From Geomonas subterranea (GTDB taxonomy: Bacteria > Desulfobacterota > Desulfuromonadia > Geobacterales > Geobacteraceae), in contig NZ_CP077683.1 in the NCBI RefSeq assembly GCF_019063845.1, positions 2,968,501 to 3,032,500 of the forward strand: a stretch of DNA of 64,000 nt, in the 5' to 3' direction. Shown piece after piece: positions 1-64,000 of this stretch (the first letter of the stretch is position 1; each line of letters starts with the position of its first letter). A model generated the notes under the pieces. That model ran no database searches. It was not told the DNA's origin and worked only from the letters and a program-made list of their open reading frames with translations. Both the position numbers and the translations under genes were made by a program.

Positions 1-1416
1 GTCCGGCTCGCCCAGGGCCATCCTGATCAGCTCGACCCCGGTGACCTCGTTCTGGTCGTTGGCGATGACCTTGGTCGGGAGCACCTGGAACTCGAAGCGC
101 ACCCCTTCCTCGTCCGCCCCGTCGACCTCCCAGACGTCCGCCGGCATCTCGTTGCGGGAGCGGCGGTAGACCAGCACCGACTCTTCGGCCCCCTCGCGCA
201 GCGCCACCCTGACGCAGTCGATGGCGGTGTTGCCGCCGCCGACTACGAAGACCTTCTTGCCCATCCCGGTGGGAAGGCCCAGGTACACGTTTCTCAGGAA
301 GTCGATGCCGCCGGTCAGGAAGCCCTTGTACCCCTTGTCCTCGCCCTCGACACCCATCGGCTTGGAGCGGTGTGCGCCCGGCGCGAGGAGCACGGAGTCA
401 AACTTCTGCCTCAGCTCGTCGAGGGTGATGTCCTTGCCCACCCGGGTGTTGTAGATGATCTCGACGCCGAGCCCCTGGATGATGTCGATGTCGCGCTGCA
501 GCAGGTGACGCGGCTGACGGTAGGGGGGGATGCCGACGGCGACCATGCCGCCGCCCAGAGGAAGCGCTTCGTAGATGGTGACCGGGTACCCTTCCAGGGC
601 CAGGTAATAGGCGGCGGCGAGACCTGCCGGGCCCGCCCCCACCACGGCGACCTTCTTGGACTGCTTCGCCTTGGGAGCCATCGGGGGGAGGTGGCCGTGC
701 TGCCACTCGTAGTCGGATGCGCTGCGCTTGAGGACCATGATGTTGATCGGCTCGTCCACGTTCTTCCTGCGGCAGGCGGTCTCGCACGGGTGCGGGCAGA
801 CGCGGCCGCAGACCGAGGGAAGCGGCATCGACTCGCGGATGGTCTCCAGCGAATCGCCGAAACGGTAATCCTTCACCGACTCGATATAGGCAGGGATATC
901 GATGTGGGCCGGGCACTTGTCCATGCAGGGGGCGGTGTACTTCTCGATGTAGCGGAATTCCGAGGAGAGACTCTTGGCGCCGCGGATGTAGTTCACGAAG
1001 GCATCGCGGAAGTGGGTCACCGCGTCGATGACCGGTACCGCCGAACTCGGGCAGAGGGTGCACTTGCAGTGCGACAAGACGCTCCCGACGTCGAGGATGG
1101 TGTCCAGGTCCTCTTCCTTGCCGCGCCCTTCCATGATCCCGGAGAGGGCGTCCATGATGACGCGCGTCCCCTTCTTGCCCGGGGTGCACTTGCCGCAGAC
1201 GTACTTGGTCTGCACACGCTTCATGTACTCGGCGACCATGGCAGGGATGTCGACATCCTTGTTGTACAAAATGATGCCGTCCCAGCCGATGAAGGCCGAA
1301 AGCGGCCGCTCCCCGTCGTAGGTGGCGGGCAGCTTGAAGGAGACTTCCTTCTTCTCGCCCCCCTTGCGGTTATCAACTACGTTTCTGCCCCAGCTGGAAA
1401 AAACTACCTCTGCCAC
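1..1416 (-). CDS. sfrB: SfrB-type NADPH oxidoreductase, FAD/iron-sulfur subunit (C-terminus beyond left edge)
   Basis: The first 472 codons are present; the C-terminus lies outside the window. The N-terminal part (about residues 1-150) resembles the NuoF iron-sulfur domain with Cys74, Cys77, Cys117, Cys119 and Cys122. From about residue 160 it becomes a glutamate-synthase small-subunit type reductase: Cys164/168/203/207/211/215 for two 4Fe-4S clusters, an FAD site VVGAGPAGLAAAYYL and an NADPH site VVGGGNTAIDC. In Geobacter this fusion is the cytoplasmic SfrAB NADPH oxidoreductase, first described as a soluble Fe(III) reductase and tied to acetate metabolism. Start is GTG with GGAGG five bases upstream. 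SfrA would be expected just left of the window. The order sfrB, fapA-like, coaE, iclR matches what I recall from G. sulfurreducens. Confidence 0.85.
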   Translation of the reverse strand, partial: MAEVVFSSWGRNVVDNRKGGEKKEVSFKLPATYDGERPLSAFIGWDGIILYNKDVDIPAMVAEYMKRVQTKYVCGKCTPGKKGTRVIMDALSGIMEGRGKEEDLDTILDVGSVLSHCKCTLCPSSAVPVIDAVTHFRDAFVNYIRGAKSLSSEFRYIEKYTAPCMDKCPAHIDIPAYIESVKDYRFGDSLETIRESMPLPSVCGRVCPHPCETACRRKNVDEPINIMVLKRSASDYEWQHGHLPPMAPKAKQSKKVAVVGAGPAGLAAAYYLALEGYPVTIYEALPLGGGMVAVGIPPYRQPRHLLQRDIDIIQGLGVEIIYNTRVGKDITLDELRQKFDSVLLAPGAHRSKPMGVEGEDKGYKGFLTGGIDFLRNVYLGLPTGMGKKVFVVGGGNTAIDCVRVALREGAEESVLVYRRSRNEMPADVWEVDGADEEGVRFEFQVLPTKVIANDQNEVTGVELIRMALGEPD

Positions 1417-1776
1417 TTAGGCCTCCGAAATAGCTGTAAAATTGGCCGCATTATCGGCTAAATATTTACATTTATTAAGTAAATTGTCCGGTGCACATTG
1501 TATACAGTATCCAGTTTTTACCACATCACTCAGCTCTAATCAAGCGAAAAATCATTCGGATTATCGCTGTGGTAGGCCGTATACGACAAGCACCGACCGC
1601 GGCGTCGGGCGCTCCTCCGCATAGCTGCAATTAATGGTTGTTTTTGTCGCCGTTAGGCCCTAACATCGCCCCGGGCGCGGCGCGCCCCCCTTAAAGAACA
1701 CTCAACTTTTGCAGGGAAGAGCCGATAATTATCGGGAAGCGCCCATGAACATCCTGTGGGCGTCTCCGGAGGGGTC
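1417..1776. promoter_or_regulatory. 360 bp divergent intergenic region between sfrB and fapA-like gene
   Basis: No gene is seen. The region is AT-rich near sfrB and holds several short dyads: TGTATACA (1499-1506), a second GTATAC (1579-1584) and a perfect 14-base palindrome CCGATAATTATCGG (1722-1735) about 40 bases before the fapA-like start. A small hairpin (CGCCCA 1740-1745 with TGGGCG 1757-1762) lies just before its ribosome binding site. I could not pick convincing -35/-10 pairs for either gene. These are candidate operators only. Confidence 0.35.
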
Positions 1777-3414
1777 ATGGAGACCGACATTCTTGACGGC
1801 ACTGGACTCAAACTGCAACTGAGCCCGAACCAGATGTCTTTGCTGGCGCAGTACACCCCGGTCGCCCAGAGACGCGCGCTGGACGCCGGGCAACTGCGCG
1901 AGGCGATCGAGGCGTCGGGGTACGGGGAGCTCTTCATTTCCCAGGACGCCCTGGTGCAGGTGCTGCAGCGCTGCGCCGTCTCTCCGGTCGCATTCACCCT
2001 GCAGATCGGCGAGCGGCGCGACGCCACCCTCGCCCTGCAGCTCTCCGACGACATGATGATGGCAACCATGACCATCCAGCCCGCCTACGGCGGGCGCCGC
2101 ATCACCTTTGAAGAGGTGGAGCAGGCGCTCTCGCGAGAGGGGGTGGTTTGCGGCATCCTCTATGACGAGATCAAGGCCGCAGTGGAGGCGGGAGAGGCCA
2201 GCAAGCTGGTGATCGCCCAGGGAACGCCGCCCATCCCGGGGGAGGACAGCCAGTTCATCAGCCTGATCCCGGAGATGGCGACCCAGATGCCCCAGCTCTC
2301 CGACGACGACACGGCCGACTACCGGAACCTGGGCGATATCGTCAGCGTAAGCCTCGGCGATCCGCTCCTGCGGCACACCCACCCCACCACCGGCGTCCCG
2401 GGCGTCAACCTCCTCGGGGTGGAACTTCCCACGAGCGACGGGGTCGACATCCCCTTCGCGGACAACCTTACCGGCATCGCCTGCGACCTGAGCGATCCCG
2501 ACCTGCTGGTCGCCGCCATCTCAGGCTACCCGGTGATCGTGCCGCACGGCGTCAACGTCGATCCGGTCTTCAAGGTGAAGCGGGTCGACCTCTCCACAGG
2601 AAACCTCCACTTCAAGGGGTCGCTGGACATCTCCGGCGACGTCAGTGAGGGGATGGAGGTGACCGCCACCGAGGACATCACGGTGGGCGGGATCGTGGAA
2701 GCAGCCCGGATCAAGGCGGGGGGGAACATCGTGATCGCGGGGGGAGTGATCGGCCACGGCAAGGCGGTGCAACCGGGGAAGATGGTGAGCCGTCAGGAGA
2801 TGGCCCAGCTGGAGGCGGGAGGTACGGTCACGGTGCAGTTCGCCGAGAACGCGGCCATCAGCGCCGGCGGGGACATCTTCATCCGCGAACTGGCCATGCA
2901 AAGCGACCTCACCTCGGGCGGGAGCATCGTGGTCGGCGAAAAGGGGGGGCGCAAGGGGCACATCATCGGCGGGATCTGCCGGGCCATCTCACTGGTGCAC
3001 GCCGTGGTGATCGGCTCCCACGCCGGGGTTCCCACGGTCATCGAGGTCGGTGTCGATCCCGCGTTGAACCGCAAACTGGAGATGGTGCAGGAAAACCTGG
3101 CCGAGAAGCAGCGGCAGCTCGACGAACTCACCAAGACCCTGGCCTACGTCAAGGAGAACCCCGGGAGCATGGACCCCGGCCTTTTGAACCTGAAGCAGCG
3201 CATCTACACCAAATGCCAGGGAGAGCTGGCCGAGCTCACCGGCGAGAAGAAAAGACTGCAAAAGAGAATGGAGATCAACGCCCTGGCCAAGGTCGAGGTG
3301 GAACGCGACGCCTTCCTGGGCGCCCAGATCAGGATCGGGTCGAGCACCCTCCTCATCGAGGAGGACCTCACCAACCCGACCTTCACCCTGGGGGAAGAGG
3401 GGATAGCATATTGA
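1777..3414 (+). CDS. FapA family (DUF342) protein
   Basis: A 545-residue protein of the FapA/DUF342 family, whose core is a right-handed beta-helix of repeated glycine-rich turns; here this is residues about 200-420 (GGIVEAARIKAGGNIVIAGG and similar). A coiled coil follows (about 430-500, ENLAEKQRQLDELTKTL) and a short beta-rich tail. Family members bind or organise polymers and include flagellar-assembly and polar-localisation factors; the exact role is unknown. I chose ATG 1777 because GGAGGGG ends two bases before it; an upstream GTG at 1756 has no such site. coaE follows after 16 bases, so the two are probably cotranscribed. Confidence 0.8.
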   Translation: METDILDGTGLKLQLSPNQMSLLAQYTPVAQRRALDAGQLREAIEASGYGELFISQDALVQVLQRCAVSPVAFTLQIGERRDATLALQLSDDMMMATMTIQPAYGGRRITFEEVEQALSREGVVCGILYDEIKAAVEAGEASKLVIAQGTPPIPGEDSQFISLIPEMATQMPQLSDDDTADYRNLGDIVSVSLGDPLLRHTHPTTGVPGVNLLGVELPTSDGVDIPFADNLTGIACDLSDPDLLVAAISGYPVIVPHGVNVDPVFKVKRVDLSTGNLHFKGSLDISGDVSEGMEVTATEDITVGGIVEAARIKAGGNIVIAGGVIGHGKAVQPGKMVSRQEMAQLEAGGTVTVQFAENAAISAGGDIFIRELAMQSDLTSGGSIVVGEKGGRKGHIIGGICRAISLVHAVVIGSHAGVPTVIEVGVDPALNRKLEMVQENLAEKQRQLDELTKTLAYVKENPGSMDPGLLNLKQRIYTKCQGELAELTGEKKRLQKRMEINALAKVEVERDAFLGAQIRIGSSTLLIEEDLTNPTFTLGEEGIAY

Positions 3415-3430
3415 ACGGGAAGGGAGCGGC

Positions 3431-4039
3431 ATGCGTATCATAGGACTCACCGGGGGGATCGCGTCGGGCAAGACCAGCGCGGCGCAGCTGTTCGAGAAGC
3501 TCGGAGCCGCGGTCATCGACGCCGACCAGCTGGCACGGGAGGTGGTGCAGCCGGGGGAGGAGGCACTGGCGCGCATCGCGGAGACCTTTGGCGACAAGGT
3601 GCTCAACCCGGACGGCACCCTGAACCGCGCCGCGCTCGGGGGGATCGTGTTCGCCGACCCGTCGGCGCGACGCACGCTGGAGGGGATTACCCATCCCGCC
3701 ATCAAGAAGAGGGCGGAAGAGAAACTGCGGCGACTCAGGGAGGCCGGGACCGGCACCGCCTTCTACGTGGCGCCCCTGCTCTTCGAGGCGGGGATCACCT
3801 CGCGGGTCCACGAGGTGTGGGTGGTTTATCTCGACCGCGAGACCCAGATCGAGCGCCTGATGGTGCGCGACGGCCTCTCGCGCGAAGCCGCGCTGTCGCG
3901 CATCGCCTCGCAGATGCCCATGGAGGAGAAAAAGAAACTGGGGAAGATCGTCATCGACAACCGCGGCAGCAGGGAGGATCTGGAGGCGCAGGTACTGAAG
4001 CTGTGGCGGGAGGAGATAGCGGACCGGCGGCAGGGATGA
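3431..4039 (+). CDS. coaE: Dephospho-CoA kinase
   Basis: CoaE phosphorylates the 3'-hydroxyl of dephospho-CoA, the last step of coenzyme A synthesis, in the cytoplasm. The 202-residue protein has the usual family length. It opens with the P-loop GLTGGIASGKTSAA (residues 5-18), followed by DADQLAREVV and the DPSARRTLEGITHP segment typical of CoaE. GGGAG lies before the ATG. It is the second gene of a likely pair with the FapA-family gene and is followed by a strong terminator. Confidence 0.95.
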   Translation: MRIIGLTGGIASGKTSAAQLFEKLGAAVIDADQLAREVVQPGEEALARIAETFGDKVLNPDGTLNRAALGGIVFADPSARRTLEGITHPAIKKRAEEKLRRLREAGTGTAFYVAPLLFEAGITSRVHEVWVVYLDRETQIERLMVRDGLSREAALSRIASQMPMEEKKKLGKIVIDNRGSREDLEAQVLKLWREEIADRRQG

Positions 4040-4072
4040 GCCGGGGCGACACGAAATGGGTACAACGAGAAA

Positions 4073-4105
4073 GGCCCCCGCTTGCGGCGGGGGCCCTTTT
4101 TTTTT
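4073..4105 (+). terminator. Intrinsic terminator after coaE
   Basis: Perfect 9-bp stem GGCCCCCGC (4073-4081) / GCGGGGGCC (4087-4095), loop TTGCG, then C and nine T residues. It lies between the convergent coaE and IclR genes. The T-run serves the plus strand. Confidence 0.9.
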
Positions 4106-4106
4106 C

Positions 4107-4889
4107 CTATTTGTGGTAACCAAGTTTCTGCGAGATCTCCTCGCCGGAGCGGATCACCAGCGGGATCAGCTCCTTCTCCAGGCGCTCGTCGGTGAAGCGC
4201 ATCGAGGGACCGGAGATGCTCACCGCGCCGATGATGCGGCGGGTGTAGTCGCGGATGGGGGCGCCGACACACTTCACGCCGACATCCATCTCCTCGTCGT
4301 CGATGGCGTACCCCTGCTCGGCGATCACCTTCAGGTGCTTCTTCAGCTCCTCGCGGTCGGTCACCGTCTTCGGGGTGTAGCGCTTCATCTCCTTGGTGGG
4401 GAGGTAGTTCTCCAGCTCCTCGTCGGTCATGTAGGCGATCTGGACCTTGCCCGCCGCGGTGCAGTAGGCCGGCAGACGCGCACCGACGCGCGGCACGACC
4501 CTCACGGTCAGGTCGGTCTCCACCACGTCGAGGTAGACGATGTGGAACTCCTTGAGGATGGCCACGTAGGTGGTCTCGTTGCACTCCTTGACCAGCGCCT
4601 CGAGCACCGGTCGGGACTGGCGCAGAAGGCCCATCTGCTTGATGAAGGTCTGGCCCAGCTCCAGGGTCTTGAGCCCCAGGCGGTAGTTTTCCGTTACCTT
4701 GTTCTGCTCTATGTAGTTCCGGGATTCCAGAGTGGCCAGAAGCCGGAAAACGTTGTTCTTGTGAAGCTTCAGCCTCTTGCTCAGCTCGGTCACGCCCAGT
4801 TCGTCCACCTCGTCGTGGAACTGCTCCAGGAGGTCGAGTGCATGGGAGACGGCCTGAATGATGTACTCAGATTTCTCTTTTTTCGCCAT
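4107..4889 (-). CDS. IclR family transcriptional regulator
   Basis: A 260-residue IclR regulator: an N-terminal winged helix (residues about 10-70, LGVTELSKRLKLHKNNVFRL) and a C-terminal ligand-binding domain (from about 85). Position next to sfrB/coaE makes it the likely counterpart of G. sulfurreducens GSU0514, which I recall as a repressor of the succinyl-CoA synthetase genes that mutated during adaptation to lactate; that link rests on memory and synteny. The ATG at 4889 has AGGTG six bases upstream; a GTG nine bases earlier has no binding site. Its own promoter overlaps an inverted repeat (4948-4986), which suggests autoregulation. Confidence 0.85.
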   Translation of the reverse strand: MAKKEKSEYIIQAVSHALDLLEQFHDEVDELGVTELSKRLKLHKNNVFRLLATLESRNYIEQNKVTENYRLGLKTLELGQTFIKQMGLLRQSRPVLEALVKECNETTYVAILKEFHIVYLDVVETDLTVRVVPRVGARLPAYCTAAGKVQIAYMTDEELENYLPTKEMKRYTPKTVTDREELKKHLKVIAEQGYAIDDEEMDVGVKCVGAPIRDYTRRIIGAVSISGPSMRFTDERLEKELIPLVIRSGEEISQKLGYHK

Positions 4890-4930
4890 TGGCTGCACCT
4901 ATGAATATCAGGAAAAATTTCAAACAATAT

Positions 4931-4959
4931 TAACTAGGCCATTTAATAAACCGTGTCAA
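4931..4959 (-). promoter_or_regulatory. Predicted sigma-70 promoter of the IclR gene
   Basis: On the minus strand: -35 TTGACA (4959-4954), 17-bp spacer, -10 TAGTTA (4936-4931), about 40 bases before the start codon. The -35 lies inside the inverted repeat at 4948-4986. Confidence 0.55.
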
Positions 4960-4986
4960 GAAAATTAATCGCTTGATAAACGGTTT
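4948..4986. promoter_or_regulatory. Imperfect inverted repeat, candidate IclR operator
   Basis: AAACCGTGTCAAG (4948-4960) faces CTTGATAAACGGTTT (4972-4986): the outer AAACCG/CGGTTT and inner CAAG/CTTG arms pair, with TGT opposite ATAAA between them, around an AT-rich centre. It covers the -35 of the IclR gene. The rest of the 328-bp gap up to 5217 shows only a GTTTAAAC palindrome near 4993 and no gene. Confidence 0.4.
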
Positions 4987-5217
4987 TAATGTGTTTAAAC
5001 TCGCCCTTGTCCGGCTCCCCCCGGGATGGGATGTTGACCGGGGTGGTAAAACAGCTTCCACTGGTAAAGTCGGCATGATGCGGCTCCGGATAGTGTCATA
5101 CAGGCAAAATATAGAATTATGTTCTAGAAATGTCAAGCAGCAAGAAGTACAAAGGGATGCGATCTTGAAGGGGCCGGCGTCCGGTCACCGGCACCGGCGA
5201 AGCGGCGGAGAGCGAAC

Positions 5218-6843
5218 ATGCGCCTCAACCTGATTTCAAAGCTCGCCCTGGCGACGGGACTGGTGCTTTTGTGCACCATGGCCCTGTTCGCCTATCTGAA
5301 CCTGAGAAGCCTGAAAGGGCTGCTGCTGCAGGAGGCGATCTCCGAGGCGGACCGCATCACCGAGACCATCATCCGCACCACCCATAACCAGATGCTGCGT
5401 GACGACCGTCCCCTGTTCTACAAGACCATCGAGGAGATCGGCAATCAGCAGGGGGTGGAGCGGATCCGCCTGATCAACAAGACCGGGCGCATCATCTTCT
5501 CGACGGACGACGCGGAGACCGGAACGGTGCTGGGGAAGCACACCGAGATCTGCGCCGTCTGCCACGGCGGTCCGCAACTGCTGCTGACCGCCTCCTCCAA
5601 GAACCGCAGCCGCCGCTTCTACGGCAACTCCGGCGCCGAATTTCTCGGCATCACCAACGCCATCTACAACGAGGAGAGCTGCTACACCGCGAGCTGCCAC
5701 TTCCACCCCGAGAAGTACAAGGTGCTCGGCGTGCTGGACGTGGTGGTCCCTCTGGACCGGATGCACTCCCTGCTGGGCGCCTACCGCAACCGGATGCTGC
5801 TTTTGACCCTGCTCCTGCTCACCCTCACCTCCTTGAGCCTCACCTTCTTCACCCAGAAACTGGTCAACCGCCCGGTGCGGGAACTCCTGGAGCATACCCA
5901 GATGCTTTCGCGGGGCGAGCTGGACGGCGCGGTGCACAGCTTCGCCCACGACGAGATGGGGGAGCTGGCCGAGTCCTTCAACACCATGACGCTCAACCTG
6001 AAGAAGGCCCGCCAGGAGCTCGAGGGGTGGGGGCGCGATCTCGAGCAGATGGTGCAGCAAAGGACCCGGGAGATCACCCGGATGCAGGCGCAGCTGATCC
6101 GCTCGGAGAAGCTCGCCTCACTGGGGGAGCTGGTTGCCGGCATCGCACACGAAATCAACAACCCGCTCACCGGGATACTGGTGTTCGCCTCCCTGATCCA
6201 GGGTAACCCCAAGCTCGACCCCGTCCTCAAGAACGACATCGAGACCGTGCTGAGGGAAACCAAGCGCTGCGCCGGCATCGTCAAGGGGCTCCTCGAGTTC
6301 GCCCGCTGCGCGCCGCCGCAAAAGGCCCCCTGTTCGCTGAACGACATCTCCGACAGGGCGCTCGAGCTGGTCAGGCACCAGATCCTGTTCCAGGACGTCA
6401 CCATCACCAGAAACTACACCGGGCGCATCCCGCCGCTGCTGCTCGACCCCAACCAGATCGAGCAGGTCCTGGTCAACGTCCTGGTCAACGCCGGACACGC
6501 CATGCGGGGCGAGGGGGTGGTCATGGTGGTCACCGGTCTGGCCCCGGCGCAGTGGCAGGCCTTCATCAAGATCAGCGACAACGGCTGCGGCATCCCGGAG
6601 GCCAACCTGGGCCGGATCTTCGACCCTTTCTTCACCACCAAGGCCAACAAGGGAACCGGCCTCGGGCTCTCCGTCTCCTACGGCATCATCCAGGAGCACG
6701 GCGGACGGATCGAGGTGCAAAGCCAGGAGGGTTCCGGCACCACCTTCACCATATTCCTCCCCATCCCCGAGCAGGACGCCGCCGCTCCCCCCCCCACCGA
6801 TCCGGGGCACGCCGGACTCACGGCCGACCCCCCGGGGGCGTAA
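5218..6843 (+). CDS. Membrane histidine kinase with periplasmic c-type heme motifs
   Basis: A 541-residue sensor kinase. Transmembrane helices lie at about 8-27 and 193-212 and enclose a periplasmic domain with CAVCH (112-116), a standard c-heme binding motif, and CYTASCH (155-161), a CX4CH variant. HAMP follows (about 213-265), then a coiled coil, the H-box HEINNP with phosphoacceptor His311, DNGCGIP, FDPFFTTK and GTGLGLS of the ATPase domain. Geobacter methyl-accepting proteins with heme-containing periplasmic domains are known; here the same idea is joined to a kinase, so it may sense redox state or a gas. No response regulator is adjacent. The tail after 515 is Pro/Ala-rich. Start ATG is preceded by GGAG. 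Confidence 0.85.
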   Translation: MRLNLISKLALATGLVLLCTMALFAYLNLRSLKGLLLQEAISEADRITETIIRTTHNQMLRDDRPLFYKTIEEIGNQQGVERIRLINKTGRIIFSTDDAETGTVLGKHTEICAVCHGGPQLLLTASSKNRSRRFYGNSGAEFLGITNAIYNEESCYTASCHFHPEKYKVLGVLDVVVPLDRMHSLLGAYRNRMLLLTLLLLTLTSLSLTFFTQKLVNRPVRELLEHTQMLSRGELDGAVHSFAHDEMGELAESFNTMTLNLKKARQELEGWGRDLEQMVQQRTREITRMQAQLIRSEKLASLGELVAGIAHEINNPLTGILVFASLIQGNPKLDPVLKNDIETVLRETKRCAGIVKGLLEFARCAPPQKAPCSLNDISDRALELVRHQILFQDVTITRNYTGRIPPLLLDPNQIEQVLVNVLVNAGHAMRGEGVVMVVTGLAPAQWQAFIKISDNGCGIPEANLGRIFDPFFTTKANKGTGLGLSVSYGIIQEHGGRIEVQSQEGSGTTFTIFLPIPEQDAAAPPPTDPGHAGLTADPPGA

Positions 6844-6925
6844 AGCTGTATACGGGACGACTTTTCCCGCCACGCCCCCCCTTCCCGGCGCACCGCGCAG
6901 GGCGCAACTGCGCGGAAGAAAACGA

Positions 6926-6954
6926 TTGACAGCGCGTGACCGTATTGTTAGTTT
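6926..6954 (+). promoter_or_regulatory. Predicted promoter of the thiSGE operon
   Basis: TTGACA (6926-6931), 17-bp spacer, TAGTTT (6949-6954), leaving an untranslated leader of about 70 bases before thiS. The leader lacks the conserved boxes of a TPP riboswitch. Confidence 0.5.
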
Positions 6955-7028
6955 ACGGTCGGGTCACGCCCGGCTCGCGCCGCGGTCCGGCCCGGCCAGC
7001 CTCAACGTCACGCAGTACCGGAGCAGCA

Positions 7029-7238
7029 GTGAACATCACCACCAACGGCGAAGCCGTATCGATCGATCCCCTCACGGTTCAGCAGTACCTGGTCTCCCTC
7101 GGCATCGACCCGCGCCGCGTCGCGGTCGAGCTGAACCAGGAGATCCTCCCCAAGGCGCAGTACGAGAGCACCCTGCTCAACGAAGGGGACACCCTGGAGA
7201 TCGTCCATTTCGTGGGAGGAGGCGCCGTTCGCGGCTAG
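7029..7238 (+). CDS. thiS: Thiamine sulfur-carrier protein ThiS with extended C-terminus
   Basis: A 69-residue ubiquitin-fold sulfur carrier (MNITTNGEAV... ELNQEILPKAQYESTLLNEG). It delivers sulfur as a C-terminal thiocarboxylate to ThiG. The GTG start at 7029 has GGAG five bases upstream and gives the usual family length; a longer reading from 6936 would add unrelated residues. Oddly the protein ends FVGGGAVRG: four residues follow the Gly-Gly that normally forms the C-terminus, so it would need trimming or be atypical. thiG follows after 106 bp. Confidence 0.85.
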   Translation: MNITTNGEAVSIDPLTVQQYLVSLGIDPRRVAVELNQEILPKAQYESTLLNEGDTLEIVHFVGGGAVRG

Positions 7239-7344
7239 GAAATCACGCCGCGAGCCTCCCGCTCGTCTCCCGCTCACCGTACGGTCCCGTTGCATCCGGG
7301 CCGGACGGACCATCTGACAAGACGCTACCGATTGGAGAACAGTG

Positions 7345-8127
7345 ATGCCCGTAACAAACGACAAGCTCGTCATAGCAGGACGCGAATTCGACTCCCGCCT
7401 CATGGTGGGGACCGGCAAGTACGCCGATTTCCAGCAGATGGTGCGTGCCATCGAGGTTTCCGGCGCCCAGATCATCACCGTCGCCGTAAGAAGGGTGAAC
7501 ATCTCGGACCGGAGCAAGGAATCGCTTCTGGACCACATCGACCTGAAGAAATACACCCTGCTCCCCAACACCGCCGGCTGCTACACCGCCGACGACGCCA
7601 TCCGCACCTGCCGGCTGGCCCGCGAGGCTGGGCTCTCCGACTTCGTGAAGCTCGAGGTGCTCGGTGATGAAAAGACGCTGTTCCCCAACAACGAGGAGCT
7701 TTTGAAGGCAGCCAAGGTGCTCATCGCCGAAGGGTTCACCGTGCTCCCCTACACCAGCGACGACCCGATCATCTGCAAGAAGCTGGAGGACATGGGGTGC
7801 GCCGCCGTGATGCCCCTCGGGGCCCCGATCGGCTCGGGACTCGGCATCCGCAACCCGTACAACATCCAGATCATCCTCGAGACGGTCAAGGTACCGGTCA
7901 TCGTGGACGCCGGGGTCGGCACCGCATCCGACGCTGCCATCGCCATGGAGCTTGGCTGCGACGGCGTGCTGATGAACACCGCCATCGCCGGGGCGCAGGA
8001 TCCGGTCGCCATGGCCGAGGCGATGAACCTCGCCGTCCGCGCCGGCAGGCTCGCCTACCGCGCGGGGCGCATCCCGAGGAAGCTCTACGCCACCGCATCC
8101 TCACCGCTGGCGGGCCTCATCGCGTGA
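7345..8127 (+). CDS. thiG: Thiazole synthase ThiG
   Basis: ThiG condenses deoxyxylulose 5-phosphate, dehydroglycine and ThiS thiocarboxylate into thiazole phosphate. The 260-residue TIM barrel has the Schiff-base lysine in [10 protein letters not shown] (about residue 100), the [12 protein letters not shown] segment and the [11 protein letters not shown] phosphate loop. I start at ATG 7345 (GGAG eight bases upstream) rather than the GTG just before it. Its stop overlaps the thiE start by four bases (GTGA), so translation is likely coupled. Confidence 0.97.
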
Positions 8128-8786
8128 AAGGGCTCGACTCCCCCTGGATAGATTTCAACCTCTACCTGATCACCGGGCGCGGTGAGACCCTCGGGCGCAA
8201 CCTGGAGTTCGTGGTCGAGGAGGCCCTGCGGGGAGGCGTGCGCGCCGTGCAGCTCAGGGACAAGGGGACCACCAGCACCAAGGAGCTCTACGAAACGGCC
8301 CAGGAACTGCGCCGCCTCACCTCCCGCTACGGCGCCAAGCTCTTCGTCAACGACCGCGTCGACGTGGCGCTCGCGGTCGACGCCGACGGGGTGCACATCG
8401 GCAGCTCCAGCCTCCCGCTGTACAAGGTGAGGAGGCTCCTGGGGGAGCGCAAGCTGATCGGCGTCTCCTGCCACAACCAGACCCAGGCCATCACCGCCCA
8501 GGAGATGGGGGCCGACTTCATCACCTTCGGCCCGGTCTACTACACCCCCAGCAAAGCCGAGTACGGCGAGCCGGTGGGGATCGAGAAACTGAACAAGGTG
8601 GCTCAGACGCTGCAGATCCCGGTCTTCGCCCTTGGGGGGGTGAACCTGGAGAACTGCGCCGAGGCGGTCGCGGGAGACGCGCGCGGCATAGCCCTCATCT
8701 CCGCCATACTCTCCGCGCCGGAGCCGCGGGAGGCCGCCAAGAGGCTTTTGGCCCTGCTCCCCCCGCTCGAGGAGCACAACGACTAG
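8124..8786 (+). CDS. thiE: Thiamine-phosphate synthase ThiE
   Basis: ThiE joins the pyrimidine and thiazole moieties to make thiamine monophosphate. The 220-residue protein shows the family motifs [38 protein letters not shown] and [10 protein letters not shown], and the Gly-rich FALGGVN phosphate site. The GTG start at 8124 overlaps the thiG stop by four bases. The following gene begins directly after its stop codon. Confidence 0.95.
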
Positions 8787-9740
8787 ATGACCGCCGGCGA
8801 ACCTATCCACAAAGAGCTGCGCATCAACTCCTACGGCTCGTACCTGAGACGCCGCTTCGGCTGCCGCGTCAGCAAGGTGAACGTGGACGGGGGGTTCACC
8901 TGCCCCAACCGCGACGGCAGCCGCGGCACCGGTGGGTGCATCTACTGCGACAACAGCTCCTTCTCCCCCAAGGAGACCCAGTCCCTGATCCCGGTCGAGG
9001 AACAGATGGCCGCGGGGATGGCCTACCACCGCAGCCGCCTCGATAGCGACAAGTTCATCGTCTATTTCCAGAAGTACACCAACACCTACGGCCCCGTGGA
9101 GAAACTCGCGGATCTGTACCGGCGCGCCCTCGCCCACCCCGACGTTCTGGGGATCTCCGTGGGGACCCGGCCCGACTCCCTGAGCCCCGCCGCCCTGGAA
9201 CTCCTGACCGACCTGGCCCGCGAGCACTACGTCTGCGTGGAGCTCGGCCTGCAGTCCATGGACGACGCCATCCTCGCCCGCATCAACCGCGGCCACACCC
9301 TGGCGGAGTACCTCGACGCGGTGCAGCGCCTCTCCGGACGCGGCCTGGAGATCTGCACCCACCTGATCTACGGCTTCCCCGGGGAGACCAGAAGCGGCTT
9401 CTTGAAGACCGCGCGCCTCATCGCCGGCCTGCCTGTCAACTCGGTGAAGCTGCACCAGCTGCACGCGGTCGAGAACACGAGGCTCGCCGAGATGTACCGG
9501 GACGGGAGCTGGCAGCCGATAGGGATCGACGAATACGTGGGGACCGTCTGCGACTTCTTGGAAGAACTCCCGGCGCGGGTAACGGTGCAGCGGCTCTACG
9601 GGTCGGCCCCCCTTGCCATCAGGGTCGCCCCCAATTGGAACCTGAAAAACAACCAGATGTGGTACGCCGTGATCAACGAACTGAGAAGGCGCGGCAGCTG
9701 GCAGGGATGCCGGCTCGCCAGCGAGGTCAGGGCGGCCTGA
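8787..9740 (+). CDS. YhcC-type radical SAM protein (TIGR01212 family)
   Basis: A 317-residue radical SAM protein of the YhcC group. The SAM-cluster cysteines lie in FTCPNRDGSRGTGGCIYC (about residues 37-54), with the long insertion between the first two cysteines that marks this family. GTRPDSLSP, LGLQSMDDAILARINRGH and THLIYGFPGET are elongator-protein-3-like barrel motifs. The reaction is not established. Start ATG abuts the thiE stop, so it is the fourth gene of this operon. Confidence 0.9.
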   Translation: MTAGEPIHKELRINSYGSYLRRRFGCRVSKVNVDGGFTCPNRDGSRGTGGCIYCDNSSFSPKETQSLIPVEEQMAAGMAYHRSRLDSDKFIVYFQKYTNTYGPVEKLADLYRRALAHPDVLGISVGTRPDSLSPAALELLTDLAREHYVCVELGLQSMDDAILARINRGHTLAEYLDAVQRLSGRGLEICTHLIYGFPGETRSGFLKTARLIAGLPVNSVKLHQLHAVENTRLAEMYRDGSWQPIGIDEYVGTVCDFLEELPARVTVQRLYGSAPLAIRVAPNWNLKNNQMWYAVINELRRRGSWQGCRLASEVRAA

Positions 9741-9751
9741 GGAGGAGAACC

Positions 9752-10408
9752 ATGAAGACGGCACAACTGATCGGCTCCCCGGAGCCGGTACGGATCGGCA
9801 AGATCCTCTGCATCGGGCGCAACTACGCGGACCACATCAAGGAACTGGGGAACGAGACCCCGGAGCGCCCCGTGATCTTCACCAAGCCCGCCACCAGCGT
9901 CATCGGCGCGGGGGAGGAGATCGTGATCCCCTCCTACTCCAGCGACTGCCACCACGAGGCGGAACTGGCGCTTCTGATCGGCAGGGAGGGGCGCGACATC
10001 CCGGCCGCCGATGCCCTCTCCTACCTGGCGGGGTACGCCGTCGCCATCGACCTGACCCTCAGGGACGTGCAGGCGGAGCTGAAGAAGAAGGGGCTACCGT
10101 GGGACATCGCCAAGGGGTTCGACACCGCCTGCCCCCTCTCCCCGTTCGTCCCGGCTGAGCAGGTGGCCGATCCGCATCAGCTGCGCATCACGCTCACCGT
10201 GAACGGCGAGAAGCGCCAGGACGGCGGCACCGACCTGATGATCCACCGCATCCCCGAGCTGTTGAGCTACCTCTCCTCCATCTTCACGCTGGAGCCGGGC
10301 GACCTGGTGCTGACCGGCACGCCCGCCGGGGTCGGTCCGGTCAAGAGCGGCGACCGCGTCGTCGCCGGGATCGCCGGGGTGGGGAGCATCGAGGTTTCGG
10401 TCCGGTAA
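9752..10408 (+). CDS. Fumarylacetoacetate hydrolase family protein
   Basis: A 218-residue member of the FAH superfamily, close in length to FAHD1-type acylpyruvases/oxaloacetate decarboxylases and to bacterial YcgM. Seen motifs: CIGRNYADHIKELG near the N-terminus, HHEAELALLIG (metal-binding Glu residues), DLTLRDVQAELKKKGLPW and LTGTPAGVGPV near the end. Substrate cannot be told from sequence. GGAGGAG lies directly before the ATG. It is followed after 32 bases by the UGA-containing small gene. Confidence 0.85.
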   Translation: MKTAQLIGSPEPVRIGKILCIGRNYADHIKELGNETPERPVIFTKPATSVIGAGEEIVIPSYSSDCHHEAELALLIGREGRDIPAADALSYLAGYAVAIDLTLRDVQAELKKKGLPWDIAKGFDTACPLSPFVPAEQVADPHQLRITLTVNGEKRQDGGTDLMIHRIPELLSYLSSIFTLEPGDLVLTGTPAGVGPVKSGDRVVAGIAGVGSIEVSVR

Positions 10409-10440
10409 GGAGAGCTTTACCAACAAAGGAGGTTTTTCAT

Positions 10441-10584
10441 ATGAGCAACGAGAAGAGCTGCCCCGACTGCCAGGGGCTCATGGTGCTGATGCCGGGGTGA
10501 GGTGGCCTCTTCTGGCGGTGCCAGAAGTGTGGCAAGAAGCTACCCCTAAGCGGAGACGTCTCCAAAGGGTGTGGCTGCAGCTAA
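10441..10584 (+). CDS. Candidate selenoprotein: 47-residue zinc-ribbon protein with in-frame UGA
   Basis: The frame has a very strong start (AAAGGAGG eight bases before ATG), a TGA at codon 20 (10498-10500) and then continues to TAA at 10582. If UGA is read as Sec the product is 47 residues with CPDC (7-10), Sec20 in PGUGG, CQKC (27-30) and a terminal CGC. The two CXXC pairs, 16 residues apart, form a zinc ribbon, and the second pair lies only after the UGA. Sixteen bases after the TGA begins a GGU loop on a perfect 8-bp stem (10509-10527), as in bacterial SECIS elements. Function is unknown. Alternatives are a 19-residue peptide or a point-mutated gene. A terminator follows. Confidence 0.65.
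10505..10533 (+). promoter_or_regulatory. Candidate bacterial SECIS element
   Basis: CTTCTGGC (10509-10516), loop GGT (10517-10519), GCCAGAAG (10520-10527): 8 perfect pairs. The helix can extend below an internal loop by GCC (10505-10507) with GGC (10531-10533). Sixteen bases separate the UGA from the loop. In E. coli fdhF a GGU in the apical loop at nearly the same distance is what SelB recognises. Confidence 0.65.
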
Positions 10585-10603
10585 AATTGTAATCCTGGAC
10601 AAG

Positions 10604-10629
10604 AAAGGGGGCACTAAAGCCCCCTTTTT
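10604..10629 (+). terminator. Intrinsic terminator of the thiS operon
   Basis: AAAGGGGGC (10604-10612) pairs with GCCCCCTTT (10619-10627), loop ACTAAA, T-run 10625-10629. It closes the operon that ends with the UGA-containing gene. Confidence 0.85.
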
Positions 10630-10648
10630 CCGTTTCCCCTCCGGCGGT

Positions 10649-12907
10649 TCAGACCGGCTGCACCGGTGCCGGCGCCCCTTCGACCCCGGCATCTTTCATC
10701 CCCGCCTCCCCTGCCCCAGCGGTTCCGGCTCCCGTCTCACGCCTCTCCCGCTCATCCCGGAGTACCTCGAGCAGCCGCTCCTCGGAGAGCGGGCGGTGGT
10801 AGTAGTACCCCTGCAGCTCGTCGCAGCCCCGCTGCGCCAGGAACTCCGCCTGTTCCCGGGTCTCCACCCCCTCGGCGATGACATGCAGCTCCATCGCCTT
10901 GGCGATCCCGATGATGGCATCCACGATGGCGCGCTCGTCGGGGAGTTCGCAGACGTTCCTGATGAAGGCACGGTCGATCTTCAGGTGGTCGATGGGGAAG
11001 TTCTTCAGGTACTGCAGCGAGGAGTACCCGGTGCCGAAATCGTCGATGCCGATGGAGACGTTGAGTCCCTTGAGATGCCACAGCTTGGTGGCGGTCTCCT
11101 CCACGTTCTTGACCAGGCAGGTCTCGGTGAGTTCCAATTCCAGGAGGGCTAGGTCCACGCCGCTTTGCTCCGCCGCCTCCTCGACCAACCGGCACAGCTC
11201 GCTGCGCATGAATTGACACCCCGAGATGTTCACCGACATCCTGAGCGGCAGGCACCCCGCATCGAGCCATTGCCTGAGCTTGTTACAGGCGGTCTTCAGC
11301 ACCCACTCCCCCAGCGGGATGATGATCCCGGTGGCCTCGGCGAGCGGGATGAAGGAATCGGGCATCACCCGCCCCTTTTCCGGGCTCATCCAGCGCACCA
11401 GCGCCTCCACCGCGGCGATCCTTCCGGTACGGGCATCCATGATGGGCTGGTACTCCAGGAAGAACTCCTCCCGTTCCAGCGCCATCCAGAGCTCGAACTC
11501 AAGCCGCGTCCGTTCCTGCAGCTTCTGGTTCATCTGCGTGCTGTAGAAACAGAATTCAACGCCCGGTTTCTTGGCGTTGTACATGGCGATGTCCGCATTT
11601 TTGAGCAGGGTCTCGGGTGTGGTGCCGTCGTCGGGGTAGACCGAGATGCCGATGCTGGCGCCAACGTAGACCTCCCGCCCGCCAACCTCGTACACCGGGG
11701 AGAGTTTCCTGAGCAGGTTCTGCGCGATGCAGCTCGCGTTGTCCTCCGTGTCGAGGGTCGCCACCACCACGAACTCGTCCCCCCCCAGCCGCGCCAGGGT
11801 GTCCTTCTTGCGTACCGAGCTCTTCAGGCGCTGCCCGACCTCGATCAGGATCTGGTCCCCCGCCTCGTGCCCCATGGTGTCGTTGATCGGCTTGAAGCCG
11901 TTCAAGTCGAAGAAGAGGGTTGCCATCTTGAGCCCCTCGCGCTGCGCGATGCCGATGGTGTGCTCCATCCGGTCCAGCAGCATGCGCCGGTTCAAGAGCC
12001 CGGTGAGGCTGTCGTAGTAGGCGAGATGCTCGAGCTGTTCCGCGCTCCGCTTCTTCTCGGTAACGTCCTCCAAAAGGGTCGCCACCATGCCATCCCCCAT
12101 CGGGAAGGCGTTCACGACAAAGACCCGACCCGCCCCTTCCTGTGTCAGCTCCAGGCTCACCTCGGCCGGCGCTCCCTGGAGCGCCTCCCGGACCGGCGCG
12201 AAAAGCCCCCCCTGCACCTGCAGGATGCTCTTGCCGATGTCGTCCCGTCCGAAGCCGAAGACGGAGGCGGCGGCCGGGTTGATGTCCGCCAGGACCAGGT
12301 CAATATCGGTTCCGCTGCCGGGGACGGTCCGGTACAGGGCCAGCCCCTCGTTGAGGGACTCGTACACCGAGCGGTACTTCTCCTCGCTTTGTTTCAAGCT
12401 GCGGTAGGCATTATCGATGGCTCGCAGCGGCACGGTACGCAGCCGGAAGAAGGTGAAGCCGGCGGCAAGAGCCCCCAGGCAGAAGAGCAGCGCGGTCACC
12501 ATGAGGGTCGGGGCCAGCGAGCGCGACACCACCAGGTTAGCCACCTGGTGCCCCGCATCGTGCACCGGGAAGGTCTGGGAAAGAAGCGGCGGCAGCATCT
12601 TGTCCGAGCTCTCCGCGATCACCTGCCCTTGCAGGTTGTACAGGACCCGCTTCTCCGCGGTCTCCGTGGAGCGCCGCGCCAGGAGCTCCTTCAGGCGCAG
12701 TTCCTCGAACTCCCACATCCTCGGGTTGGCCACCACCAGCGTCCCCACCACGCGCGCATTGATCTCCCCCTCCGTCTCGATGACCCCGGTCATGTGCGAG
12801 AAAGCCATCACGAAGTAGATCGCAGGCGGCACCACGGTCAGCACCGCGGAGAGGATCCCCGCGGTCAGGGTGGTGCTGCGGCGTATGGACTGGCTGTGCC
12901 TGATCAT
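10649..12907 (-). CDS. Membrane PAS-GGDEF-EAL c-di-GMP signalling protein
   Basis: A 752-residue protein with an N-terminal transmembrane helix (about 15-37), a periplasmic segment, a second helix (about 134-153), a PAS domain (about 175-285), GGDEF (375-379) with the inhibitory-site RKKD (366-369), and EAL (501-503) with downstream ELTET, DDFGTGYSS and EGVE motifs. Both the cyclase and phosphodiesterase signatures look intact, so it could make or break c-di-GMP. The tail after about 730 is Gly/Ala-rich. It overlaps the upstream periplasmic binding protein gene by four bases (ATGA), which suggests a ligand-bound partner controls it. Confidence 0.9.
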   Translation of the reverse strand: MIRHSQSIRRSTTLTAGILSAVLTVVPPAIYFVMAFSHMTGVIETEGEINARVVGTLVVANPRMWEFEELRLKELLARRSTETAEKRVLYNLQGQVIAESSDKMLPPLLSQTFPVHDAGHQVANLVVSRSLAPTLMVTALLFCLGALAAGFTFFRLRTVPLRAIDNAYRSLKQSEEKYRSVYESLNEGLALYRTVPGSGTDIDLVLADINPAAASVFGFGRDDIGKSILQVQGGLFAPVREALQGAPAEVSLELTQEGAGRVFVVNAFPMGDGMVATLLEDVTEKKRSAEQLEHLAYYDSLTGLLNRRMLLDRMEHTIGIAQREGLKMATLFFDLNGFKPINDTMGHEAGDQILIEVGQRLKSSVRKKDTLARLGGDEFVVVATLDTEDNASCIAQNLLRKLSPVYEVGGREVYVGASIGISVYPDDGTTPETLLKNADIAMYNAKKPGVEFCFYSTQMNQKLQERTRLEFELWMALEREEFFLEYQPIMDARTGRIAAVEALVRWMSPEKGRVMPDSFIPLAEATGIIIPLGEWVLKTACNKLRQWLDAGCLPLRMSVNISGCQFMRSELCRLVEEAAEQSGVDLALLELELTETCLVKNVEETATKLWHLKGLNVSIGIDDFGTGYSSLQYLKNFPIDHLKIDRAFIRNVCELPDERAIVDAIIGIAKAMELHVIAEGVETREQAEFLAQRGCDELQGYYYHRPLSEERLLEVLRDERERRETGAGTAGAGEAGMKDAGVEGAPAPVQPV

Positions 12908-13734
12908 TTCGCCCCGGTGACTAGCAGGCCGTATCTAGCGGCGATGGAGCGCCCCTTCTTCGAGTTGAGGAACTTGACGAACTTGGCGACCGCGGCAGGG
13001 GCATCTTTCCGGGTGACCAGGTGCATCTCCTTGACGAAGCGGTACTTCCCCGATGCGACGCTGGCGACGCTCGGCTGCACCCCGTCGAGCTTCAGGACGT
13101 TCACCGAGTTCGGCTCGGCGAGCGCCAGCGTCAGCGCCATCAACCCGACCGCCCCTTCGGTCTTCTTGACGAAGTCGTAGGCCTCGTTGTCGGTGATGCC
13201 GAGGAGCATGTCCTTGCGACCCTGGGCAGCGCTGAGGCCACGGTCCATCTCCGGCGACATGGAATGGGCCAGCTTGGTGTCGGTGTCCTCGTTGGGGCGC
13301 AGCACCACCCGGACCAGTTCGCCGCCGGGCCACTTGGGGGTGCTGCCGGCATACATCGCCGCCAGTTCCTTCAGCGTCACATCCTTCGAGCGCACCCCGC
13401 GGTTGGCGAGCACCGCCAGCGGGGTCTTGCCCCACTCCTGCTGGATGAGCCCTTCGGCGCTCTCGGCCGGCTTGAGCGCGCGCCCCGAGACGGCGAGGTC
13501 CAGCGCGTGGTGGGATACCGCCTTGATGGCGGCGGAGCTCCCGAGGCTCTTCTCCATTTCGATCACGATGCCGCGGTTTTCCTTCTGGAACGCCTCAGCC
13601 AGCGGCTTTATCACCACCAAACCGCTGCCGGTGCCGTTGATCCTGAGGGTTTCCGCTGCGGAGGCAGTCGGAGGGGACACGAGGGTGGCGAGGACGGCCG
13701 CGACGGCCAAAACTGCCTTGACGAAAGATGCCAT
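12904..13734 (-). CDS. Periplasmic phosphate-binding-like (PstS-type) substrate-binding protein
   Basis: A 276-residue secreted protein: signal peptide ending near TASAAETLRINGTGS, then a PstS-like fold with INGTGSGLVVIKPLAEAF and SSAAIKAV segments. No ABC permease or ATPase genes lie nearby. Instead the stop overlaps the start of a GGDEF-EAL protein, so this is more likely a sensory ligand-binding subunit than a transporter part. The ligand may be phosphate or another oxyanion. GGAGAG lies before the ATG. Confidence 0.8.
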   Translation of the reverse strand: MASFVKAVLAVAAVLATLVSPPTASAAETLRINGTGSGLVVIKPLAEAFQKENRGIVIEMEKSLGSSAAIKAVSHHALDLAVSGRALKPAESAEGLIQQEWGKTPLAVLANRGVRSKDVTLKELAAMYAGSTPKWPGGELVRVVLRPNEDTDTKLAHSMSPEMDRGLSAAQGRKDMLLGITDNEAYDFVKKTEGAVGLMALTLALAEPNSVNVLKLDGVQPSVASVASGKYRFVKEMHLVTRKDAPAAVAKFVKFLNSKKGRSIAARYGLLVTGAK

Positions 13735-13823
13735 GGTTGCTCTCCTGTCAAACTAGATGGAAGTGGGGGACCTGCACGGGAATACGAGGGGGGTGGCAAA
13801 ACGGCCACCGTCAACCCTACTGT

Positions 13824-13864
13824 TTTATCGGTTTTCGGGATGTGATCTTGAGTACTTTATCGGT
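13824..13864. repeat. Two direct 9-bp repeats, candidate regulator sites
   Basis: TTTATCGGT occurs at 13824-13832 and 13856-13864, exactly 32 bp (about three helical turns) apart, in the 193-bp gap upstream of the binding-protein/GGDEF-EAL pair. A hairpin GGTGGC/GCCACC lies near 13792-13807. No c-di-GMP riboswitch consensus is visible. Confidence 0.3.
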
Positions 13865-13927
13865 AAAAGCGGGAGTGGGGGGACTGCGCAAGGAGGACAG
13901 GTAAAGGGGGAATCAACCGGCCAGGTG

Positions 13928-14377
13928 CTAGAGCAGGAAGTCGACCACCAGCCCCTTGATCTTGATGATCTGGGCCACGATGCGTATGTGGTCCTTCTGC
14001 TCCCGCATCACCAGGTGGTAGAGGAGGTCGGCCTCCTTGTCGATGACGGCGATCACCTCGTGGCTGCGCCCGGTAACCCCGCCGCTCAGCATCTCGATGC
14101 GGTAGGCCTCGGCGGAGACCTTGCGGGCCATGGTGCCGATCAGTTCCCGGAACACCTTGAAGTTGGCGATGGTCGGTTCCTGCTCAAGGACGTCCCCCGC
14201 CTTGTCGATCTCGTCCTTCAGGCGCTGCAGTTCTCCCTGGTACTCGGCGCTCGCCTTGGCGACGGCGGTCAGCCGGCCGGCGAACAGCGGTGCGCCGGCT
14301 CCGGCGACGCTTTTGGGCGCCGGGCCCTTCTCCTTCTTGGCTATGCTGCGGGAGTCCGATTTTTCGTTGATACGCAT
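13928..14377 (-). CDS. YaaR-like (DUF327) protein
   Basis: A 149-residue cytoplasmic protein rich in Lys/Glu/Arg. After a charged N-terminal stretch it follows the YaaR/DUF327 pattern: FAGRLTAVAKASAEYQGELQ, a helical middle with PTIANFKVFRELIGTMARKV, and a helical end with HEVIAVIDKEADLLYHLV. Family members have been linked to flagellar or motility genes; no function is established here. It lies downstream of the cold-shock gene but beyond a terminator. Confidence 0.6.
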   Translation of the reverse strand: MRINEKSDSRSIAKKEKGPAPKSVAGAGAPLFAGRLTAVAKASAEYQGELQRLKDEIDKAGDVLEQEPTIANFKVFRELIGTMARKVSAEAYRIEMLSGGVTGRSHEVIAVIDKEADLLYHLVMREQKDHIRIVAQIIKIKGLVVDFLL

Positions 14378-14411
14378 GCGCTGGCACCGGTCGCCCCGGA
14401 GGGGCGGAACT

Positions 14412-14438
14412 AAAAAGGCCCCGAAAGAATTCGGGGCC
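14412..14438 (-). terminator. Intrinsic terminator after the cold-shock gene
   Basis: On the minus strand GGCCCCGAA, loop TTCT, TTCGGGGCC (14438-14417), followed by TTTTT (14416-14412). Confidence 0.85.
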
Positions 14439-14460
14439 GGATCAAGGCTCGGAAAGGAAA

Positions 14461-14661
14461 CTAGTTCTTGACCACGTTGGCGGCCTGCGGGCCCTTGGCG
14501 CCCTGGACCACGTCAAAGCTGACCGAGTCACCCTCGACCAGCGATTTGAAGCCGTCCCCCTGGATGGCCGAGAAGTGCACGAAGACATCCGCGCCGTTTT
14601 CCTGCTCGATGAAGCCAAACCCCTTCGCGTCGTTGAACCATTTCACCACACCGTTTGCCAT
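14461..14661 (-). CDS. Cold-shock family RNA chaperone
   Basis: A 66-residue CspA-type protein, a single OB fold that binds single-stranded RNA/DNA. RNP1 is KGFGFI and RNP2 is VFVHFSAI; the start [18 protein letters not shown] is typical. GGAG lies eight bases before ATG. It has its own strong promoter (14745-14773), a 5' leader of about 75 bases with a very stable hairpin, and its own terminator, so it is expressed as a single gene. Confidence 0.97.
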
Positions 14662-14694
14662 TACCTTTTCTCCTGTGCTGCTCGTTGTCGATTA

Positions 14695-14718
14695 GGGCGG
14701 CCGGTCTCCCGGCCGCCC
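14695..14718. promoter_or_regulatory. Stable hairpin in the cold-shock gene leader
   Basis: GGGCGGCCGG (14695-14704), TCTC loop, CCGGCCGCCC (14709-14718): ten perfect GC pairs without a T-run, 33 bases upstream of the csp start codon and downstream of its promoter. It may stabilise the leader or also end ppdK transcripts by another route. Confidence 0.5.
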
Positions 14719-14744
14719 CGTTAGCGTCATGGACGCGTATTTCG

Positions 14745-14773
14745 CTATTACACGTTTACATCAAGCGTGTCAA
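14745..14773 (-). promoter_or_regulatory. Predicted promoter of the cold-shock gene
   Basis: Minus strand: -35 TTGACA (14773-14768), exactly 17 bp, -10 TAATAG (14750-14745). It is the best sigma-70-like match I saw in the window. Confidence 0.7.
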
Positions 14774-14820
14774 GGCTTCTCCGGCTGCCTCGCGACGCCT
14801 TGACCGTGCCGCCTGCCGGA

Positions 14821-17556
14821 TCAGGCGCTGGCCACGGGCTGCTGCAAGGCGTCACCGTCCTTTCCCGCGGCGGCAACTTTTGCCGGAGCGGCCGCCTGTG
14901 CGTTCAGGGTGGCGTGTGCCGCCGCGAGACGCGCGATGGGCACCCGGAACGGGGAGCAGGAAACGTAGTCGAGGCCGACCGAGTCGCAGAAGATGACCGA
15001 AGCCGGGTCGCCGCCGTGCTCGCCGCAGATGCCGAGCTTGATGTTGGGGCGGGTTGCGCGCCCCTTCTCGCAACCCATCCTGACCAGGGCGCCCACGCCG
15101 CTTTGGTCCAGGGTGACGAACGGGTCGTCCTCGAGGATGCCGTTCTCCACGTAGAAGGGGAGGAACTTGCCGGCGTCGTCGCGGGAGAGGCCGAAGGTGG
15201 TTTGGGTGAGGTCATTGGTGCCAAAGGAGAAGAAGTCGGCCTCGGTGGCGATGCTGTCGGCGGTGATGGCCGCGCGCGGCAGTTCTATCATGGTGCCGAT
15301 CAGGTACTGCACCTTGACTCCGTAGCGCTTCTGCACGTCTTCGCAGACGGCGACCGCGTTGGCGCGCATGATGGCGAGCTCCTTGGTCACCGCCACCAGC
15401 GGGATCATGATCTCGGGGACGATCTGGAACCCTTCGTCCTTAACCAGCTCGCAGGCGGCCTCCATGATGGCCTGGACCTGCATGTCGTAGATCTCGGGGA
15501 AGGTGACGCCGAGGCGGCAGCCGCGGTGGCCGAGCATCGGGTTGAACTCGTGCAGGAACTCGACCTTGTGCTTCAGGGTCTGCACCGAGACTCCCATGGT
15601 GGCGGAGAGCGCCTCGATGTCCTTCTCCTCCTGGGGGAGGAACTCGTGCAGCGGCGGGTCGAGGAGGCGAATGGTGACCGGAAGCCCCTTCATCTCGCGG
15701 AAGAGCCCCTTGAAGTCCCCCTTCTGCATGGGGAGGATCTTGGCGAGCGCCTTCTTCCTCCCTTCGAGGTCGGCGGAAAGGATCATCTCGCGCACCGCGG
15801 CGATGCGGTCCGCCTCGAAGAACATGTGCTCGGTACGGCACAGGCCGATCCCCTCGGCGCCGAACTCGCGTGCGGTCTTGGCGTCGTGCGGGGTGTCGGC
15901 GTTCGCCCTGACTTTCATGCGGCGGAACTTGTCCACCCATGCCATGACGGTGGCGAAGTCGCCGCCGACGCCTGCGGCAACCATCGGGACCGCCCCCTTC
16001 ATCACCTCGCCGGTGGAGCCGTCCAGGGTGATCACGTCACCTTTCTTGATGACGCTCCCGTCCCTGGCCACGAACTGTCCCGCCTGGTAGTCCACCTTGA
16101 TGTCGCCGCAGCCGGCGACGCAGCACTTGCCCATGCCGCGGGCAACGACCGCCGCGTGCGAGGTCATGCCGCCGCGGGCGGTCAGGATCCCCTGGGCGGC
16201 GTGCATGCCGTGGATGTCCTCGGGGGAGGTCTCGACGCGCACCAGGATCACCTTGTGGCCGAGCTTGGCGGCACTCTCGGCCTCGTCGGCGGTAAAGACC
16301 ACCTCGCCGGAGGCGGCACCCGGGGAGGCCGGGAGCCCCTTGGCGATCACGGTCTTATCAGCCTTGGGGTCAAGGGAGGGGTGCAGGAGCTGGTCGAGCT
16401 GGTTCGGCGCGACGCGCAGCACGGCCGTCTTCTCGTCGATGAGCCCTTCGCCCACCATGTCCACGGCGATCTTCAGGGCCGCCTTCGCGGTCCTCTTGCC
16501 GCTTCTGCACTGCAGCATGTAGAGGATCCCCTTCTCGATGGTGAACTCGATGTCCTGCATGTCCTTGTAGTGGCGCTCCAGGATGTCCCGGATCTGCACC
16601 AGCTGCTGGTAGCACTCGGGGAGCACCTCCTCCATGGAGGGGAGGTCGCCCGGCTTGTACTTGGCGCGGTTGATCGGCTGCGGGGTGCGGATGCCGGCGA
16701 CGACGTCCTCACCCTGGGCGTTGACCAGGTACTCGCCGTAGAAGTAGTTCTCGCCGGTGGAGGGGTCGCGGGTGAAGGCGACGCCGGTGGCGCAGTCGTC
16801 CCCCATGTTGCCGAACACCATGGACTGCACGTTGACCGCGGTGCCCCACTCTGCCGGGATGTTGTTGAGCTTCCGGTAGGTGATGGCGCGCTGGTTCATC
16901 CAGGAGCCGAACACGGCGCCGATGGCGCCCCAGAGCTGCTGTTTCGGGTCCTCGGGGAATTCGACGCCCAGGGTCGCCCTGATCTTCGCCTTGAACTCTC
17001 CCACCAGTTCCTTCCAGTCGGAGGCCTTCAGGTCGGTGTCCAGGTGCACGCCGCGCGCTTCCTTCTTGCGCTCCAAAAGGTGCTCCAGCTCGTCCTTGTG
17101 CATCCCCATGACCACGTCGGAGTACATCTGCACGAAACGGCGGTAGGCGTCGTAGGCGAAGCGCTCGTCGCCGGACTGGGCGATGATCCCCTGCACCGTG
17201 ATGTCGTTCAGGCCCAGGTTAAGTATGGTATCCATCATGCCCGGCATGGAGGCGCGGGCGCCGGAGCGGACCGAGACCAGGAGGGGGTTCTTGGCGTCGC
17301 CGAACTTCTTGCCCATGAGCCCCTCGACGCGGGCCAGGTTGGCCTCGACCTCGGCGGCCAGCGCGGCCGGGTACTGCTGGTTGTTCTTGTAGTACTCGGT
17401 GCAGACCTCCGTGGTGATGGTGAAACCCGCCGGGACCGGGAGACCGATGGCGGTCATCTCCGCCAAGTTGGCCCCCTTGCCACCCAGAAGTTCCTTCATT
17501 TTGGCGTTGCCGTCAGCCTTGCCCGCGCCAAAAAAGTAGACGTACTGCGTTCCCAT
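14821..17556 (-). CDS. ppdK: Pyruvate, phosphate dikinase
   Basis: PpdK interconverts pyruvate + ATP + Pi and PEP + AMP + PPi in the cytoplasm. In acetate-oxidising Geobacter it is a gluconeogenic route to PEP. The 911-residue protein shows the ATP-grasp start ([10 protein letters not shown]), [20 protein letters not shown], the phosphohistidine loop [19 protein letters not shown], and PEP-binding ends GLCRTEHMF and CGEHGGDP. The last about 20 residues are an Ala/Lys-rich extension. ATG 17556 has AGGAGG six bases upstream. Confidence 0.97.
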
Positions 17557-17597
17557 GTGCACCCTCCTTAGACGTTGTTAATAAATTTGGAGCTTAA

Positions 17598-17624
17598 AGT
17601 ATACACATAAACCGAAAAAGGCAA
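17598..17624 (-). promoter_or_regulatory. Possible ppdK promoter
   Basis: Minus strand TTGCCT (17624-17619), 15-bp spacer, TATACT (17603-17598), about 40 bases before the ppdK start. It overlaps the tail of the glyS terminator. The short spacer lowers confidence. Confidence 0.35.
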
Positions 17625-17658
17625 ACAGCCGCCGGGAGTTGCACCCGGACGGCTGTTT
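17616..17658 (-). terminator. Intrinsic terminator after glyQS
   Basis: AAACAGCCG/CGGCTGTTT with an inner CCGGG/CCCGG pair and one unpaired base, between 17623 and 17658. On the minus strand it is followed by GCC and TTTTT. Confidence 0.75.
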
Positions 17659-17667
17659 ACGTGAGCG

Positions 17668-17745
17668 TCAGATAAATCGTTGTGCTGCTGCGTGGGCCTG
17701 TTCCAGGGTGCTGCATCCCGGGTTCAGCTGTCGCAGTCTTTTCAT
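17668..17745 (-). CDS. Possible 25-codon peptide coupled to glyS
   Basis: An ATG overlaps the glyS stop codon (ATGA) and opens a short frame MKRLRQLNPGCSTLEQAHAA... ending in TGA before the terminator. GAGG lies nine bases upstream. Overlap and position favour translation, but the length gives no statistical support. Confidence 0.2.
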   Translation of the reverse strand: MKRLRQLNPGCSTLEQAHAAAQRFI

Positions 17746-19804
17746 GCCGACAACCTCGCGAAGTCCGCCAGGCTTCCGAAGAGCCGTGCGATCGAAGTCA
17801 AAAGCGCCAGGCGGTTGCCGCGCACCCGCTCGTCCTCCGCCATGACCATGACCTTGTCGAAGAAGAGGTCGACGGCGGGCTTCAGGGTGGCGATCTCGGT
17901 CAGGGCGGCGAGGTAGTCGGCGCCTGCGAGCGCGGCGTCGACCTTCTGCTTCGCCTGCTGCTGCGCCTCGTAGAGCGCCCCTTCGGCCGGCTCCTGGAAG
18001 AGCGCGGTCGCGACCGGGGTGTCCACCCCTTCCTTCACGATGTTGCCGACGCGCTTGAACGCGCCTGCCAGCGCTGCGAAGTCCTCGCGCTTCCTGAATT
18101 CTGCCAGCGCCTGGATCTTGGCGGCCGCCTCGACCAGGTCGTCGAAGGAGACCGAGACCACCGCGTCCACCACGTCGGAGGGGTAGCGGTCCGCCATCAG
18201 GTTCACGAAACGGCCGCGGAAGAAGTCGAGCACGTCCTGGTAGACCTGCTCCACCGGACGGGTCGCCTTCCCGGCCAAGAGGTCGAGGGATGCCTTGATC
18301 AGCCCGGAAAGGGGCTCGCGGTACTTCCGGTCCAGGATGATGTTGATGATCCCCAGGGCCGAGCGGCGCAGGGCGTAGGGGTCGGCCGAACCGGTGGGGA
18401 TGAGCCCCACGCTGAAGCAGCCGCAGATGGTGTCGGTCTTGTCCGCCAGCGACACGAAGGCGCCGATGTCGGAGGCGGGGAGTTCGCCGCCTGCCTGGGT
18501 CGGGAGGTAGTGCTCGGCGATGGCGTTGGCAACCGCCGCGTCCTCGCCGTCGTGCAGCGCATACTCGCGCCCCATGATCCCCTGCACCTCGGGGAATTCC
18601 CCGACCATGCCGGAGACGAGGTCCGCCTTGCACAGGGTGGCGGCCCGGGCAGCCTTGTCGACCACTGCCGGGTTGTGCCGGGAGGCAAGTCCCTTGGCCA
18701 GTTCGCGGAAGCGCTCCATCTTCTCGTAGGAGGTGCCGAGCTTCGCCTGGTAGACCACGCTCTTCAGGCTCTCCACGCGGGACTCGAGCTTCACCTTGTG
18801 GTCCTCGTCGAAGAAGAAGCGGGCGTCGGAAAGGCGGGCCCGGAGGACACGTTCGTTCCCCTTCACCACCACCTGCGGGTCCTCGGTCAGGGTGTTGTTG
18901 ATGGTGATGAAGCCCGGCAGGAGCCTCCCCTGGTCGTCCACCAGGGAGAAGTAGCGCTGGTGCTCGCGCATGGAGGTGATCAGCACCTCGCGCGGCACCA
19001 CCAGGAAGTCGGGGGAGAAGGTGCCGTGCACCGCGGAGGGGTACTCGACCAGGAAGGAGACCTGCTCGAGGAGCGCCTCGTCGGGGAGCACGTTACCCTT
19101 GGCCTGGCGGGCCACCCGGTCGATCTCCTGGCGGATGATGGCCTTTCTCTTCTCGGGATCCGGGATCACGAAGTGGCGCTCGCACTCCTCGAGGTAGTGG
19201 GCCAGGTCGCGCACCGGGAAGGTGGTGTTGGCCATGAAGCGGTGCCCGCGCGAGGCGCTCCCGCTTTCGATGTTGCCGAAGGCGAAGGGAACTACCGTGC
19301 CGCCGTAGAGTGCCACGATCCAGTGGATGGGGCGGGCGAAGCGGACGTCGAAGTCGGCCCAGCGCATGGACTTCTTGAAGGGGATGTTGCCGATCAGGCG
19401 CGGCAGCATCTCGGGGAGGAGTTCGGCGGTGTCGCGCCCGACCTCACTCTTCACCGCGGCGAGGTACTCCCCCTTCGGGGTCATGACCACCTTAAGGTCG
19501 GCGACCTCCACACCCTGCCCCCGGGCGAAGCCCTGGGCGGCCTTGGTCGGGTTGCCGTCGGCGTCGTAGGCGGCGCTTTTGGCCGGTCCCATGGCGGTCA
19601 GTTCCGCGTCGGGCTGGCGCTCCGCCATCCCTTTCACCGCCAGCACCAGGCGGCGCGGGGTGCCGAGCGTCACGATCTCACCGAATTCGATGCGGGCCGT
19701 CTCCAGCTCGCGCTTCATGAGGGCTTCCATGTCGGCCATCGCCTTGGGGACGAAGCCGGCCGGAATCTCCTCGCAACCTATTTCGAGGAACAGATCCTTG
19801 GCCA

Positions 19805-19805
<1 letters not shown>
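17742..19805 (-). CDS. glyS: Glycyl-tRNA synthetase beta subunit
   Basis: The 687-residue beta subunit of the bacterial alpha2beta2 glycyl-tRNA synthetase, required for tRNA recognition. It starts MAKDLFLEIGCEEIPAGF, typical of the family, with GGAGG six bases upstream, and contains VGEFPEVQGIMGREYA, an HD-domain-like region and the C-terminal anticodon-binding part. Its ATG shares one base with the glyQ stop codon (TAATG), giving coupled translation of the two subunits. Confidence 0.97.
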
Positions 19806-20680
<875 letters not shown>

Positions 20681-20767
20681 CACGCCGCCTCCGATCAAAT
20701 CGTATATTTCAAGTGGTGCAGCTTTTGGGATAAAAAAGTTTACTGTATCCAAACAGTTAGGCTCGCC

Positions 20768-20797
20768 AGATTACAACAGCGCACGCGGCGCTGTCAA
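20768..20797 (-). promoter_or_regulatory. Predicted glyQS promoter
   Basis: Minus strand: TTGACA (20797-20792), 18-bp spacer, TAATCT (20773-20768), about 90 bases before glyQ. Confidence 0.6.
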
Positions 20798-20894
20798 GGA
20801 ATATCACGGACAAAGAGGGCGAGAACAGGCGCGCGACGGGGCTTTAGGGAGAGGCACCGGGGAGTGTGCCGGGAAAAATCGGGTGAATTCTTCT

Positions 20895-20923
20895 GTTTAC
20901 CGCCTGACACCATGACGGTAAAC
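20895..20923. promoter_or_regulatory. Perfect dyad upstream of the MerA-like gene
   Basis: GTTTACCG (20895-20902) and CGGTAAAC (20916-20923) are perfect inverted arms with a 13-base spacer, 20 bases before the start codon. It could be an operator or an mRNA hairpin close to the ribosome binding site. Confidence 0.4.
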
Positions 20924-20943
20924 TTAACAAAAGGGAGTTACAC

Positions 20944-22350
20944 CATGGGTGCGACCGAAGAAATCGTCATACTGGGATCGGGCTCCACCGCCTTCGCGGC
21001 GGCGCTCAGAGCCAAGGAACGCGGCGCCAGGTCCATCATGATCGAGCGGAGCGTTCTCGGGGGGACCTGCATCAACTGGGGCTGCATCCCGTCGAAGACC
21101 CTGATCCACTGCGCCCTGTTCCGGCACGAGGCCGAACTGGGCGAGCGGCTGGGGCTCGGGGTCAGGCGCGACGGCGTCGACTACCATACCCTGGACGGGC
21201 ACAAGTTCGCGGTGGTGCAGGAACTGCGGCAGAAGAAATACCTGGACGTGCTGGCGCAGCTCCCGGAGCTGTCGCTCATCAAAGGGAAGGCGGTCTTCAT
21301 CGCCCCCGGCACGGTGCAGGTTGAGGACCGGATCATTGAAAGCGGCCGCATCCTGATCGCCACCGGCGGCCACCCGCGCGTCCCGAGAATTCCGGGGTGG
21401 AGCACACCCCCTACCTGACCAGCAAGAGCGCGCTCCTCCTTAAAACCCTCCCGCAATCACTCACCGTCATCGGCGGCGGCGTCATCGCGCTGGAACTGGG
21501 GCAGATGTTTCACCGGCTGGGGGTTCCGGTCACCGTCCTGGAGAGCGGCCCCCGCGTGCTTCCGGCGGTGGAACCGGAACCGGCGCTGGCGCTGCAGCGT
21601 GTGCTGGAGGCAGAGGGGATGAGGGTGGTGGTGGGCGCCGCAGTCTGCTCGGTGGCGCGCGACGGGGGGGGAGTCCGGGTCGAGGCGCTGATCGACGGCG
21701 AGCCGCACCAGTTCTTCTCGCAGCAGCTCCTCCTGGCGGTGGGCACCGCCCCCGCCACGGAAGGGATCGGGCTGGAACGGGCCGGGGTGGAGTTGGACCC
21801 GCGCGGCTTCATCAAGGTCGACGGCGAGATGCGCACCACGGCGCCGGGGATCTGGGCGGCCGGCGACGTCACCGGCGGCATGCAGATCGCCACGGTGGGG
21901 GCGCGCGAGGGAATCGCCGCGGTGGACAACATGTTGCAGACCGGATGCCACTGCGAAGTGAACTACCAGACCCTCCCGATGGCCATATTCACCGATCCGG
22001 AAGTAGCCATGGTGGGCTACGGCGAGGAGGCCGCACGCCAGGCCGGATACGACGTGGAGAGCCAGACCATACCCGCCTCAGCCATCCCCAAGGCCCATGT
22101 CACCGGCGCGCTGGACGGCGCCGTCAAGATCGTCGCCGACCGCGTCACCGACCGCATCCTCGGCGTCCATCTCTGCCTGCATCGAGGCGCCGACATCATC
22201 AACGAGGCGGCGCTCGCCATCCGCTGCCGCATGACCGTCGCCGAGCTCGCCGACACCCTGCACGTCTACCCTTCCATGGGAGAGGGGCTGCGCCTGTGCG
22301 CCCAGGCCTTCCACCGCGACCTGACCCAACTTTCCTGCTGCGCCGAATAA
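20944..22350 (+). pseudogene. MerA-like pyridine nucleotide-disulfide oxidoreductase broken by a frameshift
   Basis: The first frame (20944-21418) encodes an FAD site (ILGSGSTAFAAALRAKERGA) and the redox motif GGTCINWGCIPSK, and ends just after RIPG. The second frame (open from about 21397 to 22350) continues directly with EHTPYLTSKSALL, the NAD domain (TVIGGGVIALELGQMF), AAGDVTGG and the dimerisation domain, ending LSCCAE with the vicinal cysteines of mercuric reductases. Adding one G to GGGG (21393-21396) would restore a single frame of about 468 residues. There is no N-terminal HMA domain, merR or merT nearby. It may be a real pseudogene or a homopolymer sequencing error. AGGGAG lies before the ATG. 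Confidence 0.85.
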
Positions 22351-22411
22351 TCCCACAGCTGCGATTTACCACGGCGGGATACGGCACGTGCTCCGGCGGG
22401 CCTGGCGCCGG

Positions 22412-22903
22412 TCACGCCCTTGCCGTCATACCCGGGTCCGATGCCGCGGCTCCGCGTGGACGGCTCTCGCCGGGAGCTGCGTTGCCACACAGGTACCGCT
22501 CAAACCTCTGGTCATGACTACGGATGTGACGGAGCACGAGAGCACGCAGTTCATGGAGGCCTTGCCCACAGTGGCGGGAGCGGGACCATCGCCAGCAAAG
22601 ACTGGCGATGGTCCCGCAAAGCAGATGATGATCCTGTTCGTGCTCCACCCACTCAGGGTAGCCGATCTCGCGCATAGCCCTGTTTTCCGACTCGGCCAAG
22701 TCAAGTGTATTGGCAAGGAGATGCTGGAGCCCCTTCCCGACTTTTTGCATCCGGCCATGGTCGGCGTCGGTGAGCAGACGGTCCAGCACGGCCACGACCT
22801 TGACGTACCTGCTGTCATGTCCGCACTCGATGTTCCGACTCGGTTGCCACTCCTGTTCGCTCACGTTTCCCGTCACCATTTGCCCACCGATGCGCGACGC
22901 CAT
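22412..22903 (-). CDS. Hemerythrin-like domain protein, partly degenerate
   Basis: A 163-residue frame with hemerythrin-type features: ENRAMREIGYPEWVEHEQDHHLL matches the Glu, YP and HXXXH region, and LRHIRSHDQRFERYL the last His/Asp pair of a di-iron oxygen carrier. The His that normally sits four residues before the Glu is Leu, so iron binding may be impaired. A perfect 16-bp inverted repeat (22580-22617) encodes the inter-helix part. Start could be ATG 22903 or GTG 22906, with GAGGGG upstream. It is the last gene of the assT operon, 14 bp after the outer-membrane gene. It may be decaying. Confidence 0.55.
   Translation of the reverse strand: MASRIGGQMVTGNVSEQEWQPSRNIECGHDSRYVKVVAVLDRLLTDADHGRMQKVGKGLQHLLANTLDLAESENRAMREIGYPEWVEHEQDHHLLCGTIASLCWRWSRSRHCGQGLHELRALVLRHIRSHDQRFERYLCGNAAPGESRPRGAAASDPGMTARA
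22580..22617. repeat. Perfect 16-bp inverted repeat inside the hemerythrin-like gene
   Basis: GCGGGACCATCGCCAG (22580-22595) and CTGGCGATGGTCCCGC (22602-22617) with loop CAAAGA. No T-run follows on either strand. Confidence 0.8.
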
Positions 22904-22917
22904 CACCAGGTACCCCT

Positions 22918-23832
22918 CTACAACAGGTCGAAGGTCTTGCTCAGCTTCAACTCGACCCTGAACCCCTCGGAGGGGGTGTTGGCCTCGTACCAGCGCGCCA
23001 TCGGGAACATCGCCGCCAAGCCCGCGGCGAATCCACCGGGCTTGTACTTGAACGCCACCTTCGGGCCGGCGTACCACTCGTTCTTCGAATCCTTCTGGTT
23101 CTTGCCGTTCTTCTCGCTCTGGTCATTCCAGTCGAACTGGGACTCCGCACCCAGGTCGAAATTGTTGTTCACGGCGTACCCCCAGGCGGTCGTGCTCCGG
23201 ACGTACATGGGCTTGCGGTAGTCGTGGGATCCTTCGGTAAATGTGTAGACATGGACCTCCTGGTCCAGGCGGTGCGAGCCCGTCGAGTAGGTGAGACCGA
23301 CCGCGCCGCCGGTGCCCCAGGCGCCGTTGCCCACGAAGTCGACGCTTTTGCTGCTGACATCCGTCGTCGGCACCACGAGGCCGACATCCACCGCCAGGTC
23401 GAACGGTGACCCCTTCGCCTGGTTCATGAGGACCTTGTGCAGGGCGATGGCGGTATCGCCGATCCACCCCAGGTGCTCTCCCCTGCCGGTCACCAGGTTC
23501 TTCTTGTAGACGTCATAGATGGGGGTTGCGGTGCGGACGTCGAGGCCCTCGGTGATGCCGTAGCGGAATTTCACCACCCCGACATTCTTGGTCAGCCTGA
23601 CATTTTCGTTTACCTCGCTCCCCCCCTTACGGATTCCGTCGGTCTCGCAATACTGGTAGTTGAGCAGGACACCAAGCTTCCCCACCGGGAAACCGGTACC
23701 GGCAGGACCGAAGGCGGAGATGGCCGGCCCGAAAGGCAGCGGGACGGCAGGGGCGTCAGCGCCCCAGGAAAGCCCGGCACAGGTGCAAAGTGCCGCGAGG
23801 GAAAGCGGAATGATACGCTTGCTGAAATTCAT
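22918..23832 (-). CDS. Outer-membrane beta-barrel protein (phenol MetA-pathway transporter-like)
   Basis: A 304-residue secreted protein with signal peptide MNFSKRIIPLSLAALCTCAG and cleavage near SWGADAP. The remainder is rich in alternating hydrophobic/aromatic strands (VGVVKFRYGITEGLDVRTATPIYDVYK, WYAGPKVAFKYKPGGFAAG) and ends with a strand in the style of outer-membrane porins. It resembles the putative transporters annotated as MetA pathway of phenol degradation. In an arylsulfotransferase operon it could pass phenolic compounds, which is inference. AGGAG lies six bases upstream. Confidence 0.65.
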   Translation of the reverse strand: MNFSKRIIPLSLAALCTCAGLSWGADAPAVPLPFGPAISAFGPAGTGFPVGKLGVLLNYQYCETDGIRKGGSEVNENVRLTKNVGVVKFRYGITEGLDVRTATPIYDVYKKNLVTGRGEHLGWIGDTAIALHKVLMNQAKGSPFDLAVDVGLVVPTTDVSSKSVDFVGNGAWGTGGAVGLTYSTGSHRLDQEVHVYTFTEGSHDYRKPMYVRSTTAWGYAVNNNFDLGAESQFDWNDQSEKNGKNQKDSKNEWYAGPKVAFKYKPGGFAAGLAAMFPMARWYEANTPSEGFRVELKLSKTFDLL

Positions 23833-23866
23833 GACGTGCTCCTTTGATCAGTGTCGCGTCGGTTGC

Positions 23867-24304
23867 TTACCGAACCGCGGTGAATAAGACGTTGTCCTGC
23901 GTATAAGGCACCAGCCTGATGCCTGCCTCTTTCGCCCTGGTCACCCCGCCGTCGAGGTTCGTTACGGAGGTGAAGCCGTGCTGCACCAGGTACCGGCTGA
24001 CCTTGTCGGAACGATTCCCAGTCCTGCAGAGTATGGCGATCCTCTCGTTGGGGGTGACGTGTCGCTTCAGCTTCGCCATAAAGGCGTCGGCATCGTAACT
24101 CCTGTCCTCCCGGAAAAAGGTGAGGCCGAGGGTGCCCTTCACGACGCCGGTTTCCCGCCACTCCTTTTCCGTGCGGATGTCGATGATTTTCACCCCTGAC
24201 GAAACAAGCTCCGGAGTCAGCGGGGCATAGCGAACCTGGCTGGCGGCTAGGGCAGCCAGGCTGCTGAGGATCAGGAGGGAGACGGTAAGTATCAGAATTT
24301 TCAT
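23867..24304 (-). CDS. Periplasmic single-domain rhodanese
   Basis: A 145-residue protein with a hydrophobic signal sequence (about 1-21) and one rhodanese domain: IIDIRTEKEWRETGVVKG and the active-site loop CRTGNRS with Cys93. Rhodanese domains carry persulfide sulfur. An exported rhodanese between an OMP and the CcdA/TlpA pair suggests handling of sulfane sulfur in the periplasm. Confidence 0.85.
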   Translation of the reverse strand: MKILILTVSLLILSSLAALAASQVRYAPLTPELVSSGVKIIDIRTEKEWRETGVVKGTLGLTFFREDRSYDADAFMAKLKRHVTPNERIAILCRTGNRSDKVSRYLVQHGFTSVTNLDGGVTRAKEAGIRLVPYTQDNVLFTAVR

Positions 24305-24330
24305 GGTGATGTGCCTTTTCGCTTATCAAT

Positions 24331-25083
24331 TCAGGCGCCGACCGGGAGCCATTGGTAGAGCGCGGTGCTCATGGTATTGAAGAGGCCCAAGAAGAGCAGG
24401 CTCCCCACGACCATGAGCAGCAGACCGGTGAAGAACTCCATCTTCCTGATATGCCCCCTGAAGCGTTTGAAGAAATCGAGAAAACCATGAAAGAGCAGGC
24501 CCGAGACGATGAAGGGAATACCCAGTCCCGCCGCGTAGCTCCCCAAGAGAAACATGCTCTTGCCGGCGGAACCGGAAGTGCCGGCGGCCATGGCGAGGAT
24601 GGCGCCGAGGATCGGGCCGATGCAAGGGGTCCAGCCGGCGGCGAAGGCGATCCCGACGAGGAAGGTCCCCGCAACTCCGCTCGGTTTGCTATGCAGCTGG
24701 ATTCTTTTGTCCCCGAGCAGGAGCCCGAAATGGAATAGGCCGGACATGTGGACGCCGAAGAGGAAGATCAGCACCCCGCCCGCGCGCTGCAGCCAGACCA
24801 GTCCGTCCTTCATGACCAACTGGAAGGTGGAGGAGGCAACCCCGGCGAGGGCCCCCATGCCGATGAAGACCGCGGAGAATCCGAGGACGAAGGCGACCGA
24901 ATGGATGAGGACGGTCAGGCGCACCTTCCTCGCCGGATGGGCGTCCTGTAACTGCCCGAAGGAGAGCCCCGTGATGTAGGTGATGTAGGAGGGGATCAGC
25001 GGCAGCACGCAAGGAGAAAAGAAGGAGAGAAAGCCCGCCGAGAATGCGATCCAGAAGGTGATGTCCGAGCCGAAAAAGGTCAT
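24331..25083 (-). CDS. ccdA: CcdA-type transmembrane thiol reductant conduit
   Basis: A 250-residue six-helix membrane protein of the CcdA/DsbD family. It moves electrons from cytoplasmic thioredoxin to periplasmic thiol proteins. The paired cysteines lie in FSPCVLPLIPSY (Cys25) and GWTPCIGPILG (Cys154). GGAGGG precedes the ATG. It follows the TlpA-like gene by 13 bp, the partner it most likely reduces. Confidence 0.9.
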   Translation of the reverse strand: MTFFGSDITFWIAFSAGFLSFFSPCVLPLIPSYITYITGLSFGQLQDAHPARKVRLTVLIHSVAFVLGFSAVFIGMGALAGVASSTFQLVMKDGLVWLQRAGGVLIFLFGVHMSGLFHFGLLLGDKRIQLHSKPSGVAGTFLVGIAFAAGWTPCIGPILGAILAMAAGTSGSAGKSMFLLGSYAAGLGIPFIVSGLLFHGFLDFFKRFRGHIRKMEFFTGLLLMVVGSLLFLGLFNTMSTALYQWLPVGA

Positions 25084-25096
25084 GACGGTCCCTCCG

Positions 25097-25603
25097 CTAC
25101 AGCGACTTCAGATAACTGACGATTTGTGGGGAATCCCACGCGATCCCGCCGGTCACCCTTTGCCGCAGGACTCCCTTGCGGTCCACGATGAAGGTGTCGG
25201 GCAGGCGGTTTGCCCCGTACCGCTGCTGCACGAACCCGTTGGCGTCGCTGAGAAAATCGAAGGTGAACGGGAGCTTGCGAAACCTTTCCGGCACCTTTTT
25301 CTCGACGTTCACCGCGAGGACCACCAGGTCCCCCTTGGGGAAGGCCTTGACCAGCCGGTCCATGGAGGGCATCTCGTCGCGGCAGTAGGGGCACCAGGAA
25401 GCCCAGAAGTTCACGAGGACGATCTTGCCGCGGTACTGGGCGAGACTTTTGCTCTCGCCCGCGAGCGCGGGCAGCCTGAACTCCGGGGCCGGCGCGCCGA
25501 TCCGGACCGGGGCGGTATCATCCTGGGCTTTGCCCGGCGCCGGCACGGCAAGTACCATCAGGGTCATAAGGCAGGCGCAGATGTAGCGGACCAATCGTTT
25601 CAT
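25097..25603 (-). CDS. TlpA/ResA-like periplasmic thioredoxin
   Basis: A 168-residue exported thioredoxin-fold protein: N-terminal signal/anchor (about 6-26), then an AhpC-TSA/TlpA core with WASWCPYCRDEMPS (Cys71, Cys74) and a cis-proline region LPDTFIVD. Such proteins reduce disulfides in the periplasm and depend on CcdA/DsbD. Its location between assT and ccdA gives the locus a reducing arm beside DsbL/DsbI. Confidence 0.9.
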   Translation of the reverse strand: MKRLVRYICACLMTLMVLAVPAPGKAQDDTAPVRIGAPAPEFRLPALAGESKSLAQYRGKIVLVNFWASWCPYCRDEMPSMDRLVKAFPKGDLVVLAVNVEKKVPERFRKLPFTFDFLSDANGFVQQRYGANRLPDTFIVDRKGVLRQRVTGGIAWDSPQIVSYLKSL

Positions 25604-25651
25604 GGTGACAACCTCTCTGATGCGTTTTCCCGGGCGGTGGAATCGTGCGGT

Positions 25652-25691
25652 GCCTCAGGCTGAAGGAGATCCTTCAACCTGAGGCGTTTTT
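25652..25691. terminator. Long hairpin between assT and the TlpA-like gene
   Basis: GCCTCAGG-C-TGAAGG (25652-25666), loop AGAT, CCTTCA-A-CCTGAGGC (25671-25685): 14 pairs with one C-A mismatch. The T-run (25687-25691) is on the plus side, so on the assT message the stem has no U-tract. It may act as a 3' stabiliser or partial terminator that lowers the downstream genes. Confidence 0.5.
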
Positions 25692-25700
25692 GCAGGACGG

Positions 25701-27578
25701 TTACTTGGTGAAGGCCTTGTCCACGCTGAACGGCATGGCCTGGTAGCCGGTGGTGTCCTTCAGCTGGATCTCAACGGCAGGCTCTTTGGAGCCGTAGTTG
25801 AACTCCATGATGTAGGGGTTCGGGTCGCTCTTGAACGCACCGGTGGTGATGTCGAAATCGGCGCCGGCTGTTGCCGAGTAGACGAACACGGAGTCCTTGT
25901 CGGTCTGGTATTCGGTGAGTGAGGTCACCGGGCTGTACCAGCCGTTGCCGCGCTCTTTGCCGAACTCCCAGACCTGCTCGATGGTCATCTTCTTCTGGTC
26001 GATCTTGTAGATGACGGCGCGCGAGTACTTCATGCTCGGCAGGGCCGGCTGCTCCATGCCGCGGCTGTCGCCGTTGTCGAAGACGCTCAGGTAGAGGATG
26101 TCGCCCTTGGACTTGCTGTCGATCTTGAACGCGGTGTGCTGCGTCCAGGTCCAGTCGAAACCACCCTCGTCGTTCTCGTAACCGGGGCACTTGGAGCCGC
26201 CGGCCTCGCATACGATCTTGTTCCCCTTGGAGTCAACCGGGGTCAGGAACTTGCCCTGGTATTCCTTCTTCCACCCCTCGGGGCTGCCGAGAATCCACTT
26301 CACCTGCTTGTCGCGGCCGATCTTCACGACCGCCGACTGGTGGCGGGAGCTGATGATGATGGAGTCGTCCTCGGCGTCATGGTCGACGCTGTTCACGTGC
26401 GCCCAGTTCCTGCCCGGTCCGACGCCGACGATGTCGCCGAACTTGTCGCTTGCGTCCTGCTTGGCGAGTTCCTCGGCGGTCATGGTGTGGCCTGCCTTGC
26501 TGGCGTCGATGTTGAGGCACACAGCCCCCTGGTCGAGAACCTTCATGTTGACGTCGCGATATGGGTCGAGGATGTCGAAGAGGCGCCACTCGTCCTTGAC
26601 CAGGCCTGTTGCCGGTTCCACCTCGATGATAACGTCGCGCACGGTGCGGACGTTCCTGCCGTCGGCCCGCTTCAGGTTGGAGCTCGCCACGCGGAGGAAG
26701 TAGTTGCCGTTGGGGGAGTTGTCCATGGAGTGGGAGAAGTCGTTGTAACCGGCGGGCAGCTCGCGGTTGAAGACTTCCTTGCCCATGATGTCGTACTTCA
26801 CGTAGCGCTGGCCGAAGCCCCAGCTCATGGCGCCGTCGTTGTTCTGCTTGAAGCCCATCATGACGCCGGCGTTGTAGATCGATTTCAGGTCATAGATGGT
26901 ATCGGCCTTCATGTACCAGCGGACTTCACCCTTGGTGTCGACGATGAAGTTCTGCGGATAGTAGTTCCACTCCAGGGCGCCGCCGGTGGGGTTGTTCCAG
27001 ACCGCCCTGGTTCCTTTGCCCGCCTTGTGCAGGAAGTTGTTCACGAAATAGAGCCGGTCGCTGAACTTCTTGTCGACCTTCTTGACCTCGGCCCCGGAGA
27101 AGAGGGCCGCCTTCAGCGTCTTGGTCGCGTTCGGCTCCGAGTACACGGGAGGGGCGTAGAGGGTGTAGCTTTCCTTGGCCTGCTCCCATTTCCCGTTGAA
27201 CAGCTTGGAATATTCGATCTCCACCGTGTTGACATAGTCGGCGTAGAGGCCAAATACCGGGATACCGCCGTGGGTCAGCAGGTGCTTGTTGGCGACCTGG
27301 TACTTGATTTCCTGCCCGTCTTTTTTCGGGACGATGCGGACCGTGACATCCTTGATGACGTAGCCGCCATTTTTGATGACCGCGGTCAACGGGGCGAGGT
27401 CATAGGGGTTCATGACCACCTCGCCCAGTTTCCCCTGTACCTGGTAGTCGACTTTCGCGCCGCTCGCCCCACCGATTGCGAAAGCCATGGTCGGGATTGC
27501 AGCTCCGAGCATCGCAGAGCACAAAACGAGTCGCGCCATTCTTCCGGTTTTCACTGCTGCTGCTTTTCGACAGTTCAT
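25701..27578 (-). CDS. assT: Periplasmic arylsulfate sulfotransferase AssT
   Basis: AssT moves a sulfuryl group from one aryl sulfate to another phenol without PAPS. The 625-residue protein has a signal peptide ending near IPTMAFA and an ASST beta-propeller. Candidate catalytic residues, by motif and spacing to E. coli AssT, are His283 (FSHSMD), His394 (NWAHVNSVDHD), Arg412 (SSRHQS) and His481 (WTQHTAF). Cys457 and Cys464 would form the disulfide that DsbL makes in the E. coli enzyme. Start ATG has GGAGAAC upstream. It lies 59 bp after dsbI. Confidence 0.93.
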   Translation of the reverse strand: MNCRKAAAVKTGRMARLVLCSAMLGAAIPTMAFAIGGASGAKVDYQVQGKLGEVVMNPYDLAPLTAVIKNGGYVIKDVTVRIVPKKDGQEIKYQVANKHLLTHGGIPVFGLYADYVNTVEIEYSKLFNGKWEQAKESYTLYAPPVYSEPNATKTLKAALFSGAEVKKVDKKFSDRLYFVNNFLHKAGKGTRAVWNNPTGGALEWNYYPQNFIVDTKGEVRWYMKADTIYDLKSIYNAGVMMGFKQNNDGAMSWGFGQRYVKYDIMGKEVFNRELPAGYNDFSHSMDNSPNGNYFLRVASSNLKRADGRNVRTVRDVIIEVEPATGLVKDEWRLFDILDPYRDVNMKVLDQGAVCLNIDASKAGHTMTAEELAKQDASDKFGDIVGVGPGRNWAHVNSVDHDAEDDSIIISSRHQSAVVKIGRDKQVKWILGSPEGWKKEYQGKFLTPVDSKGNKIVCEAGGSKCPGYENDEGGFDWTWTQHTAFKIDSKSKGDILYLSVFDNGDSRGMEQPALPSMKYSRAVIYKIDQKKMTIEQVWEFGKERGNGWYSPVTSLTEYQTDKDSVFVYSATAGADFDITTGAFKSDPNPYIMEFNYGSKEPAVEIQLKDTTGYQAMPFSVDKAFTK

Positions 27579-27637
27579 ACTGTTCTCCTTTTGTCGTTTG
27601 GTGAGGCGGACATGCCGCCTTTCCGGGAACTTTGTCG

Positions 27638-28345
27638 TTATGCCAATCTGCCGGGGCATGTGGAGCTTGCATCCTGCGTTGCAGCCTGGCGCTTGCACAC
27701 CAGTGTCACGACCCAGCAGGCCGCCGCCACCACCAGGAAGAGGAGGATGACGCCGAAGGTGATGACCGTGCACTGCGCCATGTTCCCGAAGTGGGCGGGG
27801 GGCCAGAGGTACCACCCGTCGGCATAGAAGTCGGTGATCGCCTTCTGCATGGAGCTCAGTTGGACTCCGTCGGGAATGATGGGATTGTCGTAACCGCAGT
27901 CGCCCGTCGGCTTGAACCATTCCGGAGACCACTTGTCCAGCGGCAGGTGGAACGGGAAGGTCGGCTCCGGGGAGCACCCCTGCACGCCGAAGAGGTCGTC
28001 GCTGTGGGCGGCGTGGTGGATCTTGTTGAGCTTTATGCTGTAGAGGACCCCTTTGAAGCTTCCCCAGATGGCGCACAGGTAGCCGACGATCTTCAAGCCC
28101 GGGTTCGAGGGGTTGATGGCGGCAACGATGCCGCCGAAGGCCATGGCGAAGAAGGCGAGCCTTATGTAGACGCACTGTTCGCAGGGTCTCATGTAGAGCC
28201 AGATCTGGAACACGGAGTGGGCAAGGATGACCATGAACAGGCTGAGCACCGCCATGAACACCCAGAGAAACCGTTTGTCCTGCCACTGGCTGATGGTTCG
28301 TACCGGGTCCGACCTCAAGTTGCCTATCATTTCTGAGAGTTTCAC
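27638..28345 (-). CDS. dsbI: DsbI, DsbB-family membrane thiol oxidase
   Basis: A 235-residue inner-membrane protein with about five hydrophobic helices. It carries the first redox pair in RPCEQC (Cys55, Cys58) and a second pair in the large periplasmic loop (Cys124, Cys150), as in DsbB/DsbI. It would reoxidise DsbL and pass electrons to quinone. The GTG start has GGAGA six bases upstream. dsbL precedes it by 11 bp, and dsbL, dsbI and assT also occur together in uropathogenic E. coli. Confidence 0.9.
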   Translation of the reverse strand: MKLSEMIGNLRSDPVRTISQWQDKRFLWVFMAVLSLFMVILAHSVFQIWLYMRPCEQCVYIRLAFFAMAFGGIVAAINPSNPGLKIVGYLCAIWGSFKGVLYSIKLNKIHHAAHSDDLFGVQGCSPEPTFPFHLPLDKWSPEWFKPTGDCGYDNPIIPDGVQLSSMQKAITDFYADGWYLWPPAHFGNMAQCTVITFGVILLFLVVAAACWVVTLVCKRQAATQDASSTCPGRLA

Positions 28346-28356
28346 GACGAGTCTCC

Positions 28357-29019
28357 TTATTTGGTCTTCAACTCGTTGATGAGCTTAACCATGCCGTCTA
28401 TCGAGGTGATGCTCTTGGTCATGATGAGGTACTTTCCGTTGACGACGAAGCCCGGTACGCCCTGGACCTTGGCGACGTCATAGGATGCATCCCACTCTTT
28501 GAGCAGCGCCTTTACCTGGGGGTCGTTCTTCGCCTTGTCGAACTCGGCCTTCGTCATGCCGACTGCGTCGAGACCGGTCTTAAGGTAGGCATCGGGGCCC
28601 GCATCCCAACGCTCTTTCTTGTCGTGGTAGGCGGTGTAGTAGGCCATCTTGGCCTTTTTTAGCAGGGACTTTTCGGTGTAGAGATCGCGGTCGGAGAGGC
28701 CGGCCTTCTGGTCTTTGAGCAGCAGCACGGCAAAGAGTTCGCTTCCCTGGACGCCGTACTTGCCCTTGGTCTTCAGATGGAAGGGGCGGAACTTCAGGTC
28801 GCCCGGCAGCTTCGGTACAAGGTTCGGAGTGATCTTCTTGTCGTACTTGTAGCAGAAGGGGCAGTCGTAGCTGAACACCTTGATCAACGTCCCCTGGGCG
28901 TTCGGGATCGGCTTGGCCAGCTTGACGTAGTCGGTCCCCTCGGTGAAGGCGAAGCTGGTGCCGGCGAGAAGGGCTACCAGTGCGAAACTCTTGACGATAA
29001 TTTTGACGAATCTGAACAT
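28357..29019 (-). CDS. dsbL: DsbL, DsbA-family periplasmic oxidase
   Basis: A 220-residue exported thioredoxin-fold protein: signal peptide about 1-24, active site YDCPFCYKYD (Cys53, Cys56; CPFC is the DsbL-type dipeptide, unlike CPHC of DsbA) and the cis-Pro motif QGVPGFVVNGKYLI. It oxidises cysteines of AssT. Start ATG has GGAGAG upstream; this is the first gene of the operon, behind a long AT-rich leader. Confidence 0.92.
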   Translation of the reverse strand: MFRFVKIIVKSFALVALLAGTSFAFTEGTDYVKLAKPIPNAQGTLIKVFSYDCPFCYKYDKKITPNLVPKLPGDLKFRPFHLKTKGKYGVQGSELFAVLLLKDQKAGLSDRDLYTEKSLLKKAKMAYYTAYHDKKERWDAGPDAYLKTGLDAVGMTKAEFDKAKNDPQVKALLKEWDASYDVAKVQGVPGFVVNGKYLIMTKSITSIDGMVKLINELKTK

Positions 29020-29650
29020 GATCTCTCTCCTTTGTAGCGTATGGTTGTTACTGCTGATCCTGGCCTCGTTTCCTCTCCGTTGACGGTCGATGCGATGTGC
29101 CCCTCCTTTCTCGTGATGCCGGCTGGTGCAGTATGGTCCCTTTTGGGGAGCTAAAATGAACTTACGGTGGACTTTCAGGTGCAATATGCATTTATTTCAT
29201 TTTTCTAGTTTGTATTTATATCACAATTCGTTTTTAGTTTATTTAACAAAACCAAAAGCCGAGTGTCAAGCGATTTTTTACAACTTTTTTTCAAGCAGGC
29301 GCCTATGCCCTCTGCCTCAACGGTCTTCGTCTGCTGGCGAGGGGGCAAGCACTGGCTGTCTCAGCCAAGGAAAATGCATAGTTATGAGTGGAATCACACG
29401 TAAGTTATGAGGACGCAGGCACACACCAGTGACATCGTGGCAGCAAGATAAGGCGGGCTTAGTGAGCGAGATATGGGGGGCGCAGGGTGATTGTGAAAGA
29501 TTTGCCACTTTTTGGTTTACATATTTTGTTATACTGAAGTAAACTAAACTGGCTTTTTAGGGCGGGGCCGGCGCAGAGGGAAACCGGGTCTACATGCCAC
29601 GGAGACCGGCGCATCATCGGGAGCACAGAGTATGGAGGAGGGACGACACC
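29020..29650. promoter_or_regulatory. AT-rich 631 bp divergent intergenic region
   Basis: It separates the dsbL-dsbI-assT operon (-) from the histidine kinase operon (+). The stretch 29160-29290 is far richer in A/T than its surroundings and holds the assT-operon promoter. On the plus side only a -10-like TATACT (29530-29535) is seen before the kinase, with no good -35. No gene is evident. Confidence 0.5.
29241..29269 (-). promoter_or_regulatory. Predicted promoter of the dsbL-dsbI-assT operon
   Basis: Minus strand: TTGACA (29269-29264), 17-bp spacer, TTAAAT (29246-29241), giving a leader of about 215 bases before dsbL. Confidence 0.55.
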
Positions 29651-31384
29651 GTGAAAAGGTTCCTGGAAGCCAGCAAGAAGCGCATCGTCATAGTCACCTA
29701 CGTCCTGCTCTTCTGCATGTTCTGCTTCTTCTCACTGATGGATCTGCAAAAGAGGACCTCCGATTACGCCTACTTCGCCAACAAGATCAACAGTTTCATC
29801 AAGAATGCGCACGACAGCGAGTCCGAGTACCTCTGCTCGCGGCTGGTCAACTACGTAACCGCGATCGCAAAGGAGAAGCAGTTCGCCGAGTTGCTGAAAG
29901 CAGGCGATGCGGAGTCGCTCCAGAAGGTCGCCGAGCCGGTATTCCAGGATTTCGGGAAACGGTACGTTCCGGTCATTTCGGTGCTGATCTATGACGGTAG
30001 CGGAAACCTTAAGTTTCACATGACCCCGCCGTCCATCGCACATGACCCTTCCACGTTCAGGCCGAGCGTCAGCAAAGAGGTCTTTGCCACCAGGAAATAC
30101 ACCTACGGCTATGAGACCAATATCGTCCCCCTCTACTTCTGCACGGTTCTTCCGGTGCGGGACGCTCTTGCCAATGTGGTCGGCACCATCGAGATAGGGG
30201 TAGACGTCTCCTTTTTCCACTACAACCTCAAATGGTTTTTCAGCGACGTCAGGACGGCCATCTTCTCGAAGGGAAGGCTGATCGACTCCAACAGCGGATA
30301 CAAAACTGATTCCGCCGAGTTCGTGTATGACTACTACCGGAAGCTGAAAGCCAACGACGCCGTATTCTTCAGCCAGTTCAAAGACAGAATCGATTTCAGG
30401 CGGACCAGAAACGACATTCAAATGGGAGACAGGTATTACCTGGTCAGCACCTCACAGGTACTGCGCGACAACGGGGGGCGCGAGGTCGGAAAGTACCTGG
30501 TTGCCTACGACATGACCGAACTGCGGCGCCGTCACTGGGGCTATTTCTACGTCTGGCTGCTCTTCTTCGCCATTACCGCGTCCGTCATGCTGTGCATCAA
30601 CCTGGTCGGGTTCAGAAAGTACGAGCGCATCATCACCGAACAGGGAAACATGCTGGCCCAGCGCTCCAAACAGTGCGCCCTGGGGGAAATGCTGGGGCAT
30701 ATCGGGCATCAATGGCGGCAGCCGCTCTACAACCTGTCGCTGATCGTTCAGAATATCGGGCTGCAGAACCAGTTCGGCAAACTGGACGACGCCCTGCTCA
30801 ACAACCAGATCACGCAGGCGAACCAGAACATTCAATACATGTCGAACATCATAGATGACTGGCGCTCGCTGCTGATGTCGGGGAGCAGCCGGACCGTGAT
30901 CGAACTTCAAGCATCCGTCGAGCGGGCCATCGCGATGGTGGCGCCGGTCATGGAGCAGAGCCGGGTCACCATTGAGAACCGGATCACTTCGCCGGTGCAC
31001 ACCATGGGCTTTGTGAACGACCTGGTGCAACTGACCATCAACGTGCTGTTGAATGCCCGCGATCAGCTGACCCTGGTGCCGGGTGACCGCCTCATCGTGC
31101 TTTCCTGCCGGGAGGAGGCGGGGGACCTGGTGACAGTCACCTTCCAGGACAACGGCGGCGGGATTCCGGATCATCTGCTCAAACGCATTTTCGAGCCCTA
31201 TGTCACCACCAAGGACAAGGCGGACGGCACGGGACTGGGACTGTATCTGTGCCAACAGATCGTGGGGAATCTCGACCAGGGGAAGGTCTGGGCGGAGAAC
31301 AGGTCCTTTGAACTACGGGGAGAAACGCGGTATGGCGCCTGCATCTGCCTGCAGTTCGCCAGAACAAACGAAGGAGGTAAATGA
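29651..31384 (+). CDS. Membrane sensor histidine kinase with a large periplasmic domain
   Basis: A 577-residue kinase: helix about 11-29, a periplasmic region of about 260 residues that looks like a double-Cache sensor (VISVLIYDGSGNLKFHM, VLPVRDALANVVGTIEIGVD), helix about 299-320, no HAMP, and the kinase core with LGHIGHQWRQPL (His353), NVLLNARDQL, DNGGGIP, FEPYVTTK and GTGLGLYL. The GTG start follows GGAGGAGGG; the upstream part of the open frame is not conserved-looking. It is cotranscribed with the next regulator and divergent from the assT operon. Confidence 0.85.
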   Translation: MKRFLEASKKRIVIVTYVLLFCMFCFFSLMDLQKRTSDYAYFANKINSFIKNAHDSESEYLCSRLVNYVTAIAKEKQFAELLKAGDAESLQKVAEPVFQDFGKRYVPVISVLIYDGSGNLKFHMTPPSIAHDPSTFRPSVSKEVFATRKYTYGYETNIVPLYFCTVLPVRDALANVVGTIEIGVDVSFFHYNLKWFFSDVRTAIFSKGRLIDSNSGYKTDSAEFVYDYYRKLKANDAVFFSQFKDRIDFRRTRNDIQMGDRYYLVSTSQVLRDNGGREVGKYLVAYDMTELRRRHWGYFYVWLLFFAITASVMLCINLVGFRKYERIITEQGNMLAQRSKQCALGEMLGHIGHQWRQPLYNLSLIVQNIGLQNQFGKLDDALLNNQITQANQNIQYMSNIIDDWRSLLMSGSSRTVIELQASVERAIAMVAPVMEQSRVTIENRITSPVHTMGFVNDLVQLTINVLLNARDQLTLVPGDRLIVLSCREEAGDLVTVTFQDNGGGIPDHLLKRIFEPYVTTKDKADGTGLGLYLCQQIVGNLDQGKVWAENRSFELRGETRYGACICLQFARTNEGGK

Positions 31385-31385
31385 T

Positions 31386-32045
31386 ATGAACGTCACCGCC
31401 TTGCAACAGATGACGGTGCTCTTTGTGGACGACGAGGAGACTGCGCGGGAGCAGATGAAAATGGTCCTGAGCAGTTTCTGCAAAAACACGATCTGCGTGG
31501 GTAGCGCCGACCAGGCCCTGCAGGCGCTGGAAGAGCATCCTCCCGACATCGTCCTTACCGACATCCGCATGCCGGGGCTCTCCGGCCTTGAACTGCTGAG
31601 TGCCATAAAGCAGAAAGATCCGGCAGTTGCGGTAGTCATGGTTTCGGCCCATTCAGAGTCGGAGTACCTGCTCGATGCCTTTCGCTACAAGGCTGACGGC
31701 TACCTTTTGAAGCCGTTCAACTTCCACGACCTGCTGGAGCTCCTCTCCGATTTAGCTACCAGGAAGGTAACCGCCGGGAAAGAGTCGAACAACGGGCCGG
31801 AGAAGAAGGACTTCGTACTTAAGATACTCAACACCCTCGGCGGGAGACGGGCCGAGATCATGGAGTACGTCCTTAACCACCTTGACGCCGACAACATGTT
31901 CCATGGCACCTATGACGAGGTCGCCGAGGCGCTCAGCGCCAGCAAGCCGACCGTCGTCGCGACCTTCCAGATCATGCTGGAAAAGAACGTGCTGACCCGG
32001 ATCAAGTACGGTACGTACCGGATGAACATGGATGTTTCGCTGTAA
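31386..32045 (+). CDS. Response regulator with RepL-like winged-helix output
   Basis: A 219-residue protein: receiver domain (1-125) with Asp59 in LTDIRMPG and the Lys of YLLKPF, then a linker, then about 75 residues that read like the winged helix of RepL-type replication initiators (GTYDEVAEALSASKPTVVATFQ... RIKYGTYRMN). It probably binds DNA, but the output type is unusual for a response regulator. GGAGG lies ten bases before ATG; it follows the kinase stop with one base between. Confidence 0.75.
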   Translation: MNVTALQQMTVLFVDDEETAREQMKMVLSSFCKNTICVGSADQALQALEEHPPDIVLTDIRMPGLSGLELLSAIKQKDPAVAVVMVSAHSESEYLLDAFRYKADGYLLKPFNFHDLLELLSDLATRKVTAGKESNNGPEKKDFVLKILNTLGGRRAEIMEYVLNHLDADNMFHGTYDEVAEALSASKPTVVATFQIMLEKNVLTRIKYGTYRMNMDVSL

Positions 32046-32109
32046 CTCCCCTACCGTGCCCCCCCGGTCCGGCCGGTTCCCGGCCAGGATTCGGCGTGAG
32101 GCGCCGGAA

Positions 32110-32133
32110 GCCCCAGCGCTGGAAAGCTGGGGC
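32110..32133. repeat. Hairpin after the response regulator
   Basis: GCCCCAGC (32110-32117) and GCTGGGGC (32126-32133), loop of eight, without a T-run. It may mark the 3' end of the kinase/regulator transcript. Confidence 0.35.
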
Positions 32134-32177
32134 GGCGGGCGGCAACCGCGGGAGGATCTCCTCCCCCGCAACGCCTC

Positions 32178-32206
32178 TTGACAAGAATCTCATGAAGGAA
32201 TACCAT
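32178..32206 (+). promoter_or_regulatory. Predicted promoter of the HD-GYP regulator
   Basis: TTGACA (32178-32183), 17-bp spacer, TACCAT (32201-32206), about 80 bases before the chosen start. Confidence 0.5.
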
Positions 32207-32292
32207 GCATCCGCGTTCGGTGCCGCACCTGCGCGGCACGATCCGCCGGTGAGTACTTCTGTGCAATGAGTAATGAGCGAGGGGAAATGTCG

Positions 32293-33333
32293 ATGGCGGC
32301 TGAAGTTCTTTTCGTGGATGACAACAAGCTGATCTTGCAAGCCTCCGTCGACCTGTTCCGGTCGCAGGGGATCGAACTCCTCACCGCGACCAACGCGGCC
32401 CAAGCCCTCGAGCTGTTCCGGCAGCACGAAATCGCCGTGGTGGTCTCCGACAACCGGATGCCCGGGATGTCCGGGCTTGACTTTCTGACCGAGTTGCGCC
32501 GGCTCTCGCCGGACACCGTCAAGGTGCTCATCTCCGCCTACGTCGACCTCGCCACGGCGCTTGCCGCCATCAACACCTCCGAGGTGTTCCGTTACCTGCT
32601 GAAACCATGGAAACCGCAGGAGATCCTGGACGTGGTGCAGGAGGGGCTCAGACGGTACCGGACCGTGCAGGCCATGAGGCGGGAGGACGAGGCGGTGCTC
32701 CGCTCCCTGGCCCAGACCATCGAGCTCAAGGACCCCAACACCAAGGGGCACTGCGACCGCGTGGCGGTTTACGCTCTCCTGATCGCCGAGGCGATGGGGC
32801 TCTCCAAGGATACCCTGCGCCAGATCAAGTACGGCAGCTGGCTGCACGACTGCGGCAAAATCGGCATCTCGGAGTTGATCCTCAACGGCAGCGGGCGCCT
32901 CAACGAGGATGAATTCAAGACCATGAAGCTGCACACCGACTGGGGGGCGGACCTGGCGGAAAAGGCGAGGCTTTCGGAGCTTGCCAAGAACATCATCCGC
33001 CACCATCACGAGAAGTACGACGGGACCGGCTATCCCCTGGGGCTCAAGGGGGAGGCGATCCCGCTGGAAGCGCGCATCGTGGCGGTCGCCGACGTCTACG
33101 ACGCCCTCACCACGGACCGCTCCTACCGTGGCAGGTTCCCCGAGGGTGAGGCCCGGGAGATGGTCCGCTCGATGAGCGGCGCAGCGCTCGACCCCGGCAT
33201 CGTCGAGGTCTTCCTCGAGGTGGTCCCGGCGGCAGGCCCCCTCCCCTCTTCAGAGGAGGTGCTCGGCGAGATGCCGCCTGGCGAAGCCCCCAAAAAGCGC
33301 CCCAACCTCACTCTCGTTCGCGCCCTCGCCTAG
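32293..33333 (+). CDS. Response regulator with HD-GYP phosphodiesterase domain
   Basis: A 346-residue protein: receiver (Asp53 in VSDNRMPGMSG, Lys in YLLKPW) and an HD-GYP domain with LHDCGKIGI and HHHEKYDGTGYP, which hydrolyses c-di-GMP. The end after about 305 is Pro-rich. I prefer ATG 32293 because GAGGGG lies eight bases upstream; ATGs at 32266 and 32287 have no or too-close sites. It ends six bases from a convergent gene with no terminator visible. Confidence 0.9.
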   Translation: MAAEVLFVDDNKLILQASVDLFRSQGIELLTATNAAQALELFRQHEIAVVVSDNRMPGMSGLDFLTELRRLSPDTVKVLISAYVDLATALAAINTSEVFRYLLKPWKPQEILDVVQEGLRRYRTVQAMRREDEAVLRSLAQTIELKDPNTKGHCDRVAVYALLIAEAMGLSKDTLRQIKYGSWLHDCGKIGISELILNGSGRLNEDEFKTMKLHTDWGADLAEKARLSELAKNIIRHHHEKYDGTGYPLGLKGEAIPLEARIVAVADVYDALTTDRSYRGRFPEGEAREMVRSMSGAALDPGIVEVFLEVVPAAGPLPSSEEVLGEMPPGEAPKKRPNLTLVRALA

Positions 33334-33339
33334 GGCGCC

Positions 33340-34206
33340 TCATCTCCCCCCGGCGGGAAACCATCTCCGCACCACGAAACTCCTCGCCCCGGCGCTCCCT
33401 TTCGGGAAGCTGTCCGCGGGCTTTCTTGTTTTCATGATCTGCCTGACGAGCTCGAGCCGGGGCGTGATCATGACTCCGCTTGGCTTCCCGCCGCACCCCA
33501 TCCTGCTTTCGATGATGGAATTCTCGTCCAGGACCACCATCACGTGCCCGTTCCAGACCAGGAGGTCGAGCGGCCGGAGCTTGGCCGCTATGGCTTCGGC
33601 GGAGAGCCCCGCCACCGCGACAGCCTCGCCGTAGCCGATGAGGGTCGAGGTGTTCCTGGGGGTGAAGCCGTCGGTCGCCTGGTAGAGAAGCCCTGAGCAG
33701 TCCACGCCGGAAAGCGGGTCCCCCTGCGGGTAGTACCTGCGCAGAAGCGGAACGCCGTCCTTCACGTTACCGCCCCACACGTACGGCTTTCCGAGCGCCG
33801 CCAAAAGTCGTTTCTGTATCTCTACCTGTTCTGGCAGATGCGGGCGGCGCTCCTGCGCGGCAGGGCCTGCCGCCTCGACGAAACGGGCATCGACGAACAA
33901 CCCCGTTTTGGAGGGATAGGGATAATCGCTGCTGGTCACCCGCAGCACCTTGACGCCGTTTTGCTCCTGCTCCCCCTCTACGCTGAAGAGGGTTCCCGGC
34001 AGGGCGACGAACTCGATCGGGCGCACCCCGCGGCAGGGGTCGAGCTGCACCTTGCCGCTGAAGCTGCCGGCGAAATCGGGGGTATTGAGGACCGGGGCGT
34101 AGGAGACGACGACCACCTTTTTGGGGGAGGCGCCGGAGGCGGTACGGTTGGAGAGGGGGATGATGATCAGGGCCAGGGCTATAACTGCGAGAAGAAGAGT
34201 CTTCAT
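33340..34206 (-). CDS. Secreted NlpC/P60-family cell-wall hydrolase-like protein
   Basis: A 288-residue exported protein: hydrophobic N-terminus (about 3-25), an SH3-like middle (about 35-110) and an NlpC/P60 domain. It has PYVWGGNVKDG, catalytic Cys in GVDCSGLLYQ and the His in VWNGHVMVVLD. Family enzymes cut peptide stems of peptidoglycan. The next gene on this strand is an upstream polysaccharide deacetylase-like protein, also secreted. Confidence 0.85.
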   Translation of the reverse strand: MKTLLLAVIALALIIIPLSNRTASGASPKKVVVVSYAPVLNTPDFAGSFSGKVQLDPCRGVRPIEFVALPGTLFSVEGEQEQNGVKVLRVTSSDYPYPSKTGLFVDARFVEAAGPAAQERRPHLPEQVEIQKRLLAALGKPYVWGGNVKDGVPLLRRYYPQGDPLSGVDCSGLLYQATDGFTPRNTSTLIGYGEAVAVAGLSAEAIAAKLRPLDLLVWNGHVMVVLDENSIIESRMGCGGKPSGVMITPRLELVRQIMKTRKPADSFPKGSAGARSFVVRRWFPAGGR

Positions 34207-34308
34207 GACCTACCTCGTGACAGGACCGGCGGGAGGGGCTAGGAGCCGGAGCCCGGCCGGCGGCAAGTGCGGCCGATGCCGCAGGTTGTGGCGCGGACCT
34301 AACCGCGA

Positions 34309-35238
34309 TCAGTCGGCGAAGGCGGCCGGAAGCGGCAGCAGGCGCACCTCCGTTCCCTTCAAAAGCGGCAGCGCGAGCCGGATCCCCTTGGGCTCATTGC
34401 CGTTGCCGTGCACCAGGATGAAGCTGCCGCGGCGGGGCTGCTCCCCCTTGGCGAGCCATGCGTCGGCGCCGACCGGGACCAGGGAGAGCTCCGCCAAAAG
34501 GTTCATGGTGGCGCCGTCGGAGACCAGGCCCGGGAAGCGGAAGAAGGGAGAGGGGACCAGGCCGCGCGCGAGGAGCTCCTGCTCCAGCTGCAGCACCTCG
34601 GAGCGAAGGTCGGTCCCCGGCGCCAACAGGAAGTTGCCCGCCAGCGGCACCTTCGGGTCGTAGTGGTGATGCCAGGAATGGTTCACCCAGGTCACCGCCA
34701 GCCTCCCCGCAGCAACCTCGCCTTTGAGGTAGGCGACCTCCTCCGGGTGGCTCTCCAGCCAGAGCCCGGTCACCATCACCGCCACGGGAACCGCCTTCCC
34801 CGGGGAGAGCGCCGCAGCGGTCTCGAACAGTTCGCGCTCGAAGGGGCGTTTCGAGGGGCAGAGATCGACGGTAAGAAAGAAGCCGCCGGCAGCGGTTTCG
34901 GCGCGGGTGGCGCCGCCGTTTTGCAGCCGGTACGGGGGTGCGGTGTAGCGTTTCACGGCGCGTCCCAGGCGGGTGCCCCAGAAGCCTCCCTCCCCCTCCG
35001 CCCGTGGGACCAGTTCCGCCGCCGGGAGATCGAAGCTCTGCAGGGTGGCGGGATCCACCACCAGCCGGTGCGGCACCCCCTCCTCATTGAAGCTCCTGAT
35101 GGCCCACAGCCGGCGCCCGGAGCGGTCCGCGACCGGCTCGCGCAGGGAGCGGTACCCGGTGATCTTTTGGGCGTGGGCAGCGTCGGGGGCGGCGATCAGC
35201 AACGGAAGGATCAAAAGCAGGGAGTAAAAAAGACGCAT
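34309..35238 (-). CDS. Secreted polysaccharide deacetylase-like protein
   Basis: A 309-residue protein with a signal peptide (MRLFYSLLLILPLLIAAPDA, cut near AHAQ). The NodB-like pieces are partly degenerate: FFLTVDLCPS instead of TFDDGP, NHSWHHHY for the metal-binding HXXXH motif, and FFRFPG. The first motif keeps one Asp only, so activity is uncertain. It could modify glycan or be a non-enzymatic relative. Confidence 0.65.
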   Translation of the reverse strand: MRLFYSLLLILPLLIAAPDAAHAQKITGYRSLREPVADRSGRRLWAIRSFNEEGVPHRLVVDPATLQSFDLPAAELVPRAEGEGGFWGTRLGRAVKRYTAPPYRLQNGGATRAETAAGGFFLTVDLCPSKRPFERELFETAAALSPGKAVPVAVMVTGLWLESHPEEVAYLKGEVAAGRLAVTWVNHSWHHHYDPKVPLAGNFLLAPGTDLRSEVLQLEQELLARGLVPSPFFRFPGLVSDGATMNLLAELSLVPVGADAWLAKGEQPRRGSFILVHGNGNEPKGIRLALPLLKGTEVRLLPLPAAFAD

Positions 35239-35271
35239 GGCGGTCTCGACGGGTGGCCGCCGGGTGTGGCG

Positions 35272-36042
35272 CTAGGCCAGCACCGAGCGGAGCGCGGCGT
35301 CGATCTTGTCGACGTCGACGCGGGTGTTGAAGCAGGGGCCGAAGGGGCGATCGTTGAGCACCCCGATCACCGGGAGGGGGTAGCAGTCCTTGATCCCGGA
35401 GGTGAGGTCACGCTCGCAGGCGACGGCCAGGACCAGCTTGGGGCGCTTCTCGATGATCACCTTGCGCGCCAGGGTGCCGCCGGTCGCCACCGAGATGTCG
35501 ACGCTGTACTTGCGCGCCAGGTCGGCGAGCCCCATGATGTCGCAGCGGCCGCAGCGCAGGCACTTGTCGATCTCGCCGGTGACCTTGATCTCGCACTCGG
35601 CGAGCTGCAGGCAGTGGGGGAGCAGGATGAGGATCCGGTCCGCCTTGATCTTCAGGCGCTGCGAAATCACCAGTGAGTTGTTCATGGCCACGAACGACTG
35701 GCGGATGGTGTCCTTGGAGAGACCGCAGAGCTTGCCGATCTGCTCGATGAGCGGGAGCAGGAACTTGATCACCACGCCGCGCATGAACCTGGTGCCGAGG
35801 ATGTCCTTGCCGAGCGCCGTGGTGAGCACCAGCAGCGCTGTCCCGAGCACCGCGATGCCGGAGAGGACGGCGAAAACCATCCCCACCACGCGCGGCAGCT
35901 CCGGGTGGATGTTGGCCAGCCCCATGGTGGGAATGTACCACCCCAGGTAGATGAGCCCCACGACCAGGAGGCAGGTCACCCCCATGAGGGCCACGAAGAG
36001 CCGCTTCTGGGGCGGCTTCTGGTACGCCCCCTTACGCCCCAA
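35272..36042 (-). CDS. DUF116 family membrane protein
   Basis: A 256-residue protein: two N-terminal hydrophobic helices, then a cytoplasmic part with cysteines in CEIKVTGEIDKCLRCGRC and ACERDLTSGIKDCYPLPV, as in DUF116 proteins. Function unknown; the CXXCGRC pattern suggests metal or cluster binding. I set the start at TTG 36042, with AAGGA upstream and an 11-base overlap with fmt; GTG 35994 is an alternative. The gene commonly follows fmt in Geobacter. Confidence 0.75.
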   Translation of the reverse strand: MGRKGAYQKPPQKRLFVALMGVTCLLVVGLIYLGWYIPTMGLANIHPELPRVVGMVFAVLSGIAVLGTALLVLTTALGKDILGTRFMRGVVIKFLLPLIEQIGKLCGLSKDTIRQSFVAMNNSLVISQRLKIKADRILILLPHCLQLAECEIKVTGEIDKCLRCGRCDIMGLADLARKYSVDISVATGGTLARKVIIEKRPKLVLAVACERDLTSGIKDCYPLPVIGVLNDRPFGPCFNTRVDVDKIDAALRSVLA

Positions 36043-36988
36043 CGGCGCAATCCTTCCTGCCCAGCAGCGAGCCTGCCGGCACCTTGTAGCCGGCGAGGAA
36101 ATCCCCCGCCGCCATCCGCTTCTTCCCTTCCAGCTGCAGCTCGCGGATGAGGAGGCTCCCCTCGCCGCAGGCGACCTCGATGCCGTCGCGGCCGGCGGCA
36201 ACCACCTCGCCGGGGTTACCCGTTCCGGCGGCGGTCTGCACCTTGTACACCTTCAACAGCTTGTCGTCGAGGAAGCTGAAGGCGCCGGGCCACGGGGTCA
36301 TGCCGCGCACCTGGTTCTTGATGTCCTGGGCGCTCCTGGTCCAGTTGATGAGGCCGTCTTCCTTCTTCATCATGGGGGCGTAGCAGGTGAGCGAGTCGTC
36401 CTGTTTCTCCGGGGTCAGCTCTCCGGCCACCAGGCGGTCCAGGGTCTGGGCCAGGAGCTCCGCTCCGAGCTGCGACATGCGGTCGTGCAGGCTCTGGGTA
36501 TCCTCGTCCGGATCGATGGGGGTCGCGCTTTTAAGGAGCATGTCGCCGGTGTCGAGCCCCACGTCCATCATCATGGTGGTGACCCCGGTCTCGGCCTCGC
36601 CGTTGATGATGCACCAGTTGAGCGGCGCGGCGCCGCGGTAGCGCGGCAAAAGCGAGGCGTGCACGTTGATGCAGCCATGTTTCGGGATCTCCAGGAGCGC
36701 CTTGGGGAGGATCTGTCCGAAGGCGACCACGACGATCAGGTCCGGCTGAAGGGCGCGGATCTCCTCGATGGACTCGGGGAGGCGCACCTTGACCGGCTGC
36801 AGCACGGGGATGCCGTGCTCCTGGGCCACCACCTTCACCGGCGGCGGCAGGGTCTGCTGCCCCCTCCCCTTGGGACGGTCGGGCTGGGTGACCACGGCCA
36901 CCACGTTTTCACCGCGCTCGATGAGGGTGCGCAGGGTCGGGCAGGCGAATTCGGGAGTTCCCATGAAGATGATGCGCAAACCGGTCAT
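36032..36988 (-). CDS. fmt: Methionyl-tRNA formyltransferase
   Basis: Formylates initiator Met-tRNA using 10-formyl-THF. The 318-residue protein has IIFMGTPEFACPTL at the start, INVHASLLPRYRGAAPLNW (catalytic Asn/His), the conserved TGVTTMMMDVGLDTGDML, and a C-terminal OB-like domain. It overlaps def by four bases (ATGA) and DUF116 by 11. Confidence 0.97.
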   Translation of the reverse strand: MTGLRIIFMGTPEFACPTLRTLIERGENVVAVVTQPDRPKGRGQQTLPPPVKVVAQEHGIPVLQPVKVRLPESIEEIRALQPDLIVVVAFGQILPKALLEIPKHGCINVHASLLPRYRGAAPLNWCIINGEAETGVTTMMMDVGLDTGDMLLKSATPIDPDEDTQSLHDRMSQLGAELLAQTLDRLVAGELTPEKQDDSLTCYAPMMKKEDGLINWTRSAQDIKNQVRGMTPWPGAFSFLDDKLLKVYKVQTAAGTGNPGEVVAAGRDGIEVACGEGSLLIRELQLEGKKRMAAGDFLAGYKVPAGSLLGRKDCAVGA

Positions 36989-37503
36989 CGAAGCTGCTCC
37001 TTTGCCTCTTCCTGGGCGCGCTGGTAGCGCTTGCGGAAGATCCCCTTCTTGAGCGGGGAGAGGTGGTCTATGAAGAGGACGCCGTCCAGGTGGTCGATCT
37101 CGTGCTGGAACGCGATGGCCAGCAGGTCATCGGCGCGGATCACCACCTCCTCGCCCTCAAGGTTCAGCATCTTCACCACGACGCGGGCGTGACGCCGCAC
37201 GTTGGCAGAGAACTTGGGCACCGACAGGCACCCCTCCTCCTCGTAGGCCTCCCCCTCGGCGTGAACGATCTCGGGGTTGATGGCGACGATCAGCTCGGGG
37301 CTCTCGTCCTTGCACGAGACATCGATCACCACGATGCGCTGGTGCACCCCGATCTGGGGGGCGGCAAGGCCGACGCCGGGGGCGTCGTACATGGTCTCGG
37401 CCATGTCCCGCACCAGTTCGCGGGTCTTGTCGGTGATCACGGTAACCGGCAGGGAGCGTTTTTTGAGCTCCGGGTCCGGATAGGTCAATATTTTTCGTAC
37501 CAT
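36985..37503 (-). CDS. def: Peptide deformylase
   Basis: Removes the formyl group from new proteins. The 172-residue protein shows GVGLAAPQIGV, EEGCLSVP and QHEIDHLDGVLF, the metal-binding Cys and two His with the catalytic Glu. ATG 37503 has AAGGA upstream; a longer frame to 37539 lacks support. First gene of the def-fmt-DUF116 operon. Confidence 0.97.
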   Translation of the reverse strand: MVRKILTYPDPELKKRSLPVTVITDKTRELVRDMAETMYDAPGVGLAAPQIGVHQRIVVIDVSCKDESPELIVAINPEIVHAEGEAYEEEGCLSVPKFSANVRRHARVVVKMLNLEGEEVVIRADDLLAIAFQHEIDHLDGVLFIDHLSPLKKGIFRKRYQRAQEEAKEQLR

Positions 37504-37537
37504 AAGTCCTTCCTTTGGCTTTGAGGCTATCCGGGTC

Positions 37538-37567
37538 ACTATACTAAAGTTATCAGGGAAAAATCAA
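37538..37567 (-). promoter_or_regulatory. Predicted promoter of def-fmt-DUF116
   Basis: Minus strand: TTGATT (37567-37562), 18-bp spacer, TATAGT (37543-37538), about 30 bases before the def start. Confidence 0.6.
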
Positions 37568-37593
37568 CGACATACTCATGAGGGAGGCGGCGC

Positions 37594-37619
37594 GCCGGGG
37601 ACGCCGGCCGGGGACGCCG
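37594..37619. repeat. Tandem 13-bp repeat
   Basis: GCCGGGGACGCCG occurs twice in direct tandem (37594-37606, 37607-37619), upstream of a series of GTCAAA motifs (three copies, 37625-37675). This 497-bp gap (37504-38000) otherwise contains the def promoter and one possible small ORF. Confidence 0.5.
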
Positions 37620-37772
37620 CGCGTCAAAATCCCGCCATCACGGGAGCCAAAGTCAAAATCACGACGGTCAAAAAAACCGCGTCCGCCGCACCTGGTCCAG
37701 CGATTTCGCATGGTTAGCCGGAGGGAACGTCTCTTGCTTGTCCCACTCTTCGACAGGCAGCGGGAGGACAAC

Positions 37773-37967
37773 ATGAAGCAGCAGATAATGGCAGCACCGA
37801 CAGCACTCAACGCGGGAAAAATCCTAGCCCCGGCACCCCTTCTTATAGCCGCCCTGCCGCACCTCCCGGCCCGGGGGCGCGCCGACTCCCCGTCCCGCGT
37901 GCCGGCCAGACACCCGCGCCGCCTGTGGGGGCGCGAGGACGGCTTCACCATGGCGGCACCCCGCTAG
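37773..37967 (+). CDS. Possible 64-residue hypothetical protein
   Basis: An ATG with GGAGG four bases upstream opens a frame of 64 codons with a hydrophobic first half (LNAGKILAPAPLLIAAL) and an Arg/Pro-rich end. I recognise no family. The good ribosome binding site argues for it; the composition, typical of GC-rich noncoding DNA, argues against. Confidence 0.25.
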   Translation: MKQQIMAAPTALNAGKILAPAPLLIAALPHLPARGRADSPSRVPARHPRRLWGREDGFTMAAPR

Positions 37968-38000
37968 CACGCCGAAAGGGGGTCCAGCGGGACCGCGCCG

Positions 38001-38612
38001 CTAGCGCCCCGTCACCAGCCTCCGCCCCATGAGACGCGCCCGCGTCAAGACCCGTTGTCCCGCCCCCTGGCGCTCTTCACGCGCCGCCAGCCCCACGAAG
38101 ATGGTCCCCGTGCAACTTGCCCCCAGCAGTTCCGCGCTCTGCCGAAGCGTTTTCACGACCGGCGTGAACAGCCGCGCCAGGAAGCCAGGCGCCGCGCTGG
38201 CCGCCACGAGCACCGCCCGCCGGGGTTTCTCCCGGCTGCGGACCTTCGGCGCCGGGACGCCCCAGGGCCAGTAGGCGTAGCAGACCAGCCGCTCTACGAA
38301 GCGCTTGGTGAGCGCGGTGACCGACCCGAAGTTGGTCGGCGAGGCGAGCACCAGCGCCTGGCATCCCTCCACCAGGTCGAGCACCCGCGCCATCTCGTCG
38401 GCGACGGGGCAGATGCCGCGCGCGCCTCCGGGGCTCTGGGTGCAGAGCCGGCAGTTGGTACAGAACTCCACGTGCGTGTCCAGGAGGTAGATCTTTTGCA
38501 CCTGGGCGCCGGCCTGGGCGGCGCCGGCCAGGACCTCGTCGACCACCTGGTCGACCATCCCCCCCTTGCGGTAACTCCCCACGATGGCGACCACCTTCAC
38601 TGCGTCATCCAT
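38001..38612 (-). CDS. NADPH-dependent FMN reductase / iron-sulfur flavoprotein-like protein
   Basis: A 203-residue flavodoxin-fold protein: IVGSYRKGGMVDQVVDEVL binds FMN phosphate and LASPTNFGSVTALTKRFVERL follows the family. Cysteines in CTNCRLC and a fourth ten residues later resemble the compact cluster of Isf-type iron-sulfur flavoproteins, so it may carry a 4Fe-4S cluster. Electron donor and acceptor are unknown. ATG has GGAGG four bases upstream. Confidence 0.8.
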   Translation of the reverse strand: MDDAVKVVAIVGSYRKGGMVDQVVDEVLAGAAQAGAQVQKIYLLDTHVEFCTNCRLCTQSPGGARGICPVADEMARVLDLVEGCQALVLASPTNFGSVTALTKRFVERLVCYAYWPWGVPAPKVRSREKPRRAVLVAASAAPGFLARLFTPVVKTLRQSAELLGASCTGTIFVGLAAREERQGAGQRVLTRARLMGRRLVTGR

Positions 38613-38652
38613 AACGCCTCCGACAGCCCGCCTGCCCGTGGCACCCCTGCTC

Positions 38653-38697
38653 ACGGCGGCGCCCTCCCCCCTGCCCCTCTCCCGGAGGGCGAAGGGG
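38653..38697. repeat. REP-like GC palindrome
   Basis: A C-rich then G-rich imperfect palindrome around CCCCTCTCCCGGAGGGCGAAGGGG, similar to those near 52.1, 55.0, 56.0 and 61.5 kb. Confidence 0.5.
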
Positions 38698-38721
38698 AAA
38701 GCGACCGGCGGCAAGGACTAC

Positions 38722-38883
38722 TTACTTTGATTCCGCATCCGGCGCCGCCTGTTCGGCCCGCACCTTGCGCTCCAGTTTCCTTCTGCGGCGCCCCCCCAGG
38801 AAGGATTCCTCGATCACGATGAAAACGAACAGCACGATGAAAAGGGCGAAGATGACGCCCAGAATCTTGAACAGCAGGGTCAT
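38722..38883 (-). CDS. Small single-helix membrane protein (53 residues)
   Basis: ATG at 38883 with GGAGT eight bases upstream opens 53 codons: one hydrophobic helix (LLFKILGVIFALFIVLFVFI, residues 3-22), then a very basic stretch (GGRRRRKLERKVR) and an acidic/Ala end. The positive-inside pattern places the C-terminus in the cytoplasm. Function unknown. It lies between the FMN reductase and the thiolase-like gene. Confidence 0.65.
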   Translation of the reverse strand: MTLLFKILGVIFALFIVLFVFIVIEESFLGGRRRRKLERKVRAEQAAPDAESK

Positions 38884-38976
38884 GTTGCGCTCACTCCTTA
38901 CGGTTCCCGTCTAGCCCGGGGAGCCCGGACCGGCGGCTACTATACCCATCCCGCGCGCCCTGTCAAGGCAAACCCG

Positions 38977-40578
38977 CTAGCCGTTGCCGGTCAGCTTCTT
39001 CCAGCCGCTGCCGGCCAGCTCCAGCACCCCGTCCATGGTGCGGCGGTAGAACCGCTTGACCGGGATGCGGTTCACGAGGATCTCCTCGCCGCTCCGCTCA
39101 AGGCTCACCGGCTCCCCCGATTTCAGCTGCACGATGTCGCGGTAGTGCTCCCCCCCGACGCCGAAGAGGAAGGAATAGCGCTGGCCGTGGGCCAGGCAGG
39201 AGACGATCAGGACGATCCCTTCCGGGTCGCCGCTCTTGAAGTCGAAGCGGGTGGTGGCGGCGACGAAGCGCCCCTGCACCGGCTCGCCATTTAAGAGTTC
39301 GTTCACGGTCAGGTTCTTCGGTTTCATGCGGCCAAGCGGGGGAAGTCCCCACGGCGAGAGCTCGGGGCGTGGGCGCTGGCGGTAGTGGCTGGTGCGCTCC
39401 AGAAGGGTCACCACGTTGTTGTTGATAGGACCGCCGATGGAGTGGGCGAGCCCCATCTGGAAACGTCCGCCGGTGATCAGGCGGTGGTTCTCCACGATCT
39501 GGATCATCCCCGTGGCCCCCAGCGGATGGCCGCGCCCCTTGAGACCGCCGGTCACGTTGGTGGGGAAGCTGCCGAATTCGCCGGTCAGCTCGTCGTTTAA
39601 AAGCGCCTCGAGGATGCGGCGGCGCGGCACGAAGCCCAGGTCCACCATGTTGATGGGGCCAAAGCCGTTGAAGGGGTCGTGCATGTTCACGTGGATCTTG
39701 CCGGCGAAGTCGGTGATCTTCCTGATCCCGGCCATGGCGTAGGCCTCGGCGGCCGCGCGCACCGTGGCGGGGAAGCTGTGGAAGTAGGGGCGGTCGGCGA
39801 TGGTGGGGATGTCGGTGGCGCTCCCGACCCCGGAGACGATCACCTCGTGCGGCGTCGCCGAAAGGAGCACCGCGGCCACGCCGTCGGACATGGGGCAGAA
39901 GTCATGGTAGCGCAAAGGCCACCAGTAGCGGTAGTTCTTGCCGGTGACGATCTGGCGGTAGTACTCCTCCAGCGGGATCTCAAAGGAGAGGTGGGCATCG
40001 GGGTTTTTGGCGGCGAAGCGGTGCGCGCGCTGGGTCAACAGCGCCGAGAAGGCGGTCCACTCCTCCGTGGACAGTTTGAGCCGCTCGATCAGCGAGCGCG
40101 CCACCAGCGCGCCGCAGGCGGGCATCGAGAGGCCGAACTCGGCCTCGTCCCTGTCGATCACGCCGGCCACGATGCGGGTCGCCTGCCCGGTGGAGACGTC
40201 GCTCATCTTCTGGATGCCGATGGCGAGGACGTGGTCGCAGCGCCCCGAGGCGATCTGCAGGTAGGCGTACTCGAGGGCCGAGGCGCCGGAGGAGGAGGCC
40301 GTGTCGATCAGCACCGACTTGGCGCCGGAGATGCCGAGCACGCCGGCGATCTTGGCCGCGGTGTTGTCCACGCCGGAGAAGGCGACCGGGTTTTGGCACC
40401 CCACCACGACGGCGCCGACGTCGCCGCGACGGATGCGGCTCCCGGCGAAGACCTCCCCCGCCTTTTCGGCCATCTGCAGAAAGCTCAGCGACTCACGCTC
40501 ACGGCCGTTGTAGCGCCCCACCGGCGCCGCGTACGAGGAGGCGACGTAGACCTCCCTGGGTTTGAATTTCTGCGTCAC
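38977..40578 (-). CDS. Thiolase-like protein with Ser at the nucleophile position, fused to an OB-fold tail
   Basis: A 533-residue protein. Residues about 8-410 follow the SCP2/thiolase superfamily (VDNTAAKIAGVLGISGAKSVLIDT, NMHDPFNGFGPINMVDLGF, KGRGHPLGATG with the active-site His). However, the nucleophilic Cys of C-X-S-G is Ser95 (ASSSGASAL), and the second active-site Cys is replaced by Ser in HSIGG. The last about 110 residues look like the DUF35 OB-fold often encoded beside such thiolases. It may bind acyl-CoA without thiolysis or work as a partner subunit. GTG 40578 has GGAGGG four bases upstream. Confidence 0.75.
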   Translation of the reverse strand: MTQKFKPREVYVASSYAAPVGRYNGRERESLSFLQMAEKAGEVFAGSRIRRGDVGAVVVGCQNPVAFSGVDNTAAKIAGVLGISGAKSVLIDTASSSGASALEYAYLQIASGRCDHVLAIGIQKMSDVSTGQATRIVAGVIDRDEAEFGLSMPACGALVARSLIERLKLSTEEWTAFSALLTQRAHRFAAKNPDAHLSFEIPLEEYYRQIVTGKNYRYWWPLRYHDFCPMSDGVAAVLLSATPHEVIVSGVGSATDIPTIADRPYFHSFPATVRAAAEAYAMAGIRKITDFAGKIHVNMHDPFNGFGPINMVDLGFVPRRRILEALLNDELTGEFGSFPTNVTGGLKGRGHPLGATGMIQIVENHRLITGGRFQMGLAHSIGGPINNNVVTLLERTSHYRQRPRPELSPWGLPPLGRMKPKNLTVNELLNGEPVQGRFVAATTRFDFKSGDPEGIVLIVSCLAHGQRYSFLFGVGGEHYRDIVQLKSGEPVSLERSGEEILVNRIPVKRFYRRTMDGVLELAGSGWKKLTGNG

Positions 40579-40627
40579 GGATCCCTCCTGCAAGGGGCGT
40601 CCCGCCGCCGTGCGGCATTGAATAGCC

Positions 40628-40656
40628 TTGCCAGCGCCCGCCCACTCTGCTATGTA
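40628..40656 (+). promoter_or_regulatory. Predicted promoter of the VOC gene
   Basis: TTGCCA (40628-40633), 17-bp spacer, TATGTA (40651-40656), 40 bases before the ATG. Confidence 0.45.
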
Positions 40657-40695
40657 TTAGAACGCTGTCACAACATATCACTCAAGGCGGTTTTC

Positions 40696-41049
40696 ATGGT
40701 AGAGAAAATTAAGAATATTGTTGTATTTGTCAAGGACATCAAGGCCGCGCGCCGTTTTTACCGGGAGCAGCTGGGCCTGCCCGCCGGGCAGGAGACCGAG
40801 TACATGATGGAGTTCCTCCCGGGCGAGGGGACGGCGCTCGGTATCTCTTTGGCCATGCACGAGGCGGCGCAGAAGCTGGTCGGTCGCCACACCGGGATCA
40901 CCTTCACGGTCAAAGGGCTCGAGGAACTCTACGCCCGGCTGACCCGGGAGGGGGTGCGCTTCACCGAGCCCCTGGAGAAGAGCCCGTGGGGGAAAATGGC
41001 GGTTGTCGCGGACCCGGACGGCAACGAGTTTGCCCTGGTGGAGATGTGA
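40696..41049 (+). CDS. VOC (glyoxalase/bleomycin-resistance fold) protein
   Basis: A 117-residue single VOC unit: IVVFVKDIKAARRFYREQLGLP at the start and VADPDGNEFALVEM at the end, the usual paired beta-alpha-beta modules with a metal-binding Glu. Substrate unknown. AGGCGG lies before the ATG. The next gene's GTG start overlaps its stop by four bases. Confidence 0.85.
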   Translation: MVEKIKNIVVFVKDIKAARRFYREQLGLPAGQETEYMMEFLPGEGTALGISLAMHEAAQKLVGRHTGITFTVKGLEELYARLTREGVRFTEPLEKSPWGKMAVVADPDGNEFALVEM

Positions 41050-41609
41050 GAAGGTTTTTGATGACGGCGCTGCTGCTTCTAAGCGCCGGCACGGCGGCCC
41101 TGGGCGCCCTCCCCGCGCCGCGCCCCTACAGCGGCTGCGGCGTCCTCATCCTGAAAAAGGGGGCGGGGTGGCACCCCGATAGCCTCGCGCTGTACCAGGA
41201 GCCCGGGGTGCGGCGGGTCGCCGAGACGACGCCCGGCGCGCTGCCGCGTCTCTCCGGGGACGACGCGGAGCCGCTTCTGGCGGCGAGCGAACGGCGCGGC
41301 GGCTGGGTCAGGGTGGCGCTGGACGACGCGGGACGCCAGGGGTGGCTCGAAAAGGCCCGCGGCTGGGAGTACCGCGAGTGGCGCGACTTCCTCCCCGGGC
41401 GCACGGTGCGGCTCCTCCCCGGCCTGAAGAAGGAGTGGTACCAGCTGCGGCTGTCACCCGGCGGGGAGGCGAGCCCCGCGCCGCCGCTCTCCCGGGACCG
41501 GGAAGTGCGGGTCGTGGAGGTGGCGCAGGAGTGGGCCAGGATAGAGGCTCCGGCCGGGTGGCTGCGCTGGCGCGACCCCGACGGCAGGCTCACCGTCTCC
41601 CTCAAGTGA
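41046..41609 (+). CDS. Secreted SH3-like hypothetical protein
   Basis: A 187-residue protein. The GTG at 41046 (overlapping the previous stop) gives MRRFLMTALLLLSAGTAALG, a good signal peptide; ATG 41061 would cut it short. The mature part has two short beta-rich modules, each with a GWVRVALDD/WARIEAPAGWL pattern, like bacterial SH3 domains. No catalytic motif is seen. Translation is coupled to the VOC gene. Confidence 0.6.
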   Translation: MRRFLMTALLLLSAGTAALGALPAPRPYSGCGVLILKKGAGWHPDSLALYQEPGVRRVAETTPGALPRLSGDDAEPLLAASERRGGWVRVALDDAGRQGWLEKARGWEYREWRDFLPGRTVRLLPGLKKEWYQLRLSPGGEASPAPPLSRDREVRVVEVAQEWARIEAPAGWLRWRDPDGRLTVSLK

Positions 41610-41632
41610 GACGGTGAAAATAGAAAAAGCAT

Positions 41633-41661
41633 TGACATTGCTATCCCTGCATGTTATTTGA
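41633..41661 (+). promoter_or_regulatory. Predicted promoter of the aminotransferase leader
   Basis: TTGACA (41633-41638), 17-bp spacer, TATTTG (41656-41661). It lies upstream of a hairpin and a terminator, so transcripts would have a leader of about 185 bases. Confidence 0.45.
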
Positions 41662-41710
41662 GGCGTCATGTATACTAACAACGTTACATCACGTGGCACC
41701 GTCCACGCGG

Positions 41711-41802
41711 CAGCAGCGGCCAGACCCTTTTAGAGCCGCCACTGCTGATTAGAAAATTTGATTTCTACTGAAGGCCGTGGGGGACTCCCGCGGCCTTTTT
41801 TT
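41711..41802 (+). terminator. Structured leader with intrinsic terminator before the aminotransferase
   Basis: Hairpin one: CAGCAGCGGC (41711-41720) with GCCG-CCA-CTGCTG (41735-41747). Terminator: AGGCCGTGGG / CCCGCGGCCT (41772-41796), then seven T residues up to 41802, 51 bases before the start codon. CCACG (41703-41707) could pair with CGTGG (41776-41780) and break the terminator. It may be an attenuator, or simply the terminator of the VOC operon. Confidence 0.55.
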
Positions 41803-41853
41803 ATACAAAATTCGCTTCAGTCCGGCAGATACATACACATCAGGGGGGAAAGA

Positions 41854-43158
41854 ATGCGCAACGAGATAGTCACTCCCGGCGCGGGAGAACTTACCTACGA
41901 AATCCGAAACATCGTCACCGTGGCCGAGAAAGTGCAGCGCCTCGGGGTGAAGATCAACTGGGAGAACATCGGGGACCCCATCGTCAAGGGAGAGACCATC
42001 CCGCTCTGGATGAAGGAGATCGTTGCGGCCGAGGCGATGCACGACGAGAGCTACGCCTACTGCCCCACCCGCGGAGTGCTGGAGACCCGCGAGTTCATCT
42101 GCGAAATCACCAACAAGCGCGGCGGCGCGCAGATCACCCCCGACGACATCATCTTCTTCAACGGCCTGGGCGACGCCATCGCCAAGGTCTACGGGAACCT
42201 GAGGGCCGAGAGCCGCGTGCTGATGCCGTCGCCGACCTACACCACCCACTCCATCGGCGAGGCGGCCCACGCCAACGCGGTCCCGGTCTGCTACCGCCTC
42301 AAACCGGAGGACAACTGGTACCCGGACATGGAAGACCTGGAGTGCCACGTCAAGTACAACCCGCAGATCTCGGGCATCATGCTCATCAACCCGGACAACC
42401 CGACCGGGATGGTCTACCCCCCCGAGGTGCTCAAGCAGATCGTGGCCATCGCAAAGAAATACGACCTGTTCCTGATCGCCGACGAGGTGTACAGCAACAT
42501 CGTCTACAACGGCGAGCATACCGTCCCCATCTCCGACGTGATCGGCGAGGTCCCGGCCATCGCCATGAAGGGGATCTCCAAGGAACTCCCCTGGCCCGGC
42601 TCGCGCTGCGGCTGGATCGAGGTGTACAACGGCGAGCGCGACCCGCGCTTCAAGAAGTTCGTGAACTCCATCCTCTCCTCCAAGATGAACGAGGTCTGCT
42701 CCACGACGCTGCCGCAGCGCTGCCTCCCCGCGGTGATGAAGCACCCGGAGTACCACAACTACCTGAAGGAGCGCATCGGGCGCTACGAGAAGATGAGCAA
42801 CATCATGTACGAGGCGCTCTCCCGGGTCCCCGAGCTGGCGGTGAACCGCACCAACGGCGCCTTCTACATGGCCGTCCCCTTCAAGCAGGGGGTGCTGAAC
42901 GACACCCAGAGCCTGCCGATCAAGAACCCGGAGATCCGCGCCCTGGTGGAAGGGATCGTGAACCAGCCCGGCGTCGCACCGGACAAGCGTTTCGTCTACT
43001 ACATCCTGGCGCACACCGGCATCTGCGTGGTGCCGCTCTCCTCCTTCAACACCGAGCTCCTGGGCTTCCGCGTGACGCTCCTTGAGCGCGACGAGGAGGA
43101 GTGCCGCAAGATCTACCGCACCCTGACCGAGAACATCGCCGCCTACCTCGCCTCCTAG
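41854..43158 (+). CDS. PLP-dependent class I/II aminotransferase
   Basis: A 434-residue fold-type I aminotransferase. Visible motifs: NPDNPTGMVYPP, the PLP Asp/Tyr in LIADEVYSN, the Schiff-base Lys in KGISKELPWPGSRCGW, and an Arg near the end (GFRVTLL) for the substrate carboxylate. Alanine or aspartate aminotransferase is plausible; the substrate is not certain. ATG is preceded by GGGGGG. A strong terminator follows. Confidence 0.9.
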   Translation: MRNEIVTPGAGELTYEIRNIVTVAEKVQRLGVKINWENIGDPIVKGETIPLWMKEIVAAEAMHDESYAYCPTRGVLETREFICEITNKRGGAQITPDDIIFFNGLGDAIAKVYGNLRAESRVLMPSPTYTTHSIGEAAHANAVPVCYRLKPEDNWYPDMEDLECHVKYNPQISGIMLINPDNPTGMVYPPEVLKQIVAIAKKYDLFLIADEVYSNIVYNGEHTVPISDVIGEVPAIAMKGISKELPWPGSRCGWIEVYNGERDPRFKKFVNSILSSKMNEVCSTTLPQRCLPAVMKHPEYHNYLKERIGRYEKMSNIMYEALSRVPELAVNRTNGAFYMAVPFKQGVLNDTQSLPIKNPEIRALVEGIVNQPGVAPDKRFVYYILAHTGICVVPLSSFNTELLGFRVTLLERDEEECRKIYRTLTENIAAYLAS

Positions 43159-43206
43159 CGGGGAGGCATCCCTCCCCGTCCCTCCCCCCCGGGAAGGGAA
43201 CCTTCT

Positions 43207-43238
43207 GCCCCGCTTTGGTCTCCAAAGCGGGGCTTTTT
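43207..43238 (+). terminator. Intrinsic terminator after the aminotransferase
   Basis: GCCCCGCTTTGG (43207-43218), loop TCT, CCAAAGCGGGGC (43222-43233), TTTTT: a perfect 12-bp stem. Confidence 0.92.
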
Positions 43239-43259
43239 GTTCGCAAGTGGACGTCCTCA

Positions 43260-43289
43260 TTGACTATTGAGCGGCAGTTGTGCTATCCA
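43260..43289 (+). promoter_or_regulatory. Possible promoter of the che operon
   Basis: TTGACT (43260-43265), 18-bp spacer, TATCCA (43284-43289), about 85 bases before cheR. Confidence 0.4.
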
Positions 43290-43377
43290 TTCTCCATTTG
43301 CGCAGCATCCTCACCACCGTAGGGGTTCATGATGACCTCGGCAGCACCGGAAAGAAGGCGGTCGGCGGCAAACGCCC

Positions 43378-44223
43378 GTGGCGCGGCACATGCTTAGCGG
43401 CATAACCGGCAGCGTAGAACCGGATATCGCCCCGGACACCTTCGAGGTCATCGGGCGCATCCTCAAGGCCCGCTCGGGGTTCACCCTGGAGGGGTACAAG
43501 GACAAATGCGTCAAGCGGCGCATCCACATCCGGGTGCGCGCCACCCACTCCCCCTCACCCGAGGCGTACGGCGAGCTCCTCACCCGCAGCACCGCCGAAC
43601 AGGACCACCTGCTCCGGGTGCTCACCATCCACGTCTCCCACTTCTTCAGAAATCCTCCGGTCTTCGAGAAACTGGGCGCCGAGATCCTGCCGCAGCTGCT
43701 CGAGCAGCGCCACCAAGTCCGGGCCCTGAGCGTCGGGTGCGCCGGCGGGGAAGAGCCGTACACCCTCGCGCTGCTCATGAAGGAGCGCTTTCCAGAAGCG
43801 GTCGCCGCGGGGCGGGTCACCATCCTCGGCGTCGATGTGGACGCGGCCATCCTGGACCAGGCGCGGGAAGCGCTGTACCACCCGGACCGGCTGGCGGAGG
43901 TTCCGCCGCAGCTGCTGGAGCGCCACTTCACCCCGGAGGGTGGACGCTACCGCCTCTGTCCGGAGGTCCGCGGCCAGGTCCTTTTCGAGCACGCCGACCT
44001 GAACCACCGGCAGGGGTGGGACCCCTGCGACCTGATCCTTTGTCGCAACGTGCTGATCTACTTCGAGAGGGAGCGGCAGGAAACCGTCCTAAACGGCTTC
44101 GCCGACGCCCTCTCCCCGGGGGCGTACCTGGTGCTGGGCAAGGCCGAGACCCTTTTCGGCACCGCCCGCAAACGCTTCAAGACGATCTGCCCCGTGGAGA
44201 GGATCTACCGGGCGTTGAATTAA
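43378..44223 (+). CDS. cheR: Chemotaxis protein methyltransferase CheR
   Basis: Methylates glutamates of the chemoreceptor using SAM. The 281-residue protein has the N-terminal helical domain ([20 protein letters not shown]) and the SAM site [17 protein letters not shown], then [11 protein letters not shown] and [11 protein letters not shown]. The GTG start has no strong ribosome binding site; ATG 43390 is possible. It heads a six-gene chemosensory operon. Confidence 0.93.
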
Positions 44224-44261
44224 CCGTTTACCGCTTGCCATTCATCAAAGGAGTCCGCCCC

Positions 44262-45560
44262 ATGTCCCGCCCCATATACATACAGATCGGCTACAAGTTC
44301 ATCCTGGGCTTTCTGACCGTGGTCGCCGCCGTCGTCTTCGTCCCCACCTGGATCGGTCACGTCGGGCTCCCGCCGGAACTGACCAACGCGCTCTCCTACG
44401 TGGCCGCGCTCTCCGTGGGGCTTCTCCTGGGCGCCTTCTTCTCCAAGAGTTTCACCAGGAACATCACCCTCCTGCGCGGCGCCACCGAGGCGATCAGCCA
44501 GGGCGACCTCTCCAGCGACCTCGACTTCCCCGCCACCCGTTTCCCCGACGAGACCCACTCCATGGCGCTCTCCATCAACACCATGCAGGAGAACCTGCGC
44601 GCCCTGGTGCGCCAGATCCGGCAAACCTCCGAGCAGGTCCTGGAGTCCTCGCGCACCCTCTCCTCCAGCGCGCTGGAGATCAACGCCTCCACCGAGGAGG
44701 TGGCGCAGGCCATCGAGAGCATCTCCGGGGGGGCCGAGAACCAGGCCGAGATGCTCACCAAGAGTGCCAAGGTGATCCATGAGATGGCGATCTCGGTCGA
44801 CCTGGTCGCGCGCCGGGCCAAGGAGACCGCCAAGGCGGCCCGGGAGACGAGCCTCACCGCGCAGAAGGGGGGGGAGCTCGCCAGCGATTCGGTGGAACGG
44901 CTGAAGAGCTTCTTCGATTCCGTGGAGCTGATCAGCATGCAGTTCATGGACCTGAACGGGAAGCTGCAGCAGGTGGGGAAGATCGCGGACTTCATCGTGG
45001 AGATGTCGCGCCAGACCAACCTGCTCGCGCTGAACGCCTCGATCGAGGCGGCCCGCGCCGGGGAGTACGGCAAGGGGTTCGGCGTGGTGGCCGAGGAGGT
45101 GAGAAAGCTCGCCGACGGCAGCGCGAAGAGCGCCACCGAGATCGTGGAACTGATCGACCTGGTCAAGGTGGAGAGCCGCAGGGTGCAGGAGACCATCACC
45201 GACAGCTCGCGCGGCATCATCGTGGGCAAGAAGAACCTGGACACCACCGCGGACGCCTTCAAGGAGATCCTCGCCACCGTCGTCGAGACCGAGAGAAAGG
45301 CGAACTCCATCGCCGACCTGTCGCAGATGCAGACCACGGGCGCCGCCAAGATGGTGAGCATGGTCGACGAGATCGCCAAGGTCGCCGAGGACAACGCGGC
45401 CTCCACCGAGGAGGTCTCCGCCGCCACCGAGGAGCAGCACTCGGCCATGCAGGAGATGGTGTACCAGACCCAGGAGCTCGCCAAGCTCGCCGACGAGCTG
45501 TTGCGCTCGGTGGAGCGGTTCCAGGTCGGGCCGGACGGCGCGCCGGAGCCCGAGGCGTGA
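44262..45560 (+). CDS. Methyl-accepting chemotaxis protein without periplasmic sensor domain
   Basis: A 432-residue receptor with two close N-terminal helices (about 12-31 and 42-60), so almost no periplasmic part, then HAMP (about 60-115) and a long coiled coil. The signalling tip reads [20 protein letters not shown], with the usual [14 protein letters not shown] following. It may sense through the membrane or with partner proteins. GGAG lies upstream; its stop overlaps cheW by four bases. Confidence 0.92.
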
Positions 45561-46009
45561 CCCCGCAGCGCCTGCTTTTGTTCAGCGCGGCGCGGCAGCT
45601 CTTCGCCCTCAACCTGCAGGAGGTGTGCGAGGTGATGGAGCCGCAGCAATGCTACCCCTTCGCCGGGGCGCCCCCGCACTACCTGGGGCTGATCAACTTC
45701 CACGGCAACCTCACCGCGCTGGTCGACCTGGCGGGCTTTCTCGGCCTCAAGAGCCGTCCCCTGCCGGGCAAGCTCCTGGTGATCGACACGAAGCTCGCCC
45801 ACCTGGCCCTCAAGGTCGACGCGGTGGGCTCCATCCTCGACGCCGCGAGCATCACCGGCGCCGGCAGCCACGACGACCCGCTCACCGAGGCCCTCTTGGA
45901 GACCCCGCAGGGGAGCGTGCGCCTGCTCCGCCTGGAGGCGCTGCTCGGAGGACTCGAGCAGGAGCTGCGGGACTCCGCCCCCAACACCGCCAAACCAGGA
46001 GGTACCTGA
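45557..46009 (+). CDS. cheW: CheW coupling protein
   Basis: A 150-residue Che[23 protein letters not shown], then [23 protein letters not shown], the pattern that binds receptor and CheA. The GTG start overlaps the receptor gene stop, and its stop overlaps the cheY start by one base. Confidence 0.9.
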
Positions 46010-46374
46010 TGGCCTTGAAGGTCATGATAGTGGACGATTCCCTTTTCATGAGGAAGATGCTGCGCGACATCCTCGTGGAGGAGGGTTACGATATAGCCGG
46101 CGAGGCGTCCGACGGCGTGGAGGCGGTGGAAAAATACAAGGAGTGCCTCCCCGACCTGGTCACCCTGGACATCGTGATGCCCAACAAGACCGGGATCGAG
46201 GCGCTGCAGGAGATCGTGGCCTACGATGCCGCCGCGCGCGTGGTGATGGTCTCCGCCATCGGGCAGGAGGCGCTCACGACCGCGGCCACCGAGGCCGGCG
46301 CCAAGGCCTTCATTCTGAAACCGTTCAACCCGGAGCTGGTGACCCGGGTGCTCAGGGAAGTGGCCCAGGGGTAA
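46009..46374 (+). CDS. cheY: CheY-type response regulator
   Basis: A 121-residue stand-alone receiver: acidic pair DD at 9-10, Asp54 in LVTLDIVMPNKTG, VMVSAIGQ (Ser at the Thr position) and Lys in FILKPF. Phosphorylated by the adjoining CheA. AGGAGG lies six bases before ATG. Confidence 0.93.
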   Translation: MALKVMIVDDSLFMRKMLRDILVEEGYDIAGEASDGVEAVEKYKECLPDLVTLDIVMPNKTGIEALQEIVAYDAAARVVMVSAIGQEALTTAATEAGAKAFILKPFNPELVTRVLREVAQG

Positions 46375-46377
46375 GCG

Positions 46378-48027
46378 ATGGACATGTCGCAGTACAAAGC
46401 CCTGTTCCTCTCGGAATCCCGGGAGTACCTGCGCAGCATCGCGGAGCAGGTGGTGGCCCTCGAGCAGTCGCCCGGGGAGCGGACCGCCGTTGACGCGCTG
46501 TTTCGCGGCGCCCATTCCCTGAAGGGGATGGCGGCCTCCATGGAGTACGGCGACGTGGTGGTGGTGGCCCACGGCATGGAGGACCTGATGGCGCGCGTGC
46601 GCGACGGCGCCCTCCCCTTCGACGCGGGGGTGGCCGACCTCCTCCTCGAGGGGGTCGACCTGATCGACGTGCTGCTTCAGGACGTGGAACAGGAGCGTCC
46701 CTCCACCCTCCCCACCGGCGACTACGCGCAGCGGCTCGCCACCTACACCCCGTCAGCGCAGGAGGCAGCCCCGGTTGAAAAGGGGGAGCCGCAGGAAGCC
46801 GGCGCCCCCCCCTCCCCCGCCGCGGAGCTCCCCCCGCTCCCCGCCGCCGAGGCGGAAAAGGGCAAGGAACCGGCCGGCGAGGCGGGCGGCACCGTCCGGG
46901 TGAGAACCGAGCTCCTGGACCACCTGATCAACCTCACCGGGGAGCTGGTCACCAACAAGCAGCGCCTTCTGAACATCGGGCGGGAACTCGCCTCACCGCC
47001 CCTCAACGACGCCGTATCCGAGACCGCGAAGCTTTTGCGCGCCCTGCACGACGAGGTGATGAAGGTGCGCCTGATGCCGTTCGAGGCGATCAGCGACCGC
47101 TTCCAGCGCTCGGTCCGCTCCGTCGCCAAGAAAAGCGGCAAGGAGATCCATTTCGAACTGACCGGCCGCGAGATCGGCCTGGACCGCGGCATGCTGGAGC
47201 AGCTCGTGGATCCCCTGAACCACATCCTGAGAAACGCCGTCGACCACGGCATCGAGGAGAGCGGGGAGCGGGAGCGTGCCGGGAAGCCCGCCCGGGGGAC
47301 AGTGCGGCTCGCCGTGACCCGGGACCGGGACCGCATACAGATCATGGTGCGCGACGACGGCCGGGGCATGGAGCCCAGGGCCATGATCGAGGCCGCCATC
47401 GCCAAGGGGCTTTTGTCCCCCGAGGAGGGGGAGCTGTTGTCGCCGGAGCAGGCGCTGATGCTCTCCTGCATCCCCGGCTTCTCCACCGCGAAGCAGGTCA
47501 CCGACATCTCCGGACGCGGGGTTGGGATGGACGCGGTGAACACCGCCATCCAGAAGCTTGGCGGGACCCTCTCCATCGACTCCGAGCCGGGCGCGGGGAC
47601 CACGGTCACGCTCCGGCTCCCGCTCACCATCGCCATCATCCACGCACTGGTGGTGCAGGTGGGACAGGTGAAGGCGGCGATCCCGGTGAACGCGGTGCAG
47701 CGGACCGTGGAGCTGTCCCGGGGGCAGATCGAGACCATGGGGAAGAGGCAGATGTTCCAGCTGGACGGTGAGCCGATCCCGCTTTTGTCGCTGAACCGGG
47801 TGATGGGGCTGCCGCTTGGGCGCTTTCCCGACGGCATCCTCCCCCTGTTCGTCACCCAGGCCCGCGGTCGCCGTGTCGGCGTCGTCGTGGACCACCTGCT
47901 TGGGCAGCACGAGCTGTTCGTGAAGCAACTGGGGCGGCCGCTGGACAAGATGGCCGGTGTGGCCGGCGGCGCGACCCTCGGTGATGGCGAGATCGTCGCC
48001 ATTCTCGACCTGGCGGGACTTCTGTGA
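46378..48027 (+). CDS. cheA: Chemotaxis histidine kinase CheA
   Basis: A 549-residue CheA: P1 with His46 in AHSLKGMAAS, then a Pro/Glu/Ala-rich linker (about 120-170) in place of the usual P2 domain, P3 dimerisation (TELLDHLINLTGELVTNKQR), ATPase P4 with HILRNAVDHGIE, DDGRGM and GRGVGMD, and the CheW-like P5. Lack of P2 means CheY docks weakly or elsewhere. Three bases separate it from cheY. Confidence 0.94.
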   Translation: MDMSQYKALFLSESREYLRSIAEQVVALEQSPGERTAVDALFRGAHSLKGMAASMEYGDVVVVAHGMEDLMARVRDGALPFDAGVADLLLEGVDLIDVLLQDVEQERPSTLPTGDYAQRLATYTPSAQEAAPVEKGEPQEAGAPPSPAAELPPLPAAEAEKGKEPAGEAGGTVRVRTELLDHLINLTGELVTNKQRLLNIGRELASPPLNDAVSETAKLLRALHDEVMKVRLMPFEAISDRFQRSVRSVAKKSGKEIHFELTGREIGLDRGMLEQLVDPLNHILRNAVDHGIEESGERERAGKPARGTVRLAVTRDRDRIQIMVRDDGRGMEPRAMIEAAIAKGLLSPEEGELLSPEQALMLSCIPGFSTAKQVTDISGRGVGMDAVNTAIQKLGGTLSIDSEPGAGTTVTLRLPLTIAIIHALVVQVGQVKAAIPVNAVQRTVELSRGQIETMGKRQMFQLDGEPIPLLSLNRVMGLPLGRFPDGILPLFVTQARGRRVGVVVDHLLGQHELFVKQLGRPLDKMAGVAGGATLGDGEIVAILDLAGLL

Positions 48028-48090
48028 CCGGTTTTCCCATTTCAGCCGCCGTCTCCCCCGCCGGGGAACGGCCCACTTCCGGAGGGTACC

Positions 48091-48690
48091 ATGGCGCACC
48101 ATGACCTGCATGATGGAGAACTGAAGGCGCTCACCCACGTCTGCAACACCGGGATGCAGCACGCGGCCATCGCCCTGTCCCAGCTTACCGGCAAGGGGGT
48201 CAGCATCCAGGTGCCCCGGCTCCAGGTGCTCGAGGGGGCCAGCCTCTCGCACCAGCTCGGGTCGCAGGAGGCGACCGCCCTGCAGTTGCAGATCCTCGGC
48301 AACGTGCGCGGCAGCATCCTGATCCTGCTGCTTAGGGAGAACGCCCAACGCATCCTCGAGCTCCTGCTGGGAGAGCTCCCCGATGCGGGCGCACCGTTCA
48401 CCGAGATGGAGCGGGCCACCCTGATGGAGGTGGGGAACATCCTGGCCTCGGCGTGCCTCAACGCACTGGGGAGTTCGCTCAAGATGACCCTGCTCCCCTC
48501 GGTACCCGCCCTGAGCATCGGGCCGGGGGGGGATATCCTCGCCCGCGCGCTGGAGCGGGGCGACAACGGCGAGGCGGTCGTGATGATCGACGCCATGTTC
48601 TCGGTCTCGGATTCGCTCTGCGGCGGAAGCATCTTCCTCATCCCGGCCCCCGCTTCGATGGGGGTGCTCCTGGGCGCCCTGGAGCAATGA
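48091..48690 (+). CDS. CheC-like CheY-P phosphatase family protein
   Basis: A 199-residue protein of the CheC/CheX/FliY family. The second phosphatase signature MEVGNILAS has the Glu and Asn, while the first (THVCNTGMQHAAIALSQL) has His where Glu is expected, so only one active site may work. It likely dephosphorylates CheY in this operon. GGAGG is close to the ATG. Confidence 0.8.
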   Translation: MAHHDLHDGELKALTHVCNTGMQHAAIALSQLTGKGVSIQVPRLQVLEGASLSHQLGSQEATALQLQILGNVRGSILILLLRENAQRILELLLGELPDAGAPFTEMERATLMEVGNILASACLNALGSSLKMTLLPSVPALSIGPGGDILARALERGDNGEAVVMIDAMFSVSDSLCGGSIFLIPAPASMGVLLGALEQ

Positions 48691-48807
48691 AAAGGTTGCA
48701 CCTTACCCGGTTGTATGTCAGAATGCCCGGTCAAACTGCCGCCGCTGCGGCACATCGAGGGTCCCGAGCGCCAGCCCGAGACCTTCTCTTCTTTTCGGAG
48801 GTGGAAC

Positions 48808-49515
48808 ATGAAAATCGCCAGAACCGCCGTCCTGTCCCTCGCCCTGATCGCCCTTAATGCCGGCTTGTCCCTCGGAGCCGACCTCTCCCAGGTGGTGCGC
48901 ACCATCGAGCAGGGCTACGGATCGCTGAACGACCTGCAGGCGGACTTCAGCCAGAGAAGCAGCATCAGGGCGCTCAAGCGCGAGGAAAAGGGGGGGGGCG
49001 AGCTCCTCCTGAAGAAGGGGGGCGGGAAAGAGTCGATGTTCCGCTTCAACTACACCAAGCCCAAGCAGCAGATCGTGTCCAACGGCAAGACCGTCTGGTA
49101 CTACATACCGGACCAGAAGCAGGTCATGGTGATGGACCTGGCGCAGCTTCTCGAGGCCAGTAACGGCATCGCGATGAACTACCTCTCGGGGCTCGGGCAA
49201 GTCTCCAAGGATTTCAGCATCGCCTTTGCCGCCGAGCAAAAGGACAAGAACGGCAACTACCAGCTGGAGCTCACCCCGCACAAGAAGAGCCCCGCCATGG
49301 CCAAGCTGTTGCTGACCATCTCCGGCGAGGCCGTCGAGAGCATGGTTGCCAAGGGGAAGAGCTCGACTCCGTTCCCGGTGCTCTCCTCCACGGTGGTAGA
49401 CCAGACCGGGAACACCACCAGGATGGACTTCAGCGGCGTGAAGACCAACCGCGGCATATCCAGCGGCAAGTTCAGCTTCAAGATCCCGTCCGGGGTGCAG
49501 GTTATCAAAAGATAG
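48808..49515 (+). CDS. lolA: LolA-type periplasmic lipoprotein carrier
   Basis: A 235-residue exported protein, signal peptide about 1-23 (ending SLGADLSQ). The LolA signature reads [58 protein letters not shown]. It would carry lipoproteins from LolCDE to the outer membrane. GGAGG lies six bases before ATG. Confidence 0.92.
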
Positions 49516-49539
49516 AGCAGGTAAGGGTTGCGGTTGAGA

Positions 49540-49562
49540 GGACCCCTCTTGGGTCCCTTTTT
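49540..49562 (+). terminator. Intrinsic terminator after lolA
   Basis: GGACCC (49540-49545), loop CTCTT, GGGTCC (49551-49556), C and five T residues. Six base pairs only. Confidence 0.65.
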
Positions 49563-49604
49563 CTTCCTCGACGTCAACCTCAACCTGATTTCACAGGAGG
49601 TTTT

Positions 49605-50090
49605 ATGCCGTCATTCGACATCGTTTCCAAGGTCGACCTGCAGGAGGTCGACAACGCCATCAACCAGACCGTGAAGGAGATCGGGCAGCGCTACGACTTC
49701 AAGGGGTCCAAGAGCGAGGTGACCCTGGAGAAGGAAAGCATCAAGGTCCTGTCCGAGGACGACTTCAAGCTGAAGGCGGTCATCGACATCCTGCAATCCA
49801 AGTTCGTCAAGCGCAACATCTCTCCCAAGGCGCTGCAGTACGGCAAGGTGGAACAGGCCTCCGGCGGCATGGTGCGCCAGATCATCACCCTGCAGATGGG
49901 GATCTCCAAGGAGAAGGCCAAGGAGATCGGCGCCGTGATCAAGGAAACCAAGCTCAAGGTACAAAGCCAGATCCAGGACGACCAGGTCCGGGTCACCGGC
50001 AAGAACATCGACGACCTCCAGGAGGTGATCCGTATCCTCAAAGGGAAGGATCTCGACATCGACATGCAGTTCGTCAACTTCAGAAGCTGA
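49605..50090 (+). CDS. YajQ family nucleotide-binding protein
   Basis: A 161-residue YajQ protein beginning [20 protein letters not shown]. Two related ferredoxin-like folds bind nucleotides; homologues bind c-di-GMP or tRNA. Given the abundant c-di-GMP enzymes in this region an effector role is possible. GGAGG lies upstream of ATG. rimO follows after 16 bp. Confidence 0.93.
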
Positions 50091-50106
50091 TCAAGAGGGG
50101 ATTTTT

Positions 50107-51453
50107 TTGAACCAGAAGATTAAGGAAAAAGTGAGCCTGGTGAGCCTGGGCTGCCCGAAGAACCTGGTGGACGCCGAGGTGATGCTGGGCTACCTCTCCA
50201 AGGACGAGTACGAGGTCACCACCGACGAGATGCAGGCGGACATCATCGTGGTGAACACCTGCTCCTTCATCAAGGAGGCCAAGCAGGAGAGCATCGACAC
50301 CATCCTCGACCTGGCCGACAGAAAGCACGACGCGCGCTGCAAGCTGCTCATCGTGACCGGCTGCCTGCCGCAGCGCTACCAGGAGGAACTCGCCAAGGAA
50401 CTCCCCGAGGTGGATATCTTCATCGGCACCGGAGACTACCCGCGCATCGCGGAGATCCTCCAGGAGAAGAAGGGGACCGACGCCCAGCTCTGCTACACCG
50501 GCGACCCCAACTTCGTCTACAACGACGAGCTGCCGCGCCTGCAGTCCTCGCCGCACTACACCGCGTATCTAAAGATCGCGGAGGGGTGCTCCAACAACTG
50601 CTCCTACTGCGTGATCCCGTCCCTGCGCGGCGCGCACCGCTCCCGCCCCTTCGCGACGCTGATGGCCGAGGCCAGGTCCCTGGTGGCCGCCGGGGTGAAG
50701 GAGCTCAACCTGATCGCCCAGGACATCACCGCCTACGGCCGCGACCTTCCCGAACAGCCGAGCCTCGAGCTCCTGGTCCAGGAACTGGCCAAGCTGGAAG
50801 ATCTCAAATGGATCAGGCTCCTCTACGCCTACCCGGACGGGGTCAGGGACTCCCTGATCGAGCTGATCAAGAACGAGCCCAAGGTGTGCAAGTACCTGGA
50901 CCTCCCCATCCAGCACATCTCCGACCCGGTCCTGAAGAACATGAAGCGTAGAAGCGGCGAGGCCGACATCCGCGCCCTTATCGCCAAGCTGCGCCGCGAG
51001 ATCCCTGACATCGCCATCCGCACCTCGCTCATCGTCGGCTTCCCCGGCGAGACCAACGAGGACTTCAAGACGCTCCTGCAATTCGTCGAGGAGACCCGCT
51101 TCGACCGTCTCGGCGTGTTCTGCTACTCCCGCGAGGAGGGGACCCCGGCGGCCGAGATGCCGGACCAGGTTTCCGAGCGGGTCAAGCGCGAGCGCCACAA
51201 GAAGCTGATGCGCACCCAGGCCCGGGTCTCCTTCAAGCACAACAGAACCCTCGTTGACAGCGAGGAGGATGTGCTGGTCGAGGGGTACAGCGAGGAGACC
51301 GAGCTCCTTTTGAAGGGACGCTCCTCACGCCAGGCCCCCGATGTGGACGGTCAAGTGTACATCACCGCGGGCAACGCCAACGTAGGTGACATAGTACGAT
51401 TGAAGATCACTGACTCCTCTGATTACGACCTTATTGGCGAGATCATAGAGTAG
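50107..51453 (+). CDS. rimO: Ribosomal protein S12 methylthiotransferase RimO
   Basis: RimO adds a methylthio group to an Asp of ribosomal protein S12 using two 4Fe-4S clusters. The 448-residue protein has the UPF0004 domain ([28 protein letters not shown]), the radical [14 protein letters not shown] motif and a C-terminal TRAM domain. The TTG start has GAGGGG seven bases upstream. Confidence 0.96.
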
Positions 51454-51463
51454 GCTTTTAGTC

Positions 51464-51491
51464 TTGACACGAACCGCTATTGCTGTATTAT
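51464..51491 (+). promoter_or_regulatory. Predicted dksA-like gene promoter
   Basis: TTGACA (51464-51469), 16-bp spacer, TATTAT (51486-51491), about 40 bases before the start codon. Confidence 0.65.
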
Positions 51492-51536
51492 TGCGTCGCT
51501 TTGCGGGACAATGAAAGATATGGAGACAGTTTATAC

Positions 51537-51956
51537 ATGACAGAAAAACCCGAAGAGATGAAAGCGATGCTCCTCAAAATGAAAGAGGAGACGCTTAAAG
51601 AGATTAACAAGACTGTCAAGTCCGGTTCCGATGCACCGATCAATGAGCCGAGCGGCGACATCTATGACCAGGCCTCCAGCGAGCGCGATCGTGAACTCGG
51701 CCTTTTGCTGGGCGACCGGGAGCGCGAGAAATTGCGTAATATAGACGAGGCATTACTGCGTCTGGAAGAAGGTGAGTACGGCATCTGCGAGGAGTGCGAG
51801 GAAGAAATCCCCATCGGGAGGCTGAAGATCGTCCCCTTCGCCCGCCACTGCGTCAAGTGCAAGGCGGACCTGGAGAAGCAGCAGGCACAGACCAAGCGTT
51901 TCGAAGAGGACAGGGCCTACCGCGAGATCGCGCTGGGCGAGGAAGAGGAAGGGTAA
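51537..51956 (+). CDS. dksA: DksA/TraR family zinc-finger regulator
   Basis: A 139-residue protein with an N-terminal coiled coil (EMKAMLLKMKEETLKEINKTV), an acidic tip (DREREKLRNIDEALLRLEEGEYG) and a C-terminal four-Cys finger (CEEC... CVKC). It likely binds the RNA polymerase secondary channel and acts with ppGpp. GGAG lies eleven bases before the ATG, rather far. It has its own promoter and terminator. Confidence 0.9.
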   Translation: MTEKPEEMKAMLLKMKEETLKEINKTVKSGSDAPINEPSGDIYDQASSERDRELGLLLGDREREKLRNIDEALLRLEEGEYGICEECEEEIPIGRLKIVPFARHCVKCKADLEKQQAQTKRFEEDRAYREIALGEEEEG

Positions 51957-52025
51957 CAGCACAAAATGGTATAGCGGCGGGGAAACGGCATTAGCCATTT
52001 TCACCCGGCCGGTGCTAAAAATAAC

Positions 52026-52058
52026 AAGAGGGGACGGTAGAGATACCGTCCCCTCTTT
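52026..52058 (+). terminator. Intrinsic terminator after dksA
   Basis: AAGAGGGGACGGTA (52026-52039), GAGA, TACCGTCCCCTCTT (52044-52057): 14 perfect pairs, T-run short. Confidence 0.88.
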
Positions 52059-52091
52059 GCGTTCAGGCTATGTGTGTGACTGGGCGATGTA

Positions 52092-52180
52092 GCTCCTCCC
52101 CCTGGAGGGGGAGGTTGGAGGGGGAAGACCTAAAAACCGCTGCGCGTCCCCTCCCTGTCCCTCCCCCTCCGGGGGCGGGG
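52092..52180. repeat. REP-like GC palindromes
   Basis: CTCCTCCCCCTGGAGGGGGAGG and, 35 bases on, CCCTCCCCCTCCGGGGGCGGGG: two palindromic units between dksA and the NapH-like gene. Confidence 0.6.
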
Positions 52181-52186
52181 ACTTTG

Positions 52187-53179
52187 CTACGGGTGGTCCA
52201 CCGGCGGTGCGGCGATCAGGCGCTGGTAATCGCTCTTCGTGATGGAGCTGTGCCAGTGGCCGGTGGCCCTGCCGATCAGGGTACCGCCGATGAAGACCGC
52301 CACCACGAGGGCCGCATAGACCATCCCCGGTATCACCTTGCCGTTCTTCGCCTTCAGCTGCAGCGCCTCGGGCTTCGGGCAGGCGCTCACGCAACGCAGG
52401 CAGCCAACGCATTCCTCGGAGCAGACCCTCTCCTGATGCATCACGTCGATGTAGGACGGGCAGGCCTTGGTGCAGCCGCCACAGGAGATGCAGGCGCTTT
52501 GGTTACGCTGCACCTTGACCGGCGACAGGCGCGACACCAGGCCGAGAAGCGCACCGTACGGGCAGAGGAAACGGCAAAACGGGTTCTTGAACAAAAAGGA
52601 AAGGGCCAGCAGCACGCCGATGACGGCGAGCGGCGTGCCGGACAGGTTCACGAAAAAGTCCAGCATCTTCACGTCGGCCATCTTGTTATAGTCCCCCGTG
52701 ATGAAGGAACTGACGCTGTCAGGTGCCATGATCACCAGGATGGAGAACAGGAAGAAGGCGAGCAGCAGGTACTTGATCGGACGCAAGAGCCAGTCCAGCC
52801 AGAGCCACATTTTGAAGTTCTTGCCGAAGAGCTTCGCCCCCACCTTCCAGCACACCTCGGTTATGGTGGAGACCGGGCAGACCCAGGAACAGAAGGAGCG
52901 CTTCAGCAAAAGCGAGACGGCGATCACGGTCAAAAGCACCACAAGCGCCGCCGGGTGGACGTCGTTGATCGTGCCGAGGCTCATCCACCCCTTGAGACTC
53001 ACCAGACCCGAAATGGGAAGAAAAGCCTCGACCCCGTCGGGGCGCTCCACGAAGGGGGTGGCGCCGCCGCTTCTGAAATGGAGCACGAAACGGTAGAAGG
53101 TTACCCCAAGATAAAGGGAGAAGAGAAGGAAGCCCCACTGGACTGCGACCCTGACCTGCTGCACTTTTTTTTCCGCCAT
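52187..53179 (-). CDS. NapH-type 4Fe-4S membrane protein
   Basis: A 330-residue inner-membrane protein with about five helices. Two CXXXCP motifs (CSWVCPVST, CRFLCPYGALLG) face the cytoplasm, and a C-terminal ferredoxin part binds two 4Fe-4S clusters (CISCGGCTKACP, CVGCLRCVSACP). The family (NapH, NosR end, YccM) passes quinol electrons to periplasmic or cytoplasmic reductases. No obvious partner reductase is adjacent. ATG 53179 has AGGTGAGG upstream. Confidence 0.85.
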   Translation of the reverse strand: MAEKKVQQVRVAVQWGFLLFSLYLGVTFYRFVLHFRSGGATPFVERPDGVEAFLPISGLVSLKGWMSLGTINDVHPAALVVLLTVIAVSLLLKRSFCSWVCPVSTITEVCWKVGAKLFGKNFKMWLWLDWLLRPIKYLLLAFFLFSILVIMAPDSVSSFITGDYNKMADVKMLDFFVNLSGTPLAVIGVLLALSFLFKNPFCRFLCPYGALLGLVSRLSPVKVQRNQSACISCGGCTKACPSYIDVMHQERVCSEECVGCLRCVSACPKPEALQLKAKNGKVIPGMVYAALVVAVFIGGTLIGRATGHWHSSITKSDYQRLIAAPPVDHP

Positions 53180-53211
53180 GAACCTCACCTTTGTTGCCTT
53201 GCGAATATGTT

Positions 53212-53228
53212 GCGACATATTTTGTCGC
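53212..53228. promoter_or_regulatory. Dyad upstream of the NapH-type gene
   Basis: GCGACA (53212-53217) / TGTCGC (53223-53228) with a five-base AT spacer, about 33 bases before the start codon. A candidate operator; regulator unknown. Confidence 0.35.
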
Positions 53229-53356
53229 TACCACATGCTACCGTCGTATCATCAAGGAAAGCGGAGGTAGCATATGGAACCGATGGTCATAGGAGCTGTG
53301 GGAATCGTCGTCTACTGCGGTCGTCTGACGGTGAAGGACATCATCGCCGATCTGCG

Positions 53357-54124
53357 TCAGGAAGGGATCCTGGTCAACCCCTTGTCCAGCAAGTGGCGCG
53401 GGTGCACGTTGGACAAGGCCTTCAAAAGGCTCTTCTTCACCAAGGGGTTGTCGCGCTCCAAGGTTTCCAGCAACTCCTTCATCTTCTTGCGCTGCAAGTC
53501 CGCCGTTCCGCAGACCGGGCAACAGCAGCAGACCACCGGGAAGCGGTTGTTGCGGGAAAACGGAATTATCTCCTTCTCCGGGACGTAGACGAGCGGCCTG
53601 ATCACCGTGGTGACACCGTTGTCGGCCAGCATGCTCGGGGCCATCGCCTTCAGCGAACCGACGAAGAACTGGTTCAAAAGCAGCGTCTCGATGAAGTCGT
53701 CCATGTGGTGACCAAGCGCCAGCTTGTTGCATCCGTACTGCTGCGCCAGGGTATAGAGCGTGCCGCGCTTGAGCCTGGCGCAGATGGAGCAGTAGGAGGA
53801 GTTAGGACGGCGCTTCTCCGAGATGATGTCGTAGTGATCGGTCTTCTCCATGTGGTAGGTGAAGCCGTGCTCCTTCAGGTGCTCCTCGATGATGTCGCCG
53901 CGGTAGCCGCGGTAGCCGGAGTCGATGTTGATGGCCACCAGCTCGTAACGCACCGGGGCGCGCCGGCGCAGCGTGTCCAGCATGTGCAGCATGGCGTAGG
54001 AGTCCTTGCCGCCCGAGACCGCGACGGCGATGCGGTCACCCTCAGAAATCAGGTTGAAGTCGTGGATCGCCTTGCCGACCCTGTTCTTGATGCGCGTGAA
54101 GAGCGCGTCCTCAATAAGCGCCAC
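53357..54124 (-). CDS. ttcA: tRNA 2-thiocytidine synthetase TtcA
   Basis: Thiolates cytidine 32 of tRNA. The 255-residue protein has the PP-loop AVAVSGGKDSYAMLHML and the cysteines of a 4Fe-4S cluster in CSIC and CCCCPVCG. GTG start with GGAGG five bases upstream. About 50 bp separate it from the upstream sulfite reductase-like gene; the two may be cotranscribed. Confidence 0.93.
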   Translation of the reverse strand: MALIEDALFTRIKNRVGKAIHDFNLISEGDRIAVAVSGGKDSYAMLHMLDTLRRRAPVRYELVAINIDSGYRGYRGDIIEEHLKEHGFTYHMEKTDHYDIISEKRRPNSSYCSICARLKRGTLYTLAQQYGCNKLALGHHMDDFIETLLLNQFFVGSLKAMAPSMLADNGVTTVIRPLVYVPEKEIIPFSRNNRFPVVCCCCPVCGTADLQRKKMKELLETLERDNPLVKKSLLKALSNVHPRHLLDKGLTRIPS

Positions 54125-54177
54125 TGCAACCTCCCGCGACGCACCATGCTGTTTCAGTCATCATTGCCGCTCTCATA

Positions 54178-54864
54178 TCACTTCCCGACCGCGGCATCCG
54201 GAGTGCCGAGTACGGCCTCCCTGAAAGCCTCGATACCCTTCTCCTCGATCAGCCTCCCCAGACGCCCCTGCTGCGGGTCGTTCTTGTAGACTTCCACAAC
54301 CTTGGCCACGATCTCGAGCACCTCTTCCTCGGTCTGGATGTTGTCGACCAGGAGCTCCGCCAGGCGCGGCCTCGGTCCGGAGTTGCCCCCCACCAGGATG
54401 CGCCACCCCTTGTTATGACCGACGATGCCGATGTCCTTGACGCCGGACTCGGAGCAGGCGAGGAGACAGCCGGAAACCCCCATCTTCATCTTGTTGGGGA
54501 GCTCCATGGCGTGGTAGATCTTGTCCAGCTTGAGCCCCAGCGAGGCGGAATCGAGAACCGCCCTCTTGCACCACTGGGTGCCCGGGCAGATCTTGATGCT
54601 CCTGACGCACAGGCCGATGGCGGCGCCGGGCGCCTGGGCAAGATCGGCCCAGACCGCGTCGATCTCTTCTTCCTTGACGCCGAACATGGCGATCCTCTGG
54701 GCCGAGGTGAGCTTCAGCTCCAGCTGGTACTTGTCGGCGACGTCGCAGATCTTTCTCAGCGTGGCGGTGTCGGTAAAGCCGCCCGGGATGTGCGGGGCGA
54801 TGGCATAGGTCTCACGGTCGCGCTGCAGGATGGCGCCTTTTTCAAGCATGTCCTTGGTCTTCAT
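54178..54864 (-). CDS. Small siroheme sulfite/nitrite reductase-like protein
   Basis: A 228-residue protein made of one ferredoxin-like half domain and the siroheme/4Fe-4S domain: cysteines in CPGTQWC and, 34 residues on, CLLAC. This length fits the low-molecular-weight assimilatory-type sulfite reductases of anaerobes. Physiological substrate is uncertain. The second ATG (54864) is at the better distance from AGGAG. Confidence 0.8.
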   Translation of the reverse strand: MKTKDMLEKGAILQRDRETYAIAPHIPGGFTDTATLRKICDVADKYQLELKLTSAQRIAMFGVKEEEIDAVWADLAQAPGAAIGLCVRSIKICPGTQWCKRAVLDSASLGLKLDKIYHAMELPNKMKMGVSGCLLACSESGVKDIGIVGHNKGWRILVGGNSGPRPRLAELLVDNIQTEEEVLEIVAKVVEVYKNDPQQGRLGRLIEEKGIEAFREAVLGTPDAAVGK

Positions 54865-54920
54865 CATCTGCTCCTTTGTCTGTATTGAAATTGATGCAGG
54901 TCAAAATAGCTGAAAAGCAA

Positions 54921-55080
54921 ACACGGAACACAGAGGTCCCGGAGGTACACGGAGAAAAACGGTGGGGAGAGGGCCCCCTCACCCCGACCCTCTCCCGGAG
55001 GGAGAGGGGGGAACTGCGGGTTCTCTATAGTCCCTTTCTCTGTGTCCCCTGTGGACCTCCGTGTCCTCTGTGTTCCTCCT
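54921..55080. repeat. Dispersed repeat with 12-bp terminal inverted repeats
   Basis: GGAACACAGAGG (54925-54936) and CCTCTGTGTTCC (55065-55076) are perfect inverted ends. Between them lies a REP-like palindrome (CCCTCTCCCGGAGGGAGAGGG, near 54989-55009). The element covers the last about 18 codons and the stop of the next gene. No transposase is present. Confidence 0.65.
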
Positions 55081-56938
55081 TGTTTCTTATGAACCTAACC
55101 AGCTCCACCGCGATCTCGTACTTGCCGAACGGGGGGATCAGGTAGAAACCGCCGGCCTTGGCGCTCGCGGCCTCGATGAATTCCTTCGCGATGGCGAGAC
55201 CTTCGGCCACACCTTCTTCGCCACTCTTGCCGGCCATGCGTTTGCGGATCTCCTCGGGGATCACGATACCGGGGACCTCGTTGTGAAGGAACTCCGCGTT
55301 CCTTCCGGAGACGAGCGGCAGCACGCCGGGGAGAACCGGGATATCCAGGTGCGCGGTCTGCTCCATCATGTCGTGAAAACGAGCGATGTCGTAGATGGGC
55401 TGGGTCTGGGCGAACTGGGCGCCGTTGGCGACCTTCTTCACCAGCCGCCGCACCTGCACCTCCATGTTCTGGGTGTTGGGGTTGAAGGCCGCGCCTATGG
55501 TGAAACCGGTGCCGGAGCCGATGGGGTTCCCCAAGGCGTTCACCCCGCCGTTCAGGTCGCTCAAGAGCTTGATCAGCGTGAAGGAGTTGAGGTCGAACAC
55601 GGAGGACGCTCCCGCCTCGTCCCCCAGGCTCGCCGGATCGCCGGTGACAGCCAGTATGGAACTGACGCCCAAGAGGCTCGCCCCCATCAGTTCGGACTGC
55701 GTCCCGATGAGGTTGCGGTCGCGACAGGTGACGTGCGCGATCACCTCGATCCCCACCTCCCGGCGGATCAAGGAAGCAAGCGCCAGGTTCCCCATGCGCA
55801 CGCGGGCCAGCGGGTTCTCGGCCAGGTTGATGGCGTGGGCTCCCGCCTCCTTGAGGGCACGGCTTCCGGCCAGCACCCTGGCGCAGTCGAGCCCCTTGGG
55901 CGGATCGAGCTCCACGGTGATCACCGGTTCCGTGCCCCAGCGGTCCAGGAAGCTGGCATGGAGCTCCCCTCTCCCTCCGGGAGAGGGGCTGGGGGTGAGG
56001 GCCTCGCCCCCGGCAATACTTTCGCTACGTGGCAGCGCCCTCCCCCCCCCTTCGGGCACCCTCTCCCGGGGGGGGAGGGAAGTGGCTTGCAGCCTCGCCG
56101 CCATCGCCCGGATGTGCTCGGGGGTGGTGCCACAGCAGCCGCCCACGAGAGACGCTCCGGCGGCGACCAGTTCCTCGGCGCGGTCGGCGAAATACTCGGG
56201 GGTGGTACGGTAGATGTAGCGCCCGTCGATGTACTCTGGAAAACCGCTGTTGGGATAGGCGGCAATCGGTACCGCACAGACGGTGGAGATCCGCTTTACC
56301 GTGGCCAGCAGTTCCAGCGGACCTGCGCCGCAGTTGGCGCCGATGACATCGGCCCCGGCCTCGGCCAGCCGGAGAGCGGCGCTTTCGGCTGACGTCCCAC
56401 CCGGCAGCCGTCCCCCTTCGCCGAAGGCGAGGTTGGCGACCACGGGGAGTCCCGTCTCCTTGGCCGCCGCGAGTGCGGTCAACAGTTCATCGAGCTCCGA
56501 GAAGGTCTCCAGGATCAGGAGGTCCACCCCGCCTTCGGCCAGCGCCGAGGCTTGCACCCGGAAACATTCGGCGATCTGCTCCGGTGACAGTTCGCTCTTG
56601 CCGCGCCCCAGGGGGCCCATGGAGCCGGCAACGTACACGTCCTTCCCGTCGGCGGCGCTCCGGGCGAGCTGGGCGCCCCTGCGGTTGATCTCGGCGACCT
56701 TCCCTCCCAGCCCTATGGCGGAGAGCTTGGCGCAGTTGGCGCCGAAGGTGTTGGTCTCGATCACCTGCGCCCCGGCGTCCAGGTACTCGCGGTGCAGTTC
56801 CAGCACCAGCTCCGGACGCACCAGGTTCAAGTGCTCGAAGTTCGCCTCCGGCGCCACCCCCTTGGCGTAGAGCATGGTGCCGATGGCGCCGTCGCCGATC
56901 AGCACCCCGTGCGCGATCCGCTCCAGGAACTTCTTCAT
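55025..56938 (-). CDS. Homocysteine S-methyltransferase fused to methylenetetrahydrofolate reductase
   Basis: A 637-residue bifunctional protein. Residues about 1-300: homocysteine methyltransferase barrel with DGAIGTML, GANCGAGP and the zinc Cys pair GGCCGTTPEHI. Residues about 345-615: MTHFR barrel (TVELDPPKG, AHVTCRDRN, TQPIYD). A stretch of about 40 residues between them (near 303-343) and the tail NKEEHRGHGGPQGTQRKGL are encoded by dispersed repeats. It starts right after the stop of the upstream DHH gene. Likely role: C1 transfer to methionine. Confidence 0.9.
   Translation of the reverse strand: MKKFLERIAHGVLIGDGAIGTMLYAKGVAPEANFEHLNLVRPELVLELHREYLDAGAQVIETNTFGANCAKLSAIGLGGKVAEINRRGAQLARSAADGKDVYVAGSMGPLGRGKSELSPEQIAECFRVQASALAEGGVDLLILETFSELDELLTALAAAKETGLPVVANLAFGEGGRLPGGTSAESAALRLAEAGADVIGANCGAGPLELLATVKRISTVCAVPIAAYPNSGFPEYIDGRYIYRTTPEYFADRAEELVAAGASLVGGCCGTTPEHIRAMAARLQATSLPPRERVPEGGGRALPRSESIAGGEALTPSPSPGGRGELHASFLDRWGTEPVITVELDPPKGLDCARVLAGSRALKEAGAHAINLAENPLARVRMGNLALASLIRREVGIEVIAHVTCRDRNLIGTQSELMGASLLGVSSILAVTGDPASLGDEAGASSVFDLNSFTLIKLLSDLNGGVNALGNPIGSGTGFTIGAAFNPNTQNMEVQVRRLVKKVANGAQFAQTQPIYDIARFHDMMEQTAHLDIPVLPGVLPLVSGRNAEFLHNEVPGIVIPEEIRKRMAGKSGEEGVAEGLAIAKEFIEAASAKAGGFYLIPPFGKYEIAVELVRFIRNKEEHRGHGGPQGTQRKGL
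55965..56082. repeat. REP-like elements inside the fusion gene linker
   Basis: CCCTCTCCCTCCGGGAGAGGG (near 55967-55987) and a second GC palindrome at about 56058-56080 flank about 70 bases. They are translated in frame into a Pro/Ser/Gly-rich linker. Confidence 0.65.
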
Positions 56939-58585
56939 CTAACGACCTCCCAGCACCTTGATCAGGTGCGGCACCAGCTGCTTCTTGCGGGACATGACTC
57001 CCTTCATCTCGAATACGTGCGGCTCGGGCTGCGGGTACCCCATGAAGCGGGTGAAGGCCTGCCCCCCTTCCATGAGGAACATGGTGCTCTCGCTGGAGAT
57101 GTCGGTGACCATGAGGCCGGCAAGCTCCAGCCCCTCCTTTTCGCGTCGCGCCGCGAGGGCCTGTTGCAGCTCCTTCTTCATCTCGTTGAACTCGGCGAAG
57201 CCGAACACCTCGACCTGGCCGACGCCGAAGGTCAACTCCCCCTGGCTGAAGAGCTTGAAGTCGGAGCCGACCACGCGCTCGGGGCTCCCGTAGCCGGAGA
57301 GCGCGCCCGAGGCGGCGAAGATCTCGGCGCCGAAGGCCTCCCAGTCGAGTCCCGCGAGGGCCGAAAGACGCGACACGGTGGCGCGGTCCCTGGGCGTGGT
57401 GGTCGGGGACTTCAGGATCACCGTGTCGGACAGGATGCCGGCCAGGAGGAGCGCCGCGATCTGCGCGGGGGGCTCCACCTCGTGTTCCTCGTAGAGCGAG
57501 GCCACGATGGTGCAGGTGCTTCCGACCGGAGCGGTGATGAAAGGAATCGGGTTGGTGGTGGGCGGATTCCCCAATTTGTGGTGGTCGATCACCTCGAGGA
57601 TCTCCAGGTCCTCGGCGCCCGGCACCGACTGGGAGAGCTCGTTATGGTCCACCAGGATCAGGGCATAGGGAAGCGGCGCGAAGAGCGAGGACTTGGTGGC
57701 GACGCCGGCCAGGGAGCCGTCCTCCTCGAGCGCCAGCACGGCGCTTTCGCCCGAGTGCAGCAGCTTGTCCCGCAGCCGTCCCAGCGGCTCCCCCACCGAT
57801 ACGCTCTCGAAGGCCGGTTCGGCCAGGGCCAGGGCTGGGGTGGCCAGGCGGCACCGGGAAACGGTGGCCGCGGTGTCGAGCGGCGTGGAGAGGAGGGCGA
57901 CGCCGCGGGAAGCCGCGAGCCGCACCACGTCCTCGGCCACGGAAAGGCCGCCGGTCACCACCAAAAGGCGCACGCCGCGCTCGATGGAGGCCTTCTGGAT
58001 CGAGCTGCGGTCGCCGGTCACCACCACCAGGGTGGCGGGATCGAAGCCGGAGATCCTGTCGACGAAGGACTCCTCGGCCATGGCGCCGACGAAGAGGTGC
58101 AGGCTCTCGACGGCGGCATCGGCGCCGCCGGAAAGAAAGCTCCCGCAGAGGCAGGCTGCCAGCGAGGCGAGCGAGGCGGAGACCAGCCGCAGCGAGTCCG
58201 CGCCGGTCACCAGCGAGCGCTCGGCGATCTTTCTGAGCGGGATGATCCCCTTGGGGACGCCGGCGGCGTCGAGCACCGGGAGGACCCTGATGGAGTTGTG
58301 GTGGAACTGTTCCAGGGCGGTCAGAAGCGGCGCATCGGCGGCCACGGTGACCGGGGTGCGGTGGATCACGTCGCGCACCTTGGGGTGCACGTCGGCCAGG
58401 TACAGCGGCGCCTCGATGCCGAGCCGCCCCAAAAGCCAGGTGGTCTGGGGATTCAGGTTCCCGGCCATGGCGGCGGTGACCCGCTCGTCCCCCAGCGCCC
58501 GCTTCAGGTGGGCATAGGCGAGGGCCGAGGCGATCGAGTCGGTGTCGGGGTTTCTGTGGCCGATAACGAAAATCTGCTTGTCCAT
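56939..58585 (-). CDS. DHH phosphoesterase with CBS/DRTGG domains, likely Mn-dependent inorganic pyrophosphatase
   Basis: A 548-residue protein: N-terminal DHH part (FVIGHRNPDTDSIASALAYA), paired CBS domains around a DRTGG domain (about 70-300), then EVIDHHKLGNPPT and the DHHA2 end with GFAEFNEM. This is the layout of nucleotide-regulated family II pyrophosphatases. ATG 58585 has AGGA upstream; four further codons to 58597 are possible. Followed directly by the fusion gene. Confidence 0.9.
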   Translation of the reverse strand: MDKQIFVIGHRNPDTDSIASALAYAHLKRALGDERVTAAMAGNLNPQTTWLLGRLGIEAPLYLADVHPKVRDVIHRTPVTVAADAPLLTALEQFHHNSIRVLPVLDAAGVPKGIIPLRKIAERSLVTGADSLRLVSASLASLAACLCGSFLSGGADAAVESLHLFVGAMAEESFVDRISGFDPATLVVVTGDRSSIQKASIERGVRLLVVTGGLSVAEDVVRLAASRGVALLSTPLDTAATVSRCRLATPALALAEPAFESVSVGEPLGRLRDKLLHSGESAVLALEEDGSLAGVATKSSLFAPLPYALILVDHNELSQSVPGAEDLEILEVIDHHKLGNPPTTNPIPFITAPVGSTCTIVASLYEEHEVEPPAQIAALLLAGILSDTVILKSPTTTPRDRATVSRLSALAGLDWEAFGAEIFAASGALSGYGSPERVVGSDFKLFSQGELTFGVGQVEVFGFAEFNEMKKELQQALAARREKEGLELAGLMVTDISSESTMFLMEGGQAFTRFMGYPQPEPHVFEMKGVMSRKKQLVPHLIKVLGGR

Positions 58586-58733
58586 GTTTCCTTTCATGTG
58601 CGTCCCGCGCGGGCCGGGGCATCGCCCCAGCTTCCCCCGCCGCGAGACGGAAAAAATATTAAATTAGTCGTTTTTTTGGTGCGCTCCGTATAGAATGGCG
58701 CCGGCAAAGAACGCGACAAAAGGAGAGCAAGGC

Positions 58734-59345
58734 ATGCATGCAGCGGTACAGTGGCTGGTCGAAACCATAGGAGCCATGGGCTACCCGGGGATCTTTCTCC
58801 TGATGGCCCTGGAGAGCTCCGTCTTCCCCATCCCCAGCGAACTGGTGATGCCGCCGGCCGGATACCTGGCCCAGCAGGGTCAGATGAACATGCTCGTGGC
58901 CATCGTCTGCGGCACCCTGGGGAGCCTGATCGGCGCCTACGCCAACTACTTCGCGGCCCACTACCTCGGCCGTCCGCTGCTTCTCAAGTACGGCAAGTAC
59001 GTCTTCATCACGGAGGAGAAGTTCGCCAAGGTGGAGCGCTTCTTCAAGGACCACGGCGAGATCTCCACCTTCATCGGGAGGCTTCTACCGGTGGTGCGGC
59101 ACCTGATCTCGCTGCCCGCCGGCCTGGCCGGGATGAACCACGTCAAGTTCTCCCTCTACACCCTGCTCGGCGCGGGGATCTGGGTCACCGTGCTCACCTT
59201 CATCGGCTACTTCATAGGGAGCAACCAGGAGCTGATCATGCGCTACTCGCACCAGGCGCTCATCGGCGTGGTCATCGTCAGCGCGCTGATCATTGCCGTC
59301 TACGTCCGGCTGCAGCGCAGAAACGGCGCGCAGTTCCCCGAATAA
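58734..59345 (+). CDS. DedA family membrane protein
   Basis: A 203-residue inner-membrane protein with about five hydrophobic segments and family motifs [55 protein letters not shown]. DedA proteins act in membrane lipid (undecaprenyl phosphate) flipping. GGAGA lies seven bases before ATG 58734. Confidence 0.92.
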
Positions 59346-59362
59346 CCCCCACCATAAAGCAA

Positions 59363-59383
59363 GGGCGGGTCCAGGACCCGCCC
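59363..59383. terminator. Hairpin between dedA and the transaldolase gene
   Basis: GGGCGGGTCC (59363-59372), A, GGACCCGCCC (59374-59383) in the convergent gap. No T-run on either side, so it is only a terminator-like structure. Confidence 0.4.
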
Positions 59384-59438
59384 TCAGTAACGCCTTTGTT
59401 ACCCAAACCGCGCGGGAACCACTCCCGCGCCGCCGTCT

Positions 59439-60083
59439 CTACTTGGGAACCTTCTCCCAGTCTTCCAGGAACTTCTTGATCCCCGCATCGGTGAGCGGGT
59501 GCTTGGCGAGCTGCAGCATGACCGAGTACGGGATGGTGCAGACGTCGGCGCCGATGAGAGCCGAGTTCAGCACGTGCACCGGGTTCCTGATGCTGGCCAC
59601 GATGATCTGGGCGTCCATGCCGTAGTTGTCGAAGATGGTCCTGATCTCTTCGATGATCCCCATGCCGTCCTGGGAGATGTCGTCCAGGCGGCCGACGAAC
59701 GGGGAGACGTAGGTGGCGCCGGCCTTGGCGGCGAGCAGGGCCTGCATCGGGGTGAAGATCAGCGTGACGTTGGTCTTGATCCCCTGCTTGTACAGGGTCT
59801 TGGTCGCCTTGAGCCCTTCCGGGGTCATCGGGAGCTTGATGACGATGTTCGGGTGGATCTTGGCCAGTTCGGTCGCCTCGGCGATCATGCCGTCATGCTC
59901 GAGGGAGATGACCTCCGCGGAGATGGGGCCGTCCACGATCCCGGTGATCTCCTTGATCACTTCCTCAAAACGCCGGCCGCTCTTGGCGATCAGGGAGGGG
60001 TTGGTGGTGACGCCGTCCACCAGTCCCAGTTCGTTGGCCTCCCGAATCTCTTTAACGTCCGCTGTGTCGATAAAAAACTTCAT
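59439..60083 (-). CDS. fsa: Small transaldolase / fructose-6-phosphate aldolase
   Basis: A 214-residue TalC/FSA-type TIM barrel: [43 protein letters not shown] with the Schiff-base Lys, [11 protein letters not shown]. In Geobacter it likely supplies transaldolase activity to the pentose phosphate pathway. It is the last gene of the folK-YHS-fsa group. Confidence 0.93.
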
Positions 60084-60102
60084 CTTTCCTCCGGTTGTGT
60101 TG

Positions 60103-60339
60103 TTATTGCCTCTGTTGCATCTCTTCGAATTTTCTCAGGCACTCCATGGAGCAGAAGTGATACCGCTTCCCCTCCAGCCTGCCGACCACCGCGTCGGCCT
60201 CGGCTATGTACACGCCGCAGACCGGATCCTGGAAGGTCTCCGCTGCGGCGGGCTCTTTTTTCACTATCTTTTCGGCAGACTTGCCGGCGAACATGCGGTA
60301 CACGAGGTACGCCAGCAGTGCCCAGATCAGAAACTTCAA
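60103..60339 (-). CDS. Small membrane-anchored YHS-domain protein
   Basis: A 78-residue protein with an N-terminal helix ([16 protein letters not shown]) and a YHS/TRASH-type metal site: DPVCGVYI and [13 protein letters not shown], Cys41, Cys63 and Cys67. Possible metal sensing or trafficking. Eight bases after folK and 19 before fsa. Confidence 0.8.
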
Positions 60340-60347
60340 TGGTCCCC

Positions 60348-60836
60348 CTAGATCCTGACCACCTTCCCGGGTGAGGTCAGCTCGGTCAGCAGTTCTATGA
60401 TGCGTTTACCCAGGATCGGGTGCACCAGGTCGGGTGCGATGTCGGACAGCGGCTGGAGGGCGAAACGACGCTCCGCCAGGCGCGGGTGCGGGATGGTGAG
60501 CTCTTCGCTGTCGGAAACCAGCTCACCGTAGAGGAGGATGTCGAGGTCCATGCTGCGGGCGCCCCAGCGCTCCGACGGCACCCGGCGGAACACTTCGGTC
60601 TCCAGCCTCTTCAGCCGGTCCAGGAGTTCCAGCGGCGCCATTTCCGTGTTGAGGCGCACCACGGCGTTGTAAAAGTTGTCCTGGGGCACCCCGCCGACCG
60701 GTTCGGTCTCGTAGAAGGGGGATACGGCAGTCACCCTGGTTTGCGGCAGCTTGCCCAGCTCCGCTATCGCCATCAGGAGCTTCAGCTCACGATCGCCGAT
60801 GTTGCTCCCCAGCCCTATGTACGCGCACTGTTCCAC
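60348..60836 (-). CDS. folK: Hydroxymethyldihydropterin pyrophosphokinase FolK
   Basis: FolK transfers pyrophosphate from ATP to 6-hydroxymethyl-7,8-dihydropterin in folate synthesis. The 162-residue protein has YIGLGSNIGDRE, SPFYETEPVGG, FYNAVV and RWGARSMDLDILLYG. The GTG start has no ribosome binding site; the predicted -10 lies eight bases upstream, so the message may be leaderless. Confidence 0.95.
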   Translation of the reverse strand: MEQCAYIGLGSNIGDRELKLLMAIAELGKLPQTRVTAVSPFYETEPVGGVPQDNFYNAVVRLNTEMAPLELLDRLKRLETEVFRRVPSERWGARSMDLDILLYGELVSDSEELTIPHPRLAERRFALQPLSDIAPDLVHPILGKRIIELLTELTSPGKVVRI

Positions 60837-60844
60837 AGCGGCAG

Positions 60845-60873
60845 ATTAGAACACAAATCCCTTTTTTTTTCAA
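60845..60873 (-). promoter_or_regulatory. Predicted folK promoter, implying a leaderless message
   Basis: Minus strand: TTGAAA (60873-60868), 17-bp spacer, TCTAAT (60850-60845). Transcription would start within about three bases of the GTG at 60836. Confidence 0.5.
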
Positions 60874-60954
60874 CCCATGCGACGTGGAGCCGCCAACTCC
60901 GCTCCAGCAGGGAGCGTGGCGGCTAAAAAGCCGCGCCGGCGGACAGGTAACGAT

Positions 60955-60983
60955 TTCACATGCCGCAGATTAAATGGTATAGT
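60955..60983 (+). promoter_or_regulatory. Predicted promoter of the TPR gene
   Basis: TTCACA (60955-60960), 17-bp spacer, TATAGT (60978-60983), about 40 bases before GTG 61025. Confidence 0.5.
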
Positions 60984-61024
60984 ACCTACTTCTTAATGTG
61001 ACTCGGCGGCAGACAGGAGAACGC

Positions 61025-61483
61025 GTGAACGGTCAGGAACTTACCCAGTTGGAAACAAGGGAGCTGGTGCATCTCGGGAAAGAGGAACTGGAGGCAGGGC
61101 ACTACTCGTCGGCCCAGCGCTACCTGCACGCCGCCCTGGAGCGGCAGCGCACCCCGGAACACCTTTCCCTGTATGCGGTGGCGCTGGCCCAGACCGCCGG
61201 CAACGTGCAGAAGGCGGTGGCCCTGTGCCAGGAAGCCATCAAGAGGGAGCCCCGCAACTGCAATCATTTCCTGCGCCTGGGCACGGTGTACCTCCTTGCC
61301 GGTAGGAAGAGGGAGGCGATCAGGACGCTCAACCTGGGGCTCAGGGTGGGTAAAAATCCCGCCATCACCAAGCTGCTGCAAACGCTTGGGCACAGGGAGC
61401 GCCCCGTGCTCCCCTTCCTGTCCAGAGGGAACCCACTGAACAAGTACCTGGGCAAGATGCGAAGCAGCCTGTTCAAGAAGTAG
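61025..61483 (+). CDS. Tetratricopeptide-repeat protein
   Basis: A 152-residue soluble protein with about three TPR units (AGHYSSAQRYLHAALER, GNVQKAVALCQEAIKREP, GRKREAIRTLNLGLRV). It probably binds another protein. GTG with GGAG six bases upstream. The last about 35 residues are basic. A GC-rich palindrome follows. Confidence 0.8.
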   Translation: MNGQELTQLETRELVHLGKEELEAGHYSSAQRYLHAALERQRTPEHLSLYAVALAQTAGNVQKAVALCQEAIKREPRNCNHFLRLGTVYLLAGRKREAIRTLNLGLRVGKNPAITKLLQTLGHRERPVLPFLSRGNPLNKYLGKMRSSLFKK

Positions 61484-61486
61484 CCG

Positions 61487-61521
61487 CTCCTCCCCTCCCC
61501 GGTGCGGGAGGGGGGAGGAGC
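61487..61521. repeat. GC-rich inverted repeat after the TPR gene
   Basis: CTCCTCCCCTCCC and GGGAGGGGGGAGGAG face each other around CGGTGC. No T-run. Confidence 0.55.
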
Positions 61522-61581
61522 TGAGGCCGCATCTTTTACTTTCGTTTGTTGTGACCGCTGCCAGCGCCAACGGAGGAACGG

Positions 61582-61980
61582 ATGATCCAGTACCTGACAC
61601 TGAAAAGCAGGGAGAGAACCGAGCTGATCGACATCACCGCCAGGGTCGAGGCACTGGTTGCGGCCAGCATGGTGGGGAGCGGCTGCTGCGACGTCTTCGT
61701 CCTGCATACGACGGCGGGTATCACGGTGAACGAGGGGGCGGACCCGGCGGTGAAGCGGGACATCGCTAACTGCCTGGACCAGCTGGTGCCGGACGCGCAC
61801 TACTTCACCCATGCCGAGGGAAACTCGGCCGCCCACGTGAAGTCGACCCTGGTGGGGACCAGCCAGCGGCTCTTGATCGACCGGGGCAAGCTCCTCCTGG
61901 GCACCTGGCAGGCGCTCTACTTCTGCGAGTTCGACGGGCCGAGGGATAGGAAGGTGGCGGTGAGGATCAGCGCGGACTAG
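61582..61980 (+). CDS. YjbQ family (secondary thiamine-phosphate synthase) protein
   Basis: A 132-residue YjbQ/UPF0047 protein: FVLHTTAGITVNEGADPAV, YFTHAEGNSAAHVKSTLVG and LGTWQALYFCEFDGPRDRKV. Homologues rescue thiE mutants weakly. GAGGA precedes ATG. Its end overlaps the convergent thiL gene by 14 bases. Confidence 0.92.
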   Translation: MIQYLTLKSRERTELIDITARVEALVAASMVGSGCCDVFVLHTTAGITVNEGADPAVKRDIANCLDQLVPDAHYFTHAEGNSAAHVKSTLVGTSQRLLIDRGKLLLGTWQALYFCEFDGPRDRKVAVRISAD

Positions 61981-62956
61981 ACGGCGCGAAGTGGTCGAAG
62001 CCGCGCCGCGGCGGCGTGTAGAGGGAGCCGTCCGGGGCGATGAGCTCTATCCCGCTTCCCGCTTTGACCTCCCCGATGACGGATACCGCAAGGTCTACCT
62101 GCGCGCAGAGCGCCGCCACCTCGGCCTCCTTGCCGGCAGGTATGCAGAAAAGGAGTTCGTAGTCCTCACCGCCGGAGAGCGCCAGCGCAAAGGGGTCCCC
62201 GCCGCACTCGGCGCGGTAGGCGTCCGACAGCGGCAGCCGGGCCAGTTCCAGGCGCGCCCCCACTCCCGACATCTCGCAGATGTGCCCGAGATCCTGCAGC
62301 ACACCGTCGCTCACGTCGATCATGGCCGTAACCACACCCGCCTCGGCCAGGCCCACCCCCGCCTCCACCCTCGGGGTCGGGTCCAACTGCCGCTCCACCA
62401 GGAAACCTTCCCGCGCCCCGGCAAAGAGCTGCTTCAGCCCTGCCGCCGCATCCCCGACCGTCCCGGTCACGCAGATGAGATCCCCGGGGTTCGCGCCGCT
62501 TCTCTTCAGCACCAGCTCCGGGCGCTGCTCCCCCAGCGCGGTCACCGAGATGGCGATTCCGGCCCTGGAGGCGCAGGTATCCCCCCCGACGAGGGTCGCG
62601 CCGAAACGCTGCGCCTGCTCCAGCATCCCGGCCATGAAGCCGTCCATGAACTCGAGCGGGACATCCTTGGGGAGCGCCACGCCGAGCAGGAAGTGGCGTG
62701 GCCGCGCACCCATGGCGGCGACATCGGAGAGGTTGACGGAAAGGGATTTTCTGCCCAGGGTGTGCGGGTCGCAGAAGGAGAGGTCGAAGTGGACCCCCTC
62801 CAGCAGCATGTCGGAGGTGATCAGGGTGACCTCTCCGGGGGTGGGAGACAGCGCCGCCGCGTCATCCCCGATGCCGAGAAGCACCGAGGGGGACGCGGCG
62901 ACGTTTGCCTTGATCCTGTCTATCAGGCCGAATTCGCCCAGTTCGGCTAGTCTCAA
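61967..62956 (-). CDS. thiL: Thiamine-monophosphate kinase ThiL
   Basis: Phosphorylates thiamine monophosphate to the active diphosphate. The 329-residue protein has [39 protein letters not shown] and [12 protein letters not shown] (metal sites) and [10 protein letters not shown]. The TTG start overlaps the lon stop by four bases (TTGA), with GAGGGG six bases upstream inside lon. Confidence 0.94.
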
Positions 62957-64000
62957 GCCTTGCCCCTCACCGGGGAAGCGACCGGGACGCGGGTCCTGAC
63001 CTTGGTCTTGGGGGGCTCCGGCTTGGCCGCCTTGGGCGCCGGAGGGGGGAACTTCTCCAGTGCGACCGCCAGCACGTCGTCGATGTTGGTTGCGGCGACG
63101 ATCTTCAGCTTCTTGAGGATGGTCTTCGGGACGTCCTCGAGGTCCTTCTTGTTCTGCACCGGGATGATGACCGTGGTGACGCCCAGGCGCGCCGCGGCGA
63201 GGATCTTCTCCTTCAGGCCGCCGATCGGGAGCACCTTGCCGCGCAGGGTGATCTCGCCGGTCATGGCGACTTCCTTGCGCACCGGGATTTTGGTGAGCGC
63301 GGAGACCAGCGCAGTCGCCATGGTGACGCCGGCGGAGGGGCCATCCTTCGGGATGGCACCTGCCGGGACGTGCACGTGGATGTCGATGGTCGAGCTGAAG
63401 TCCTCGGGGATGTTCAGCTCCGCGGTCTTGCTACGGATGTAGGAAAGCGCCGCCTGGACCGACTCCTTCATGACGTCGCCCAGCTGGCCGGTGAGGGTCA
63501 GCCCCCCCTTCCCTTTCATGACCGTCGCCTCGACGAACAGCACCTCGCCCCCGACCGGGGTCCAGGCGAGTCCGGTGACCACGCCGACCTCGTTCTTCTC
63601 CATCTCCTCCTCGCGCAGGAACTTGGGGGGACCCAGGTACTTGGGGACGGTGCCGGCGGTGATGACGAACTTCTCACCCTTCCCTTCGGCGTATTTCCGC
63701 GCCACCTTGCGGCAGACGCTGCCGATCTCGCGCTCCAGGTTTCTTAGGCCCGCCTCGCGGGTGTACTTGGCGATGATGGTGCGCAGGGCCTCCTCGGAGA
63801 AGGTCACGATCTCCTCGGTGATGCCGTTTTCCTTCACCTGGCGCGGCACCAGGTAGCGCTTGGCGATGCCGAGCTTCTCCTCCTCGGTGTAGCCGGAGAG
63901 GTTGATCACCTCCATCCTGTCGCGCAGGGGACCCGGGATGGTGTCCATCTGGTTCGCCGTCGCGATGAACATCACGTTGGAGAGGTTGAAGGGGAGGTTT
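62953..64000 (-). CDS. lon: ATP-dependent protease Lon (N-terminus beyond right edge)
   Basis: The C-terminal about 349 residues of Lon: end of the AAA+ module ([21 protein letters not shown], sensor 2 [11 protein letters not shown]) and the protease domain with the catalytic Ser in [11 protein letters not shown] and Lys in [10 protein letters not shown]. The end is a Pro/Lys-rich tail ([15 protein letters not shown]), longer than in many homologues. thiL is coupled downstream. Confidence 0.95.

Follow-up and report, generated by a model that had tools for sequence, protein, structure and literature searches.

The closest described proteins belong to the NCBIfam family NF041197, ‘dual CXXC motif small (seleno)protein’. 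In PMC13188914, Table 1 enters this family for OS_HP3 (RxU), with a 2007 paper as the source, and also files ‘hypothetical protein DW’ (GxU) under it. The same paper constrains the bSECIS element to a loop of 3-9, an upper stem of 4-16 bp, a G in the first two loop positions, a spacing of 16-37 nt and an energy of -7.5 or below. No function of the wider NF041197 family was found in the literature searched. Exchange of selenocysteine (Sec) and Cys at one position is the classical evidence for Sec. PMC12013277 states that every selenoprotein known so far seems to have homologues with Cys, and that deep-Sep may, in its authors' words on the method, filter out selenoproteins that have none. We describe here a gene that shares the architecture of NF041197 and differs from it in several respects.

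The window, a stretch of 64,000 nt, is part of the 4.99 Mb single-contig genome of Geomonas subterranea. The gene lies at 10441..10584 (+) and starts with an ATG at 10441. It has 47 codons, with TGA as codon 20 (10498..10500, +), the predicted Sec codon, and a TAA stop as codon 48 (10582-10584); its translation with Sec is MSNEKSCPDCQGLMVLMPGUGGLFWRCQKCGKKLPLSGDVSKGCGCS. An AGGAGG ribosome binding site was read directly at 10427..10432 (+), 8 nt 5′ of the ATG, and most of the 29 homologous loci inspected have a GGAG-like site 5′ of the start. The first CxxC knuckle (C7 and C10; 10459..10470, +) sits 5′ of the TGA. The second (C27 and C30; 10519..10530, +) is reached only past it, and a CxC motif (C44 and C46; 10570..10578, +) lies at the C-terminus. 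The preliminary description had given this frame, its ribosome binding site and both stop triplets, together with a zinc ribbon CPDC-X16-CQKC whose second half exists only after read-through; direct reading agrees on all of these points. A terminator-like hairpin, GGGGGC-ACTAAA-GCCCCC followed by T5, was read directly at 10607..10629 (+), where a consensus terminator scan reported none.

A homologue search of 48 genomes of the window's family gave a match at E 0.01 or better in 30. One of these (G036, E 0.0045, no stop) proved on reading to be a chance match without two CxxC motifs. Its removal places the gene in 29 of the 48 genomes, in line with the presence in Geobacteraceae relatives that the preliminary description envisaged; the copy in G032 has a broken frame, and the count omits second, weak matches of G017 and G032. 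A scan of an 84,980-species collection with the subfamily alignment A1 returned 110 stretches, 65 of them unconfirmed by tblastn, leaving 45 loci. The isolates among these belong to Geomonas, Citrifermentans, Geomobilimonas, Geotalea, Oryzomonas, Trichlorobacter and Geobacter (argillaceus and sp. AOG1); the remainder are MAGs, one of them Candidatus Methylomirabilota (L084). Among named relatives, the list puts Geomonas species nearest, the first three with protein identities of 91-93%; very close records may be omitted from it. Members of the subfamily come chiefly from the Geobacterales, the order that includes Geobacter and its relatives. No Cys form was found among the 45 loci with scan patterns that included PGCGG; a Cys form of the motif should therefore have matched.

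Parsing of 78 loci identified the motif in 76, which represent 52 distinct genes, each with TGA. Without the Methylomirabilota gene these form the set of 51 used below. The two unparsed loci (L030 and L085) are one gene of Geotalea toluenoxydans. At L085 5001-5146 and at L030 (strain JCM 15764) the TGA and hairpin are kept and the frame breaks just after the TGA. Errors in the draft sequence are likely here, since the match to the neighbouring fumarylacetoacetate hydrolase (FAH) family gene at this locus is also split in two pieces.

Directly downstream of the TGA is a hairpin, CUUCUGGC-GGU-GCCAGAAG, at 10509..10527 (+), which was assigned as the apical hairpin of a bSECIS from folding, the published constraints and a count of its geometry. 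The stem CTTCTGGC (10509-10516) forms eight perfect pairs with GCCAGAAG (10520-10527) around the loop GGT (10517-10519), the stem starting 8 nt and the loop 16 nt from the TGA. Reading and folding thus reproduce the GGU loop on eight pairs, 16 nt past the TGA, that had been proposed. The hairpin lies within the constraints of PMC13188914, its 16 nt spacing being the permitted minimum. The 48-nt fold has an energy of -19.2 kcal/mol and contains the GGU hairpin, but with a z-score of -1.85 and 8 of 200 shuffles equally stable, fold energy alone is unremarkable. A Rfam search returned no family at its gathering score. A strict geometry rule, requiring a 3-nt loop 16 nt after the TGA, G in the first two loop bases and a stem of at least 8 Watson-Crick pairs, is matched once among the window's 1765 TGA triplets on both strands, against an expectation of 0.025 per window (1 match in 40 first-order Markov shuffles). 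With a looser hairpin rule six TGA triplets in the window fit against 1.9 expected. Of the other five, one reads the GGU hairpin in a different frame and four fall in short frames lacking support; all were rejected as further selenoprotein candidates.

Codon 20 is TGA, and never Cys, in 51 of 51 distinct subfamily genes; none has the TGC, TGT or TGG that the preliminary description named as a refuting observation. Codons 23-29 (10507..10527, +) are frozen at the nucleotide level, reading CTC TTC TGG CGG TGC CAG AAG in all 51 genes with the single exception of CAC for CTC, such that 20 of the 21 bases are identical in 51/51 and the remaining base in 50/51. Covariation was dropped as a proof of the hairpin, there being no variation inside the subfamily. 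As the hairpin is invariant and pair counts are uninformative, the contrast at synonymous sites was used instead. The pairwise synonymous difference is 0.000 for codons 23-29, compared with 0.546 for codons 21-22, 0.646 for codons 2-19 and 0.734 for codons 30-47. The ratio pN/pS is 0.33 for codons 2-19, 0.54 for codons 30-47 and 0.48 for codons 21-47. C7, C10, L16, P18, G21, C30 and G31 are all invariant residues encoded by varying codons; C27 is likewise present in 51/51. It follows from the codon table and the pN/pS values that the synonymous freeze is confined to the hairpin and that the protein is under constraint before the TGA as well as after it. No other evidence for a selenoprotein is as strong as this codon table. 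With TGA in 51/51 genes, conservation rather than fold energy decides that the selenoprotein gene is real.

These data also bear on the possibility that the TGA is a true stop, in which case the product would be a peptide of just 19 residues and the remainder non-coding or a regulatory hairpin. A stop codon is after all present, and the RNA sequence of the hairpin is frozen. However, the downstream frame stays open under purifying selection, C30 and G31 are invariant despite varying codons, and the wider family (below) swaps Sec and Cys at position 20. We regard a true stop as extremely improbable. The homologues likewise read on past the UGA. There is very little doubt, in our view, that the window gene encodes a selenoprotein, as had been suggested together with a SECIS of its own.

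The decoding apparatus was looked for in the genome, and all four genes are present. They comprise selA, a tRNA-Sec gene (selC; 73 bits against a gathering score of 47), selB (395.7 bits against a cut-off of 242.25) and selD (360 bits against a cut-off of 125), the last carrying an internal TGA of its own. Among the 29 gene-bearing genomes selA was found in 28, the remaining genome being 78% complete, compared with 16 of the 19 gene-less Geobacteraceae genomes. Loss of the Sec system was therefore rejected as the reason for absence of the gene, as those 16 genomes still have selA.

The preliminary description recognised no named family. This holds in part: the architecture is that of NF041197 (OS_HP3), while the score falls below the cut-off and the subfamily itself is named nowhere in the literature searched, which omits most subscription papers. 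The best NCBIfam match of the window protein is NF041197 (E 1.4e-5, 25.1 bits against a cut-off of 40), and five subfamily relatives score 24.4, 24.2, 21.5, 20.7 and 20.2 bits, all below the cut-off. We took coverage of the whole profile of 53 positions, including its tail, as our own measure of membership; the matches of the subfamily proteins stop at position 27-31. A direct search with NF041197 gave no matches in 58 relatives, nor in 14 control genomes, and since the controls were equally silent this search shows no absence. When A1 was run against 395 genomes of the phylum, 15 gave a match at E 0.001; the matches include three proteins of the form CxxC-X9-U-X6-CxxC with RTU or RSU at the Sec, which score 53.0-59.6 bits on NF041197. 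Folding downstream of the TGA of their genes placed a hairpin near the expected position in two (L096 and L090); the best fold of the third (L093) is without it. L092, L094, L095 (no stop), L091 (TAA) and L097 are ordinary zinc ribbons of different spacing and were set aside. Profile comparison of alignment A2 (the subfamily with L084) with the three RTU/RSU proteins gave a probability of 97.5% and E 5.1e-12 over 32 columns.

A joint alignment found matches in 99 of the 395 genomes at E 0.01, some through ordinary zinc ribbons. The 107 matches divide into 7 from the subfamily itself and 100 others; 75 of the latter were read (23 loci listed directly and 52 fetched) and 25 weak ones left out. 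The exact spacing is present in 59 of the 75 and another spacing in 16. Position 20 in these 59 wider-family sequences (the L114-L178 set) is TGA in 39 and Cys in 20, one Cys case (L154) being doubtful. Cys at position 20, which the preliminary description had suggested seeking among homologues, thus occurs in the wider family and in none of the 51 subfamily genes. Across 23 representatives the only invariant columns are C7, C10, U/C20, C27 and C30. This exchange of Sec and Cys at position 20 indicates that the gene belongs to the known wider family. We note that the NF041197-like family looks wide in the phylum, with many weak scores even on the joint profile.

It is possible, although we incline against it, that the gene is simply a distant member of NF041197/OS_HP3 (or of ‘hypothetical protein DW’) with nothing separate about it. 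The shared CxxC-X9-[U/C]-X6-CxxC spacing, the [FW]RC..CG-like second knuckle, the small size, the profile comparison and the best NCBIfam match all argue in this direction, and L084 appears intermediate. The subfamily, however, has PGU-GG where NF041197/OS_HP3 has RTU-R, and a short CxC tail in place of one ending in DR[LI]. Its six scored proteins reach only 20.2-25.1 bits where the RTU/RSU type passes the cut-off, their matches break off at profile position 27-31 of 53, and a conserved FAH neighbour and the lack of any Cys form found are features of the subfamily, unlike NF041197/OS_HP3. From these sequence comparisons the window gene is apparently a divergent, Sec-only sister subfamily of NF041197 (OS_HP3). 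The finding is real, and apparently concerns a Sec-only form of a known selenoprotein kind rather than a wholly unknown family.

The Candidatus Methylomirabilota gene (L084 4351-4524) encodes GDUGGSFWRCQKCG with Sec, and its hairpin keeps the stem but has a GUU loop in place of GGU. In alignment A4 its identity to the window protein is 40%, and its NF041197 score is only 16.3 bits. L084 has no FAH gene within the fetched flanks; by eye, it lies between genes resembling a glycogen synthase and a metallo-hydrolase. L084 would fit the GxU motif of ‘hypothetical protein DW’ from deep-Sep (PMC12013277), but to equate the two is a guess.

The conserved neighbour is a FAHD1/YcgM-like gene of the FAH family at 9752..10408 (+), 32 nt upstream of the selenoprotein gene. 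It scores 223.2 bits on NF007967 (cut-off 201), and its best PDB sequence match is mitochondrial FAHD1 (6sbi, E 4e-72). FAHD1 is an oxaloacetate tautomerase and decarboxylase according to PMC12176266, and by analogy the bacterial enzyme may share this activity. A FAH match lies upstream in 40 of the 45 loci, the aligned part ending 23-117 nt ahead of the start in 39 and 996 nt ahead in one. As to the other five, the L076 sequence begins only 26 nt short of the gene, L084 is the distant locus from Methylomirabilota, and L057, L063 and L072 have none within 5 kb. At L057 (3163-4854) a FAD-dependent reductase-like gene, by eye of the CoA-disulfide reductase/NADH oxidase type, is situated just upstream. 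Further upstream in the window lie genes that by eye resemble thiG, thiE and a radical-SAM gene; two Trichlorobacter loci, L066 and L074, keep FAH but show no match to these. Within the 29 family loci FAH is on the same strand in 28 (at up to 117 nt in 27 and at 996 nt in one); the other, L028, begins at a contig end. The 19 gene-less genomes have FAH in 7 and no match at E 1e-40 in 12, and those 7 have no such selenoprotein frame after FAH. The association of the two genes gives a Fisher p of 1e-6, with genomes counted without correction for relatedness and FAH sought in two different ways. In the wider family no FAH was found at 24 loci, most with 1.5 kb flanks, which also speaks against plain membership of NF041197.

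The structure model places two knuckles on a β-hairpin, as in the zinc ribbons of RPB9 and topoisomerase I, which VIA-align returned as the closest folds with middling Z. The knuckles probably bind one metal ion, zinc. The window protein is below every Pfam cut-off (Zn_ribbon_TFIIB 13.9 against 22, Zn_ribbon_6 14.9 against 25). These closest folds, and the weak matches to TFIIB-type and double zinc ribbons, would suit a ribbon that binds nucleic acid or RNA polymerase with Sec as a redox switch for binding, a reading we consider decidedly unlikely.

Taken as a whole, the explanation we strongly favour is a real Sec-decoded zinc ribbon of a divergent NF041197-related subfamily, with a presumed redox or metal Sec and a FAHD1-like partner. 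SelB and tRNA-Sec would decode the UGA at codon 20 by means of the hairpin directly downstream. The 47-residue product would fold with its two CxxC knuckles on one ion and with Sec20 at the tip of the β-hairpin between them, apart from the two knuckles as had been suggested. An exposed Sec20 selenol could act as a centre of redox chemistry or of soft-metal binding, resolving thiols would come from the flexible CxC at the C-terminus, and the selenoprotein would work with the FAHD1-like enzyme encoded just upstream. Selenols bind soft metals. Sec20 might then serve, with the CxC of the tail, as a soft-metal or metalloid ligand of a small metal-buffering or delivery protein and not as a redox centre; at least two Cys beyond the ribbon in 49 of 51 genes would fit, but the conserved neighbour is a hydrolase-family enzyme, and we think this role rather unlikely. 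Also doubtful is the more specific proposal that in Geobacter and relatives the protein is Sec-obligate and serves a FAHD1-like oxaloacetate tautomerase/decarboxylase as redox partner or switch. If it were true, selenium and redox state would be tied to oxaloacetate control in these organisms.

Being very short and interrupted by TGA, the gene would probably be missed by ordinary gene calling. If the subfamily is Sec-obligate, it would be an exception, at the level of the subfamily, to the statement on Cys-containing homologues in PMC12013277; the wider family has Cys forms. The widespread NF041197-like family gains a Sec-only branch with a recurrent gene neighbour, and the 51 natural copies of one frozen bSECIS offer material for testing which bases SelB needs. 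Also near the locus, on the opposite strand of the window (14461-14661, -), is an ordinary ORF that by eye is of the cold-shock type.
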